Position numbers and translations under genes: made by a program
Shown: positions 1-52,551 of the stretch, piece after piece
Position numbering within the stretch: position 1 is the first letter of the stretch
How the letters are laid out: the number at the start of each line of letters is the position of its first letter
Notes under the pieces: generated by a model
Databases searched by the model: none
What the model was told of the DNA's origin: nothing
The model's input: the letters and a program-made list of their open reading frames with translations, nothing else
From: Actinomycetes bacterium
Lineage (GTDB): Bacteria; Actinomycetota; Acidimicrobiia; Acidimicrobiales; RAAP-2
Length of the DNA stretch: 52,551 nucleotides
Direction of reading: 5' to 3'
Assembly (NCBI GenBank): GCA_021822565.1
Contig: JAKAQM010000005.1
Coordinates: 1-52,551, forward strand

Positions 1-67
1 GCACGAGTGGCGAGGGGCTCGCCACGAGTAGGACGGAGGCATTGGACGCCGCAGGAAGGGAGAGCCC

Positions 68-1102
68 ATGACCGAGCTGAACGCCCCCGAGACGCCGGCC
101 CCAGTCGCCTTCGACCTCACCGAGTGGACCACCTGCGGAGGGTGCGCGGCCAAGTGGGGCGCGGGACCTCTCGACACGCTGCTCGCCACGCTCGCGGCGC
201 AGGCGACCGACGGCTCGCTCCTCGTAGGGCTCGACGCGTTCGACGACGCGGCGGTGCTCTCCCTCGGCGACGACCTCGCCTTGGTGTCCACGACCGACTT
301 CTTCCCCCCCATGGTCGCTGACCCTGCCGACTACGGCGCGGTGGCGGCCGCCAACGCGTGCAGCGACGTGTTCGCCATGGGCGGGCGCGTGGTGCTCGCG
401 CTGAACATCGCCGCCTTCCCCGAGCACCTCCCCCACCACGTGATCGACACCATCCTCTCGGCGGCAGCCGGCGTGGTCGCCGAGGCCGGCGGGGTGGTGG
501 CAGGCGGGCACACGATCCGCTCCGCCGAGCCGATCTTCGGCCTCGCGGTGCAGGGCCTCGTGCACCCCGACCGGATCCTGACCAAGCGAGGCGCCCGGCC
601 CGGCCAGACGGTCCTGCTCTCCAAGCCGCTCGGCACGGGGATCGTCCTCCAGGACGGCACGCACGACGAGCGACGTGCGGCGGTCGCAGGGATGCGCAAG
701 CTCAACAAGGAGGCGTCGCTGGACCTCCAGGCCCTCGGGTCCGCGCTCGGCGCCGTCACCGACGTGACCGGTTTCGGGCTCCTCGGCCACAGCTGGGAGG
801 TCGCCCAGCGCTCGGGCGTCACGCTGGTGCTGGACGCCGGCGCGCTGCCGCTCTACCCCGGCGCGCTCGACGCCGCGGCCCGCGGCGTGCGCACCGGCGG
901 CGACCGGCGCAACCGCGACCACCTCATCGGGCACGTGCAGTCCTCGGCCACATCGTCGAGAGAGGCGCTCGCCTTCGACCCGCAGACCTCCGGCGGCCTG
1001 CTCGCGACGGTGGATCCCGACGCCGTCGCCACACTCGCCGGCACCGGGTTCGTGCCGATCGGCGAGGTGACGGATGGCACGGCCAGGGTGCTGCTCGGGT
1101 GA
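68..1102 (+). CDS. selD: selenide, water dikinase (SelD)
   Basis: 344 aa; N-terminal TTCGGCAAKWG catalytic Cys/Lys motif, PurM-like fold segments; followed by selA with a GTGA overlap. Confidence 0.93.
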   Translation: MTELNAPETPAPVAFDLTEWTTCGGCAAKWGAGPLDTLLATLAAQATDGSLLVGLDAFDDAAVLSLGDDLALVSTTDFFPPMVADPADYGAVAAANACSDVFAMGGRVVLALNIAAFPEHLPHHVIDTILSAAAGVVAEAGGVVAGGHTIRSAEPIFGLAVQGLVHPDRILTKRGARPGQTVLLSKPLGTGIVLQDGTHDERRAAVAGMRKLNKEASLDLQALGSALGAVTDVTGFGLLGHSWEVAQRSGVTLVLDAGALPLYPGALDAAARGVRTGGDRRNRDHLIGHVQSSATSSREALAFDPQTSGGLLATVDPDAVATLAGTGFVPIGEVTDGTARVLLG

Positions 1103-2433
1103 GCGGACCCGCCAACGGGCAGCGCTCGCCCGCCGGCGACGTCCCGAGCGCCCGGCCGCCCTCGGTGGACGCGCTGGCCCGCTCCATGGCCGGCTCCGGC
1201 CTCCCGCATCCGGTCCTCGTCGAGGCCGCACGCGCCGCGATCGCCTCGGGCGATCCCGCGGCGGCGGCCACACGGGCCGCCACCGCGGCCGAGCGGTTCG
1301 CGACGACCCTGCTTCGCCAGGTGGTCAACGCGACCGGCGTGCTGCTCCACACCAATCTCGGGCGGGCGCCGGTCGCGCTCGCTCGGAGGGGGGCGCCCGC
1401 CCGGTACGCCAACGTCGAGCTCGACCTGTCGACCGGTCGCAGGGGCTCCAGGAGCGACCACGCCGCCCGGCTCCTCGCGCTCGCCTGCGGGGCGCAAGCC
1501 GCCCTCGTGGTCAACAACGGCGCCTCGGCGGTGCTGCTCGTGCTCAGCGCGCTCGCCTCCGGCACGCGTGTGCCCGTCAGCCGGGGGGAGCTGGTGGAGA
1601 TCGGCGGGGGGTTCCGGATCCCCGAGGTCCTCTCGGCGTCGGGCGCGACCCTCGTGGAGGTCGGGACGACCAACCGCACCCGGCGCTCGGACTACCAGCG
1701 CGCCCTGGACGCGGGCGGCCCCCCGACCGGGCTCGTGCTCAAGGTCCACCGATCCAACTACCAGATGGTGGGCTTCACCGAGGAGGTGGGCGTCCGCGAG
1801 CTCGCGACCCTCGGGCCGCCGGTCGTCTTCGACATCGGCTCGGGCCTCCTCGACGACTCCACGCCGTGGCTCCGGGCCGGCACGCCGGCGTGGCTCCGCG
1901 GCGAGCCGGCGGCACGCCAGGCGCTCGAGCAGGGCGCCGCGCTGGTCACCTTCTCGGGCGACAAGCTCCTCGGCGGACCCCAGTCGGGCGTGATCGCCGG
2001 CCGGCGAGAGCTCGTGGGAGCCTGCGCCCGCCACCCCCTCGCCCGGGCGCTCCGGCCGGGGGGCCTCGTGCTCGAAGCCCTCCAGGACGTGGCCCTCGCC
2101 TACCTTCGCCGGGACGGCGACGCGATCCCGTTCTGGCGCATGGCCCAGGTCCCGGTCGGCGAGCTCCTCGAGAGGGCCGAGGCGCTCGGGGTCGGCGAGG
2201 TCGTGCGCTGCCGCTCGGTCACCGGCGGCGGGACCCTGCCGGGGCTCGAGATCGACTCCGCAGGTGTCGCCCTGCCCGGCGACCGCACCGCGCCCCTCCG
2301 CCGCGCAGAGGTGCCCGTCGTCGCGCGCGTGCACGAGGGGAGGACCGTCCTCGACCTGCGCACGGTGGACCCTGCCGACGACGGCCTCGTCGCGGAGGCC
2401 GCGCGTGCGGCGCTCCGGGAGCACGACGGCTGA
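1099..2433 (+). CDS. selA: L-seryl-tRNA(Sec) selenium transferase (SelA)
   Basis: Starts at GTG 1099 overlapping the selD stop (GTGA); PLP-lysine motif FSGDKLLGGPQSG; NATGVLLHTNLGR. Confidence 0.93.
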   Translation: MSGPANGQRSPAGDVPSARPPSVDALARSMAGSGLPHPVLVEAARAAIASGDPAAAATRAATAAERFATTLLRQVVNATGVLLHTNLGRAPVALARRGAPARYANVELDLSTGRRGSRSDHAARLLALACGAQAALVVNNGASAVLLVLSALASGTRVPVSRGELVEIGGGFRIPEVLSASGATLVEVGTTNRTRRSDYQRALDAGGPPTGLVLKVHRSNYQMVGFTEEVGVRELATLGPPVVFDIGSGLLDDSTPWLRAGTPAWLRGEPAARQALEQGAALVTFSGDKLLGGPQSGVIAGRRELVGACARHPLARALRPGGLVLEALQDVALAYLRRDGDAIPFWRMAQVPVGELLERAEALGVGEVVRCRSVTGGGTLPGLEIDSAGVALPGDRTAPLRRAEVPVVARVHEGRTVLDLRTVDPADDGLVAEAARAALREHDG

Positions 2434-2506
2434 GCTCTGGCTCCCGGCAGCCGGCTCCCGGCGGCTGAGCTCCGGCTCCCGGCTCCCGGCGGCGTCGCCG
2501 AGCCGC

Positions 2507-3091
2507 TCAGCGCGACCGTCGGCGCAGCGCGCGCCGGAGGATCTCGGCGTACGTCTCGATCCCCTCGCGGCTGAGCCGGGCCTCGGGGCCGCTCGCGATC
2601 GCCACGCGCTCGGGGACGACCCCCCAGACCGGCACCTTCTCCGACTCCCACCACGCGAGCGCCTGGGCGAGGTCGTTCGTGCCCAGCCGCGCCGCGCAGA
2701 CCACGACGCCGTAGGGGGTCTTCTCCGGCACCATCTCCACGGTCGCCGCCACGCGGGAGTACTCCACGCCGCCGGCGCGCGTGGGGATCACGACCGCATC
2801 CGCGCGCTCGAGCGCCGCTCGGACGATGCGCTCGTCCCCCGGCGGGGTGTCCACCACGGCGAAGCCATCGTGCCGCTCCATCGCCCGGGCGACCGTCCGC
2901 TCCGAGGGCGCCTCGGCGAGCTCGACCCCCTCCATCGGGCGGGCCTCGAGCCACTCGGCTGACGACGCCTGCCGGTCGGCATCCACGAGCAGCACGGGGT
3001 CGAGGCCCCGCTCCACGGCGCAGGCGGCGAGGTACACGGCGGTCGTGGTCTTGCCCACCCCGCCCTTCACATTGCTCACGACGATGTTCAC
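2507..3091 (-). CDS. ParA-family ATPase (orphan)
   Basis: Deviant Walker A VKGGVGKTTTAVYLA; VDTPPGDE; no ParB neighbour. Confidence 0.88.
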   Translation of the reverse strand: MNIVVSNVKGGVGKTTTAVYLAACAVERGLDPVLLVDADRQASSAEWLEARPMEGVELAEAPSERTVARAMERHDGFAVVDTPPGDERIVRAALERADAVVIPTRAGGVEYSRVAATVEMVPEKTPYGVVVCAARLGTNDLAQALAWWESEKVPVWGVVPERVAIASGPEARLSREGIETYAEILRRALRRRSR

Positions 3092-3147
3092 GGAAGCATC
3101 GAGAGCCTAACCGCTGGAGCAGATCGCGCGGCAGGTAGCGTGCCCGT

Positions 3148-4089
3148 GTGCGGTTCAGCATCTGGCCGGCGACGTCAGAGCCCTGGGAGGACTTCCTCGA
3201 GGCAGCCACGCACGCGGCGGCGACCGGCTGGGACGGCGTGTGGGCGGCAGACCACTTCATGCCGGCCGCCCCACCTGCGGACGGACCGATGCTCGAGTGC
3301 TTCACCGTGCTCTCGGCGGTCGCTGCGACCGTCCCGCGCGTGCGGATCGGTCCGCTCGTCACGGGCAACACCTACCGCCACCCCACCGTGCTCGCGAAGA
3401 TGGCGGCCACGCTCGACCACGTGAGCGGCGGGCGCGTCGTCCTCGGCCTTGGCGCAGGATGGCAGCAGAACGAGCACGCGGCCTACGGGATCGAGCTCCA
3501 CGACGTCGCTGGCCGCCTGGCGCGCCTCGACGAGGCGTGCGCGGTCGTGCGCCACCTGCTCGACGACGCCCGGAGCAACTTCGAGGGCCGCTTCTACACC
3601 CTCACCGACGCCCCGGCGGAGCCCAAGCCCATCCAAGCCCACCTCCCACTCCTCATCGGCGGCGGCGGTGAGAAGGTGACGCTGCGGATCGTGGCGAGAT
3701 GGGCCGACGAGTGGAACACCTGGGGCCTCCCCCACGTGCTCGCCGCCAAGGGTGCCGTCCTCGAGCGCCACTGCGAGGCGATCGGGCGAGACCCCGCCGC
3801 GATCGCCCGCTCGGCACAGGTGCTCTTCGAGCTCGACGGCACGTGGGACCCGCAGATGCCCCGCCGCCAGGGCTTCCCGACGGCGTCGGGCAGCGTCGCC
3901 GAGCTCCAGGAGCTCTTGGGCGCGTTCTCCGAGGCCAAGGTGCACGAGGTGGTCGTGCCGGACTGGAACCTCGGCACGGGCCCCGCGAGACGAGAGGCGA
4001 TGGACCGCTTCATCGAGGAGGTCGCAGGCCCCTTCCGGGAGGGCCGACCCCGCGAAGACCCAGGGTCACGGGAGACCGCGAGCGCGTAA
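3148..4089 (+). CDS. LLM-class (luciferase-like, probably F420-dependent) oxidoreductase
   Basis: MRFSIWPATSEPWEDFLEAATHAAATGWDGVWAADHF... GGRVVLGLGAGW... PLLIGGGGEKVTLRI. Confidence 0.88.
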   Translation: MRFSIWPATSEPWEDFLEAATHAAATGWDGVWAADHFMPAAPPADGPMLECFTVLSAVAATVPRVRIGPLVTGNTYRHPTVLAKMAATLDHVSGGRVVLGLGAGWQQNEHAAYGIELHDVAGRLARLDEACAVVRHLLDDARSNFEGRFYTLTDAPAEPKPIQAHLPLLIGGGGEKVTLRIVARWADEWNTWGLPHVLAAKGAVLERHCEAIGRDPAAIARSAQVLFELDGTWDPQMPRRQGFPTASGSVAELQELLGAFSEAKVHEVVVPDWNLGTGPARREAMDRFIEEVAGPFREGRPREDPGSRETASA

Positions 4090-4154
4090 GCTCGGAGCGG
4101 TCGCCGAGCGCGACCGGCAGGTGGGAGCGAGACCGACGGGCAGGTGATGTGTCG

Positions 4155-4769
4155 ATGCCGTCAGGACATTTCCAGCACTACGCGATGTACGGCGGCCACT
4201 GGCACTTCGCACCCTGGATCGGGCCGATCGCGCTGGTCGCTCCCCTGCTCGTGCTGGCCGTCCTCTCCATCATGGTGGTGGGGGGTCAGCGAGCCGGGCG
4301 CTGGTGCGACGCACGCCGGAGCAGGTCGAGAGCCACCGCTCGGCCCGCAGCCGCATGGCCCTGCACCACCAGGGCAAGCGACACCGCAGCCGGTGCCACC
4401 AGGCCCGGCGACGCGGTCCGTAAGGCGGCGGTGCTCGCTTCGGACCTCGATCGCGACCGCGTGGTCGATCGCCTCTCCCAGGCGGTCGGCGACGGCCACC
4501 TGAGCTTGGAAGAGGGCACCGAGCGCATCGACGCAGCGCTGCGGAGCCGTCACCTCCGCGAGCTCGAGCATCTCGTCGCGGACCTCCCGGCCCTCCAAGC
4601 CGCCTCCAGCACGCCGGCGCCGCACGCCACGCATCGTCGTGCGCTCGCCGCCGGTGCCGCCCTCGTCGTGCTCGCCGCCTTCTCCGTCCAGCTCTCCACC
4701 GGCATCTGGGCGTTGTGGCCGCTCGCCGTCGCCGCGGTGGCGACGGCGTCCCTCGTGTCGCGCCGCTGA
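4155..4769 (+). CDS. DUF1707/SHOCT-like domain membrane protein
   Basis: N-terminal TM segment, DUF1707-like LASDLDRDRVVDRLSQAVGDGHLSLEEGTERIDAALRSRHLRELEHLVADLP, two C-terminal TM segments; the Arg-rich middle may be out of frame. Confidence 0.6.
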   Translation: MPSGHFQHYAMYGGHWHFAPWIGPIALVAPLLVLAVLSIMVVGGQRAGRWCDARRSRSRATARPAAAWPCTTRASDTAAGATRPGDAVRKAAVLASDLDRDRVVDRLSQAVGDGHLSLEEGTERIDAALRSRHLRELEHLVADLPALQAASSTPAPHATHRRALAAGAALVVLAAFSVQLSTGIWALWPLAVAAVATASLVSRR

Positions 4770-4829
4770 GCGCGGAGGCAAGACGCGCGCAGACGTATGC
4801 GGCGGCGTCCTACGCGACGGGACCTTTGC

Positions 4830-4901
4830 GGCTCCTCGCCTGTTCGGCTCCTCGGCTGTTCGGCTCCTCGGCTGTTCGGCTCCTCGGCTGTTCGGCTCCT
4901 C
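4830..4901. repeat. 16-bp tandem repeat (GGCTCCTCGGCTGTTC), about 4.5 copies
   Basis: ggctcctcgcctgttc then three copies of ggctcctcggctgttc and a partial copy, read directly; intergenic. Confidence 0.95.
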
Positions 4902-4946
4902 TGTCGGAGGGCGGGCTGGCCATCGGCACCGCGGCTTCCCGCGGGC

Positions 4947-5908
4947 TCAGAGCAGGCCCGCGCGCGCCAGGTCGCGGCCGAGCGCGGCGACCTCGTCGGC
5001 GCCCGGGGAGCGCAATGGCGGGCGCACGGCGCCACCGGACATCCCGAGCAGGCCTGCCCAGGCCTTGATCCAGGGAAGCGGGTGCACGCGCTCTCGATGC
5101 CGGCCACCGTGCAGCCACTTCTCCGCCACCTCGCGCACGGGTCGAGGGTCGCCGCCACCTCGGCAGCCTCCGCGAAGTCTCCCGAGAGCGCAGCTCGGGT
5201 GTACTCGAGCATCGGTCGCCATTCTGGGGTCTGGTAGAGGTAGGGCGCCGCCGAGGGCATGTGCACCCGCTGGCCGTGGTCGCGGATGTCGGCGAGGAGG
5301 TCCTGCTCCGCCGGTGCGCACACCAGGATGCGGTCCGCGACGCGCTGGAGGACGGCGAGGTAGTGGGGACGCGGGTGGCCCACCTTTATGCCGCAGACGT
5401 TCTCGATGTCCGCGAGCCGGTCGACGAGGTCGAGGGAGAGGGGCGGCCCCGCGTAGGCCGTGTCGAAGATCCACACACCGATGTCCACGGCCCCGCAGAC
5501 CGCCGAATAGAAGTCGTAGATCCCGTCGTCCGCCGCGACCGGGTAGTACGGGCGGAGGACCACGGCGAAGTCCGCCCCCGCGCGTTCGGCGTGACGAGTG
5601 AGCTCGATCGTCTCGACGACCGAGTGGTGGCCGGTGTGGGCGATCACCGGGCACCGGCCCCGTACCGCCCCCACGACAGCCTCGACCTGGCGCAGGCGCT
5701 CTGCGGTCGAGAGGGCCCAGAACTCGCTCATGACCCCGCTACAGAAGATGCCGTCCACCTCGAGGCCCTCGACGAGCCGGGCCAGATCGGCGGCTGCCGC
5801 GTCGAGGTCCATCCGCCCGTCCGCGTCGAAGGGCGTCGTCGTCGCTGCCCACAGTCCGACGAAGGCGTCCCTGGCGGCACCCTTGGCGTCCGACCTGTCG
5901 TACTCCAC
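4947..5908 (-). pseudogene. dihydrodipicolinate synthase (DapA) family protein with an apparent C-terminal frameshift
   Basis: MEYDRSDAKGAARDAFVGLWAATTTPFDADGRMDLD... to AATLDP in one frame; VREVAEKWLHGGRHRERVHPLPWIKAWAGLLGMSGGAVRPPL continues in another frame from about 5140. Confidence 0.7.
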
Positions 5909-5989
5909 GCTGCACCTCCCCGTCTCGCTCGATCATCTCGCATGCGGTGCGATCGCGCCGGCGCACCCCGTCGAGCTTTCCGCAGTCCT

Positions 5990-6021
5990 CGCTTCGCACA
6001 GTTCTCGCTTCGCACAGTTCT
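5990..6021. repeat. 16-bp direct tandem repeat (CGCTTCGCACAGTTCT) x2
   Basis: Two perfect adjacent copies between the divergent dapA-like and aldo/keto reductase genes. Confidence 0.95.
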
Positions 6022-6150
6022 CGGGCCAGCTGCACCGGATGTCCTGGTACCGTCGCCAGGGACGCTGGGCCCGGCGAGCACGGAAGCGGCTCGGAAGTTA
6101 CGGGAGAGGCTCGGGAGCCAGGTCCCCGAGCACGAGAGAGGGGATCGGCG

Positions 6151-7134
6151 ATGGCGCTCGAGACCAGGCGGCTCGGCAGGACGGGCAGCGAGGTCACGAT
6201 CCTCGGCTACGGCGCGATGGAGCTGCGGGGCCAGCCGCGGGGGCCCGCGATCCGTGACGAGGACGCCGGCCGCATCCTGAACGCGGTGCTCGACGGCGGC
6301 ATCGACCTCATCGACACGTCGATCGACTACGGGCGCAGCGAGGAGCTCATCGGGCGCTACCTCTCGGGGCGTCGCGACGAGTACTTCCTCGCCTCCAAGT
6401 GCGGCTGCCCACGGTCTTCCCTCCCCGGCGACCCGGTGCCCGCACCGCACGACTACCGCCCAAGCAACGTGCGCGCCGGCGTGGAGCAGAGCCTTCGGCG
6501 GCTCCGAACCGACCGGCTCGACCTGGTGCAGGTCCACATGTCCCCGAGCCGGGCCCAGCTCGAAGCCGACGGCACGGTCGGGACGCTCGAGGACCTGCGA
6601 GACGAGGGAAAGCTTCGCTTCATCGGAATGTCGGGCACGCTTCCGAACCTTCCCGACCACCTGGCCATGGGCGTCTTCGACGTGCTCCAGATCCCCTACT
6701 CGCTGGTCCAGCGCGACCACGAGGACCTGATCACCCAGGCAGCCGAGCAGGGCGCTGGCACCCTCATCCGCGGCGGTGCGGCCCGAGGCGCGCCGGCAGA
6801 GGACAAGGACTGGCAGCGCGGACCGATCGGCGTGGACGTCGAGGTGGCCCGGGGGCGCTGGGAGCAGGCGGGGGCCGAGGAGCTCCTCGACGGCATGAGC
6901 CGCATGGAGCTCGTCATCCGCTTCACGCTGAGCCATCCCGGGTTGTCGAGCGCCATCGTCGGCACCGCCAGCTTCGAGCACTTGACCCAGAACCTGGCCA
7001 TCGCCGAGAAGGGACCGCTCCCCGCCGACCTCTACGAGCTGGCGAAGGAGCGCTTCCCCGGACCCGAGCACCGCGAGGAGCACCTCGAGGAGCACCGCGC
7101 GGAGCACCGCGAGGAGAGTGGGAGGACGACGTGA
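6151..7134 (+). CDS. aldo/keto reductase
   Basis: MALETRRLGRTGSEVTILGYGAMEL... DTSIDYGRSEE... SKCGC... VQVHMSP tetrad-like residues; repetitive C-terminal EHREEHLEEHRAEHREE. Confidence 0.9.
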   Translation: MALETRRLGRTGSEVTILGYGAMELRGQPRGPAIRDEDAGRILNAVLDGGIDLIDTSIDYGRSEELIGRYLSGRRDEYFLASKCGCPRSSLPGDPVPAPHDYRPSNVRAGVEQSLRRLRTDRLDLVQVHMSPSRAQLEADGTVGTLEDLRDEGKLRFIGMSGTLPNLPDHLAMGVFDVLQIPYSLVQRDHEDLITQAAEQGAGTLIRGGAARGAPAEDKDWQRGPIGVDVEVARGRWEQAGAEELLDGMSRMELVIRFTLSHPGLSSAIVGTASFEHLTQNLAIAEKGPLPADLYELAKERFPGPEHREEHLEEHRAEHREESGRTT

Positions 7135-8135
7135 GGTATGTGAAGCTGGGCCGCACGGGGCTGGACGTGTCGCGCATCTGCCTGGGATGCATGAGCTACG
7201 GGGACGCGTCCCGCGGGAACCACCAGTGGGCGCTCTCCGAGGAGGAGAGCCGGCCCTTCATCCGAAAGGCGCTCGAGTCGGGCATCAACTTCTTCGACAC
7301 CGCGAACGTCTACTCGGCGGGGACGAGCGAGGAGATCCTGGGGCGAGCCCTGCGAGACTTCGCCAACCGTGACGAGGTCGTCGTGGCCACCAAGGTGTCC
7401 GGTCAGATGCGCGAGGGGCCCAACGGCTCGGGCCTGTCCCGCAAGGAGATCATGACCGAGCTCGACCACAGCCTCACGAGGCTCGGCACCGACTACATCG
7501 ACCTGTACCAGATCCACCGGTTCGATCGCACCACGCCGATCGAAGAGACCCTCGAGGCGCTCCATGACGCGGTGCGGGCGGGCAAGGTGCGCTACGTCGG
7601 CGCCTCGTCCATGTATGCCTGGCAGTTCGCCAAGGCCCTCTACACGGCCGACATCCATGGCTGGAGCAGGTTCGTGAGCATGCAGAACCACTACAACCTG
7701 CTCAACCGGGAAGAAGAACGCGAGATGCTGCCCCTGTGCGCCGATCAGGGGGTCGGGGTCATCCCCTGGAGCCCGCTCGCGCGTGGCCGCCTCACGCGTG
7801 AGTGGGGGGAGAAGACCAACCGCTCGGAGACCGACCGCTTCGGCGCCCAGCTCTACCAGGACTCCGACCGCGCCATCGTGGAACGGGTCGCAGAGGTCGC
7901 CCAGGAGCGCGGCGTGCCAAGGGCGCAGGTGGCCCTCGCTTGGGTCCTGTCGAACCCGGTCGTCACCGCCCCGATCGTCGGCGCCACGAAGCTCGAGCAC
8001 CTCGACGACGCCGTGGCCGCCGTGGAGATCGAGCTCGGCGACGAGGAGCTCCGCCGCCTGGAGGAGCCCTACGAGCCCCACACGATCGCAGGCTTCGACC
8101 TCCCGGTCGTCCGGGGCCCGAGACCGCGGGGCTGA
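7131..8135 (+). CDS. aldo/keto reductase
   Basis: GTG start overlaps upstream stop (GTGA); VRYVKLGRTGLDVSRICLGCMSYGD... DTANVYSAGTSEE... IVGATKLEHLDDAV. Confidence 0.92.
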   Translation: MRYVKLGRTGLDVSRICLGCMSYGDASRGNHQWALSEEESRPFIRKALESGINFFDTANVYSAGTSEEILGRALRDFANRDEVVVATKVSGQMREGPNGSGLSRKEIMTELDHSLTRLGTDYIDLYQIHRFDRTTPIEETLEALHDAVRAGKVRYVGASSMYAWQFAKALYTADIHGWSRFVSMQNHYNLLNREEEREMLPLCADQGVGVIPWSPLARGRLTREWGEKTNRSETDRFGAQLYQDSDRAIVERVAEVAQERGVPRAQVALAWVLSNPVVTAPIVGATKLEHLDDAVAAVEIELGDEELRRLEEPYEPHTIAGFDLPVVRGPRPRG

Positions 8136-8154
8136 CGCCAGCCATCGTTGCACG

Positions 8155-9096
8155 ATGGCACCCGTCGTAACCGTCCGCGAGCTGCGCAAGTCCTACGGCG
8201 AGGTCGAGCGACTGCACGGCATCAGCTTCAGCGTCGAGGCAGGCCAGATCTTCGGGTTCCTCGGGACGAACGGTGCGGGCAAGACGACGACCATCGAGAT
8301 CCTCGAGGGCTACCGCTCGCGCAGCTCGGGAGAGGTCACCGTCCTCGGGGTCGACCCCGCGCGTGCCGACAGAGCCTGGCGCAACCGCATCGGGATCGTC
8401 CTGCAGGAGTCCGAGCTGAACCCTGTGTACACGGTGCGCGAGACGGTGACCATGTTCGCCAGGTACTTCGACTCGCCGACGCCGATCGGCCGCACCCTCG
8501 ACGTGGTCGGCCTCTCGGCCAATGCCGACGAGCGGATCGGGCGTCTCTCGGGCGGCCAGAAGCGACGGGTGGACGTCGCGCTCGGCCTGGTCGGCGATCC
8601 CGACGTCCTCTTCCTGGACGAGCCCACGACGGGGCTCGACCCGGCGGCGAGACGCGAGATGTGGAGGATGATCGACGGACTGCGCACCGAGGGCAAGACC
8701 GTCTTCCTCACCACGCACTACATGGACGAAGCAGCCCGCCTCTCCGATCGCATCGTGATCCTGCGGGCCGGGGCCATCGCCGCCGAAGGGACCCCTGACG
8801 AGCTGAGCCGGAGCCTTGGGCGCACGTCGGACATCTCGTTCGCCCTGCCGCCGGGGACGACCCGATCCGAGATCGAGACGGCCGTCGGCACTGCGGCAAC
8901 GGTCGAGTCCGAGACGGTGCGCCTGCGGACCGACTCCGTCCAGCGCGTCCTCGCACGGCTCCTGCGGTGGGCCGAGGACGCACGGGTCGAGCTGTCCAGC
9001 CTCCAGGTGACGCAGCCCACCTTGGACGACGTGTTCGTGCAGTTGGCCGAGCCCGACGACGGGGCGCGAGGTGCCGACGGGGCGCCGCCTCCATGA
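8155..9096 (+). CDS. ABC transporter ATP-binding protein (DrrA/CcmA-like)
   Basis: Walker A GTNGAGKTTTIE, signature LSGGQKRRVDVALGLVGDPDVLFLDEPTTGLDP. Confidence 0.94.
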   Translation: MAPVVTVRELRKSYGEVERLHGISFSVEAGQIFGFLGTNGAGKTTTIEILEGYRSRSSGEVTVLGVDPARADRAWRNRIGIVLQESELNPVYTVRETVTMFARYFDSPTPIGRTLDVVGLSANADERIGRLSGGQKRRVDVALGLVGDPDVLFLDEPTTGLDPAARREMWRMIDGLRTEGKTVFLTTHYMDEAARLSDRIVILRAGAIAAEGTPDELSRSLGRTSDISFALPPGTTRSEIETAVGTAATVESETVRLRTDSVQRVLARLLRWAEDARVELSSLQVTQPTLDDVFVQLAEPDDGARGADGAPPP

Positions 9097-9863
9097 AGGA
9101 CCTCCGGCTCACGCTGTCCCAGACGCGCTACGCCCTGCTCGGGTTCCTCCGCAATCCCCGGGCCTTCGTGTTCACGATCATCCTGCCGCTGTTCCTGCTG
9201 ATCATCTTGAACACGATCTTCCACGGCCTCACGAAATTCATCGGTGCGAAGACCGCTGCCGTCTACTACACGCCGGCCATCGTCTCGTACCAGATCCTTC
9301 TGGCAGGCTTCAACTCGCTGAACCTGTCGGTGGTGACCGACCGCGAAGCGGGAATGCTGAAGCGCTTCCGGGGCACGCCCATGCCGAGCTGGGTCTACCT
9401 GGCGAGCCTGATCGGGCGCACGATCGTCGTCGTCGTGTGCGCGGTCGCGGTGCTCGTCGTCGTCGGCGTCGTCTTCTACGCGGTGCCCATCTCGGCGGCC
9501 GCCGTCGTCGGCGTGGTCGTCTACACGCTTCTCGGCACGGTCTCGATGTGCGCGCTCGGCCTGGCTGCGACCCGAGCATCTCCGAACGTCGACACCGCCT
9601 CGGTGATCGGGATCTTCCCGACGCTCGTCCTGGCGTTCGTCTCCGGCGTGTTCGTCCCGCTCGCGCTCGTGCCTGGCTGGCTCGTCGACATCGGGCGCGT
9701 CTTCCCCCTCGAGTACCTGGCCGCCGGTCTTCGAACGTCGTTCACGGCAGCGTCGTCGACCGGCATCACGGCGGAGAACGTCGGGGTGCTCGTGGGCTGG
9801 GGGCTCGTGGGCATGGCCATCGCGGTACGGACCTTCGAGTGGGAGCCGATGGGCCGCGGCTGA
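9093..9863 (+). CDS. ABC-2 type transporter permease
   Basis: Multiple TM segments; ATGA overlap with the ATPase gene. Confidence 0.9.
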   Translation: MKDLRLTLSQTRYALLGFLRNPRAFVFTIILPLFLLIILNTIFHGLTKFIGAKTAAVYYTPAIVSYQILLAGFNSLNLSVVTDREAGMLKRFRGTPMPSWVYLASLIGRTIVVVVCAVAVLVVVGVVFYAVPISAAAVVGVVVYTLLGTVSMCALGLAATRASPNVDTASVIGIFPTLVLAFVSGVFVPLALVPGWLVDIGRVFPLEYLAAGLRTSFTAASSTGITAENVGVLVGWGLVGMAIAVRTFEWEPMGRG

Positions 9864-10013
9864 GCGCACCGCCGCTGCCGAGGGTGCCGAGCGCACCGGC
9901 GCTGCCGGCGCTGCTCGTCCGGAGCCCTGAGGCAGACTCGCATCCGTGAACGCCGCGACGACGATCCCGCACATCGAACGAGGCCGGCGGCCCGGCTCCC
10001 CGGAAGTGCCGAG

Positions 10014-10838
10014 GTGACCTCCGAGCTCGCGTCCGAGCCTGCCGATCTCCCGGTCGTCTCGTTCGCCGGGGTGTCCGTCGTGCGCGAAGGACGACCGATC
10101 CTCGAGGCGATCGACTGGGAGGTCGGTCCGAAGGATCGCTGGGTCGTCCTCGGTCCCAACGGCTCCGGGAAGACGACTCTCCTCCAGGTCGCCGGTGCAC
10201 GCCTCATGCCGAGCCGCGGCGCGGTGTCGGTCGTCGGCGAGCAGTTCGGACGCAGCGACCTGCGGACAGTACGGTCCCGCGTCTCGCTGGTGAGTGCGGC
10301 CACAGTGCGGAGCCTGCGACCCTTCCTCAGTGTGCGCGACGTGGTCGTGACCGGGAAGGACGGAGCGCTCTTCCCGCTCGGGCACCGCTACACGCAGGAG
10401 GACTGGACCACTGTCGACCGGGTCCTCGAGCGCGTCATGGGGCCAGGGGCGACCTCGCTGTCGGACGCAGCGTTCGGCGTGCTCTCGGAAGGCGAGCGTC
10501 AGCAGGTGCTGATCGCACGGTCGCTCATGGGTGCGCCAGAGCTCATCCTGCTCGACGAACCCGCGTCCGGTCTCGATCTCGCGGCACGCGAGCGCCTGGT
10601 GGCGCGGCTGGGGGCGCTCGCAGGCGAGCCAGGGGTGCCGGCAGTCGTGCTCGTCACCCACCATCTCGAGGAGGTGCCTCCCGAGTTCACCCACGGGCTC
10701 CTCCTCGCCGCAGGGCGCGTGCTCGCCGCCGGGCGGCTGGAGGACGTGCTGACCGCGCCGCTCGTGTCGGCGTGCTTCGGCGTGCGCGTCCACGTCGAGC
10801 AGCGTGACGGGCGCTGGTGGGCGCGGGCGTCGCTGTGA
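10014..10838 (+). CDS. ABC transporter ATP-binding protein
   Basis: GPNGSGKTTLLQVAGA; LSEGERQQVLIARSLMGAPELILLDEPASGLDL. Confidence 0.88.
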   Translation: MTSELASEPADLPVVSFAGVSVVREGRPILEAIDWEVGPKDRWVVLGPNGSGKTTLLQVAGARLMPSRGAVSVVGEQFGRSDLRTVRSRVSLVSAATVRSLRPFLSVRDVVVTGKDGALFPLGHRYTQEDWTTVDRVLERVMGPGATSLSDAAFGVLSEGERQQVLIARSLMGAPELILLDEPASGLDLAARERLVARLGALAGEPGVPAVVLVTHHLEEVPPEFTHGLLLAAGRVLAAGRLEDVLTAPLVSACFGVRVHVEQRDGRWWARASL

Positions 10839-10898
10839 GCGCGCCACCCTCGCGCTCGTGCGCTCACCCTCGCGCTGCTGCGCTACGGTGGCGGATAC

Positions 10899-10912
10899 CG
10901 AACACCCGTTCG
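10899..10912. promoter_or_regulatory. putative LexA/SOS box CGAACACCCGTTCG
   Basis: Perfect CGAAC-N4-GTTCG palindrome 48 nt upstream of the DprA-like ORF; matches the Gram-positive/actinobacterial SOS-box pattern. Confidence 0.75.
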
Positions 10913-10959
10913 ACCCCGGGCTTCCCCGGTCTCCGTGGAGGTCTCAGTAGGTAGGTACG

Positions 10960-11937
10960 GTGAGGACGATGCGAGAGATGGCTGGGGGCCGTGAGGAGCG
11001 CCGCTCCCGGCACGCGCGGCTCCTCGCTGTCGCCGAGGTGCTCTCGGCGTCACTGAACGGCCCCTCGTCGCAGCGGCTCGCCGAGCTGGTCGAGACCGGC
11101 GCCCTCGAAGCCGGCGCCCTCGAAGCCGGCGCCCTCGCAGGCGGCGCCCTCGCAGGCGGCGCTGTGCGCGCGGACGACGCCGCGTGGCTGGCGGGAGGGC
11201 TCGCCAGCGCGACCGACGAGCGGATCCGGTTCTGGGAGGCAGAGCTCGACCGTCTCGCCGAGCGCGGCGTGTGGATGCTGGACGCCGCCGACGAGGACTA
11301 CCCGGCGAACCTGCGCATGATCCACAACCGTCCCCCCTTCCTCATGGGCCGCGGCGCTCTCGTCCACGAGGACGAGCGGGCTGTCGCAGTGGTCGGCACC
11401 CGCAGGCCGAGCGACGAAGGGCGCGCTGCGGCGTACGAGCTGGCGCGTGAGCTCGCTGGAGGGCACGTCACCGTCGTCTCCGGGCTGGCCGAGGGGATCG
11501 ACACGGCTGCCCACAGCGGTGCCCTGTCTGCTCGAGGACGGACGATCGCCGTGTTCGGCACCGGCATCGACGTGGTCTACCCAGCCAGGAACCGGGCGCT
11601 CGCAGCTGCGGTCGCCCGCTCGGGAGCGTGCGTCTCGCAGTTCTGGCCATCGATGCGCGGGGCCCGGTGGACGTTCCCGGTCCGCAATCTCGTCACGTCC
11701 GGACTGTCGCTTGGCACCGTCGTCGTCGAGGCCGGGGAGACGTCCGGGGCGCGCCTCCAGGCAGAGGCCGCCCTCCGGCACGGCAAGCGGGTCTTCCTCC
11801 TCGACCGGCTCGTCCGATCCCAGCAGTGGGCCCGCGACATCGCCGCCCGCCCGGACGTGCTCGCTGTCGACTCGGTCGACCAGATCGTGTCGGCCGTCGA
11901 GGTCGACCTGATGACCGACACGGCCCTTCTCGCCTAG
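10960..11937 (+). CDS. DprA-like (SLOG/Rossmann) protein, no recognisable C-terminal winged helix
   Basis: VAVVGTRRPSDEGRAAAYELARELAGGHVTVVSGLAEGIDTAAHSGAL... FGTGIDVVYPARNRAL... FPVRNLVTSGLSLGTVVVEAGETSGA; start may be ATG 10969. Confidence 0.87.
   Translation: MRTMREMAGGREERRSRHARLLAVAEVLSASLNGPSSQRLAELVETGALEAGALEAGALAGGALAGGAVRADDAAWLAGGLASATDERIRFWEAELDRLAERGVWMLDAADEDYPANLRMIHNRPPFLMGRGALVHEDERAVAVVGTRRPSDEGRAAAYELARELAGGHVTVVSGLAEGIDTAAHSGALSARGRTIAVFGTGIDVVYPARNRALAAAVARSGACVSQFWPSMRGARWTFPVRNLVTSGLSLGTVVVEAGETSGARLQAEAALRHGKRVFLLDRLVRSQQWARDIAARPDVLAVDSVDQIVSAVEVDLMTDTALLA
11101..11160. repeat. in-frame 15-bp tandem repeat x4 in the dprA-like gene (GALEA/GALAG)
   Basis: GCCCTCGAAGCCGGC x2 then GCCCTCGCAGGCGGC x2. 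Confidence 0.95.
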
Positions 11938-11945
11938 GCACCGCC

Positions 11946-12671
11946 GTGCCCAGCGCCCGGGAGCTCATCCTCCCTCTTCGCGGCGCGCTGGTCCCGATTC
12001 CCGCCCAGCCCCAGGACGGCGTCTGCTCGATCTGCCACAGCAGCGCGAAGCCCGGGTTCTCACACTGCCTCCCCTGCGCCGAGGCGGCAGCGGCCGACCC
12101 GCCCGAGATCCTTCCGATCACGCTGTCCGTGCACGGAGAGCTGATCCACAGCCACCTGCGGAACTACAAGGACAGCCCCACAGCAGGCGTTCGAAGCCGT
12201 ATGAGCCTCCGCCTCGCAGCGCTCCTCGCCACCTTCATGGCCAACCACTCCCGCTGTGTCGGCGAGTGGGACTACGCCACGTGCGTCCCCTCGGCGACGC
12301 GGGTGGCGCTCCAGCCGGTCGTCGACCGCATCCAGCTCTTCGCCGGCCGCTACCGCCAGGTCCTCACCTCAGGGCCCGAGGCCGAAGCACGCCTGATCGA
12401 CCCTGCTCGGTTCGCCGTCTCCCCCGACGTGCGCGGCCACAGGATCCTTCTGCTCGACGACACCTTCGTGAGCGGGGCCAGCGTGTTCAGTGCAGCCGGC
12501 GCCCTCCGGGATCGTGCCGCCAGGGTCGTCGGTCCCGTCGTGATCGGCCGCCACGTCCAGCGAGGCTGGCCGCCCAGCGCCGAATTGCTCTCGTGGATCA
12601 CGAAGCGCCCCTGGGACGAGACCCGCTGCGCTCGCTGTGCCGGCGAGCGCCCGCGTGCCTCCCTGTTCTGA
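11946..12671 (+). CDS. ComF-like phosphoribosyltransferase with zinc-ribbon Cys pairs
   Basis: CSICHSSAKPGFSHCLPC N-terminal Cys pairs; PRPP loop ILLLDDTFVSGASV; C-terminal CARC; 8 nt after the dprA-like stop. Confidence 0.78.
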   Translation: MPSARELILPLRGALVPIPAQPQDGVCSICHSSAKPGFSHCLPCAEAAAADPPEILPITLSVHGELIHSHLRNYKDSPTAGVRSRMSLRLAALLATFMANHSRCVGEWDYATCVPSATRVALQPVVDRIQLFAGRYRQVLTSGPEAEARLIDPARFAVSPDVRGHRILLLDDTFVSGASVFSAAGALRDRAARVVGPVVIGRHVQRGWPPSAELLSWITKRPWDETRCARCAGERPRASLF

Positions 12672-13119
12672 CCCTGCTCCAGCCCGGCGGAACCGCAGGA
12701 CACCGCAGCTGCTGAGCCGGGCGCTCAGGCCCGTCGGACGCCGCCCGGTTGCCGAGCTGCTCCCACTGCCGTCCCGACCGAGATCGGTGCCCTGGAGCGC
12801 CTTCATCCGCGACAGCGATCGCTGGCAGGCCGCCCTCGAGCTCGCTCGAGAGCTGGCGGAACTGCTGCCCGATACGACCGACAACCTGTCGATCCCGTGA
12901 CCACTTCCGGCGAGGACGGCGACCTACGACGACGTTCCCGGGCTTCGGGTCGTACGGGTCTGATCGGCGTTCACGCGAGAGATGGAAGCGCATGATGGCA
13001 AGGGCGTTCACCCTCAGCGAGACCAGGCGAGGCCCCGAGGCGAGCGGTGGTCCTCCGCCAGTCGAGGCCGGAACTGCGGGAACGGTGCAGTGCGCTGGGT
13101 CCGTCCGGCTGCGGGGTCG

Positions 13120-13494
13120 TCAGACCCGGATCACCTCGACACCGGGGATGGCCTCATGGTCGCCGTCCCGGGTGACGACCGGGATCTGCTCGACGATCGC
13201 GGTGGCAGCGACGAGCGCGTCGAGGATCGGGGCCCGGCGGCCATCGGCACGCAGGGCGGCGACGATCCGAGCGAACCGACGCGCCACCTCGGCATCGATC
13301 GGCAACGGATCCCACGTCGACTCCACGGCTGAAAGCGTTGCCACTCGCCCCGACCGCTCCTCGTCGTCGGCCATGAGCACGCCGACGGTCAGTTCGGCCA
13401 ACGTCACCAACGACACCTCCGTCTCGGTGACCCCCTCCATCTCGCCAAGAGGTCGCCCTGACTCCGTGGCGACGAAGAACGAGGCATCGAGCAA
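13120..13494 (-). CDS. PIN-domain toxin (VapC-like)
   Basis: LLDASFFVATESGRPLGEME... ILDALVAATAIVEQIPVVTRDGDH PIN acidic residues; putative TTG start. Confidence 0.75.
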   Translation of the reverse strand: MLDASFFVATESGRPLGEMEGVTETEVSLVTLAELTVGVLMADDEERSGRVATLSAVESTWDPLPIDAEVARRFARIVAALRADGRRAPILDALVAATAIVEQIPVVTRDGDHEAIPGVEVIRV

Positions 13495-13745
13495 GGCCCT
13501 CCCAGGTCGTCAGTCGTGTCAGCAAGCACGCCTCGCACGTCTCTGAGGAGGCCGCGGTCAGCAACTTGGCGTGAAGCCACACCGAGCGCCTCGGCGGCCG
13601 ACACGGTCCGGCGGCGGCGGAGTGGCACGATCTCGGCCACGGGGCGCCGGTCGACCGTTACGGTCAGCCGTTCGCCGCCTTCCACCCGGCGAAGCACCTC
13701 GCTCACCGTGTTTCGCAGATCGCGGACGGATATCGAACCACTCAT
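13404..13745 (-). CDS. Phd/YefM-type antitoxin
   Basis: MSGSISVRDLRNTVSEVLRRVEGGERLTVTVDRRPVAEIVPLRRRR; upstream of the PIN gene; reading frame runs about 90 bp into it. Confidence 0.75.
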   Translation of the reverse strand: MSGSISVRDLRNTVSEVLRRVEGGERLTVTVDRRPVAEIVPLRRRRTVSAAEALGVASRQVADRGLLRDVRGVLADTTDDLGGPCSMPRSSSPRSQGDLLARWRGSPRRRCRW

Positions 13746-13923
13746 CGCATCGCTGTAGCACTTATGGCCACAAGTAACCACCTGAGGCCACATGACGATC
13801 GTGGCAAACACGCAGTTGGACAGCCCGAATCCGCTCCAGGATTCCGTTGACATTTCGTTGACAAGCCGCCCTGTCAACGCATCCAGCTGCAGCCCAGTAA
13901 GCCGCTGACCTAGGCTTTCCGGC

Positions 13924-13951
13924 GGTGTTGCGTTGTCGCTATTCGAACCGG
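13924..13951. repeat. 28-bp direct repeat, copy 1 (GGTGTTGCGTTGTCGCTATTCGAACCGG)
   Basis: Matches 14735-14762 with 2 mismatches; lies about 60 bp past the end of FitB-like gene 1. Confidence 0.9.
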
Positions 13952-14011
13952 CGGAACTCCGGGAACGGCTGAGCCAGGTGCTGAGGGCCGTCGATCCGGT
14001 AGCCTCGAGAG

Positions 14012-14452
14012 TTACTGCTGCCTCGGTCCGCCGCCGGGACTCCAGTGGTCGACAAGGCGCACACCGAGATCGCTGAAGTGACGGATATTGCGGGTGGCGA
14101 CAGTTGCTTTCCGTGCAAGTGCAATTCCGGCGATCTGAGCGTCCCGAATCTCGACCGGCTTGCCGGCCCGCTGCCTTCGAGCGACAACTGCACCGGCCGC
14201 CTCTGCGGCGGCGACGTCGAAGGCAAGGGCTCGTTGGTCGAGATCCTCGTTGAGGACCCGCTCGAAGGCAGCTTCGAGATGCCGACGTCGACGCGACGAC
14301 GGAAGGAGCTCCAAGCCCGTTCGGATCTCGAACACCGTGACCGACGTCGTCCAGATGGATTCCGACGGCTGGGCGTCGAGCCAGTCGACCACGACGATCT
14401 CTGGCTCGGATCGCATGAGTGCGGACAGCACGTTGGTATCGAGCAGGATCAT
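14012..14452 (-). CDS. PIN-domain toxin, FitB-like (copy 1)
   Basis: MILLDTNVLSALMRSEPEIVVVDWLDAQP... IRDAQIAGIALARKATVATRNIRHFSDLGVRLVDHW. Confidence 0.9.
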   Translation of the reverse strand: MILLDTNVLSALMRSEPEIVVVDWLDAQPSESIWTTSVTVFEIRTGLELLPSSRRRRHLEAAFERVLNEDLDQRALAFDVAAAEAAGAVVARRQRAGKPVEIRDAQIAGIALARKATVATRNIRHFSDLGVRLVDHWSPGGGPRQQ

Positions 14453-14700
14453 GGTTCCGAGAGGTCCGCCCCCTGCGCCGGGTGGCCACGCAGCTCGGCG
14501 AAGTCTTGCTCGACTCCTTCGCCGCGGAACCGGGACGCGATCGTCGACCCAAGCCGAACCGGTCCGGCCGGTCCTGCCCGGACGGCGTCGCGCAGGATCT
14601 CTCGAACCTCTTCTTCGGTGGAGCGCCCATGGGCTCGGGCCCTACGTTGGAGCGCGTCCTTCACGTCCTCATCGAGTTGGCGGACCAAGAGCTGTGCCAC
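14449..14700 (-). CDS. FitA-like RHH antitoxin (copy 1)
   Basis: VAQLLVRQLDEDVKDALQRRARAHGRSTEEEVREILRDAV; GTG start; ATGA overlap with the toxin. Confidence 0.9.
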   Translation of the reverse strand: MAQLLVRQLDEDVKDALQRRARAHGRSTEEEVREILRDAVRAGPAGPVRLGSTIASRFRGEGVEQDFAELRGHPAQGADLSEP

Positions 14701-14706
14701 ACCTCT

Positions 14707-14723
14707 ATGATAGCGTGATATCA
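14707..14723. promoter_or_regulatory. putative FitA-type operator (ATGATAGCGTGATATCA)
   Basis: TGATA-N6-TATCA imperfect palindrome directly upstream of antitoxin 1; similar sequence upstream of antitoxin 2. Confidence 0.55.
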
Positions 14724-14734
14724 CCTTTGGTGGT

Positions 14735-14762
14735 GGTGTTGAGTTGGCGCTATTCGAACCGG
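14735..14762. repeat. 28-bp direct repeat, copy 2 (GGTGTTGAGTTGGCGCTATTCGAACCGG)
   Basis: Matches 13924-13951; lies about 70 bp past the end of FitB-like gene 2. Confidence 0.9.
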
Positions 14763-14833
14763 ACCGACGTTGTGGCACGCCCGCGTCAGCTGTTGTCTGC
14801 GGCTGATTCGATGAGCGCAGGGGAACTGCTGGC

Positions 14834-15271
14834 CTATCGACGTCGAGGCACCACCGGAAGCCAGGGGTCGACGAGCCGCAAGCCAAGGTCGCTGAAGTGA
14901 CGGATGTTGCCGGTCGCCAGGGTTGCCCTCCTCGCCACTGCGATGCCAGCGATCTGGGCGTCTCGGATCTCGATGCTCCTTCCTGCGCGCTGCTGCCGAG
15001 CAGCGAGGTTTCCGGCCGCGTCGGCAGCGGTCGTGTCGAAGGAAAGCACGCGGCCATCCAGTTTCTCCGTGATCAGCCGTTCGAATGCCGACTCGAGTCG
15101 CCGCCGACGCCGAGAGGGCGCCAGTAGTTCGATCCCGGCACGGATCTCGAACACCGTGACCGCCGTCGTCCAGATCGACTCGGCCGGTTGGCCGTCAAGC
15201 CACGCCACTACCGTGGCATCTGGTTCGGCACGCATGAGCGCCGAGAGGACGTTCGTGTCGAGCGCGATCAT
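14834..15271 (-). CDS. PIN-domain toxin, FitB-like (copy 2)
   Basis: MIALDTNVLSALMRAEPDATVVAWLDGQPAESIWTTAVTVFEIRAGIELL; close paralogue of 14012-14452. Confidence 0.9.
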   Translation of the reverse strand: MIALDTNVLSALMRAEPDATVVAWLDGQPAESIWTTAVTVFEIRAGIELLAPSRRRRRLESAFERLITEKLDGRVLSFDTTAADAAGNLAARQQRAGRSIEIRDAQIAGIAVARRATLATGNIRHFSDLGLRLVDPWLPVVPRRR

Positions 15272-15522
15272 TCGTCATCGAAGTCGGCGGCACGAACGGG
15301 ATGACCGCGGATCTCTGGCAGGTCCGCGTCGACTCCGGCGTCGCGGAAGAGCTTCGCTATGGCCGTACCCAGACGAACTGGGGCTCCTTCGTCGGAGCGG
15401 ACGGCGTGGCGGAGGATTTCTCTCACCTCCTCCTCAGTGGAGCGGCCGTGCGCTCTCGCCCTTCGTTGGAGTGCACTCTTCACGTCGTCGTCGAGCTGAC
15501 GTACCAACAGTTGTGCCATCAC
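15268..15522 (-). CDS. FitA-like RHH antitoxin (copy 2)
   Basis: MMAQLLVRQLDDDVKSALQRRARAHGRSTEEEVREILRHAV; ATGA overlap with toxin 2. Confidence 0.9.
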   Translation of the reverse strand: MMAQLLVRQLDDDVKSALQRRARAHGRSTEEEVREILRHAVRSDEGAPVRLGTAIAKLFRDAGVDADLPEIRGHPVRAADFDDE

Positions 15523-15524
15523 AC

Positions 15525-15544
15525 GATGATAGCATGATATCGTC
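15525..15544. promoter_or_regulatory. putative FitA-type operator (GATGATAGCATGATATCGTC)
   Basis: GANGATA-N6-TATCNTC palindrome directly upstream of antitoxin 2. Confidence 0.55.
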
Positions 15545-15552
15545 CTGGTGGG

Positions 15553-15626
15553 TGGAGACGATGGGACTCGAACCCACGACCTCCTGCGTGCAAAGCAGGC
15601 GCTCTCGCCAACTGAGCTACGTCCCC
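15553..15626 (-). tRNA. tRNA-Ala (anticodon TGC)
   Basis: GGGGACGTAGCTCAGTTGGCGAGAGCGCCTGCTTTGCACGCAGGAGGTCGTGGGTTCGAGTCCCATCGTCTCCA; cloverleaf arms pair, anticodon loop CT TTGCA CG. Confidence 0.96.
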
Positions 15627-15652
15627 GACGTTCCCCGGCGACCGGGAACGTC
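15627..15652. promoter_or_regulatory. inverted repeat GACGTTCCC-N8-GGGAACGTC
   Basis: Perfect 9-bp arms immediately 5' of tRNA-Ala (minus strand). Confidence 0.6.
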
Positions 15653-15857
15653 CCATTGTAGGACCTCGATCCGGCCTCATCCCGTTGGCGCCGAGAACGG
15701 CCCGGCGAGTGCCCTGCAGCGGCCCTGCAGCGGCGAGATAGCCTTGGCGTGGGTCGGTCACGTGGCTGGCGGACCGCCGGCGTGCTCCCCGGTGCAGGCG
15801 CGGCGAGATCTGCGGTGACGTGTCGCTCGTCGCCCCGCGAGGAACGGTGGATCGATC

Positions 15858-16982
15858 GTGGGTCCGGATCTGCAACCGAGCTCGGCTGGCACGTTCGAGG
15901 CGCGCCGCGTGGTGGCGCCGGAGGGCGAGCCGGCCGGCCCGGTAGCCGGCGATGGCCGGCAGCCCCGCTGGGACGGGCCCGCGATCGTCGTCGAAGACGT
16001 CCACAAGTCGTTCGGGGACGTCCACGCCCTTCGTGGGATCGATCTCGCCGTCGAGCGCGGCAAGGTGCTCGGGGTGCTCGGGCCCAACGGCGCCGGCAAG
16101 ACCACGGCGGTCAAGATCCTGACCACCCTGCTTCGCCCCGATCGCGGACGCGCGCTCGTCGAGGGCCGCGACGTCGCACGATCCCCGGCCGCGGTGCGCG
16201 AGATCATCGGGCTTGCCGGGCAGTCGACGGCGATCCAAGAGGAGCTCACCGGCCGCGAGAACCTCGACATCATGGGTCGCCTGTACCACGTGGACGCTGG
16301 GACCCGGCGTCAGCGGGCCGAGGAGCTGCTCGAGCGCTTCGAGCTGCAGGATGCCGCCGACCGGCCGGCCAAGGGCTACTCGGGCGGGATGCAGCGCCGG
16401 CTCGACCTCGCACTGAGCCTCGTGGCACACCCCCGTGTGGTGTTCCTAGACGAGCCGACGACGGGGCTCGATCCCCGCAGCCGCATGGCGATGTGGGACG
16501 TCATCCGCGAGATGGTCGGCAGCGGCATGACCCTGCTCCTCACCACCCAGTACCTGGAGGAGGCGGACGCGCTCGCCGACGAGATCGTCGTCATCGACCG
16601 GGGCCTGGTGATCGCTGCCGGAACCTCCCAGGAGCTGAAGAACCGCATCGGCGGCGATGTCCTCGAATTCGTCGTCGAGCGGCGACGGAGCGCTGAGGCG
16701 GCCCAGGCGGTGCGCGGGCTGTCCGGCGCCGAGCCGATCATCGACGCAGAGACGGGCCGCGTGAGCCTCCGGGTCGGCACGGAGGGGTCCCAGGCGCTGG
16801 TCGAGACGGTCCGGCGACTCGACGAGCTCGGCATCCACACCGAGGACCTGGGCATCCGCCGCCCCTCACTCGACGACGTGTTCCTGGCCCTCACCGGCCA
16901 CGGCGCCGCAGACGAGGGGGACGTGGCGGGGTCGCGCCGTGACAAGAGGGCGCGGCGCAGGAGCGACCGGAGGGCGTCGTGA
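15858..16982 (+). CDS. ABC transporter ATP-binding protein (DrrA-like)
   Basis: GPNGAGKTTAVKILTTLLRPDRG; GYSGGMQRRLDLALSLVAHPRVVFLDEPTTGLDP. Confidence 0.94.
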   Translation: MGPDLQPSSAGTFEARRVVAPEGEPAGPVAGDGRQPRWDGPAIVVEDVHKSFGDVHALRGIDLAVERGKVLGVLGPNGAGKTTAVKILTTLLRPDRGRALVEGRDVARSPAAVREIIGLAGQSTAIQEELTGRENLDIMGRLYHVDAGTRRQRAEELLERFELQDAADRPAKGYSGGMQRRLDLALSLVAHPRVVFLDEPTTGLDPRSRMAMWDVIREMVGSGMTLLLTTQYLEEADALADEIVVIDRGLVIAAGTSQELKNRIGGDVLEFVVERRRSAEAAQAVRGLSGAEPIIDAETGRVSLRVGTEGSQALVETVRRLDELGIHTEDLGIRRPSLDDVFLALTGHGAADEGDVAGSRRDKRARRRSDRRAS

Positions 16983-17806
16983 CGACGGCCACGCGCCCTG
17001 CCCTCGTCGCGCTGGACATCCCCAGCCCCCCATCCTGGCGCCGGCTCCGGCTTGCTGGCGCCGACACGGCTACCCTGACCCAGAGGGAGCTCCTCATCTG
17101 GATGCGGAACCCCGCGTTCATCTTCTTCACGATCATCCAGCCGGTGATGTTCGTGCTCCTGTTCCGCTACGTCTTCGCCGGCGCGATCCCGGTCAAGATA
17201 CCCGGCGGGTACGTGGACTTCCTCATGCCCGGGATCATCGCCCAGTCCGCCGCTTTCGCCTCCTTCGGCACCGCCATCGCGCTCGCCAGGCAGCTGCAGA
17301 AGGGGGTCATCGACCGCTTCCGGGCGATGCCCATGGCGCGATCGGCCGTGCTCCTCGGGCGCCTGAGCGCGGACGTCGTCCGCCTCGTCGTCACGCTGCT
17401 CGTGATCCTGGGCATCGGCTACGCGGTCGGCTTCCGCTTCCACAACGGCGCCCTTCCGGCAGTGCTGATGCTGGTGCTCGGCGTGGCCCTCGGCCTCACG
17501 ATCTGCACCGTGAGCGCGTACGTGGGACTGGCGGTGAAAGACGAGGAGTCGGTGAGCTCCTTCGGGCTGGTCTGGCTCTTCCCGCTCACCTTCGTGAGCA
17601 ACGCCTTCGTGCCCGTGGGCACCATGCCTGGCTGGCTGCAGGCGTTCGCGAAGAACCAGCCGGTCACCATCGTGATCGACGAGATGCGCTCCTTGGCGCT
17701 TGGGGGTCCTCTCGCGCTCCACGCCTGGCAGAGCGCAGCGTGGCTGGCCGGGATCGTCGCGGTCTTCGTTCCTCTGGCGGTCCGCGCGTACCGCCGCGCC
17801 ACCTGA
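16979..17806 (+). CDS. ABC-2 type permease (DrrB-like)
   Basis: GTGA overlap with the ATPase gene; RNPAFIFFTIIQPVMFVLLFRYVFAGAI; multiple TM. Confidence 0.92.
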   Translation: MTTATRPALVALDIPSPPSWRRLRLAGADTATLTQRELLIWMRNPAFIFFTIIQPVMFVLLFRYVFAGAIPVKIPGGYVDFLMPGIIAQSAAFASFGTAIALARQLQKGVIDRFRAMPMARSAVLLGRLSADVVRLVVTLLVILGIGYAVGFRFHNGALPAVLMLVLGVALGLTICTVSAYVGLAVKDEESVSSFGLVWLFPLTFVSNAFVPVGTMPGWLQAFAKNQPVTIVIDEMRSLALGGPLALHAWQSAAWLAGIVAVFVPLAVRAYRRAT

Positions 17807-17852
17807 CTCGCGTGCCGCTGCGCCACCTCCACGCGGCCGCCTGGGCACGTGC

Positions 17853-19190
17853 TCAGGAGCTCGGAGGGCGGAGCAGGTCGTCGAGGAGGAGCTCTTCGTG
17901 CACCACCTTGCGGCGGCGGTCGAAGGTCTCTCGGAGCGCGGGCGACCACGGGGTGGCGGGCGACGGGCGCCGTTCCGTCGGCAGCGGCGTCCCCGCTCGC
18001 TCGGCCGTGTCCACCGCACGGACGTAGTCGTCCGCGTCCATGCGCCACGGCACCAGGCCCAGCTCATGCATCCGGCCGCAGATCGCGAGCCCGGCCGAGT
18101 CGAAGTCGCCGTGATAGCGGACGCGGGCCCCGCACCCGAGCAGCTGGTCGACGAGGAGCCTCGCCGCGGCGGAGGGATTGCCGCTGAGCGCCACCACCGA
18201 GAGCGGGCTGCGCGCTTCTGCGGCGGCCTCGACGACTCTCGGGTTCTCCACGGCGAGCACGTCGGCCCCGTCAGGGAGCACGACGGGGTGGACGCGGAGC
18301 GTGTACTGCGTGAGGTGCAGCGGCACCCCGATGCGAGATGCCTCTGCGAGGAGCGTCTGCAGCCCGCTGTCCGGGGTGGGGCGGAGGTTCCAGCACAGCA
18401 CCGTCGCGGAGACGAGGTCGGGCTGCGCTCCCGCAAGAGCCCAGATCGCTCTTCGGTCCGCCCTCGGGTCACCGCTGCCGCGAGCACCCCGACCGCAGCG
18501 GTCGCGCCCGCGGTCGCCGCTCCCGTCAGCTTCTCGACCGTGCACCGCATGGCGGAAGGCGAGAGCCCTGGCGACGGCCGCCCCCGCACGGGTCCCGCGA
18601 TCGAGCGCGTGCGCCGAGCCGAGCACTGCCGCCGCCAGCTCGGTCCGGCTGCGCGTCCGTGTCGTCGCCTGAGCCTCACCGAGGTGGTCGAGCACCGTGC
18701 GCACCTGAAGGAGGAGCTCCCGCGCTCCGCTCGGATCCAGCCCCGCCAGCAACCCCGAGCGCGCGATGCCATCGGCCCACTCGACCGCCCAGTCCTCGGG
18801 CCATGACGCTGCCTCAGCCCGCACTGCCTCCCGGGCTGCCCGGGCAAGTGACCGCTTGGCCCGGCGCTCGGCCGGCCCGTCGGAGACCGGGTGGCCGAGC
18901 GCCGCGAGGGCCGCGGGCAGCGCCTCTGCGACCCCGAGCGCGCGGAGCGCGCGCTCGAGCACACCAAGGTCCAGCGTGGCGCCGGCTCGCCCGCTGACCA
19001 GCGCTCCCAGGAGGAACCGGGCGCGGGTGTCCAGCTGCGGCAGCCGGACCCGGCCGCGGTCGTCGCTCCCGCGTCGCTCCAAGCGAAGCCGGACCGCCTC
19101 CCACACGGGGTCGAGGTGCGGGTCCAGGAGCGAAGGGGGCGCAGCCGGCGAAGGCGAAGGGGGCGTCGCCGACGAAGAACGGTTCACCAC
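17853..19190 (-). CDS. jetD: Wadjet type II JetD-like (TIGR02679/DUF2399, Toprim-type nuclease subunit)
   Basis: VLAVENPRVVEAAAEA... VRYHGDFDSAGLAICGRM Toprim motifs; last gene of the four-gene cassette; overlaps jetB. Confidence 0.88.
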   Translation of the reverse strand: MVNRSSSATPPSPSPAAPPSLLDPHLDPVWEAVRLRLERRGSDDRGRVRLPQLDTRARFLLGALVSGRAGATLDLGVLERALRALGVAEALPAALAALGHPVSDGPAERRAKRSLARAAREAVRAEAASWPEDWAVEWADGIARSGLLAGLDPSGARELLLQVRTVLDHLGEAQATTRTRSRTELAAAVLGSAHALDRGTRAGAAVARALAFRHAVHGREADGSGDRGRDRCGRGARGSGDPRADRRAIWALAGAQPDLVSATVLCWNLRPTPDSGLQTLLAEASRIGVPLHLTQYTLRVHPVVLPDGADVLAVENPRVVEAAAEARSPLSVVALSGNPSAAARLLVDQLLGCGARVRYHGDFDSAGLAICGRMHELGLVPWRMDADDYVRAVDTAERAGTPLPTERRPSPATPWSPALRETFDRRRKVVHEELLLDDLLRPPSS

Positions 19191-20467
19191 AGAGCGTCCT
19201 GACGAGGTTCGCCGGAGCGAGTGGTGCCGAACGACCCCTCCCCTCGAAGACCATCCCCTTTGCCATCGGCGCCGGGAGCCTCGCTCCCACCGACGCTGAA
19301 GCGCCCCGCTGCGGGGAGGAGCCGCACGACCGAGGTCGCCGAGGTCGCCGAGGTCGTCGAGGCCGTCGAGGTCGCCGAGGCTCCCGGTGGGATGTCGAGC
19401 CCGTCACGTCGCTCCTCTGCGAGGCGGACGTCGAGGAGGAGGTCGACGACCGCCCGCGCCAGCCTCTCGGGGCTCTGGACGAGGTCGGTCGCCCACCGGG
19501 TGGCGTGCGCGGCGCACAGCGGCCGGAGGTGCGCAGCGATCTCCTCGAGCGTCCACCACTGCTCGTGCGGGCGCGCGGTCGCGGCGCCGGGCGCTGAGGA
19601 TCCGCGGAGCGCCTCGATGAGGAGGAGGGCCGCGTGGCCGACCGTGCCGCCGGCAGGGAACGCTCGTCCCGAGAGGCTCCCAGCGGGATCGATCGCGGCC
19701 ACCCCCTCGCTGCGGACCTCGAGGAGGAGGCCGAACATCTCCTCGAGATAGCGCTCCTCCTCACCGATCCTCCGCCGCAGCTCGGCCCACTCACCCTCGG
19801 TCAGGTCGTCCCGGTAGAGGACGGGGTCCTCCACGAGACGCGAGCGCAGCCATTGACGCAGCGCATCCTGGCGCGCCGGTCGCGCGCACAGCTCCTCGGC
19901 GTCGCCGAACGCGCTCATGGCCGGCAACGGGAGCATCGCGATCCGGTCGGGCACGAGTTGCAACACCGCGTCGGCGTCCTCGTCGTCCGCATAGGCGTCG
20001 ACGTGGGCGTGGAGCTCGGACGCCAGCCCCTGGTCGATCATCCAGCGCAAGGACGTCACGAAGGCTCGGCGACCCGTCGCGTCCGCCGGCAGCGAGACCT
20101 CCGCCTCGGCTGCCGCCGAGCGCACGAGGTCCACGAGGTCTCGAAGGCTGACCACCGGCGGCCCCGCGATGGTCGCGCCGAGGACGAGGACGAGGGTCAC
20201 GAGCTCGAGCTGGTGCAGCGGCCGCCCCGACGACGTCCGCAGCGGGCGGCGCTCGGGCACGTACGTGGCCTTGGAGAGCCTCGCCGTGTCGGCGGTCACC
20301 TGCAGGCGATAGCCCAGGCGCTGGGCGAACCAGTGTCCGAGCACCGCTTCGTGGCGCCGGATGAGCCGGAAGGTGTCGGGGTCGTGCTCCTTGCACGTGA
20401 CAGGGTGGAGGACGAGATGCCGTGCCGCAGCCCTGCGCTCGACTGCCGCCTGCGGGTCAGCCGCCAT
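19184..20467 (-). CDS. jetB: Wadjet type II JetB-like (TIGR02678)
   Basis: MAADPQAAVERRAAARHLVLHPVTCKEHDPDTFRLIRRHEAVLGHWFAQRLGYRLQV; cassette context. Confidence 0.87.
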   Translation of the reverse strand: MAADPQAAVERRAAARHLVLHPVTCKEHDPDTFRLIRRHEAVLGHWFAQRLGYRLQVTADTARLSKATYVPERRPLRTSSGRPLHQLELVTLVLVLGATIAGPPVVSLRDLVDLVRSAAAEAEVSLPADATGRRAFVTSLRWMIDQGLASELHAHVDAYADDEDADAVLQLVPDRIAMLPLPAMSAFGDAEELCARPARQDALRQWLRSRLVEDPVLYRDDLTEGEWAELRRRIGEEERYLEEMFGLLLEVRSEGVAAIDPAGSLSGRAFPAGGTVGHAALLLIEALRGSSAPGAATARPHEQWWTLEEIAAHLRPLCAAHATRWATDLVQSPERLARAVVDLLLDVRLAEERRDGLDIPPGASATSTASTTSATSATSVVRLLPAAGRFSVGGSEAPGADGKGDGLRGEGSFGTTRSGEPRQDALW

Positions 20468-22124
20468 GCGCCGGCACTCCCTCGGGTCGAGTGGCGCCCG
20501 GCGCCACGTGGGCTCGCACGGGCTGCACCGAGATGCAGAGGCCGAGGAAGCAGAGCTCCCCTTCCTCCCACGAGACCGCCGTCGTCGCTCCCGGCGATCG
20601 CTCCACGATGCAGACGATGTCACCGTCGATCACCTGCGCGGAGCCGCTCGGGCCAGCGCTCCCGCCCGCTGCGGTGGTGCCATTGCCGGCTCCGCCCGCT
20701 GCGGCGGTGCCATTGCCGGCTCCGCCCGCTGCGGCGGTGCCAACGGGCAGGCGCGCCATGGCCCTGCCGGCGAGCTGCTCGAGGCGCGCGAACGCGCCGG
20801 CCGACAGGCGCGCGCCATCGAGCGACCCGAGCGCGAGCAGCTCGGCGTCGGCGCTGTGCAGCGAGGCGCGCTCGAGCTCGCGGCGCCGCCGGAGGACGCG
20901 CAGCTCCGCGGTGCGGTCGGGGATCGGGCTCGTCCGGCCGCGGCTCGTGGTGTCGCCACGGGCTCGGAGGGACACGGGCACCTGCGCGACCGGTCCGGCC
21001 CACCACGACGTGGACGGGCTCACGGGATCGAAGGCATCCCCTGCGGGCGCGCCGTAGTGGTACGCCGCATGCAGCCCGAAGGCGGCGGTGGCCATGCGCA
21101 CGGCACCTTCGGTGTCGGACGTCGCCATCACCCGCGCGAGCCGCAAGAAGTCGGCGCGGCGCGAGGACGCCCCCGCCCCGACGCGAGAGAGCCGGATCAG
21201 GTTCAACGTGAGCGAGCGCACTGCGGCCACGGCGTCGTCGAACAGCCGCTCCATGCGGGACGGCCGGCCCGGCTTCCGCACGAACCACGCCGAGAGGTGC
21301 TCCCAGTCGGCGACCGTCGACCCTGCCTGGCGCGTCACGCTGACCGTGTCGTCGAGCCCGGCGGCCTCCACCCGCCCGGCGAGCCCTCGGCTCGCCCGCT
21401 CGACGATGACGGGCACGCGATCCGCCAAGCGGGTCAGCACCAGCCCGAGCGGTCTCGACATCCGCTCGATCTCGTCGAGGCGCTCGGAGACGTAGCCGAC
21501 GAGCACCTGCGCGAAGAAGCTGAGCTCCTCGGGGGTGAGGTCGAACCGGTTCTGCCACTGGTTGACGGCGGCGAAGAACTGGGTGATCTCGGTGGTGAAG
21601 GCCTCGTGAGGGTCGAAGACGGCGCGGACGAGGTCGGCGAGCCGCTCGGAGTCCGCGGTCGCCACGTCCGTCGCGTCGAGCGTCTCCAAGGCATGGAGGA
21701 GCGCTCGCAGGCGTCCCGTCGAGATGTCGTGCACCTCGTCGGCTCGAGCGAGGATCCGCTCGACCGCGTCGTGCACTTCCTGACCTGCCTGGGTGATCAG
21801 GTAGCGATTGCGGCGGCGGTAGTAGTCGGCGAGGCTCGTGGGCGTTCCCGTGGCCGAAGAGACGGTGAGGTTGCCCCACCGCCGCAGGCTCTCGAGCCGG
21901 TCGGAGACCACGGCCGCGTCGAGCGGAGCTCCGGCCGCATCCAGGTGCGCCACCACTTCCTCAGGGGTGAACTCCGAGAAGAAGGTGCCCGCGAACACCG
22001 CCATGATCGCTCGGTACTCCTGCCACTCCTCTCCGGTCACGTAGCGGAAGAGGAGGCGTGCCTGCGGGTCGCCAGCGCCTGGCTCACCCTTGGGATCGGG
22101 GCTGGCCGGGTCGCCGGTGCTCAC
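20457..22124 (-). CDS. jetA: Wadjet type II JetA-like (TIGR02677)
   Basis: LLFRYVTGEEWQEYRAIMAVFAGTFFSEFTPEEV... QWQNRFDLTPEELSFF; GTG start at 22124 overlaps the jetC stop (GTGA). Confidence 0.87.
   Translation of the reverse strand: MSTGDPASPDPKGEPGAGDPQARLLFRYVTGEEWQEYRAIMAVFAGTFFSEFTPEEVVAHLDAAGAPLDAAVVSDRLESLRRWGNLTVSSATGTPTSLADYYRRRNRYLITQAGQEVHDAVERILARADEVHDISTGRLRALLHALETLDATDVATADSERLADLVRAVFDPHEAFTTEITQFFAAVNQWQNRFDLTPEELSFFAQVLVGYVSERLDEIERMSRPLGLVLTRLADRVPVIVERASRGLAGRVEAAGLDDTVSVTRQAGSTVADWEHLSAWFVRKPGRPSRMERLFDDAVAAVRSLTLNLIRLSRVGAGASSRRADFLRLARVMATSDTEGAVRMATAAFGLHAAYHYGAPAGDAFDPVSPSTSWWAGPVAQVPVSLRARGDTTSRGRTSPIPDRTAELRVLRRRRELERASLHSADAELLALGSLDGARLSAGAFARLEQLAGRAMARLPVGTAAAGGAGNGTAAAGGAGNGTTAAGGSAGPSGSAQVIDGDIVCIVERSPGATTAVSWEEGELCFLGLCISVQPVRAHVAPGATRPEGVPAHGG
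20665..20742. repeat. in-frame 30-bp tandem repeat in jetA (AAAGGAGNGT linker)
   Basis: CCCGCTGCGGYGGTGCCATTGCCGGCTCCG x2 plus partial. Confidence 0.93.
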
Positions 22125-25100
22125 CGCCCCTCCAGGAGCGCCCGCCCGTTCCAGCGGCTGTGCTCGAGCGCGATGACCCCCATGTCGGCGTCGCGCACGA
22201 CCTCGGTGATCGCGAGCTCCGGGACGGTCGCGTGCGTCCCCCACAGCCGTTCGCTCGTCGCGATGAAGTCCAGGTCCAGCTCGACGAGGAGGCCGAAGAG
22301 CTTCGCGTGGTTGTCCTCGGAGACCTTGGCGAACGCGTCGTCGAGCAGCACGAAGCGCGGCGCGCAGGGGTCGTGCTCGGCGATCGAGTCGCACGAGGCG
22401 GCGACGGCTGCGAAGAGCGGGAGATAGGACACGATCTTCTTCTCTCCCTCCGACAGCGCGCTGCGCCGGGAGAGGCGCTCCTCGGGACGACCGGGTCTCC
22501 GCAGGATCACCCGCAGCTCGTGCCAGGCGCGGTAGTCGAGCACCCCGGCGATCAGCTCCCGGTACGGAGACTCGGGCTGGTCCCGGCGCGCCTCGTCGAG
22601 GCGCTCGGAGATCGCCGCCCGCAGCCGAGCGTCCTCGTCCGAGGTGCGGAGATCAGGAGGCTTGGCGAGCAGCCCGATCATCGCGTCGAGCCCGGGCTCG
22701 AGTCCCTCGCGCCTGCGCCACCGCAGCCTCACCCCGATCCCGTGCGCGGTCGACACGGTGTCGAGCCTGTGGTTCATGCGTGCCACGAGGTCGGCCGCCG
22801 CCTGCATCTTCTCGGCGACTTCCTTGGCCACGAGCCCCTGGAGCAGGTTCCGGAGCGCGTCGTCCTGCTCGTGGGAGAGCAGCGATCGGAGCTCCGAGAG
22901 ACGGCTGCCGACGACGGCCGCCGCCTGCGCGAGCGGCATGCGCCCCTGCGGGCCGTTGACCTCCACCGCAAGGGGGACCGACTCGTCTGCCTGGCGATCC
23001 TCCGCGTCCCAGCCCGCGCCGAGGTCTGCGCGTCGCTGGCGGAGGGACTGGCGGACGCCGTCGGCACCGGCGTCGACTCGTGCCGGTCGAGGGACGAGGG
23101 ATTCGATCTGCTGCACCAGGTCGGCGACGCCCCTGGGGGTCTCGGGGACCGGGCTGAGGGCGGCAGGGCTGAGGGCGGCAGGGCTGAGGGCGGCAGGGGC
23201 GGCAGGGGCGGCGCCGGCAGTCGACGGGAAGCCGGCTCCCTCGCGCTCGTCGTCCAGGAGCGCAGCGTCGAGCAGACCGGGGACGCCGAGGGCACGCCGG
23301 AGCCCGGGGAGCGCAGCAACTGCGGCGCTGTCCGCTGCGCTCCGGCGCCGCTCGCGCTCGGCGGCGTGCGCCTTGGCCGCCTCGACCTCGCCCCTGCGGT
23401 CGAGCTGGGACTGGCGGGCCGGTGTGAGCTCTGCGGTGACCCGCCCGAGCTCGGCCTCGCACGTCTCTACGGCGGCGACCACCTCCTCGGCGGCGGCGCG
23501 GACCGTGTCCTCCAAGGTCGCGAGCCTCGCGGCCTCGGGCTCGTGACGCGCCACGGCATCGGCGTGCGCGGCACGCGCGTGGCGCTCGTCCTCGACGGCA
23601 CGGGTCCAGTCCTCGGCCGCGCGACCCCATGCTGCGACGCTTCGGGCCAGCGCTCTGCAGCGGTCGTCGGCTCGAGTGATCGCGCCGAGCGCGTCGCGCA
23701 AGGTCGCCTCGACCGTGCGCAACGCGTCCGCTGTCGGCAGCAGCCGCAAGTTGGCCGCCACGCGGCGGCTCTTGTCCACGGCCTCCGCGTGGAGCTCGTC
23801 GGCCCGGCGAAACGACGCAAGGCGCTCGGCCGCACGCGCCTTCGCACGCTCCCACTCGGCATCCGCCTGTTCCACTCGGACGGAGGCGTGCAGGACCGGC
23901 TCGCTCGAGGGGAGCGCAGCACGCAGCGCCGTGGCTTCGCCGATACGAGCGTCGATCGCCTGGAGGAGCCGCTCGGTCGCCTCGAGCTGCGCCGCCGCGT
24001 CGTCTCGCGCCCGCCGGACCTCTGCGCGCCGGCGCTCGAGCGCGGCCCGGCGGGCCGCGCTCCCGATGTGCTCGGCCGCGCTCTTGCGATGGCGGCCGTG
24101 GAGGGGACCGATGCGGAAGCTCCCGTCCACGGTGACCGAGGCGGATGCCACAGGGGCGGATGTGACCGAGGCGGATGCCGCAGAGGTCGAGGCGACCGAG
24201 GTGGAGAGCGGCGCGGGGAGGGTCGTCGAGATGGAGTCGAGCAGGCGCGCGACCGCCGCCGGCTGGACGGAGCCGAGGTCGCCGGGCACGTCCACGCGAA
24301 GAAGGCGGCTCAGCGGGGAGCTCGCCGGTGGCCCGGGCCGGACCACGAGCCCGCCGTCGGGGAGCACGAGCGCGCCGTCCTCCGCCAGCTCCGCCGCGAG
24401 GAGGCCCGACGCCTCCATCGCCCCCTCCAGCCCGGCGCGCTCCTCCACGCTCAGGGACTCCTGGAAGTCGACGACCTCGGCGAGCACCGTTCCGCGGTCG
24501 GCACGCTGCCAGGACCACACGGGGGGCGGCGGCAGGGTCTGGCGCTCGAGCGCGTCGAGCGATGCGACGAGGTCGTCGAGGACCCCCTGCTCGTCCTTCC
24601 GGCGGGCCTCGAGCGCCGCCCGCTCGCCGACCTCGACCGAGAGGGTGTCGTCGGCGATCCCCCGGAGCGCGGCGGTCACCTCGTCGCGCCGCCCGCCGAG
24701 CTCGCTCTCGAGGCTCGGCCACGCCGCCTCGCACATGCCGGCCGCACGGCGGTGGGCCTGCACGCGCTCGGACCACCCCGCAAGAGCCTCGCGCCACGCT
24801 CGGACCGCTGCGTCGGCCCCACGCCGCGCAGCTGCCGCCGCCTCCTCGAGCGCGCCCCGCTCCTCCTCGGCGCTCTCCCACGCCCGCCGTGCCGAGTCGA
24901 GGCGCTGGGCGGCCGCGTCCACCGTCCCGAGGGCTCGGCGCACGTCGTCCACGTCGCCACTGCGACGCTGCACGGCCTCACGGACGCCTGCGAGCGCCCG
25001 GAGCGCCGGCTCGGGGTCGAGGTCTCCTGCGGGACCCACCGGCGGAGGTGGGGGTGGGGCCGGCGAGGGCAGCGCCCCCGTGGCCGTGCCCGCCCCCGTG

Positions 25101-26332
25101 CCCGTGCCCTGGTCCGGGAGCGCGCGCCGCGCGACCTCGGGCATGTCGGGGAGCTGTGCGAGCGCACCCGCGCCCGCGACGGAGCCGGCGAGCTCGGCCA
25201 GCACGGCGGCGAGCGCGACTTGGTCGTCGTGGGCGCCCTGGGCCGCCGAGGCGAGGCGCCCGCGCACCCGATCGGTCGCGGCAGACTGCCGGGCGGCGTG
25301 GTCGGCCGCACGGTCGATCGCCCCGGAGAGCGACACGACCAGGGCGCGCAGGTCCGCGAGCTTCCCCGCCTCCTTGTACGCGGGCGACCGGCGCAGGGCG
25401 TCGAGCTCCTCTCGCACCCGTCGCTCCTCGGCTTCGAGCATGCGCACCCTCGCCGCCGCATCGGAGAGCCTGGACTCGGCGGCGGCGGCCGCGCGGCCCG
25501 CGTCCACGAGCTCGCGCTCGGCCGCCCGCGCCGCGGCGACCAGGCCGCCAGCAGCGCCCGCGCGCCGGTGCAGCTCCGCGCGCGCGTAGGCGCCGTAGAC
25601 GGCGAGGAGCGCCCGGAGCGTCGCATGGGTCCGTTCGAGCGACTCCACGTTCTGGCGGTGCTGCTCGAGGTCGTCGAGCGGCTGCGCCGCGTCGTCGAGC
25701 GCCTCGTCGGAGAGCTGCGGGAGGGCCTCTACCAGGTACTGCGCGAGATCCAGGTCGATCCGGTCGCCGACTCGAGGGTTGCGCACCACGTGGAGGAGGC
25801 GCACGTGCTGGTCGATGTCCGCGCCCCCGAAGAGGCGCCGCCGCACCTCCGCCCGGTACGCGGCACGCTGGTCGTGGCGGAAGACGGGGTCCGGCGCCAG
25901 CGTGGCGCGCAACGCGTCGGCGCTCAGGGGATGGCGGCTCTCGACCAGGTCGAGGTCCACGCCGGGCCTCCGCGAGGTGACGAACCACCAGGTCGAGACG
26001 ATGTCGGCGGCACGGTTCGCCCTGATGCCGCACCCGCACACCAGGTGCTCGTCGCCCCGGGCGACCTCGATCCAGAGGTAGCCGACGGGCTGCGGGTCCT
26101 CGCGCCCCGAGAGCATCCAGGACCGCAGGACCCCCTGCTGGTCACCGGCCGCGTCGATGCGGCGGGTGTCCGCCTCGAGGAGGAAGGGGAGCAGCATGTT
26201 CATCGCCGTGGACTTCCCCGACCCGTTCACCCCGCGCAGCAGGAGGCGGCCCCCGGAGAAATGGAGGACCTCGTCTCCGTACTGGTAGACGTTCAGGATC
26301 CCGGCCCGGTTCAGCCTCCAGCGCACCACCAC
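22121..26332 (-). CDS. jetC: Wadjet type II JetC-like SMC/SbcC ATPase (TIGR02680)
   Basis: 1403 aa; Walker A RGVNGSGKSTAMNMLLPFLL, signature SALSEGEKKIVSYLPLF, Walker B RFVLLDDAFAKV; long coiled coil. Confidence 0.93.
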   Translation of the reverse strand: MVVRWRLNRAGILNVYQYGDEVLHFSGGRLLLRGVNGSGKSTAMNMLLPFLLEADTRRIDAAGDQQGVLRSWMLSGREDPQPVGYLWIEVARGDEHLVCGCGIRANRAADIVSTWWFVTSRRPGVDLDLVESRHPLSADALRATLAPDPVFRHDQRAAYRAEVRRRLFGGADIDQHVRLLHVVRNPRVGDRIDLDLAQYLVEALPQLSDEALDDAAQPLDDLEQHRQNVESLERTHATLRALLAVYGAYARAELHRRAGAAGGLVAAARAAERELVDAGRAAAAAESRLSDAAARVRMLEAEERRVREELDALRRSPAYKEAGKLADLRALVVSLSGAIDRAADHAARQSAATDRVRGRLASAAQGAHDDQVALAAVLAELAGSVAGAGALAQLPDMPEVARRALPDQGTGTGAGTATGALPSPAPPPPPPVGPAGDLDPEPALRALAGVREAVQRRSGDVDDVRRALGTVDAAAQRLDSARRAWESAEEERGALEEAAAAARRGADAAVRAWREALAGWSERVQAHRRAAGMCEAAWPSLESELGGRRDEVTAALRGIADDTLSVEVGERAALEARRKDEQGVLDDLVASLDALERQTLPPPPVWSWQRADRGTVLAEVVDFQESLSVEERAGLEGAMEASGLLAAELAEDGALVLPDGGLVVRPGPPASSPLSRLLRVDVPGDLGSVQPAAVARLLDSISTTLPAPLSTSVASTSAASASVTSAPVASASVTVDGSFRIGPLHGRHRKSAAEHIGSAARRAALERRRAEVRRARDDAAAQLEATERLLQAIDARIGEATALRAALPSSEPVLHASVRVEQADAEWERAKARAAERLASFRRADELHAEAVDKSRRVAANLRLLPTADALRTVEATLRDALGAITRADDRCRALARSVAAWGRAAEDWTRAVEDERHARAAHADAVARHEPEAARLATLEDTVRAAAEEVVAAVETCEAELGRVTAELTPARQSQLDRRGEVEAAKAHAAERERRRSAADSAAVAALPGLRRALGVPGLLDAALLDDEREGAGFPSTAGAAPAAPAALSPAALSPAALSPVPETPRGVADLVQQIESLVPRPARVDAGADGVRQSLRQRRADLGAGWDAEDRQADESVPLAVEVNGPQGRMPLAQAAAVVGSRLSELRSLLSHEQDDALRNLLQGLVAKEVAEKMQAAADLVARMNHRLDTVSTAHGIGVRLRWRRREGLEPGLDAMIGLLAKPPDLRTSDEDARLRAAISERLDEARRDQPESPYRELIAGVLDYRAWHELRVILRRPGRPEERLSRRSALSEGEKKIVSYLPLFAAVAASCDSIAEHDPCAPRFVLLDDAFAKVSEDNHAKLFGLLVELDLDFIATSERLWGTHATVPELAITEVVRDADMGVIALEHSRWNGRALLEGR
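23151..23195. repeat. in-frame 15-bp tandem repeat x3 in the jetC coiled-coil region (SPAAL)
   Basis: GGGCTGAGGGCGGCA x3 followed by degenerate GGGGCGGCA units. Confidence 0.95.
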
Positions 26333-26425
26333 GATGGGAGCATAGGAAACGGCTCCGACACCGGCCGCAGGAACCGTTCAGGAACAGCTCAGTACCCTGT
26401 GACGACAGCGTTTAGCCTTGCGCAG

Positions 26426-27436
26426 GTGCGGATCTGCGTCATCGGTGCCGGGGCGATCGGCGGCCTCCTCGCCGCGAGGCTCTCGCTCTCGGGCAACGAC
26501 GTGAGCGTCCTCGCACGCGGCGAGAGCCTGAGCGCGATCGAGCGTGGCGGGATCACCCTCGTGGAGCCGGACGGGAGCCGGGTGGTGGCGTCCGAGGTCC
26601 GCGCCGCTGGCCGAGCGGAGGCACTCGGCACCCAGGACCTCGTCGTCCTCGCGGTCAAGGCTCACCAGCTCGCAGGCGTGGCCGCGAGCGTTCCCCCGCT
26701 GCTGCACGCCGAGACGGTCGTGCTGACGCTGCAGAACGGCATCCCATGGTGGTTCTTCCAGAAGTTCCCCGGCCCGTTCGAGGGCCGCCGGCTCCCGAAC
26801 CTCGACCCCGACGGGATCCTCGAGCGAGCCATCCCGTTCAACCGCATCCTCGGCTCCATCGCCTACCCCGCGGCCGAGCGGGACGCGCCCGGTGTCGTGA
26901 GGCTCGTCGAGGGCGACCGGTTCCCCGTCGGCGAGCTCGACGGCGAGATGTCGGCGCGCGCCAGCGCCGTCGCCGACGTGCTGCGCCGTGCCGGCTTCGT
27001 CTCCAAGGTCGTGAGGGACATCCGCTCCCAGCTCTGGGTGAAGGCGTGGGGCAACCTCGCGTTCAACCCCATCAGCGCCCTCACCGGCGCCACGCTCGGG
27101 GAGATCTGCCGTTTCCCCCCTTCGCGTGAGCTCGCAGCCCGGATGATGCGCGAGAGCACCGCCATCGCCGAGCAGCTCGGCTTGCGGCTCCGCCTCTCGA
27201 TCGAGCAGCGCATCGAAGGCGCCGCCAAGGTCGGGGAGCACAAGACCTCGATGCTCCAGGACGCCGAGGCCGGGCGCCCGCTGGAGCTGGAGGCGCTGGT
27301 CGGCTCCTTCGTGGAGCTCGGCCGGCTGACGGCGACGCCCACGCCCTCCATCGATGCCGTCTACGAGCTCGCCGCCACGCTCGACGCGCGCATTCGTGCC
27401 GGGGCACGCCGCGATGCCATGCTGGGCGCCCCATGA
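26426..27436 (+). CDS. 2-dehydropantoate 2-reductase family (PanE/ApbA)
   Basis: VRICVIGAGAIGGLLAARLSLSGNDVSVLARG; LWVKAWGNLAFNPISALTGATLGE; GTG start. Confidence 0.92.
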   Translation: MRICVIGAGAIGGLLAARLSLSGNDVSVLARGESLSAIERGGITLVEPDGSRVVASEVRAAGRAEALGTQDLVVLAVKAHQLAGVAASVPPLLHAETVVLTLQNGIPWWFFQKFPGPFEGRRLPNLDPDGILERAIPFNRILGSIAYPAAERDAPGVVRLVEGDRFPVGELDGEMSARASAVADVLRRAGFVSKVVRDIRSQLWVKAWGNLAFNPISALTGATLGEICRFPPSRELAARMMRESTAIAEQLGLRLRLSIEQRIEGAAKVGEHKTSMLQDAEAGRPLELEALVGSFVELGRLTATPTPSIDAVYELAATLDARIRAGARRDAMLGAP

Positions 27437-28992
27437 GCACGCCTGTGGGACCGGCCGGCACGCCTGCGCCCACCACCGTCCGCTCGCTGCTCTCCACCGG
27501 GCACGCAGCAGCGCTCGTCACGGTCGACGGCGAGGTGCTCGACCACTCCTCGCTCAGCGCGGAGGTGGACCGGCTGAGCGAGTCCCTGAGGGGCGCCGGG
27601 ATCGGCCCGGGCGACCGAGTCGCCATCGTGCTGCCGAACGGGCCGGAGATGGCCCTCGCACTGCTCGCCGTCATGTCCTCGGCATGCGCAGCGCCGTTGA
27701 ACCCCAAGTACACGGCGGACGAGCTGGCGTTCTACCTCGGGGACCTCGAGCCCGCGGCGCTGCTGACGCTCGAAGGGCACTCCCCGGAGGGCGCATCGGC
27801 AGCGAGCGACATGCTCTCGATCCGCATCGCGGGACGGGGTCTCCGCCTCGACATGCTCACCGACGGCGCGGCGGGGCCCGGCGCGCGGGCCGCGGCAGGG
27901 CGCAGCCCGGGGCCCAATGCGGCGAGCAGCCCGGGGCCCGAGGACGAGGCGCTCGTGCTGCACACCTCGGGTACGACCTCACGGCCCAAGCTCGTCCCTC
28001 TCCTCCAGCGCAACCTCGCAGCGTCGGCGCGGAACATCGCATCCTCGCTCGAGCTCGGCCCGCCCGACCGCTCGCTCAACGTGATGCCGCTCTTCCACAT
28101 CCACGGCATCATGGCCGGCCTGCTCGCGCCGCTCTTCGCGGGCGGCTCCGTGGTCGCCACGCCCGGGTTCGACGCGTTCGCGTTCGGCCGCTGGCTGGAG
28201 GAGCTCCAGCCGACGTACTACTCGGCGGTGCCCACCATGCACCACCTGGTCCTCGCCCGGACCCGTCGCAGGGAGCACTGCACGCTGCGGTTCGTGCGCT
28301 CCTCATCGTCCGCGCTGGCGCGCCCGCTCTACGAGGGCCTGCGTGAGCTCTTCGGGGTCCCCGTGATCGAGGCCTACGGGATGACCGAGGCGTCCCACCA
28401 GATGACCACGAACCCGCTTCCGCCCCGTGAAGCCAAGCCGGGCTCGGTCGGGCTCCCGGCCGGGATCGAGGTGGCCATCGCCGCGACGACGGCCGACGCG
28501 CTCCTCGCACCGTCGACCCGTGGCGAGGTCGTCGTGCGGGGCCCGACCGTGATCGACGGCTACGCCGACAATCCGGAGGCGAACGCGACGGCGTTCTTCG
28601 ACGGCTGGTTCCGCACGGGTGACGAAGGGTACCTCGACGCGGACGGCTACCTGTTCCTCACCGGCCGGATCAAGGAGCAGATCAACAGGGGCGGCGAGAA
28701 GATCTCGCCCCTCGAGGTCGAAGAGGCGCTGCTCGGCCACCCCTCCGTCTCGGAAGCCGCGGTCTTCGCGATCCCCGATCCGAGGCTCGGCGAAGAGGTC
28801 GGAGCGGTCGTGGTCCCCGCAGGCGAGCCGGCGCCCACCGAGGCAGAGCTCCGCGAGTACCTGCGCGCGCGCCTCGCCGCCTTCAAGGTGCCGAGGACCA
28901 TCGTGGTGCGCACGGAGATCCCCAAGGGCCCCACGGGGAAGGTCCAGAGGGTCGGCATGGCGCAGCGGCTCGGGATCTGCCCGCCCACCTGA
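27433..28992 (+). CDS. AMP-dependent acyl-CoA synthetase/ligase
   Basis: LHTSGTTSRPKLVPL; YGMTEASHQMTTNPLPP; GRIKEQINRGGEKISPLEVEE; ATGA overlap with panE-like gene. Confidence 0.94.
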   Translation: MSTPVGPAGTPAPTTVRSLLSTGHAAALVTVDGEVLDHSSLSAEVDRLSESLRGAGIGPGDRVAIVLPNGPEMALALLAVMSSACAAPLNPKYTADELAFYLGDLEPAALLTLEGHSPEGASAASDMLSIRIAGRGLRLDMLTDGAAGPGARAAAGRSPGPNAASSPGPEDEALVLHTSGTTSRPKLVPLLQRNLAASARNIASSLELGPPDRSLNVMPLFHIHGIMAGLLAPLFAGGSVVATPGFDAFAFGRWLEELQPTYYSAVPTMHHLVLARTRRREHCTLRFVRSSSSALARPLYEGLRELFGVPVIEAYGMTEASHQMTTNPLPPREAKPGSVGLPAGIEVAIAATTADALLAPSTRGEVVVRGPTVIDGYADNPEANATAFFDGWFRTGDEGYLDADGYLFLTGRIKEQINRGGEKISPLEVEEALLGHPSVSEAAVFAIPDPRLGEEVGAVVVPAGEPAPTEAELREYLRARLAAFKVPRTIVVRTEIPKGPTGKVQRVGMAQRLGICPPT

Positions 28993-29060
28993 GTGCCCAG
29001 CCGGCCCCAGGACGGGTCCCGACTTCGAGCCGCGAGCGCTGGCTAAGCTGTCACGGTTCC

Positions 29061-29134
29061 GGGGCTATAGCTCAGTTGGTTAGAGCGCAGCACTGATAAT
29101 GCTGAGGTCCGTGGTTCAAGTCCACGTAGCCCCA
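29061..29134 (+). tRNA. tRNA-Ile (anticodon GAT)
   Basis: GGGGCTATAGCTCAGTTGGTTAGAGCGCAGCACTGATAATGCTGAGGTCCGTGGTTCAAGTCCACGTAGCCCCA. Confidence 0.97.
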
Positions 29135-29375
29135 CTCGGTTCTCCCTGGGCAGCGGCTCGATGTCGTACGACGGCGGTGTCGTGGGGATCGTGGTGGTCG
29201 CCGTGACCGTCATCGACGACAACGCGAGGAGGCAGACGCCGTCACCATGAGCGTCTCGGCCGTTGTCGACCAACATGTCGACCAGCATGTCGACCAGCAC
29301 CCCTGCTCGACCCGTCGCCCGTCGTCTCTTGGCTGGCGAAAAGAGCCAACACGAGGTTCGTGCTACACTGTGCTC

Positions 29376-29624
29376 GTGGTTCGACGGAATGTCACGATCA
29401 CCCTCGACGACGAGACTGCGAGGTGGGCTCGCGTCGAAGCGGCGAAGCACGACACGAGCGTCTCGCAGTTCGTCGGGCATCTGCTCCACGTGCGCATGGA
29501 GGAACAGCGAGGGTACGAGCAGGCAAGGCGCTCGTACCTGTCCCGATCTGCCCAGCCCCTGCGGCACCCGGACCAGTCCTATCCCCACCGCGACGAACTG
29601 CACGACCGTGCCGGTGTTCGTTGA
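29376..29624 (+). CDS. RHH (VapB-like) antitoxin
   Basis: VVRRNVTITLDDETARWARVEAAKHDTSVSQFVGHLLHVRM; overlaps downstream PIN gene. Confidence 0.85.
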   Translation: MVRRNVTITLDDETARWARVEAAKHDTSVSQFVGHLLHVRMEEQRGYEQARRSYLSRSAQPLRHPDQSYPHRDELHDRAGVR

Positions 29625-30045
29625 CACGAATGTCCTCGTCTACGCCCGCGACTCGTCCGAGCGCGCGAAGCACGTGCGGGCGCAGGAGTGGGTGCGAGCG
29701 CTCTGGGAGACGCGCGCCGGGCGGTTGAGTGCCCAGGTGCTGCACGAGTACTACGTGACCGTGACGCGCAAGCTCGTGCCCGGGCTGCCCATCGACGATG
29801 CCCGCCGCGACGTCCGGGACCTTTCGCAGTGGCGCCCGCTGTCGCTCGACGAGTCGATCCTCGAGCAAGCGTGGGCGGAACAGGACATCAGGTGCCTCTC
29901 GTTTTGGGATGCGCTGATCGTGGCGGCGGCGAAGCGGGCCGACTGCGATCACCTTCTCAGCGAAGACCTCCAGCACGGCCAGGACCTCGGCGGCGTCGTC
30001 GTCGTGGACCCGTTCCGCAGCGAACCGGACGACGTGCTCGTGTAG
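29608..30045 (+). CDS. PIN-domain toxin (VapC-like)
   Basis: VPVFVDTNVLVYARDSSERAKHVRAQEWV... IRCLSFWDALIVAAAKRADCDHLLSEDLQHGQ. Confidence 0.9.
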   Translation: MPVFVDTNVLVYARDSSERAKHVRAQEWVRALWETRAGRLSAQVLHEYYVTVTRKLVPGLPIDDARRDVRDLSQWRPLSLDESILEQAWAEQDIRCLSFWDALIVAAAKRADCDHLLSEDLQHGQDLGGVVVVDPFRSEPDDVLV

Positions 30046-30075
30046 CGCCCACGATGCGGGCGCCGCTTCCTCCGC

Positions 30076-30636
30076 TCAGCCGCGGTGAGCGAGCAGGCCG
30101 TTCAGCGCGAGGTCGAGCGCCCGCGAGGCCGCCGCAGCACGCTTGTCGGGTGCGGCGCCCATGATGACGCCCTTCGCCATGCCGAGCACCAACACGACGT
30201 CCTCGGGGGTGGCGTCCGCTCGGAGCGCTCCTGCGGCCTTGGCCCCGTCGAACCGGCCCTCGACCATCACGAGAAGCCGGCGCACCAGCTCGTAGGTCAC
30301 GGTCCCGGGCTGCTCGGCGCCGCTCGCCTCGTCGTCGATCAGCTGGAGGAGCGCGCCGCTGCGCACCATCGCCGAGACGAGGAGCTCCAGCAGATTGGCG
30401 AGCCCCTGAGCCCCCTCGGGCGCCGAGGTGGCTGCCTCCGCCTCCACCTCGTCGAGCACCTCCGCGGCGATCGCCCCGACGATCGCCATGCGGTCGGAGA
30501 AGTGCCGGTAGAGCGTCGCCTGCCCCACTCCGGCGCGCCGCGCGATCTCGTATAGGGGCACGTTCGGACGCTCGGAGAGCAGCTCGCGGGCCGCGTCGAG
30601 GAGCGCACGGTGGTTGCGCTCGACGTCGCTACGCAC
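30076..30636 (-). CDS. TetR-family regulator
   Basis: ALLDAARELLSERPNVPLYEIARRAGVGQATLYRHFSDRMAIVGAI; divergent from MFS; GTG start chosen, upstream starts possible. Confidence 0.88.
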   Translation of the reverse strand: MRSDVERNHRALLDAARELLSERPNVPLYEIARRAGVGQATLYRHFSDRMAIVGAIAAEVLDEVEAEAATSAPEGAQGLANLLELLVSAMVRSGALLQLIDDEASGAEQPGTVTYELVRRLLVMVEGRFDGAKAAGALRADATPEDVVLVLGMAKGVIMGAAPDKRAAAASRALDLALNGLLAHRG

Positions 30637-30729
30637 CGCCGAGCCGGACGACCCCTTCCCGGGCAGGGCACCGCCTGGCACGGCAGCGAGGCTACCGATC
30701 CCGGACACCTCGCTCCGAATGGACGACGA

Positions 30730-30760
30730 TGTCCGCGGAGTCGGTAGGCTGTTGCGGACA
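30730..30760. promoter_or_regulatory. candidate TetR operator: TGTCCGC-N17-GCGGACA
   Basis: 7-bp inverted repeat between divergent tetR and MFS genes. Confidence 0.4.
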
Positions 30761-30777
30761 ACACTCTCCGTTTCATC

Positions 30778-32469
30778 GTGACCGCCTCTGCGACACAAGG
30801 AGCGATGCCTGCCATGACCACCGCCATGACGACACCGTCGTCGAGCGCACCTGGGGCACAGGGGGACGAACGCCGGGGGCGCCGGGGGCGCCGGGGGCGC
30901 CGGGGGCGCCAGATGCGCGGGCATCCGTGGTGGGTGCTCACCAGCGTCGCCTTCGGGCTCGTGATGGTCGGCCTGGACGGGACCGTCGTGGCCGTCGCCA
31001 ACCCGGTCATCGCGCGGGACCTGCACACGACGGTCTCGCAGCTCCAGTGGATCACGAACGCCTACCTGCTCGTCCTGGCGGTAGGGCTCGTCTTCGGGGG
31101 CAAGCTCGGCGACCGCTTCGGCCGGCGGAAGATCTTCCTCACCGGCGTCGTGGGGTTCGCCCTGTCGTCGCTCGCCGTGGGGCTCGTGGGCACCACCGGC
31201 GGCGTGATCGCGTTCCGAGCGCTGCAGGGAGCGTTCGGCTCGCTGCTCATGCCCAACACCCTGGCGATCCTGCGGGCGACGTTCCCGAAGGAGAAGCTGA
31301 ACATGGCGATCGGCATCTGGGGAGGCGCGTCGGGTGTCTCGGTCGCCGCCGGGCCGATCGTGGGGGGAGTGCTCGTCCAGAACGTGAGCTGGGAGTCCGT
31401 CTTCTACCTGAACGTTCCCGTCGCGGCGGTCGCACTGGCGATCGGGCTCCTCGTCCTCGTGGAGAGCCGGGACGAGCGGCCCGCCAGGTTCGACCTCCCA
31501 GGCGTCGGGCTCCTCGGCGCGGGCCTCTTCGGGCTCGTCTTCGGCCTCATCAACGCCCAGACCTGGGGCTGGGCGAGCGCCGAGACGTTCGCCTTCCTCA
31601 TCGGGAGCATCGCCGTCCTCGGGGCGTTCGTGCTCGTGGAGCAGCGCGTCGCGTCGCCGCTCCTGCCCATGCGCCTCTTCGCCAACCGCTCGCTCAGCAT
31701 CGGCACGCTGGTCGTCGTGATCGGCTTCCTGTCGCTCTTCGGCGTCCTCTTCTTCCTCACCCTCTACCTGGAGAACGTCCACGGCTACAGCGCGGTCCAA
31801 GCCGGCGTCCGCCTGCTCCCGCTCACCGCCACCCTCATCGCGTCCGCCCCGCTCGGGGGCGTGCTGACCGAGCGAGCCGGAGCGCGCCTCACCATGTTCC
31901 TCGGCCTCGCGCTCATCGGCGCTGGGCTCCTCTGGCTCACCGCGCTCCACGCGGGCTCCGCCTACGGCTCGCTTTGGCCAGCGTTCGTGGTCGTCGGCGC
32001 GGGGCTCGGGTGCATGATCACGTCGAGCTCCGAGATCATCGTGGGGAACGCCCCGGTCGCGGACGCGGGCATCGCGGGAGGCGTGCAGTCGACGGCGACC
32101 CAGCTCGGCGGGGTCATGGGCACGGCGATCCTCGGCTCGATCCTCACCACGCACATCAGCTCCGTCCTCTTCTCGCGGCTCGTGTCCGCGGGCACCCCGG
32201 CGACGGTGGCGACCTCGCTCGACTCGCACGGGGCCGTCGAGCTCGCGGGCCAGGGGCTCGCGCCCCACCTCTCGGGGGCGCCCGCTGCGCTGCAGGCGTC
32301 CGTGACCACCGGCATGCACGCCGCGTTCGTGAGCGGGTTGCACACCTCCCTCACGGTCGGGGGCATCATCGCCCTCGCCGCGGCCCTCCTCGCCCTCGCC
32401 GCCCGTCCGGGCTCCGGCGCGCGCTCGGAGCCCGCAGCGCGCACAGAGCGCGCCCGCGTCGTGGCCTGA
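30778..32469 (+). CDS. MFS transporter (DHA2/EmrB-QacA-like)
   Basis: MVGLDGTVVAVANPVIARDLHTTVSQLQWITNAYLL; GGKLGDRFGRRKIF; about 14 TM; start may be ATG 30805. Confidence 0.92.
   Translation: MTASATQGAMPAMTTAMTTPSSSAPGAQGDERRGRRGRRGRRGRQMRGHPWWVLTSVAFGLVMVGLDGTVVAVANPVIARDLHTTVSQLQWITNAYLLVLAVGLVFGGKLGDRFGRRKIFLTGVVGFALSSLAVGLVGTTGGVIAFRALQGAFGSLLMPNTLAILRATFPKEKLNMAIGIWGGASGVSVAAGPIVGGVLVQNVSWESVFYLNVPVAAVALAIGLLVLVESRDERPARFDLPGVGLLGAGLFGLVFGLINAQTWGWASAETFAFLIGSIAVLGAFVLVEQRVASPLLPMRLFANRSLSIGTLVVVIGFLSLFGVLFFLTLYLENVHGYSAVQAGVRLLPLTATLIASAPLGGVLTERAGARLTMFLGLALIGAGLLWLTALHAGSAYGSLWPAFVVVGAGLGCMITSSSEIIVGNAPVADAGIAGGVQSTATQLGGVMGTAILGSILTTHISSVLFSRLVSAGTPATVATSLDSHGAVELAGQGLAPHLSGAPAALQASVTTGMHAAFVSGLHTSLTVGGIIALAAALLALAARPGSGARSEPAARTERARVVA
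30871..30906. repeat. 9-bp tandem repeat x4 (CGCCGGGGG) in the MFS N-terminus (RRG)n
   Basis: Read directly. Confidence 0.95.
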
Positions 32470-32492
32470 GCCCGCCAGGCCGTCCGCCGCCG

Positions 32493-33494
32493 TCAGGCAC
32501 CCTCCGGCGGACCCTCCGCGAGCGAGAAGACCGAGATGAGCTCGTACACGACGTGTGCGGCGGCGATCGCCGTGATCTCCGCATGGTCGTACGCCGGGGA
32601 CACCTCGACGACGTCGGCGCCCACCACCTGCAGGCCGGACATCAGGCGGACGAGCGCCAGGAGCTCCCGGCTGGAGAGCCCCCCGGGCTCGGGCGTGCCG
32701 GTCCCGGGCGCGTGCGCAGGGTCGAGCACGTCCACGTCGACGGAGACGTACACGGGCGCTGTCGCCACCCGCGCGTGCACCGCGTCCCCCACGGCTCGAA
32801 CCCCCAGGTCGGCGATGTCACCGGCGGAGATCACATGGAAGCCGAGACGCGCGTCGTCGGGCAGGTCCTGATCGCCGTACAACGAGGCACGCGTGCCAAG
32901 GTGCACGCACGACCCGGCCCGCAGCAGACCCTCCTCGGCGGCCCGGCGGAATGGCGTCCCGTGCGTCACCGGCGCGTCGAAGTAGGTGTCCCAGGTGTCG
33001 AGATGGGCGTCGAAGTGCACGACGGCGACGGGACCGAAGCGCCGGTGCAGCGAGCGCAGGATCGGGAGCGCGACCGTGTGGTCGCCCCCCAGCGCCACCG
33101 CACGTGGGGCCCGCTGGGCGAGCGCGTCGATGCCGGCCTCGATCTCCTTCACCGCCCGGTCGATGTCGAACGGGGTGATCGCCAGATCCGATGCATCTGC
33201 CACCTGGAACTTCGCGAACGGGGACACGCCGAGCGCAGGGTTGTACGGACGAAGGAGCCGCGAGCCCTGGCGGATCGCGCCGGGCCCGAACCTGGCCCCC
33301 GGGCGGTAGCTGGTGCCCGTGTCGAAGGGGAGCCCGACCACGGCGACGTCGGCGCGGCCCACACGATCGAGCTCCGGAAGCCGCGCGAAGGTCCCCAGGC
33401 CGGCGAAACGGGGCACGACGGTCGCGTCGACCGGCCCAAGGGGCGTCGCTCTTGCCTGTCGATCGCGGCGATCGTTCCCGTGCGAGCCCGGCAC
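32493..33494 (-). CDS. agmatinase/ureohydrolase family protein
   Basis: LGGDHTVALPIL; VVHFDAHLDTWD; SVDVDVLDPAHAPGTGTPEPGG metal motifs intact. Confidence 0.93.
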   Translation of the reverse strand: MPGSHGNDRRDRQARATPLGPVDATVVPRFAGLGTFARLPELDRVGRADVAVVGLPFDTGTSYRPGARFGPGAIRQGSRLLRPYNPALGVSPFAKFQVADASDLAITPFDIDRAVKEIEAGIDALAQRAPRAVALGGDHTVALPILRSLHRRFGPVAVVHFDAHLDTWDTYFDAPVTHGTPFRRAAEEGLLRAGSCVHLGTRASLYGDQDLPDDARLGFHVISAGDIADLGVRAVGDAVHARVATAPVYVSVDVDVLDPAHAPGTGTPEPGGLSSRELLALVRLMSGLQVVGADVVEVSPAYDHAEITAIAAAHVVYELISVFSLAEGPPEGA

Positions 33495-33579
33495 GCCTAC
33501 AACGGCCCTTCTGCGGTCATCACCAGCTCCTCAATGCGCGACCTGGCCCGAACGTGCGCGCCACGGGCTGCCCGTCCGC

Positions 33580-34869
33580 TCAGTACTCGTGCGTCACGAA
33601 GAGGGTCTGGGAGGGGAACCGGGTGATCACCCGCGGGCCGGCCTTCGTGACCACGATCTCCTCTTCGATGCGGGCGCTCGAGTACCCGTCGGTCGCCGGG
33701 CAGTAGGTCTCCAGGGCGAAGACCATCCCCTCCTTGATCTCCGAGGGGCTCTCGAGCGAGTTCAGCCTGCTGATGATCGGGCGCTCGTGCAGCGCAAGAC
33801 CCAGCCCGTGGCCGAACTCGAGCCCGAAGGCCTCCCGCTCGCTCGGAAGGCCGATCTCCTGGGCGGTGGGCCAGGACCTCGCGATCTCGTCGGTCGAGAC
33901 CCCCGGCTTCACGAGGTCGATGGCCGCGTCGATCCACTCGCGGGCCCGCCGGTACGCGTCCTCCTGCGCCTGCGTGGCCCGCCCGACGGCGAAGCAGCGG
34001 TAGTAGCACGTGCGGTAGCCGTTGAAGGCCTGCATGACGTCGAAGAAGGCGAGGTCCCCCGGCCTGATGATGCGGTCGGAGAAGTTGTGCGGATGGGGGA
34101 TGCAGCGCTCGCCGGAGACCGCGTTGACCGACTCGACGTCGTCGGAGCCGTGCCGGTAGAGGTAGTCGTTGACCAGGGCGACGATCTCGTTCTCCTTCAC
34201 TCCGGGCTCGAGCGCGTCGGCGACCTTCTGGTAGGCGCCGTCGACCATCGCCGCCGCGTGGGAGAGGAGCAGGATCTCGTCGGTGGACTTGATCTCGCGG
34301 GCGTCGAGCATCACCTGCTGGCCGTCGCGCACGTCGAGGCCCGCGGCCTGGAGCGCGAGCAAGGTGGCGACGTCGGCCGTGTCCACGCCCAGCGGTGCGT
34401 CGGCGACGCCCGCCTGGGCGAGCAGGTCCTTGACCTCTGCGACGAGCTTGTCGGTGATCCCCGCCCCTGGCGCGACCGCCCCGCGAAGCGTCGCGAACGC
34501 CCCGATCGACTTCTCGGGGTCGATCCAAGGGGCGTACAGGCGGTGGTGCACCGCAGCGGAGCCGAAGTCCCAGACATAGGGCTCCCCGTCGCGGGTGAGC
34601 AGCGTGTAGCGGACGAATTTGTCACGGCTCCATTCGCCGATGGCGGTCGAGGTGATGTAGCGCACGTTGTTCACGTCGAAGCACAGCAGCGCTCCCAGCT
34701 CGGAGCGGCGCAGCGCCTCCCGCGCCCGCTCGAGGCGGTAGGCGCGCAGACGCACGAATGTCACTCTCTGCTCGAAGTCGACCGCGTTCGACCCGTACTC
34801 GTAGATGCTCTGGCCCATGTCGTTGAACGACACGGTCGGCTCCCCTTGCCCTGGGCTGGCGTTGCTCAT
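33580..34869 (-). CDS. M24 (aminopeptidase P/creatinase) family protein with a Cys at a canonical metal-ligand position
   Basis: AFFDVMQAFNGYRTCYYRCFAVG; GLEFGHGLGLALHERP; FALETYCP; ARIEEEIVVT. Confidence 0.88.
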   Translation of the reverse strand: MSNASPGQGEPTVSFNDMGQSIYEYGSNAVDFEQRVTFVRLRAYRLERAREALRRSELGALLCFDVNNVRYITSTAIGEWSRDKFVRYTLLTRDGEPYVWDFGSAAVHHRLYAPWIDPEKSIGAFATLRGAVAPGAGITDKLVAEVKDLLAQAGVADAPLGVDTADVATLLALQAAGLDVRDGQQVMLDAREIKSTDEILLLSHAAAMVDGAYQKVADALEPGVKENEIVALVNDYLYRHGSDDVESVNAVSGERCIPHPHNFSDRIIRPGDLAFFDVMQAFNGYRTCYYRCFAVGRATQAQEDAYRRAREWIDAAIDLVKPGVSTDEIARSWPTAQEIGLPSEREAFGLEFGHGLGLALHERPIISRLNSLESPSEIKEGMVFALETYCPATDGYSSARIEEEIVVTKAGPRVITRFPSQTLFVTHEY

Positions 34870-34946
34870 CTCTTCTGCCTCCTCGTCTGCCCCCCAGTCT
34901 GCGGCGCCTCTCACCAGACGTCCAGTGCACCCAGCCTCGCACAGAG

Positions 34947-34978
34947 CGCGGAACGTCCCTGTCCAGGGACGTTCCGCG
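34947..34978. promoter_or_regulatory. 32-bp palindrome CGCGGAACGTCCCTG-TC-CAGGGACGTTCCGCG
   Basis: 15-bp perfect arms between divergent M24 and dnaE genes; followed by CCCTGGCCAGGGACGT. Confidence 0.85.
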
Positions 34979-35118
34979 AATCCCCTGGCCAGGGACGTGC
35001 GCGATTGCGGACGAGGACGCGGCGGCCTGGCAGGATGGACCCTCGCGGACTGGAGCGACGTGCGTGGGCGCTCGCGGCCTCGAGGTGTCCGCGAGCAGAG
35101 AGGAAGGCCCGGCAGCTC

Positions 35119-38100
35119 GTGAGTGACCGCACCGTCAAGAGCGACGACCCGACAGCGTCGTTCGCGCACTGCCATGTGCACACGGAGTTCTCGATCCTCG
35201 ACGGCGCGAGCCGGATCGACGACCTCGTCGCGGTCGCCGCCGCCGACGGGCAGCCTGCGCTCGGCATCACCGACCACGGCAACATGTACGGGGTCCTCCC
35301 CTTCTACGCCGCCTGCACGAAGGCGGGGATCACGCCGCTGCTGGGCACCGAGGCCTACATGGCCTACGAGCGCCGGGACGAGCGCCTGAACGTGCGGGGC
35401 ACCACCGTGGACGACACGGGCGGCGACGTGGAGGGCGGCAGGAAGGCGTGGTACCACCTCACCCTTCTCGCCGAGTCCAACGCGGGCTACGCGAACCTGA
35501 TCAAGCTGTCGAGCCGCGCCTTCCTCGAGGGGTACTACCGCAAGCCCAAGGTCGACTGGGAGCTCTTGGCGGACCACGCCGAAGGGATCGTCGCGACCAC
35601 CGGCTGCCTGGGCGGCCACGTCGCGCAGAGCCTGCTCGGGGGGAACTTCGACGAGGCGCTCGCCAAGGCCGCCCGCCTCCAGGACATCTTCGGCAGGGAC
35701 AACCTCTTCGTCGAGCTCCAGGACCACGGGATCGAAGAGCAGCACCGGATCACGCCCCAGCTGGTCGAGATCGCCCGCCGGCTCGGCGCACCGCTGCTCG
35801 CCACGAACGACAGCCACTACACGCGCCCGGAGGACGCGCAGGCGCACGACGCGCTCCTGTGCGTCCAGACCAAGGCGACGATCGACCAGCCCCAGAGGTT
35901 CAAGTTCAAGGGCTCGGGCCACTACCTGAAGACCGCCGCCGAGATGCGCCGCCTCTTCGCCGAGCTGCCCGAGGCGTGCGACAACACGCTGCTCATCGCC
36001 CGGCGAGCGGACGTCCGCATCGAGCTCGGCACGCCCAAGCTCCCCGATTTCCCCCTCCCCGCGGGGTTCCCCTCGGCCGGCGAGTACCTGCGCCACGTCA
36101 CCTTCGAGGGCGCGGCGCAACGCTGGGGCGACCCCCTGCCAGACGCCGTCGTCGAGCGCCTCGCCTACGAGCTGAAGGTCATCGAGGACATGGGCTTCTC
36201 CTCCTACTTCCTCATCGTCTGGGACCTCATCCGCCACGCCAAGGAGCACGGGATACGCGTGGGCCCCGGACGAGGCTCTGCTGCGGGCTGCGCGGTCGCC
36301 TACTGCCTGCGGATCACCGAGCTCGACCCCATCCGCTACGACCTCCTCTTCGAGCGCTTCTTGAACCCGTCGCGCCTGTCGATGCCCGACATCGACATGG
36401 ACTTCGACTCGCGCTTTCGTGACGAGATGATCCGCTACGCCGCCGAGCGCTACGGCCGCGACCACGTCGCCCAGATCATCACCTTCGGCACCATCAAGGC
36501 CCGGGCGTCGGTACGCGACGCGGCGCGCGTCCTCGGCTACCCCTACGCCGTCGGCGACCGTGTCGCGAAAGCCATGCCGCCCATCGTCATGGGACGCGAC
36601 ACGCCGCTGTGGGCGTGCCTCGCCGACGAGCCCCCGCCGGGCTACGAGGACGGCTGGAAGATCGCTGCCGAGCTGCGCACGATGGTGGCCGACGATCCCG
36701 ACGTGGCCCGCGTCGCCACGGTCGCCAAGGGCCTCGAGGGGCTCCGCCGCCAGGACGGCATCCACGCCGCGGCGGTCGTCATCACGAAGGACCCGCTCAC
36801 CGAGTACCTCCCCGTCCAGCGCAAGCCCGAGCCGGGCGGCGACCCCGAGGACGCCCCCGTCGTGACCCAGTACGAGATGCACGGGGTCGAGGACCTCGGG
36901 CTGCTCAAGATGGACTTCCTCGGGCTGCGGAACCTCGACGTGATCACCGACACGGTCGCGCTCATCGAGAAGGCACGGGGCTCACGCCTCGACATCGACC
37001 ATGTGCCGCTCGACGACGAGCCCACCTACGAGCTGCTCCGTCGCGGCGACTCGGTGGGCGTCTTCCAGCTCGAGGGGGGGCCCATGCGCGCGCTCATGCG
37101 CGCGCTCGCCCCCACCTGCTTCGAGGACGTCGCAGCGCTGATCGCGCTCTACCGCCCCGGCCCGATGGCGGCCAACATGCACTTCGAGTACGCCGACCGC
37201 AAGAACGGCCGCAAGAAGGTGGAGTACCTCCACCCCGACGCCGAGCCGATCCTGTCGGACACCTTCGGCCTCATGATCTACCAAGAGAAGCTCATGCGGG
37301 TCGCCCAGCAGTTCGCCGGCTACTCGCTCGCCGAGAGCGACAACCTGCGACGCGCCTGCGGAAAGAAGATCCGCGAGGTGATGCGCGCCGAGCGCGAGAA
37401 GTTCGTGACGAGCGTCGAGCGCAACGGCTACGGCCGCGAGCTCGGAGAGAAGTGGTTCGACATCATCGAGCCCTTCGCCGACTATGCCTTCGCGAAGTCG
37501 CACGCCTTCGGCTACGGCCTCATCGCCTACCAGACCGCGTACTTGAAGGCCAACTACCCGACCGAGTACCTCGCAGCACTCCTCACGAGCGTGCGGGAGA
37601 ACCTCGACCGCGCCGGCGTGTACCTCGCCGAGTGCCGCGCCCTCGGGATCACGGTCTCCGTGCCCGACGTGAACCGCTCGGCCGCGGACTTCACCCCGGT
37701 CCTCGGCGAGGACGGCGGCAAGGGAGCGATCCTCTTCGGCCTCGCGGCGGTCCGCAACGTGGGCACCTCGGTCGCCGAGGCCATCGTGGCCGAGCGCGAG
37801 GCGCGTGGGCCGTTCGGCGACTTCGCCGACTTCTGCGAGCGGGTGCCCATCTTCTGCTTGAACAAGCAACCGATGGAGGCCCTCATCCGGGCGGGCGCCT
37901 TCGACTCGCTCGGCCACACGAGGAAAGGCCTCCTGCACGTCCACGAGCTCATCGCCGGGCAGATCATCGCCAGGCGACGCGAGCGCGAGCAAGGCGTGCT
38001 CTCCCTCTTCGCCGCATCGGAAGGCGGGGCCGCGTCCTTCGAGCAGCCCGTCGCCATCCCCGACGTCGAGTTCGACAAGAAGGAGCGCCTCGCACACGAG

Positions 38101-38736
38101 AAGGAGATGCTCGGGCTCTACGTGTCCGACCACCCGCTCCTCGGCCTCGAGGCCGCGCTGCGACGCCGGGCCGACGCGTCGCTGACCGACGTCACAGAGC
38201 TCCCCGACGGCTCCATGCGGGTCTTCGCGGGGGTCATCACCGGGCTCCAGGTCAAGTGGACGAAGCGCGGAGAGCAGATGGCGGTGTTCACGCTCGAGGA
38301 CCTCGAGACCTCGATCGAGGTGACCGCGTTCCCCAGAACCATGGCCCAGTACGCGGCGGTGATCGCCGACGACTCGGTGGTGACGGTGCGGGCGAGGGTG
38401 GACAAGCGTGACGACCTCCCGAAGCTGATCGCCTGGGAGATCAGCGCGTTCGCAGGCGCTCCGGCCTCGTCGTCGGAGCCGCTGCGCGTCCGCCTGCCCA
38501 TGGGCGCGATGAGCGCGTCAGTGCTCGACAACTTGAAGGAAGTGCTCGCTGCGCATCACGGCGACGTGCCCGTGCACCTCTACCTCGGCAGCGCCGGCGG
38601 CAAGGGCTTCAGGCTGCCGCCCGAGTACTGCGTGGACACCTCCAACGGAGTGGTCGCCGCCTTGCGGGTGTCCGTTCCCGGGATCGAGATCCTGAAGGAA
38701 GCTCCCGCTCCGCCTCCGTCTCCCGACGCGCGCTGA
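35119..38736 (+). CDS. dnaE: DNA polymerase III subunit alpha
   Basis: PHP domain HCHVHTEFSILDGASR; PDIDMDF catalytic acids; GPGRGSAAG; 1205 aa; GTG start. Confidence 0.97.
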   Translation: MSDRTVKSDDPTASFAHCHVHTEFSILDGASRIDDLVAVAAADGQPALGITDHGNMYGVLPFYAACTKAGITPLLGTEAYMAYERRDERLNVRGTTVDDTGGDVEGGRKAWYHLTLLAESNAGYANLIKLSSRAFLEGYYRKPKVDWELLADHAEGIVATTGCLGGHVAQSLLGGNFDEALAKAARLQDIFGRDNLFVELQDHGIEEQHRITPQLVEIARRLGAPLLATNDSHYTRPEDAQAHDALLCVQTKATIDQPQRFKFKGSGHYLKTAAEMRRLFAELPEACDNTLLIARRADVRIELGTPKLPDFPLPAGFPSAGEYLRHVTFEGAAQRWGDPLPDAVVERLAYELKVIEDMGFSSYFLIVWDLIRHAKEHGIRVGPGRGSAAGCAVAYCLRITELDPIRYDLLFERFLNPSRLSMPDIDMDFDSRFRDEMIRYAAERYGRDHVAQIITFGTIKARASVRDAARVLGYPYAVGDRVAKAMPPIVMGRDTPLWACLADEPPPGYEDGWKIAAELRTMVADDPDVARVATVAKGLEGLRRQDGIHAAAVVITKDPLTEYLPVQRKPEPGGDPEDAPVVTQYEMHGVEDLGLLKMDFLGLRNLDVITDTVALIEKARGSRLDIDHVPLDDEPTYELLRRGDSVGVFQLEGGPMRALMRALAPTCFEDVAALIALYRPGPMAANMHFEYADRKNGRKKVEYLHPDAEPILSDTFGLMIYQEKLMRVAQQFAGYSLAESDNLRRACGKKIREVMRAEREKFVTSVERNGYGRELGEKWFDIIEPFADYAFAKSHAFGYGLIAYQTAYLKANYPTEYLAALLTSVRENLDRAGVYLAECRALGITVSVPDVNRSAADFTPVLGEDGGKGAILFGLAAVRNVGTSVAEAIVAEREARGPFGDFADFCERVPIFCLNKQPMEALIRAGAFDSLGHTRKGLLHVHELIAGQIIARRREREQGVLSLFAASEGGAASFEQPVAIPDVEFDKKERLAHEKEMLGLYVSDHPLLGLEAALRRRADASLTDVTELPDGSMRVFAGVITGLQVKWTKRGEQMAVFTLEDLETSIEVTAFPRTMAQYAAVIADDSVVTVRARVDKRDDLPKLIAWEISAFAGAPASSSEPLRVRLPMGAMSASVLDNLKEVLAAHHGDVPVHLYLGSAGGKGFRLPPEYCVDTSNGVVAALRVSVPGIEILKEAPAPPPSPDAR

Positions 38737-38737
38737 C

Positions 38738-38793
38738 GCGATCGGCGCGCTTGGCCGCGGGCGATCGGCGCGCTTGGCCGCGGGCGATCGGCG
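38738..38793. repeat. 23-bp tandem repeat (GCGATCGGCGCGCTTGGCCGCGG), about 2.4 copies
   Basis: Directly after the dnaE stop. Confidence 0.95.
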
Positions 38794-38813
38794 GCCTCTT
38801 GCAGCGAATTCCC

Positions 38814-38841
38814 TTGACGACTCGCATTGTCCCTGTATCGT
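38814..38841 (+). promoter_or_regulatory. sigma70-type promoter TTGACG-N16-TATCGT for the HU gene
   Basis: -35/-10-like hexamers about 50 nt upstream of the HU start. Confidence 0.5.
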
Positions 38842-38891
38842 GTCGGCAGCCAACGTGGGGCATTTCTTGAGAAAACGAAAGGACGGAGCCC

Positions 38892-39560
38892 ATGAACCGT
38901 CGTGAGCTCATTCGGGCGGTTGCCGCGCACACTGCCGACGACGTGCGACATGTCGAGTCGGTGCTGTCGGGCGTGACCGACGTCATCACGGCGGTCGTGG
39001 CCAAGGGGGAGCCGGTGACCATCCAAGGCTTCGCCAAATTCGCCAAGGTCGAGCGCGCCGCCCGCATGGGCCGGAACCCCAGGACCGGCGAGGCCATCCG
39101 CATCAAGGCTTCCAAGAGGGTCCGCATCACCCCCATGAAGACGTTCAAGGAGACCGTCATGGCGCCGAGCCATGCGCCCCGTCTGGCCCGCGGCGTCTAC
39201 CCGACCTCGCCCGACCTCCTCGTCGCGCAGGCCGCCGAGCGCCGCGCCGCGGCGTCGGGCACCACGTCGGCATCGGCCAAGACGACCGCCACGCGCAGCG
39301 CGACCGCCCCCCGCGCCGCGGCCAAGACGACCGCGAAGAAGGCCACCGCCACGCGGGCCGCGGCCACCACGGCGACGCGCACGGCCGCGGCCGCCAAGAC
39401 CACCGCGAAGAAGGCCACCGCGGCCAAGACGACCGCGAAGAAGGCCACCGCGGCCAAGACGACGGCCAAGAAGGCCACCGCGGCCAAGACGACCGCGAAG
39501 ACGACGGCCACGAAGGCCACCGCTGCGAAGGCCGCCGCCACGCGCGCGACGCGTCGCTGA
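38892..39560 (+). CDS. HU-family DNA-binding protein with a long Lys/Ala/Thr repeat tail
   Basis: MNRRELIRAVAAHTADDVRHVESVLSGVTDVI... GFAKFAKVERAARMGRNPRTGEAI; (KATAAKTTAK)n tail. Confidence 0.95.
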   Translation: MNRRELIRAVAAHTADDVRHVESVLSGVTDVITAVVAKGEPVTIQGFAKFAKVERAARMGRNPRTGEAIRIKASKRVRITPMKTFKETVMAPSHAPRLARGVYPTSPDLLVAQAAERRAAASGTTSASAKTTATRSATAPRAAAKTTAKKATATRAAATTATRTAAAAKTTAKKATAAKTTAKKATAAKTTAKKATAAKTTAKTTATKATAAKAAATRATRR

Positions 39561-39579
39561 GCGCGCAGGCGAGCGGAGC

Positions 39580-40101
39580 TCAGGCGTCCCGCCCGGGCTC
39601 GCGCCCTTCGGTCTCGCCGCGTCGCTCGAGACGGTGCGCGAACCCCTCGGCGAGCGAGAGGAGCCTGCGGCTGAGCATCCGGCTTGTCACCCGCGCCGCG
39701 GGTGAGCTGGCGGGGAGCTCGCTCGTCCACCGGACGTCCAGGCCGCCGAGCACACGCTCCTGCGCGTGCGACAGGGCATCTGCGTAGAGAGAGCGCCGGG
39801 CGCCGCCGAAGACGAGATCCACGTCTCCAGCCGACGTCGAGAGCGAGAGCGTGCCTGTCGCGTCGCCGATCCGCCGAGCCTCGTCCTCGGGCTCTCGCTC
39901 AGCGTTGGGCTCCGGCAGGGGCCGCAGCGTCGCCTCGATCCGGTCGAGGGCGCGTCCGAGTGCGTCGAGGTTGGTCGGATGGCGGGACACCACGAGCCGC
40001 AGGGGCTGGCCCGGTCCCGGCTCACCCACCACCACGAAGAGGACGCCGGAGTCGGACAACGCCCGGAGGACGGACGCGACGTCCGGCGTCCTGCCCGTCA
40101 T
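39580..40101 (-). CDS. degenerate nucleotidyltransferase-fold-like protein
   Basis: VLRALSDSGVLFVVVGEPGPGQPLRLVVSRHPTNLDALGRALDRIEATLRPL... TSAGDVDLVFGG resembles the NTase layout but lacks the GS/DxD motif. Confidence 0.5.
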   Translation of the reverse strand: MTGRTPDVASVLRALSDSGVLFVVVGEPGPGQPLRLVVSRHPTNLDALGRALDRIEATLRPLPEPNAEREPEDEARRIGDATGTLSLSTSAGDVDLVFGGARRSLYADALSHAQERVLGGLDVRWTSELPASSPAARVTSRMLSRRLLSLAEGFAHRLERRGETEGREPGRDA

Positions 40102-40376
40102 GTCACCGCTCCACACGCCCGCCGCAGCCCCGCTTGGCCACGCCTGCCCTCCGCCCGGCGTGCGGCCGCACGTGGAGCCACAGGGCACGGTCGCGGCTGC
40201 GGCGTCTGGACGACAGACCGCTCATCCGCTCCTCCCGCCCTCTCGCCGGAGGCGTACCGACACGGCCAGGTTATAACACCGGTCCCGCAACGGCGTCGCC
40301 CGCCCCTGCAGTCGGGTGCGCGGGTTGGCGCGCCACTGGCCGGCGCGCGGCGAGCCGGCGCGCCACGAGCGGGCGC

Positions 40377-42884
40377 TCAGATGTCGGCCCGGGCGGCGTC
40401 GGGCTGCGCGGCCGAGTCGTAGAGCGCGAGGGTGTCGAAGACCGCGGGGGGATCGCTCCACAGCGGTCGGCCACCACCGAGGGCGACAGGAGAACCGGAT
40501 CGGGCGGCGTCGATGGCGCGCCAGACCCTCTCGGGCGTGCACGGCATGGCGACGTGGCGGACCCCCAGATGGCTGAGCGCGTCGACCACCGCGTTGTGCA
40601 CTGCAGGCGTCGACCCGACGGTCGCGGACTCCCCGATGCCCTTGGCCCCGAGCGGGTTCAGCGGCGTCGGGGTCACCGTGTTGGCCACCTCGAACGACGG
40701 GAGCTCGGCGGCGCTCGGCATCTCGTAGTCGGCCAGGCTCGCGGTGAGCGGGTTGCCTGCACCGTCGAAGCGCTTCTCCTCGAAGAGCGCCTGTGCCATG
40801 CCCTGCGCGATGCCTCCGTGCTGCTGGCCGGCGACGATGAGCGGGTTCACGATGCGGCCGCAGTCGTCGACCGCGACATGGCGGAGGGCTCGCACGTGCC
40901 CGGTCTCCGTGTCCACCTCCACCACCGAGACGTGGGCGCCGAATGGGAACGTCGAAGCGGCCTCTCGGAAGTCCAGCGCCGCGGCGAGCGGCCCGAGCCC
41001 CTTGGGCCATCCGGCACGGTCGCCGCCGCCGTCCCCCGCGCCCCCGGTCCCGGCCATCTCGCCGTCGGTCCCGGCCGTCGCGCCCCCGGTCCCGGCCATC
41101 TCGCCGTCGGTCCCGCCGCGCGCGGCGAGCCTCGCGATCTCCGACCATCCGAGCGCCTGCGACGGGACACCGGCGACGCCGATCTTGCCCCCCTCGAAGA
41201 GCACCACGTCCTCGGGGGCCGCCTCCAGCTCCCGTGCGACGAGCGCACGCGCCCGGCCGAGCACCTCCTCTGCGGCACGCAGCACGGCGCTCCCGCCGAT
41301 CTGCAACGAGCGCGACCCTCCGGTGCCGCCGCCCCGTGGGACCAGCGCGGTGTCCGACTGCACGAAGCGGATGCGCTCGAGCGGGATGCCCAGGAGGTCC
41401 GAGACGATCTCCGAGAACGCCGTCGCATGTCCCTGTCCGTGCGCGGACGTGCCCACCCGGATCGTGGCGCTGCCGTCCTCGTGGACGTCGACCGCTCCAA
41501 GCTCCGACCCGCCGCCGGTCACCTCGACGTAGACGGACACGCCGATGCCGAGCTGGACGGGGTCGCCGCGCCGGCGGCGGGCCGCCTGCTCCGCGCGCAG
41601 CTCCTCGTAGCCGGCCAGCTCGAGGGCTCTCGAGAGCGCCAGCTCGTAGTCGCCGGTGTCGTAGGTGGTGCCCACGGCCGTCGTGACCGGCTCGGAGAAC
41701 GCGGGACGCAGGTTCAGCCGCCGCAGCTCGACGGGGTCCACGCCGAGCTCGTCCGACGCGATGTCCATGACCCGCTCGAGGAGCTCGGCGGCTTCGGGGC
41801 GGCCCGCTCCCCGGAAGGCGCCCATCGGCGTCGTGTTCGTCACGACGGCCGCGGCGTCGTAGCGGATCACCGGGATGCGGTAGACGCCCTCGGCCATCAT
41901 GCGGGTGGGGCCGAGGCCGAGCGCACCGCCGAACCCTCCGTAGGCGCCGGCGTCGCACAGCACGCGCCAATGCATCCCCGTGACGCGGTGCTCCTCGTCG
42001 AAGCCGACCTCCACCCACTGCACCTGCGCGCGACCGTCGGGCATGCCCATGAACGCCTCGGCGCGCGTCTGCACCCAGCGCACGGGACGGCCCAGGTGCC
42101 GGGCCGCCGCGATCACGGTCGCATGCTCGGCACCGAGCCCCACCTTGCTCCCGAAGGCGCCGCCGACGTGCGGGGCGACCACTCGCACCGCCGACTGCTC
42201 GATGCCGAAGGCGGTCGAGATGCTGTGCCACACGTCGTGGGGCATCTGGGTGGACACGTACACCGTGAGCTCGTGGCCGTCCCCGTCGTCGCCGGGCACC
42301 GCGGCGATCGCGTCCGCCTCCATGGGCACCACGGCGACGCGCTGGTTCTCGAGCTGGGCGCGGACCACCGTGCGCGCACCGGCGAGAGGGTCGGGCTCGG
42401 GCGGCGCGCGGAAGCCCGCCGCGACGTTCGTCCCGAGCGCCTCGAACTGCACGGGGGCGCCGGGCGATGCCGCCTCCACGAGGTCGACCGCCGCCTCCAG
42501 AGGCTCGTAGTCGACGAGGACGAGCTCCGCCGCGTCGATCGCGGCCGCCTCGCTCTCGGCCACCACGACCGCAACGGGGTCCCCGACGAAGCGGACCTTC
42601 TCGGTGGCGAGGGGCGGCCGTGCGCACGCCGGGTTCAGCACGAGGAACCCGCCGAGCGCGGGAAGGTCGAGGTCGCCGGCGGCGAAGGCCGCGACGACGC
42701 CCGGCGCCTCGGCGGCCGCCGCGGTGTGCACGGCGCGCACGCGCGCATGCGCGTAGGGAGATCGCACGAACGCGGCGGTGAGGCAGCCGGGGATCTTCAG
42801 GTTGCCCACGTAGCTGGCGTGCCCCGTGAGGAGGTCGGGGTCCTCCACCCTCACGACACGGTTGCCGAGCAGCGATCCAGGCAT
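40377..42884 (-). CDS. xanthine dehydrogenase family molybdopterin-binding subunit (form II CoxL-like)
   Basis: GNRVVRVEDPDLLTGHASYVGNLKIPG; HVGGAFGSKVG; active loop GAFRGAGRPEA; VDDCGRIVNPLIVAGQQHGG. Confidence 0.92.
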   Translation of the reverse strand: MPGSLLGNRVVRVEDPDLLTGHASYVGNLKIPGCLTAAFVRSPYAHARVRAVHTAAAAEAPGVVAAFAAGDLDLPALGGFLVLNPACARPPLATEKVRFVGDPVAVVVAESEAAAIDAAELVLVDYEPLEAAVDLVEAASPGAPVQFEALGTNVAAGFRAPPEPDPLAGARTVVRAQLENQRVAVVPMEADAIAAVPGDDGDGHELTVYVSTQMPHDVWHSISTAFGIEQSAVRVVAPHVGGAFGSKVGLGAEHATVIAAARHLGRPVRWVQTRAEAFMGMPDGRAQVQWVEVGFDEEHRVTGMHWRVLCDAGAYGGFGGALGLGPTRMMAEGVYRIPVIRYDAAAVVTNTTPMGAFRGAGRPEAAELLERVMDIASDELGVDPVELRRLNLRPAFSEPVTTAVGTTYDTGDYELALSRALELAGYEELRAEQAARRRRGDPVQLGIGVSVYVEVTGGGSELGAVDVHEDGSATIRVGTSAHGQGHATAFSEIVSDLLGIPLERIRFVQSDTALVPRGGGTGGSRSLQIGGSAVLRAAEEVLGRARALVARELEAAPEDVVLFEGGKIGVAGVPSQALGWSEIARLAARGGTDGEMAGTGGATAGTDGEMAGTGGAGDGGGDRAGWPKGLGPLAAALDFREAASTFPFGAHVSVVEVDTETGHVRALRHVAVDDCGRIVNPLIVAGQQHGGIAQGMAQALFEEKRFDGAGNPLTASLADYEMPSAAELPSFEVANTVTPTPLNPLGAKGIGESATVGSTPAVHNAVVDALSHLGVRHVAMPCTPERVWRAIDAARSGSPVALGGGRPLWSDPPAVFDTLALYDSAAQPDAARADI
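41038..41115. repeat. in-frame approximately 42-bp tandem repeat in the CoxL-like gene (GTDGEMAGTGGATA)
   Basis: GCGCCCCCGGTCCCGGCCATCTCGCCGTCGGTCCCG... twice. Confidence 0.9.
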
Positions 42885-42934
42885 GCCAAGCGAGCCTACC
42901 GGCGGCGTCGCCGTCGACAAGGGGGCACCAGCGC

Positions 42935-43942
42935 TCACGGCGCAGCGCGGTGGGCGGCGCGGCGCAGCCGGTCCCCGATGGCGGCACCGAGCCCTTCGTC
43001 GGGGGGCAGCGCCACGACGAGGACGTCCAAGGCCTCGGCATCCGCCTGCTTGAGACAGCCGTAGAGGGAGCGGGCGAGGACGGCCATGTCGCCGCCCGCG
43101 TCCCAGGCCGCTGCCGCCCCCGGCGCCTCGGTCCTCTCCAAGGACAGCACGCCCACGCGCTTGCCCAGCGAGGCGAGCGCCGCTGCTCGTGGAGCCACCT
43201 CGCTGCCGGAGCACAGCTCGAGCGCAGTCGCGGGGGCGTAGTGCGATGCCAGCATGCCCGGCGCGCGCACCGTCCCACGCGTCGCGCTGCTCGCCCGCCG
43301 CCCGAGCACGGCGGCGATCGCTTCGGCGGTCACGCCGCCCGGCCGCAGGATGACCACCTCGTCTCCTTCGAACGCCACGATGGTCGACTCGACGCCCACC
43401 TCGCAGCTCCCGCCGTCCACCACCAGCTCGACGGAGCCCGCCATCCCGTCGCACACATGGCGGGCGGTCGTGGGGCTCACCTCGCCGAAGCGGTTGGCCG
43501 ACGGGGCGGCCAGGCCTCCCCCGAACGCTCGAAGGATCCTCTGGGTGACGGGGTGCGCAGGCACGCGCAGCGCCACGGTGTCCTGCCCGCCGGTGACCGC
43601 GTCGAGGACCGACGGGCTCCGCTCGAGGACCATCGTGAGCGGGCCGGGCCAGAACGCCTCGGCCAGGCGGTGCGCCTGCTCGGGGATGTGCCGTGCCCAG
43701 CGGGCGAGGCTCGCTCCGCCGGCCAGGTGCACGATCAGCGGGTGGTCGGCGGGGCGACCCTTGGCTGCGAACACACGGGACACGGCCAACGGATCGGAGG
43801 CGTCGGCGGCAAGGCCGTAGACCGTCTCGGTCGGCACCGCGACGATCCCGCCGGCCCGAAGCGTGCGCACCGCGAGCCTGATCGACCGGTCGCTGCCGTC
43901 GACCACCCGGGTTCGACGTCCGGGTGCCCGGGCCTCATCCAT
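42935..43942 (-). CDS. threonylcarbamoyl-AMP synthase (Sua5/YrdC plus Sua5 C-terminal domain)
   Basis: AVPTETVYGLAADASDPLAVSRVFAAKGRPADHPLIVH; SANRFGEVSPTTARHV; RAPGMLASHYAP. Confidence 0.94.
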   Translation of the reverse strand: MDEARAPGRRTRVVDGSDRSIRLAVRTLRAGGIVAVPTETVYGLAADASDPLAVSRVFAAKGRPADHPLIVHLAGGASLARWARHIPEQAHRLAEAFWPGPLTMVLERSPSVLDAVTGGQDTVALRVPAHPVTQRILRAFGGGLAAPSANRFGEVSPTTARHVCDGMAGSVELVVDGGSCEVGVESTIVAFEGDEVVILRPGGVTAEAIAAVLGRRASSATRGTVRAPGMLASHYAPATALELCSGSEVAPRAAALASLGKRVGVLSLERTEAPGAAAAWDAGGDMAVLARSLYGCLKQADAEALDVLVVALPPDEGLGAAIGDRLRRAAHRAAP

Positions 43943-46514
43943 GGCCGGCCGATGCCATCGCGCGGGGCTCGGCGGGGCTCCATCGGGCCCAGGTGCCGTC
44001 GGTGCGGCGAATCCTCCAGCAGTCGCTCCGGTCCTCGCGCTGAGCCAGGTGCACCCACTGCCCGTCGAAGAGCTCGCGCAGCACCGGGTTCCGGGCGATG
44101 ACCGCGTCGAGGCGCGCGAGCGGTGCGTGGACCACGACGAGCAAGCGCATGGGCTCGTGGTACGCGCGCTCGGCGTCGTAGAGGGACTGCAGCGGCAGGC
44201 CCACGCGCAGGTCCCCGCCCTCCCCCAGGACCACGCCGATCCCGGCGACGACGTTGTGTGCCGTCTTGTCGCCTGCGGACAACACGGCCGGGTCGACGGT
44301 CGAGAAGTAGTACTGGGCGTTGATCCAGTGCGCCACGACCATCGGAGCGGTGAGGATGGTCTCGAGCGCCGCGCCGTCGGCGTCGACCTGCGGATCGTAG
44401 GAGTGCAGGAAGCACCGGCCCTCCAGGTCCAGGCCGGCGGTGAGCTCCCGGGGACCGACGACGAACGCGGCGTTGCGGGCGAGGCCCCACTCGGGGCGGA
44501 CCTGCGCCCAGTCGGCGGCGCGTTCGGCGGGCAGGCGCGTGCGGGCACGGCTCCCGCCGGCGGGCAGGAAACGGCGGCGCTCCGCCGCGGCGGCGGCGCC
44601 AGCATGCTCGAGGGCCGACTGCAGCTCGGCGACCGCGTCGCGGTGGGTCGACGGGACGAGGTGGGCGTCGAGGATGCCGACCGTGTCGGTGGCGGTGTCG
44701 TGCTCGCCCGCGACGAAGACGGTCCCGTCGGGCACGACGATGCCTCGCTCGGCGAGCAGGCGACGGGTGGTCGGGCGGTTCAGGATCGCGGCGGCGGCAC
44801 GGGCGCTCGGTCCGCCCCGGTTCCCTCCGCAGGCGCCGCAGTCGAGCGAGGAGGCGTAGGGGTTGTTCTCCGTGGTGCTGCCGTGCCCGCACAGCAGCAC
44901 CACGGAGGCGAACAAGCGGGTGAGACCCATGGTGGTGAGCGCCGTCTGGGCGTACAGGGCCTGCTCCTCGTCGCCCATGGCGTCGAACTGCGGGTCCGCG
45001 TCGACGACCGTGTCGGAAGGAGGGACCAAGACCCGCTGCGCCCAGCTCCGCGCCGCCTTGTAGCGGCCCGGAGCGAGCGTCTTGGCGATCGCGATCGGTC
45101 CGGCGACGAATCCGGCGGCCTCTGCGAGGACGAACTGGGAGGCGGCCCCCTTCCTGGCGCTGCCGAACGCGCCGCGAGCCCCGGCGAGCACCTGCCTGCC
45201 GGCGAGGGCACGGCCCGCGCTCCCGCGTGCGCCGCCGGCCGGTCGCTCGACCATCTCCGAGGTCGGCCGAACGAGTGCCGGGCACAGGTCCACCGTCTCG
45301 GCGGATCCCCAGGCGCGGTAGCGGATGGGCAGGGCGAAGAACCCGGCGAACCCCAGCGTCTCGTAGGGGCCGGCGGCTTCGAGGTGGCGCCGGAGCGGTT
45401 CGGAGCGGGTGTCGATGCAGAAGACCGCCTGCGCCGCAGGGTGGCGCACCTCTGGGGTCACGGGTTCTTGGTCCGGCGCGCCCGGCGCGGCCAGCGCGGC
45501 CAGCGCGGCGAGCAGCCGGTCGCGGTAGTGATGCTCGTAGGCAGCGAGCCACACCCGCGCCGCCCTGGTCGCGTCCAGGCACGACAGCCGTGCCGTCACG
45601 TCCTCGGGCATCCCGGCGGCGCCGACGCCGGTGGGTCCGCGCACAGCCATCTTCGAGCCGCCACGCGGCGCTCGGCGCCCCTGGTTGCCCAGACCGGGCT
45701 TGCGCGCCAAGGACGAGGCCAAGGACGAGGAGGACGAGAGGAACACCGCTTCGTAGCAGAGCCGCACGGCGAGGTAGTCGACCAGGTGGAGGGCCGGGCC
45801 GGGCTCCTGCGGAGCTGCCCACCGAGATCGCCACTTGGCGTGGCCGGCCCAGCCGGGCATGCGCCCGAGGTGGCGAGCGAGCTCGGACGTGCGGGCGGCC
45901 TCGGGGATGCCGAGGAGGTCCAAGCACCCGAGAATTGCCGCTTCGGCGTCGGCCCCGAGCTCGGCCAGTCGCTTGCGGCCGGCACGCCCGGCGACGGATC
46001 GCGCCGCCGGGTCGTACACGACGACCTGGCGCCACGCGGCGTAGAAGCCCCGGGCACCATCGTCGGGAACCACGCCCGCGACGTAGGCCGCGCACCACTT
46101 CGCGACGTGGCGGTCTACGGCCTCTGCGACGTTCGTGCCGAACGCACGGTCATGGCGCTCGGCGGCGGTGGACGCCCGCGGCCGGCGTCCTCCCCTGCCA
46201 TCCGCGTGCTCGGCACCGGTGCGCGTGGCGCGCTCGGGCGCATGCTCGTCGTCGAGCGCGGCCCGCAGTTCGGCTGCAGTGACCCGCTTGTCGGCATAGG
46301 CCTGAACGAACATCGCCGAGGACGGGTACCCGGCGATCCCGAGCGTGCGGCCAGCGTGCGCGACGGCCTCGTGAAAGGGCATCTGGCGCAGGTCCCACAG
46401 CGGGTTCACCGCGACGAAGGTGGACAGCGGCCACAGCGGGGCGACCACACGCGCCGCCTCGTCGACCTGGCCGAGCAGGCGGGCCCGGGCGGCCCCTCGA
46501 TCGTCGCGGCTCAT
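43935..46514 (-). CDS. dabA: DabA (DUF2309) inorganic-carbon transporter subunit
   Basis: AVFCIDTRSEPLRRHLE; CGHGSTTENNPYASSLDCGACGGNRGGPSAR. Confidence 0.94.
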   Translation of the reverse strand: MSRDDRGAARARLLGQVDEAARVVAPLWPLSTFVAVNPLWDLRQMPFHEAVAHAGRTLGIAGYPSSAMFVQAYADKRVTAAELRAALDDEHAPERATRTGAEHADGRGGRRPRASTAAERHDRAFGTNVAEAVDRHVAKWCAAYVAGVVPDDGARGFYAAWRQVVVYDPAARSVAGRAGRKRLAELGADAEAAILGCLDLLGIPEAARTSELARHLGRMPGWAGHAKWRSRWAAPQEPGPALHLVDYLAVRLCYEAVFLSSSSSLASSLARKPGLGNQGRRAPRGGSKMAVRGPTGVGAAGMPEDVTARLSCLDATRAARVWLAAYEHHYRDRLLAALAALAAPGAPDQEPVTPEVRHPAAQAVFCIDTRSEPLRRHLEAAGPYETLGFAGFFALPIRYRAWGSAETVDLCPALVRPTSEMVERPAGGARGSAGRALAGRQVLAGARGAFGSARKGAASQFVLAEAAGFVAGPIAIAKTLAPGRYKAARSWAQRVLVPPSDTVVDADPQFDAMGDEEQALYAQTALTTMGLTRLFASVVLLCGHGSTTENNPYASSLDCGACGGNRGGPSARAAAAILNRPTTRRLLAERGIVVPDGTVFVAGEHDTATDTVGILDAHLVPSTHRDAVAELQSALEHAGAAAAAERRRFLPAGGSRARTRLPAERAADWAQVRPEWGLARNAAFVVGPRELTAGLDLEGRCFLHSYDPQVDADGAALETILTAPMVVAHWINAQYYFSTVDPAVLSAGDKTAHNVVAGIGVVLGEGGDLRVGLPLQSLYDAERAYHEPMRLLVVVHAPLARLDAVIARNPVLRELFDGQWVHLAQREDRSDCWRIRRTDGTWARWSPAEPRAMASAGHG

Positions 46515-48127
46515 GCTGCGCTCTCCTCCCACGCGCCCTCGAGCGCCGGGGCGTGCGCGCCCCCCTCGGCCCGAACGGCACGTCCTGCTCCCCCTCCCGC
46601 TCGCACGAAGGCCGCCGCCGGCCGCGGGGAGGTGGCATCGACCAGGACCGCCACGAGGCGCCGGTGCACAGAGGGCAGCCGGGTGACGGCGGCCGTGGCC
46701 AGCCCGGACCCGGCGAGGGCAGCCAGCCACCACGGGCTGAGCACACCGACCCCGACGGCGGGAAGGGACGGACCGATCCAGCGCCCGAGACCCGCGAGGA
46801 CGAGCCCATACGCCGCGCCGGCACCCAGCAGCGCGGTCGCCCACACGAGCGCCCCGCGGGTCGAGGCGGGGGCACGTCCCCACCACGACCACGATGCCGA
46901 CGCGGCCGTGCCCGCAGCGAAGACGAGCAGCACCACCGCGCCGCGGTCGGCGAGCACCTGAGGGAACGCGGCCACCACGGCGACGGTCGCCGCCGCCGCT
47001 GCTGCAGACACCGCTACCCGGGCCGCTCGGGGCATCACGGCCGACGGCACCACGGGCGCCTCGCCAGTGCGGGGCACCTGTGCGCCCGACCCGAAGAACA
47101 GCGTGGCCTTGTACAGGGCATGGCCGATCAGGTGCACGACCGCAGCGAGGTAGGCACCTACCGTGCACTCGGCCACCATGAATCCCATCTGGCCCATCGT
47201 CGAGAGCACCAGGGCGCCCTTCACGTCCGCCTTGCGGACCATGGCCTGCGTCGCGACGGCGGCGGTGACCGCTGCGACCGTGAACACGGCTGCCATGGCC
47301 AGCATCGAACCGCCGGTGAGCACCCCCAGGCGCACGAGCAGCACACCGCCGCCGTTGACCACGCCGGCGTGCAACAGCGCGGAGGTCGGGGTCGGCGCCG
47401 ACACCGTGCCAGGGAGCCACCTTCCGAGCGGGCCCTGCGCGGAGCGGGTCAGGACGGCCACGGCGACGAGGAGCGCGACCGGCGTCGCCAGGCCGCCCAG
47501 GTGTGCCGCTGCCAAGCGCAGCGCGTCTGGGGACGCGAGATCGACGTTTCCGGCTCGCAGCCACACGAGGGCCAGCGCCACGACCACCGCCAGGTCACCG
47601 ACCGCGAACATCCGGACAGTGCGCCTCGCCGCCGCCCGCACCCCCGGCAGGTCCGGGCGGCATCCGAGCGCGACCACGAACGCCGCCCCGGCGACCACCC
47701 AGGCGCCGACCAGCACCGTCGCGGTCGCCGACGCGCACACGACCGCCATCGCCGCCACCACCACACCCGCCGCGGCCAAGAACCTCCGCCCCGTGCGGTC
47801 GCCTTCGAGGTAGCGGAGCGAGAAGCTCTGGACGACGGCACCGACCACGCAGACCAGGAGCACCAAGGTGACGGTGAGCTGGTTCGCCCACAGGCCGACC
47901 ACCACCTGCCCGTGCCCTCCGTCCACCGCTGCCACGAACGGGCCCTGCAGCGCCACCACCACGACGGCGGTGCCCGCCAGGAGCGCCGAGATCCACCCGA
48001 GGCGTGCTGCTGCCCGGTGGCCGCGCTCCCCCCTGCCCACGACCGACGCGGCGGCACCGGCGAGCGGTGCGGCGGCCGCACCGGTCAGGCACAGCTCCCC
48101 GAGCACGCTCCATTGTACGATTTGCAT
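46511..48127 (-). CDS. dabB: DabB, NuoL/MrpA-like proton-conducting membrane subunit
   Basis: SALLHAGVVNGGGVLLVR; ATQAMVRKADVKGALVLSTMGQMGFM; HALYKATLFFGSG; overlaps dabA by ATGA. Confidence 0.92.
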   Translation of the reverse strand: MQIVQWSVLGELCLTGAAAAPLAGAAASVVGRGERGHRAAARLGWISALLAGTAVVVVALQGPFVAAVDGGHGQVVVGLWANQLTVTLVLLVCVVGAVVQSFSLRYLEGDRTGRRFLAAAGVVVAAMAVVCASATATVLVGAWVVAGAAFVVALGCRPDLPGVRAAARRTVRMFAVGDLAVVVALALVWLRAGNVDLASPDALRLAAAHLGGLATPVALLVAVAVLTRSAQGPLGRWLPGTVSAPTPTSALLHAGVVNGGGVLLVRLGVLTGGSMLAMAAVFTVAAVTAAVATQAMVRKADVKGALVLSTMGQMGFMVAECTVGAYLAAVVHLIGHALYKATLFFGSGAQVPRTGEAPVVPSAVMPRAARVAVSAAAAAATVAVVAAFPQVLADRGAVVLLVFAAGTAASASWSWWGRAPASTRGALVWATALLGAGAAYGLVLAGLGRWIGPSLPAVGVGVLSPWWLAALAGSGLATAAVTRLPSVHRRLVAVLVDATSPRPAAAFVRAGGGAGRAVRAEGGAHAPALEGAWEESAA

Positions 48128-48140
48128 CTCGTGAATCGTA
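48116..48140. promoter_or_regulatory. inverted repeat TACGATT-N11-AATCGTA at the dabB start
   Basis: Perfect 7-bp arms; the dabB ATG (48125-48127, minus strand) lies in the spacer. Confidence 0.5.
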
Positions 48141-48230
48141 GAGCTCTACTTGTCGGGCCTGCAACTCGCCACCCTGGAGCTGGCAGCCGTTCTCCGTAGC
48201 CCGTTTCACGAGCGCAGCTACCATTGGGCC

Positions 48231-48575
48231 ATGGTGGGGCCTAGGCAAGAGCCAGGCGGCGCGACGAAGCCCACTTGGACGTTCCTCTCCAACCACGGTC
48301 ACGTGCTGGTCTGCATCGCCACCGATCCCGGAGTCCGCGGCCGCGACATCGCCGCGCGCGTCGGGATCACCGAGCGTGCCGCCCAGGCGATCATCGCCGA
48401 CCTCGTCAGCGAGGGCTACGTCACGCGCACCCGGGTCGGCCGGCGGAACCACTACGACATCGATCCCGACCGGCCGTTGCGCCACCCCGTCGAGCAGTCC
48501 CACAGCATCGGCGAGTTCCTCCACGTCGTGGCCGGGATCGACACTCCGCGGCGCCGCAAGGCGACCGCCTCGTGA
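48231..48575 (+). CDS. winged-helix transcriptional regulator (MarR/ArsR-like)
   Basis: TWTFLSNHGHVLVCIATDPGVRGRDIAARVGITERAAQAIIADLVSEGYVTRTRVGRRNHYDI; start uncertain. Confidence 0.8.
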   Translation: MVGPRQEPGGATKPTWTFLSNHGHVLVCIATDPGVRGRDIAARVGITERAAQAIIADLVSEGYVTRTRVGRRNHYDIDPDRPLRHPVEQSHSIGEFLHVVAGIDTPRRRKATAS

Positions 48576-48832
48576 ACTGAGCCGTACGGCGACCTCCTCG
48601 TGAGCTGAGCCGCCCGCTCGGGGCCGCCCATTGCACAGCCCCACCCATCGAGACACCCCCGGCGGCGTGGCGACATCATGCGAACTCGCACACACGAAGT
48701 GTTCTTCTTTCTTAGAGCTAGTGTGGTCGCGTGCGCAGACGACGGCGTGCATCCGAACCGCCGGAGCCCCTCGGGCGGCCCGGAAGCCGGGGGCGGGGGA
48801 ACTCGGCCCACCCATCACGACGGTGGGCGCAG

Positions 48833-49681
48833 GTGGAGCACCCCTACGCCGGCGACACGGCGGTGCTGGCCACCAAGCACGGCAAGCTCCCGCTCATCGC
48901 TCCGCCGCTGGCACACGCCGTCGGTTTGCGGGTCGAAGCCGTCGCCGTGGACACCGATGCCCTCGGCACCTTCACCGGCGACGTCCCCCGCCAGGGGCCG
49001 CCGCTCGACACGGCCATCGCGAAGGCGCGCCTCGGGATGGGCGCTGCCGGCCGTGCCCTCGGCGTGGCCTCGGAAGGCAGCATCGGCCCGGATCCCGCCA
49101 TGCCGCTCGTGCACGTCGACCGGGAGATCGTCGTCCTGGTCGACGACGCGAACGGGATCGTGGTGTGGGAGAGCCATTCGAGCTGGGACGTCGTCGCCAG
49201 ATCGACGAGCGCCGGCCCCGATGAGGACCTCGGACCGTTCCTCTCCCGGATCCATTTCCCCGAGCACCAGCTGATCGTCCGGCCGAACCGCGCAGCGGTG
49301 CACCCGATCCACAAGGGGATCTGCCGCCTCGAGCACCTCACCGCCGCAGTCGCCGAGTGCGCCGCCGCGTCCACCGACGGCATGGCCCGGGTCGAGACCG
49401 ACCTGCGAGCTCACGCCTGCCCGTCGCGCCGCGCCGTGATCGCCCGCGCCGCCGAACGGCTTGCCCACCGCATCGCCAGCCGCTGCCCTGCCTGCGGCGC
49501 GCCGGGCTGGGGCCGCGTGGACGTCGTCCTCGGGGTGCCGTGCGCCCGGTGCGGGACGGAGGTCGCCCGACCGCGGGCGGAGATCGACGGCTGTGCCGCC
49601 TGCGAGCACCGCCAGACGCGGTCGCTCGTCGCCCCCGAGGTCCGCGCCGACCCCGAAGAGTGCGCCTTCTGCAACCCGTAG
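48833..49681 (+). CDS. DUF6671-like protein with C-terminal zinc ribbons
   Basis: VEHPYAGDTAVLATKHGKLPLIAPPLAHAVGLRVEAVAVDTDALGTFTGDVPR... CPACGAPG... CARCG... CAACEHRQTR... CAFCNP; start may be GTG 48731. Confidence 0.72.
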   Translation: MEHPYAGDTAVLATKHGKLPLIAPPLAHAVGLRVEAVAVDTDALGTFTGDVPRQGPPLDTAIAKARLGMGAAGRALGVASEGSIGPDPAMPLVHVDREIVVLVDDANGIVVWESHSSWDVVARSTSAGPDEDLGPFLSRIHFPEHQLIVRPNRAAVHPIHKGICRLEHLTAAVAECAAASTDGMARVETDLRAHACPSRRAVIARAAERLAHRIASRCPACGAPGWGRVDVVLGVPCARCGTEVARPRAEIDGCAACEHRQTRSLVAPEVRADPEECAFCNP

Positions 49682-49754
49682 GGGGCCCAGAGGGCTCCGG
49701 GGGCACGACGGCGAAGGGCGACGGCGACGCACGGTGCACGCTCAGGGCAGGGCA

Positions 49755-49804
49755 CTCGGAACTGCACGCTCGGAACTGCACGCTCGGAACTGCACGCTCG
49801 GAAC
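49755..49804. repeat. 14-bp tandem repeat (CTCGGAACTGCACG), about 3.5 copies
   Basis: Upstream of the pirin gene. Confidence 0.95.
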
Positions 49805-49863
49805 AGGGCCCCGGTCGCGTAGGTTGAAGCTCCAAGGACTCGAACGGCCAAGGGAGGATCGCC

Positions 49864-50829
49864 ATGCCTGCAGTCACCGTCGACGACGTGCTCGCGCTCG
49901 AGCGCATCGGCACCCCCGACCCGCTCACGACCGAGCTGCGCGCGGTGCGCCAGGTGACGACCGCGCCACACGGCCTCGAAGGCGAGGGCTTCCCCGTGCG
50001 GCGCGCGTTCGCCGGCGCCTCGCTCGCAGACCTCGACCCCTTCGTCCACATGGACCAGATGGGCGAGATCGACTACGCCCCGGGCGAGCCCAAGGGAACC
50101 CCCTGGCACCCGCACCGGGGCTTCGAGACCGTCACCTACATGATCGACGGGACCTTCCAGCACCAGGACTCCATCGGCGGGGGCGGCCTCATCGCAAACG
50201 GCGCCACCCAGTGGATGACCGCGGGCGCGGGCATCCTCCACATCGAACGACCTCCCGAGGACCTGGTGGTCTCCGGCGGGCGGTTCCACGGCATCCAGCT
50301 GTGGGTGAACCTGCCCAAGCGGGACAAGTGGGTACCGCCTCGTTACCAGGGCATCGAGCCGCACACAGCGACCCTGCTCTCCTCGCCCGACGGGGGCGCG
50401 CTCCTCCGGGTGATCGCAGGGGACGTCGACGGCCACCGGGGTCCCGGCGTCACCCACACCCCGATCACGCTCGTGCACGCCACGATGAGCCCGGGCGCGC
50501 GTGTCGTGATCCCGTGGCCCCGCGAGCGCAACGCGCTCGTCTACGTGCTCGCAGGGCGCGGCAGCGTCGGCGGGGAGGGCCGGCCCGTGCACACCGGCCA
50601 GCTCGCCGTGCTCGGTGCCGGCAATGCGCTGGCCATCACGGCAGACCCTTCGCAGGACTCGTCCGCCGCAGCGCTCGAGGTCCTCGTCCTCGGCGGAGAG
50701 CCGATCCGCGAGCCCGTCGCCGCCTACGGCCCGTTCGTGATGAACACCCGAGAGGAGCTCGCTCAGGCCTTCGAGGACTTCCATGCCGGGCGGCTCGGAA
50801 CGATCCCCGCCGAGCACATCGGCCACTGA
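49864..50829 (+). CDS. pirin family protein
   Basis: DPFVHMDQMGEIDYAPGEPKGTPWHPHRGFETVTYMIDG; TAGAGILHIE. Confidence 0.93.
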   Translation: MPAVTVDDVLALERIGTPDPLTTELRAVRQVTTAPHGLEGEGFPVRRAFAGASLADLDPFVHMDQMGEIDYAPGEPKGTPWHPHRGFETVTYMIDGTFQHQDSIGGGGLIANGATQWMTAGAGILHIERPPEDLVVSGGRFHGIQLWVNLPKRDKWVPPRYQGIEPHTATLLSSPDGGALLRVIAGDVDGHRGPGVTHTPITLVHATMSPGARVVIPWPRERNALVYVLAGRGSVGGEGRPVHTGQLAVLGAGNALAITADPSQDSSAAALEVLVLGGEPIREPVAAYGPFVMNTREELAQAFEDFHAGRLGTIPAEHIGH

Positions 50830-50855
50830 GCCGCCGACCGAGGAGGGAGAGCACC

Positions 50856-52034
50856 ATGACGACCGCGGTCATCGTCGACGCCGTGCGGACCCCGGGGGGA
50901 AAGCGTAACGGCGCCCTCGAGAACTGGCACGCGGTCGACCTCGCCTCCGAAGCGCTCGGGGCGCTCCAGGCGCGCAACGACCTGGACCCCGCGCTCGTCG
51001 ACGACGTCATCATGGGCTGCGTCATGCAGGTCTCCGAACAGTCGCTCAACGTCGCGAGGAACGCGGTCCTCGCAGCCGGTTGGCCCGAGTCCGTCCCGGC
51101 CACGACGGTCGACCGCCAGTGCGGCTCGTCCCAGCAGGCGATCCATTTCGCCGCCCAGGGGGTGATCGCCGGCGCCTACGACATCGTCGTGGCCGCGGGC
51201 GTCGAGAGCATGACCCGCACCCCGATGGGGTCCTCGATCGTCCCGGGCCTCGGGATGCCGTTCGGTCCGCGCATGGTGGACCGCTACGCCGAGCGCGGCG
51301 GGCTCGTGAACCAGGGCATCTCCGCCGAGATGATCGCCGACCACTTCGACATCAGCCGCGACGAGCTCGACCGGTACTCGCTGGGGAGCCACGAGCGCGC
51401 GGCGAGAGCGACCGCCGAGGGGCGCTTCGAGCGGGAGATCGTCCCCGTGGCGGTGCGCGGCGACGGGGGCGAGGAGACCGGCGTGATCCTCACGGCGGAC
51501 GAGGGCATCCGGCCCGACACCTCGCTCGACGCACTCGGCCGGCTCAAGCCCGCCTTCACGCCCGACGGCAAGGTCACCGCCGGCAATTCGTCCCAGATCA
51601 CCGACGGCGCGTCCGCCGTGCTCATCATGAGCGAGGAGCGGGCGAACGCGCTGGGCCTCACCCCGAAGGCGCGTCTCGTCGCGTTCGCGCTCGCCGGCGT
51701 GGACCCCGTCATGATGCTCACCGGCCCGATCCCCGCCACGCGCTCCGCGCTCGAGCGGGCGAAGCTCTCGCTCGACGACGTCGACCTCTTCGAGATCAAC
51801 GAAGCGTTCGCGTCCGTCGTGCTCGCCTGGGAGCGCGAGATCCACCCCGACATGGGCAAGGTCAACGTGAACGGCGGGGCCATCGCCCTCGGTCACCCGC
51901 TCGGCGCGACGGGGGGCAAGCTCATGGCGACCCTCGTGCACGAGCTCGACCGCTCCGGCGGCCGCTACGGCCTCCTCACCATGTGCGAGGGCGGCGGCCT
52001 CGCCAACGCGACCCTGATCGAGCGCCTGGGGTAG
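50856..52034 (+). CDS. acetyl-CoA acyltransferase (thiolase)
   Basis: DRQCGSSQQAIHFAAQ; NEAFASVVLAWE; GHPLGATGGKL; CEGGGLANA. Confidence 0.96.
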   Translation: MTTAVIVDAVRTPGGKRNGALENWHAVDLASEALGALQARNDLDPALVDDVIMGCVMQVSEQSLNVARNAVLAAGWPESVPATTVDRQCGSSQQAIHFAAQGVIAGAYDIVVAAGVESMTRTPMGSSIVPGLGMPFGPRMVDRYAERGGLVNQGISAEMIADHFDISRDELDRYSLGSHERAARATAEGRFEREIVPVAVRGDGGEETGVILTADEGIRPDTSLDALGRLKPAFTPDGKVTAGNSSQITDGASAVLIMSEERANALGLTPKARLVAFALAGVDPVMMLTGPIPATRSALERAKLSLDDVDLFEINEAFASVVLAWEREIHPDMGKVNVNGGAIALGHPLGATGGKLMATLVHELDRSGGRYGLLTMCEGGGLANATLIERLG

Positions 52035-52097
52035 GTCCGTCCGCGAGCCTGCGCGCGCGGACCCTCCGGCGAGCGCCTTCGCTAGGCTCGTTCGTCG

Positions 52098-52523
52098 GTG
52101 TCAGACCACGCACAGCCGCTCTCGGCCTGGCAGCGCTGGCTCTCCCGGCGAGCGCTCATCCTGCACCTCGCGCTCTTGGTCTGGTTCCCCGGCTGCCTCG
52201 TCGCCTTCTGGTGGCAGGTCCACCGGGCGCTCGGTGGCAACGCCCTCTCGTACCTCTACTCGGTCGAGTGGCCCGCGTTCGCCATCGCCGGGGTCTGGGT
52301 GTGGTGGCAGCTCGTGCACACCGAGCCCTCGCCGGTCGGACGCCCGTCGCATGGGCGGATCGCCGGGATCGTCCCTGCGCCGGTCGGAGGGGCCCAGGTC
52401 GGAGGGGCCGCGCGGCCGCACCCGGTGCGGCGCCGGGAGCAAGAGGACCCCGAGCTCGCCGCGTACAACGACCGCCTGGCGCGCCTGGCCGCCGAAGGCC
52501 CGAAAGGATGGAGACGCCGGTGA
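52098..52523 (+). CDS. small membrane protein (two TM segments)
   Basis: LSRRALILHLALLVWFPGCLVAFWWQVHRALGGNALSYLYSVEWPAFAIAGVWVWWQLVH; GTG start. Confidence 0.75.
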   Translation: MSDHAQPLSAWQRWLSRRALILHLALLVWFPGCLVAFWWQVHRALGGNALSYLYSVEWPAFAIAGVWVWWQLVHTEPSPVGRPSHGRIAGIVPAPVGGAQVGGAARPHPVRRREQEDPELAAYNDRLARLAAEGPKGWRRR

Positions 52524-52551
52524 GCGCAGAGAACCTGCGGAGAGCAGCGAG

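What the first reader, a model, noticed from the sequence alone, without database searches (positions are those of the whole stretch)
10899..12671. SOS-box-controlled DprA-like / zinc-ribbon phosphoribosyltransferase gene pair (candidate nucleotide- or DNA-based response system)
Seen: perfect CGAAC-ACCC-GTTCG 48 nt upstream of a DprA-like ORF, with a ComF-like PRTase starting 8 nt after its stop. The DprA-like protein ends just after the Rossmann domain (no visible winged helix) and carries SQFWPSMRGARWTFPVRN where DprA usually has an SEYPPG-type loop, so it looks like a divergent subfamily. The PRTase has Cys pairs at both ends and a DDTFVSG PRPP loop. Known: CGAAC-N4-GTTCG is the Gram-positive/actinobacterial LexA-box pattern; DprA belongs to the SLOG nucleotide-binding superfamily, members of which occur in conflict systems. 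Inference: a DNA-damage-inducible two-gene module that may make or sense a nucleotide signal or handle ssDNA, located beside TA modules and Wadjet. It may not be classical competence, since no comEA/comEC is in the window.
Basis: partly seen in the sequence, partly recalled or inferred. Interest (0 to 1): 0.8.

Follow-up and report, generated by a model that had tools for sequence, protein, structure and literature searches.

The report
SOS-controlled DprA–phosphoribosyltransferase gene pair
Two adjacent bacterial genes, a DNA-handling DprA relative and a nucleotide-metabolism enzyme, form a module related to a known anti-phage toxin-antitoxin system (ShosTA), and the switch in front of them is the DNA-damage (LexA) switch, which recurs in front of related pairs in distant bacteria and phages in each host group's own LexA-box form.

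Summary
An exact LexA box (10899-10912) precedes a winged-helix-less DprA-like gene (10960-11937), and a zinc-ribbon phosphoribosyltransferase (PRTase) follows 8 nt after its stop. The genome (an Acidimicrobiales draft) holds only nine such boxes in 3.0 Mb; others precede recA, lexA/LysM and an imuA-like gene, so the motif is this organism's SOS operator. The box is exact in all four congeneric orthologues, at two different chromosomal places. It is exact at 14 of 44 related pairs, including a Pseudonocardia plasmid, Gordonia phage Vasanti and a Chloroflexi draft genome, and at 0 of 49 canonical dprA loci. Related short pairs elsewhere carry other LexA boxes: GTTC-N7-GTTC in 6 of 9 alphaproteobacterial pairs (a seventh has GAAC-N7-GAAC), and CTGT-N8-ACAG in Burkholderia phage Mana. 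The DprA-like protein belongs to a clade apart from canonical DprA, which congeners also carry. Its predicted structure best matches E. coli ShosA over its full length. I conclude: a LexA-controlled, short relative of the ShosTA DprA/PRTase toxin-antitoxin and defence systems. The kind is known; the subfamily and its recurrent SOS control appear undescribed in the papers I could search. Toxicity, anti-phage activity and damage induction are untested.

The parts
10884..10889 (+). TANNNT (-10-like) hexamer TACGGT just upstream of the LexA box
   Evidence: Sequence; TANNNT lies within 18 nt before the box in 7 of 17 boxed loci versus 1.6 expected from shuffles, so the box would overlap the transcription start
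10899..10912 (.). LexA operator (SOS box) CGAAC-ACCC-GTTCG
   Evidence: Exact; one of 9 in the genome, others at recA, lexA/LysM and imuA-like; exact in 4 congeneric orthologues
10960..11937 (+). DprA-like (ShosA-like) protein, putative antitoxin/ssDNA-handling partner; likely true start 10978
   Evidence: PF02481 2.3e-57 with no DprA_WH; TIGR00732 below its cut-off; separate SQ clade; AlphaFold model pLDDT 87.8, best PDB match ShosA 8zva over full length
11946..12671 (+). Zinc-ribbon phosphoribosyltransferase, putative toxin/effector
   Evidence: PRPP-binding loop LLLDDTFVSGA with D171, D172 and G177 invariant in relatives; PRTase fold matches incl. ComF 7p0h; weak PADLOC PsyrT/ShosT similarity

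Best explanation
The locus is a two-gene operon repressed by LexA: a short, winged-helix-less DprA-like protein followed by a zinc-ribbon PRTase, related to the ShosTA class of DprA/PRTase toxin-antitoxin and anti-phage systems. Proposed working: DNA damage or phage/prophage replication makes ssDNA; activated RecA causes LexA cleavage; both proteins are made. The DprA-like partner binds ssDNA and/or RecA and restrains or counteracts the PRTase; if that balance fails (for example when a phage alters recombination or transcription) the PRTase consumes PRPP and bases, distorts the purine pool and arrests or kills the cell. Shown here: LexA operator, gene pair, separate clade, ShosA-like predicted fold, intact PRPP motif, patchy and mobile distribution. 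Inferred from relatives: toxin/antitoxin roles, the purine-pool mechanism, anti-phage function. Partial confidences: LexA control about 0.93; ShosTA-like toxin-antitoxin/defence function about 0.65.
For: Box exact in window and in G001, G005, G008, G009 with differing spacers; box set in G000 includes recA (76 bp upstream), tandem boxes between lexA and a divergent LysM gene, and imuA-like; exact box in 13/44 related pairs versus 0/49 canonical loci, 14 with Pseudonocardia plasmid L153, including Gordonia phage Vasanti; recA of boxed hosts G398, G116 and G625 has a box with 0, 1 and 1 mismatch upstream. Other LexA operator types upstream of related short pairs: alphaproteobacterial GTTC-N7-GTTC in 6/9 plus GAAC-N7-GAAC in one, CTGT-N8-ACAG in phage Mana. 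SQ-type clade (99; 93). ShosA 8zva is the top structural match, TM 0.72/0.76 over 321 columns, versus 0.60/0.69 for pneumococcal DprA. Canonical dprA coexists in congeners. The pair moves: same place in G000/G001/G005, another place beside tRNA-Met in G008/G009. Literature: P2-hotspot DprA+PRTase protects against T7 and lambda (PMC9122126); RqlI restrains the PRTase domain of RqlH (PMC4670107); ShosT disturbs purine pools and ShosA binds DNA (review PMC12593503).
Against: No experiment. The PADLOC ShosA hit does not discriminate: canonical DprAs hit the same model at 3e-48. The PRTase scores only weakly on ShosT/PsyrT models, and at 241 aa it is much shorter than solved E. coli ShosT (432 aa), so the second activity reported for ShosT may be missing. 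About two thirds of related pairs, including all Streptomyces plasmid copies examined, E. coli P2_4C9 and phage Bosnia, have no recognisable box, and box state changes 12 times on the tree. LexA control of both genes does not by itself say which is toxic.
Confidence: 0.65

Rival explanations
1. An SOS repair accessory, not a toxin-antitoxin: the DprA-like protein loads RecA on ssDNA during damage and the PRTase salvages bases or PRPP for repair synthesis.
For: LexA regulon shared with recA, lexA and imuA-like genes; DprA-RecA link is established knowledge; PRPP motif intact.
Against: Patchy in the genus (5 of 13 genomes), carried by phages and plasmids, two chromosomal places, and relatives act as toxin-antitoxin or defence (PMC9122126, PMC4670107).
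Confidence: 0.18
2. A competence or transformation locus (DprA plus ComF).
For: Relatives are annotated as DprA/ComF in public records; ComF is among the structural matches of the PRTase.
Against: Separate clade; canonical dprA with winged helix exists in congeners, near comM in G009; SOS box; mobile cargo distribution; NCBIfam comF score 12.7 versus cut-off 233.55.
Confidence: 0.04
3. The pair is the genome's only DprA and the box is incidental.
For: PF02481 finds no second full dprA in G000.
Against: G000 is 89% complete and its comM contig ends 400 bases after comM, where congener G009 has dprA; G001, G005, G008 and G009 carry both genes; box conserved in orthologues.
Confidence: 0.03
4. 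Prophage or island cargo whose SOS control serves the mobile element (timing with prophage induction or superinfection exclusion), with the chromosomal copies being relics.
For: Boxed copies in temperate phages Vasanti and Mana near integrase genes and beside tRNA-Met in G008/G009.
Against: No phage genes were recognised beside the window copy; reading frames intact in five congeners with conserved box. Compatible with the main explanation rather than exclusive.
Confidence: 0.1

Closest known systems
ShosTA (shosTA; E. coli APEC O1 ShosA structure 8zva, ShosT 8zvb; P2-hotspot DprA-PRTase)
   Same: DprA-like gene beside a PRTase gene; full-length fold of the DprA-like protein best matches ShosA; no winged helix; phage and plasmid cargo.
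   Different: Short zinc-ribbon PRTase (241 aa versus 432 aa); SQFWP loop versus TEYLP in ShosA; different clade; LexA operator, none found at P2_4C9; toxin sequence only weakly similar.
RqlHI / PsyrTA
   Same: DprA-family antitoxin restraining a PRTase-domain toxin that provokes the SOS response (PMC4670107).
   Different: Here the PRTase is free-standing, with no RecQ-like helicase, and LexA control is upstream of the module.
Canonical DprA/Smf
   Same: PF02481 Rossmann domain.
   Different: No winged helix, SQ instead of SE loop, separate clade, PRTase partner, LexA operator; canonical copy coexists in congeners.
ComF PRTase
   Same: N-terminal zinc-ribbon Cys pairs and PRTase domain.
   Different: Very low score on comF model; partner and regulation differ.
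SOS-controlled toxin-antitoxin modules of E. coli (tisB/istR, symE, yafNO; own knowledge)
   Same: Toxin-antitoxin-like genes under LexA.
   Different: Unrelated proteins; here the antitoxin-like and toxin-like genes share one LexA operator and the antitoxin-like one is a DNA-recombination protein relative.

Membership tests
ShosTA class (DprA-like + PRTase toxin-antitoxin) | DprA-family gene directly adjacent to PRTase gene | tested here: met
   8 nt apart, same strand; retained in all four congeneric orthologues and in most related loci
ShosTA class (DprA-like + PRTase toxin-antitoxin) | Antitoxin fold like ShosA without winged helix | tested here: met
   8zva top Foldseek match over full length; no DprA_WH
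ShosTA class (DprA-like + PRTase toxin-antitoxin) | Toxin matches ShosT profile | tested here: inconclusive
   Window PRTase only PsyrT 7e-4; congener ShosT 0.038, family relative L063 ShosT 1.4e-8; much shorter than solved ShosT
ShosTA class (DprA-like + PRTase toxin-antitoxin) | PRTase toxic, neutralised by DprA-like partner; anti-phage activity | not testable with these tools
   Needs expression and phage assays
E. coli ShosA lineage proper | Same clade as ShosA of P2_4C9 and the Rhizobiaceae long pairs | tested here: not met
   The three long ShosA rows group apart with support 100; short SQ rows lie on another side of a branch, support 93
Canonical DprA | Winged helix, SE loop, housekeeping clade | tested here: not met
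ComF | Meets comF model cut-off | tested here: not met
   12.7 bits versus 233.55
LexA (SOS) regulon of this organism | Operator identical in type to those at recA and lexA, conserved in orthologues | tested here: met
LexA (SOS) regulon of this organism | LexA binding and induction by damage | not testable with these tools
   Needs EMSA/ChIP and RT-qPCR
RqlHI/PsyrTA | PRTase fused to RecQ-like helicase | tested here: not met
   241-aa protein, zinc-ribbon-like N-terminus plus PRTase domain only

The most novel reading that the evidence does not exclude
SOS control is a recurrent, selected property of the short DprA/PRTase lineage: operators of three different LexA types (actinobacterial, alphaproteobacterial, beta/gamma-proteobacterial) stand before related gene pairs in chromosomes, plasmids and temperate phages, so these modules act as damage-gated PRTase checkpoints that tie nucleotide-pool poisoning or defence to the DNA-damage state of the cell.
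Probability: 0.5. Interest if true: 0.75.

Novelty: new variant of a known kind. Interest (0 to 1): 0.62.

Why it matters
ShosTA-like systems are reported to act through DNA damage and recombination, but how they are switched on in their hosts is largely open. A LexA operator in front of the pair, kept in orthologues and recurring with host-appropriate LexA sequences in distant taxa and phages, gives a directly testable link: phage or damage, RecA/LexA, then induction of a DprA/PRTase toxin-antitoxin-like pair. It also suggests that many genes annotated as competence DprA/ComF on plasmids and phages are defence or toxin-antitoxin cargo.

Tried and rejected
Competence reading: rejected (clade, coexisting canonical dprA, comF score). 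Using the PADLOC ShosA hit as proof: rejected, because canonical DprAs hit the same model strongly. 'Only dprA of the genome': the gap is best explained by assembly, since the comM contig ends where a congener has dprA. A scan of IMG/VR viral contigs with the PRTase profile found no relative, although annotated phage records do carry the pair. Streptomyces copies: no LexA box, and the S. venezuelae LexA study names another plasmid operon in its main text, not this pair (supplements not readable). E. coli plasmid (L202) and Enterobacter (L203) pairs: no CTGT-N8-ACAG; the GTTC-N7-GTTC match in L203 is treated as chance, being the wrong operator type for that host. Geobacillus phage phiOH2: only a one-mismatch GAAC-N4-GTTC core, not counted. 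recA of the Chloroflexi genome (L221) and of alphaproteobacterium G803 (L215) showed no box of the expected type. The Fisher test versus canonical dprA is weakened because canonical genes may lack their own promoter; the background-rate test is the stronger one.

Full report
WHAT IS THERE. The box CGAACACCCGTTCG lies at 10899-10912 and is the only exact CGAAC-N4-GTTCG in the window. It is followed by a DprA-like ORF at 10960-11937; alignment with relatives suggests translation starts at ATG 10978. A 241-aa PRTase follows at 11946-12671. The DprA-like protein has the PF02481 Rossmann domain (2.3e-57) but no DprA_WH domain, and it falls below the cut-off of the dprA equivalog model (178 versus 191 bits). 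The PRTase is recognised only weakly by general PRTase models, but it keeps the PRPP loop LLLDDTFVSGA; the two Asp residues and the loop Gly are invariant over 11 relatives. Its N-terminal CxxC...CxxC is conserved in nearly all of them.

THE BOX IS THE SOS OPERATOR OF THIS ORGANISM. The genome (3.02 Mb, 236 contigs, 89% complete; named relatives point to Acidimicrobiales) has nine exact boxes and none of the reversed control pattern. Reading the neighbourhoods: one box lies 76 bp upstream of recA, two in tandem lie between lexA and a divergent LysM-protein gene, one lies at an imuA-like gene, and one lies before this pair. The gene names here rest on reading the translations (RecA and LexA are unmistakable; imuA-like is an inference). 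A -10-like TANNNT directly before the box occurs in 7 of 17 boxed loci against 1.6 expected, as expected for an operator over the start site.

CONSERVATION. Four congeneric genomes have the pair (G001, G005, G008, G009) and all four have an exact box with different spacers. Over 44 loci with SQ-type DprA-like genes, 13 have an exact box within the tested interval and 16 have one allowing one mismatch; 0 of 49 canonical dprA loci have either (Fisher p = 2e-5). A fourteenth exact box, in a Pseudonocardia plasmid, lay just outside that interval. Boxed loci include Gordonia temperate phage Vasanti, a Chloroflexi draft genome (L119; its DprA-like frame looks broken) and actinobacteria of other families. 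In boxed hosts G398, G116 and G625 a box with 0, 1 and 1 mismatch lies upstream of recA; none was found at recA of the Chloroflexi genome. Box state changes 12 times on the tree, so it is gained or lost often. All Streptomyces plasmid copies examined lack it.

OTHER LEXA TYPES. Searching with the PRTase of Burkholderia phage Mana led to proteobacterial short pairs. Phage Mana itself has TACTGTATGCATAAACAGTA upstream, an exact CTGT-N8-ACAG. Of nine alphaproteobacterial pairs, six have GTTC-N7-GTTC at -104 to -110 and a seventh has GAAC-N7-GAAC at -151, against 0-0.06 expected per 310 bp. This is the alphaproteobacterial LexA motif by established knowledge; recA of two of three of these hosts tested has the same motif type upstream. 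The three Rhizobiaceae plasmid promoters are visibly related, so these are not all independent. In two Rhizobiaceae plasmids checked, a second, long ShosTA-like pair stands beside the short one without a box. No box of the host's type was found in E. coli, Enterobacter or Pseudomonas short pairs or at the P2_4C9 pair.

RELATIONSHIP TO KNOWN SYSTEMS. Trees place SQ-type DprA-like proteins together and apart from canonical DprA (support 99, with the Geobacillus phage phiOH2 protein; 93 with proteobacterial members); the E. coli P2 ShosA and the Rhizobiaceae long copies form another group (100). These are quick trees with SH-aLRT support only. Congeners carry a canonical dprA as well; in the window's own genome the comM contig ends 400 bases after comM, where congener G009 has dprA. 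The AlphaFold model of the DprA-like protein (pLDDT 87.8) matches E. coli ShosA 8zva best, over its whole length (TM 0.72/0.76), ahead of pneumococcal DprA. The PRTase model (pLDDT 78.6) matches orotate and other PRTases and ComF. Solved ShosT is 432 aa, so the window PRTase lacks a large part of it. The PADLOC ShosA hit is not discriminating.

HOW IT PROBABLY WORKS. A DprA/PRTase pair protects against T7 and lambda (PMC9122126); RqlI restrains a genotoxic PRTase domain (PMC4670107); ShosT is reported to disturb purine pools while ShosA binds DNA, with T7 Gp0.7 as trigger (secondary source, review PMC12593503; the primary paper was not available). By analogy I infer a LexA-repressed toxin-antitoxin-like operon in which the DprA-like partner senses or processes ssDNA and restrains the PRTase. 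No step beyond the operator, the gene pair, the clade and the folds is shown here.

MOBILITY. The pair is in 5 of 13 genomes of the genus, downstream of the same ABC-transporter gene in three and beside a tRNA-Met in two others, and relatives are carried by plasmids and temperate phages. A type II Wadjet lies about 5 kb downstream of the window copy.

NOVELTY. The kind (DprA/PRTase toxin-antitoxin or defence) is known. The short SQ-type subfamily and its recurrent LexA control with taxon-specific operators were not found described in the open-access papers searched (most subscription papers are not covered).

Noticed in passing
L149-L152, L159 (Streptomyces and Embleya plasmids), about 10-40 nt upstream of the dprA-like start: Instead of a LexA box these copies share a leader close to CCTTCGAACA-n-CCGGGnCC-n-CGAGTAGAAGGA, in which TCCTTC could pair with the GAAGGA ribosome-binding site; possibly another operator or a translational switch.
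   Followed up: no
L204, L207, L208 (Rhizobiaceae plasmids): Two DprA/PRTase pairs, one short with an alphaproteobacterial LexA box and one long ShosTA-like, stand next to each other in convergent orientation.
   Followed up: partly
window 17853-26332: Type II Wadjet genes JetD2, JetB2, JetC2 by PADLOC; VapBC-like PIN genes (by reading) lie between it and the pair.
   Followed up: partly
window about 11098-11165: In-frame tandem repeat (LEAGALEAGALAGGALAGGA) in the DprA-like gene, absent from congeneric orthologues; low-confidence loop in the model.
   Followed up: no
L202 (E. coli plasmid), about 30-60 nt upstream of the dprA-like start: Long inverted repeat TGAACAGGTAAACTACCTGTTCA, not a LexA box; possibly the operator of another regulator.
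   Followed up: no
G004:C50, G010:C105, G012:C80: ComF-like PRTase genes lie about 0.7-1 kb from weak PF02481/SLOG matches in convergent orientation; a different SLOG/PRTase neighbourhood in the same genus.
   Followed up: no
L094 (G000:C60, box at 13643) and L096 (G000:C89): Exact LexA box at an imuA-like gene, suggesting an SOS mutasome in this lineage; tandem boxes between lexA and a LysM gene.
   Followed up: partly
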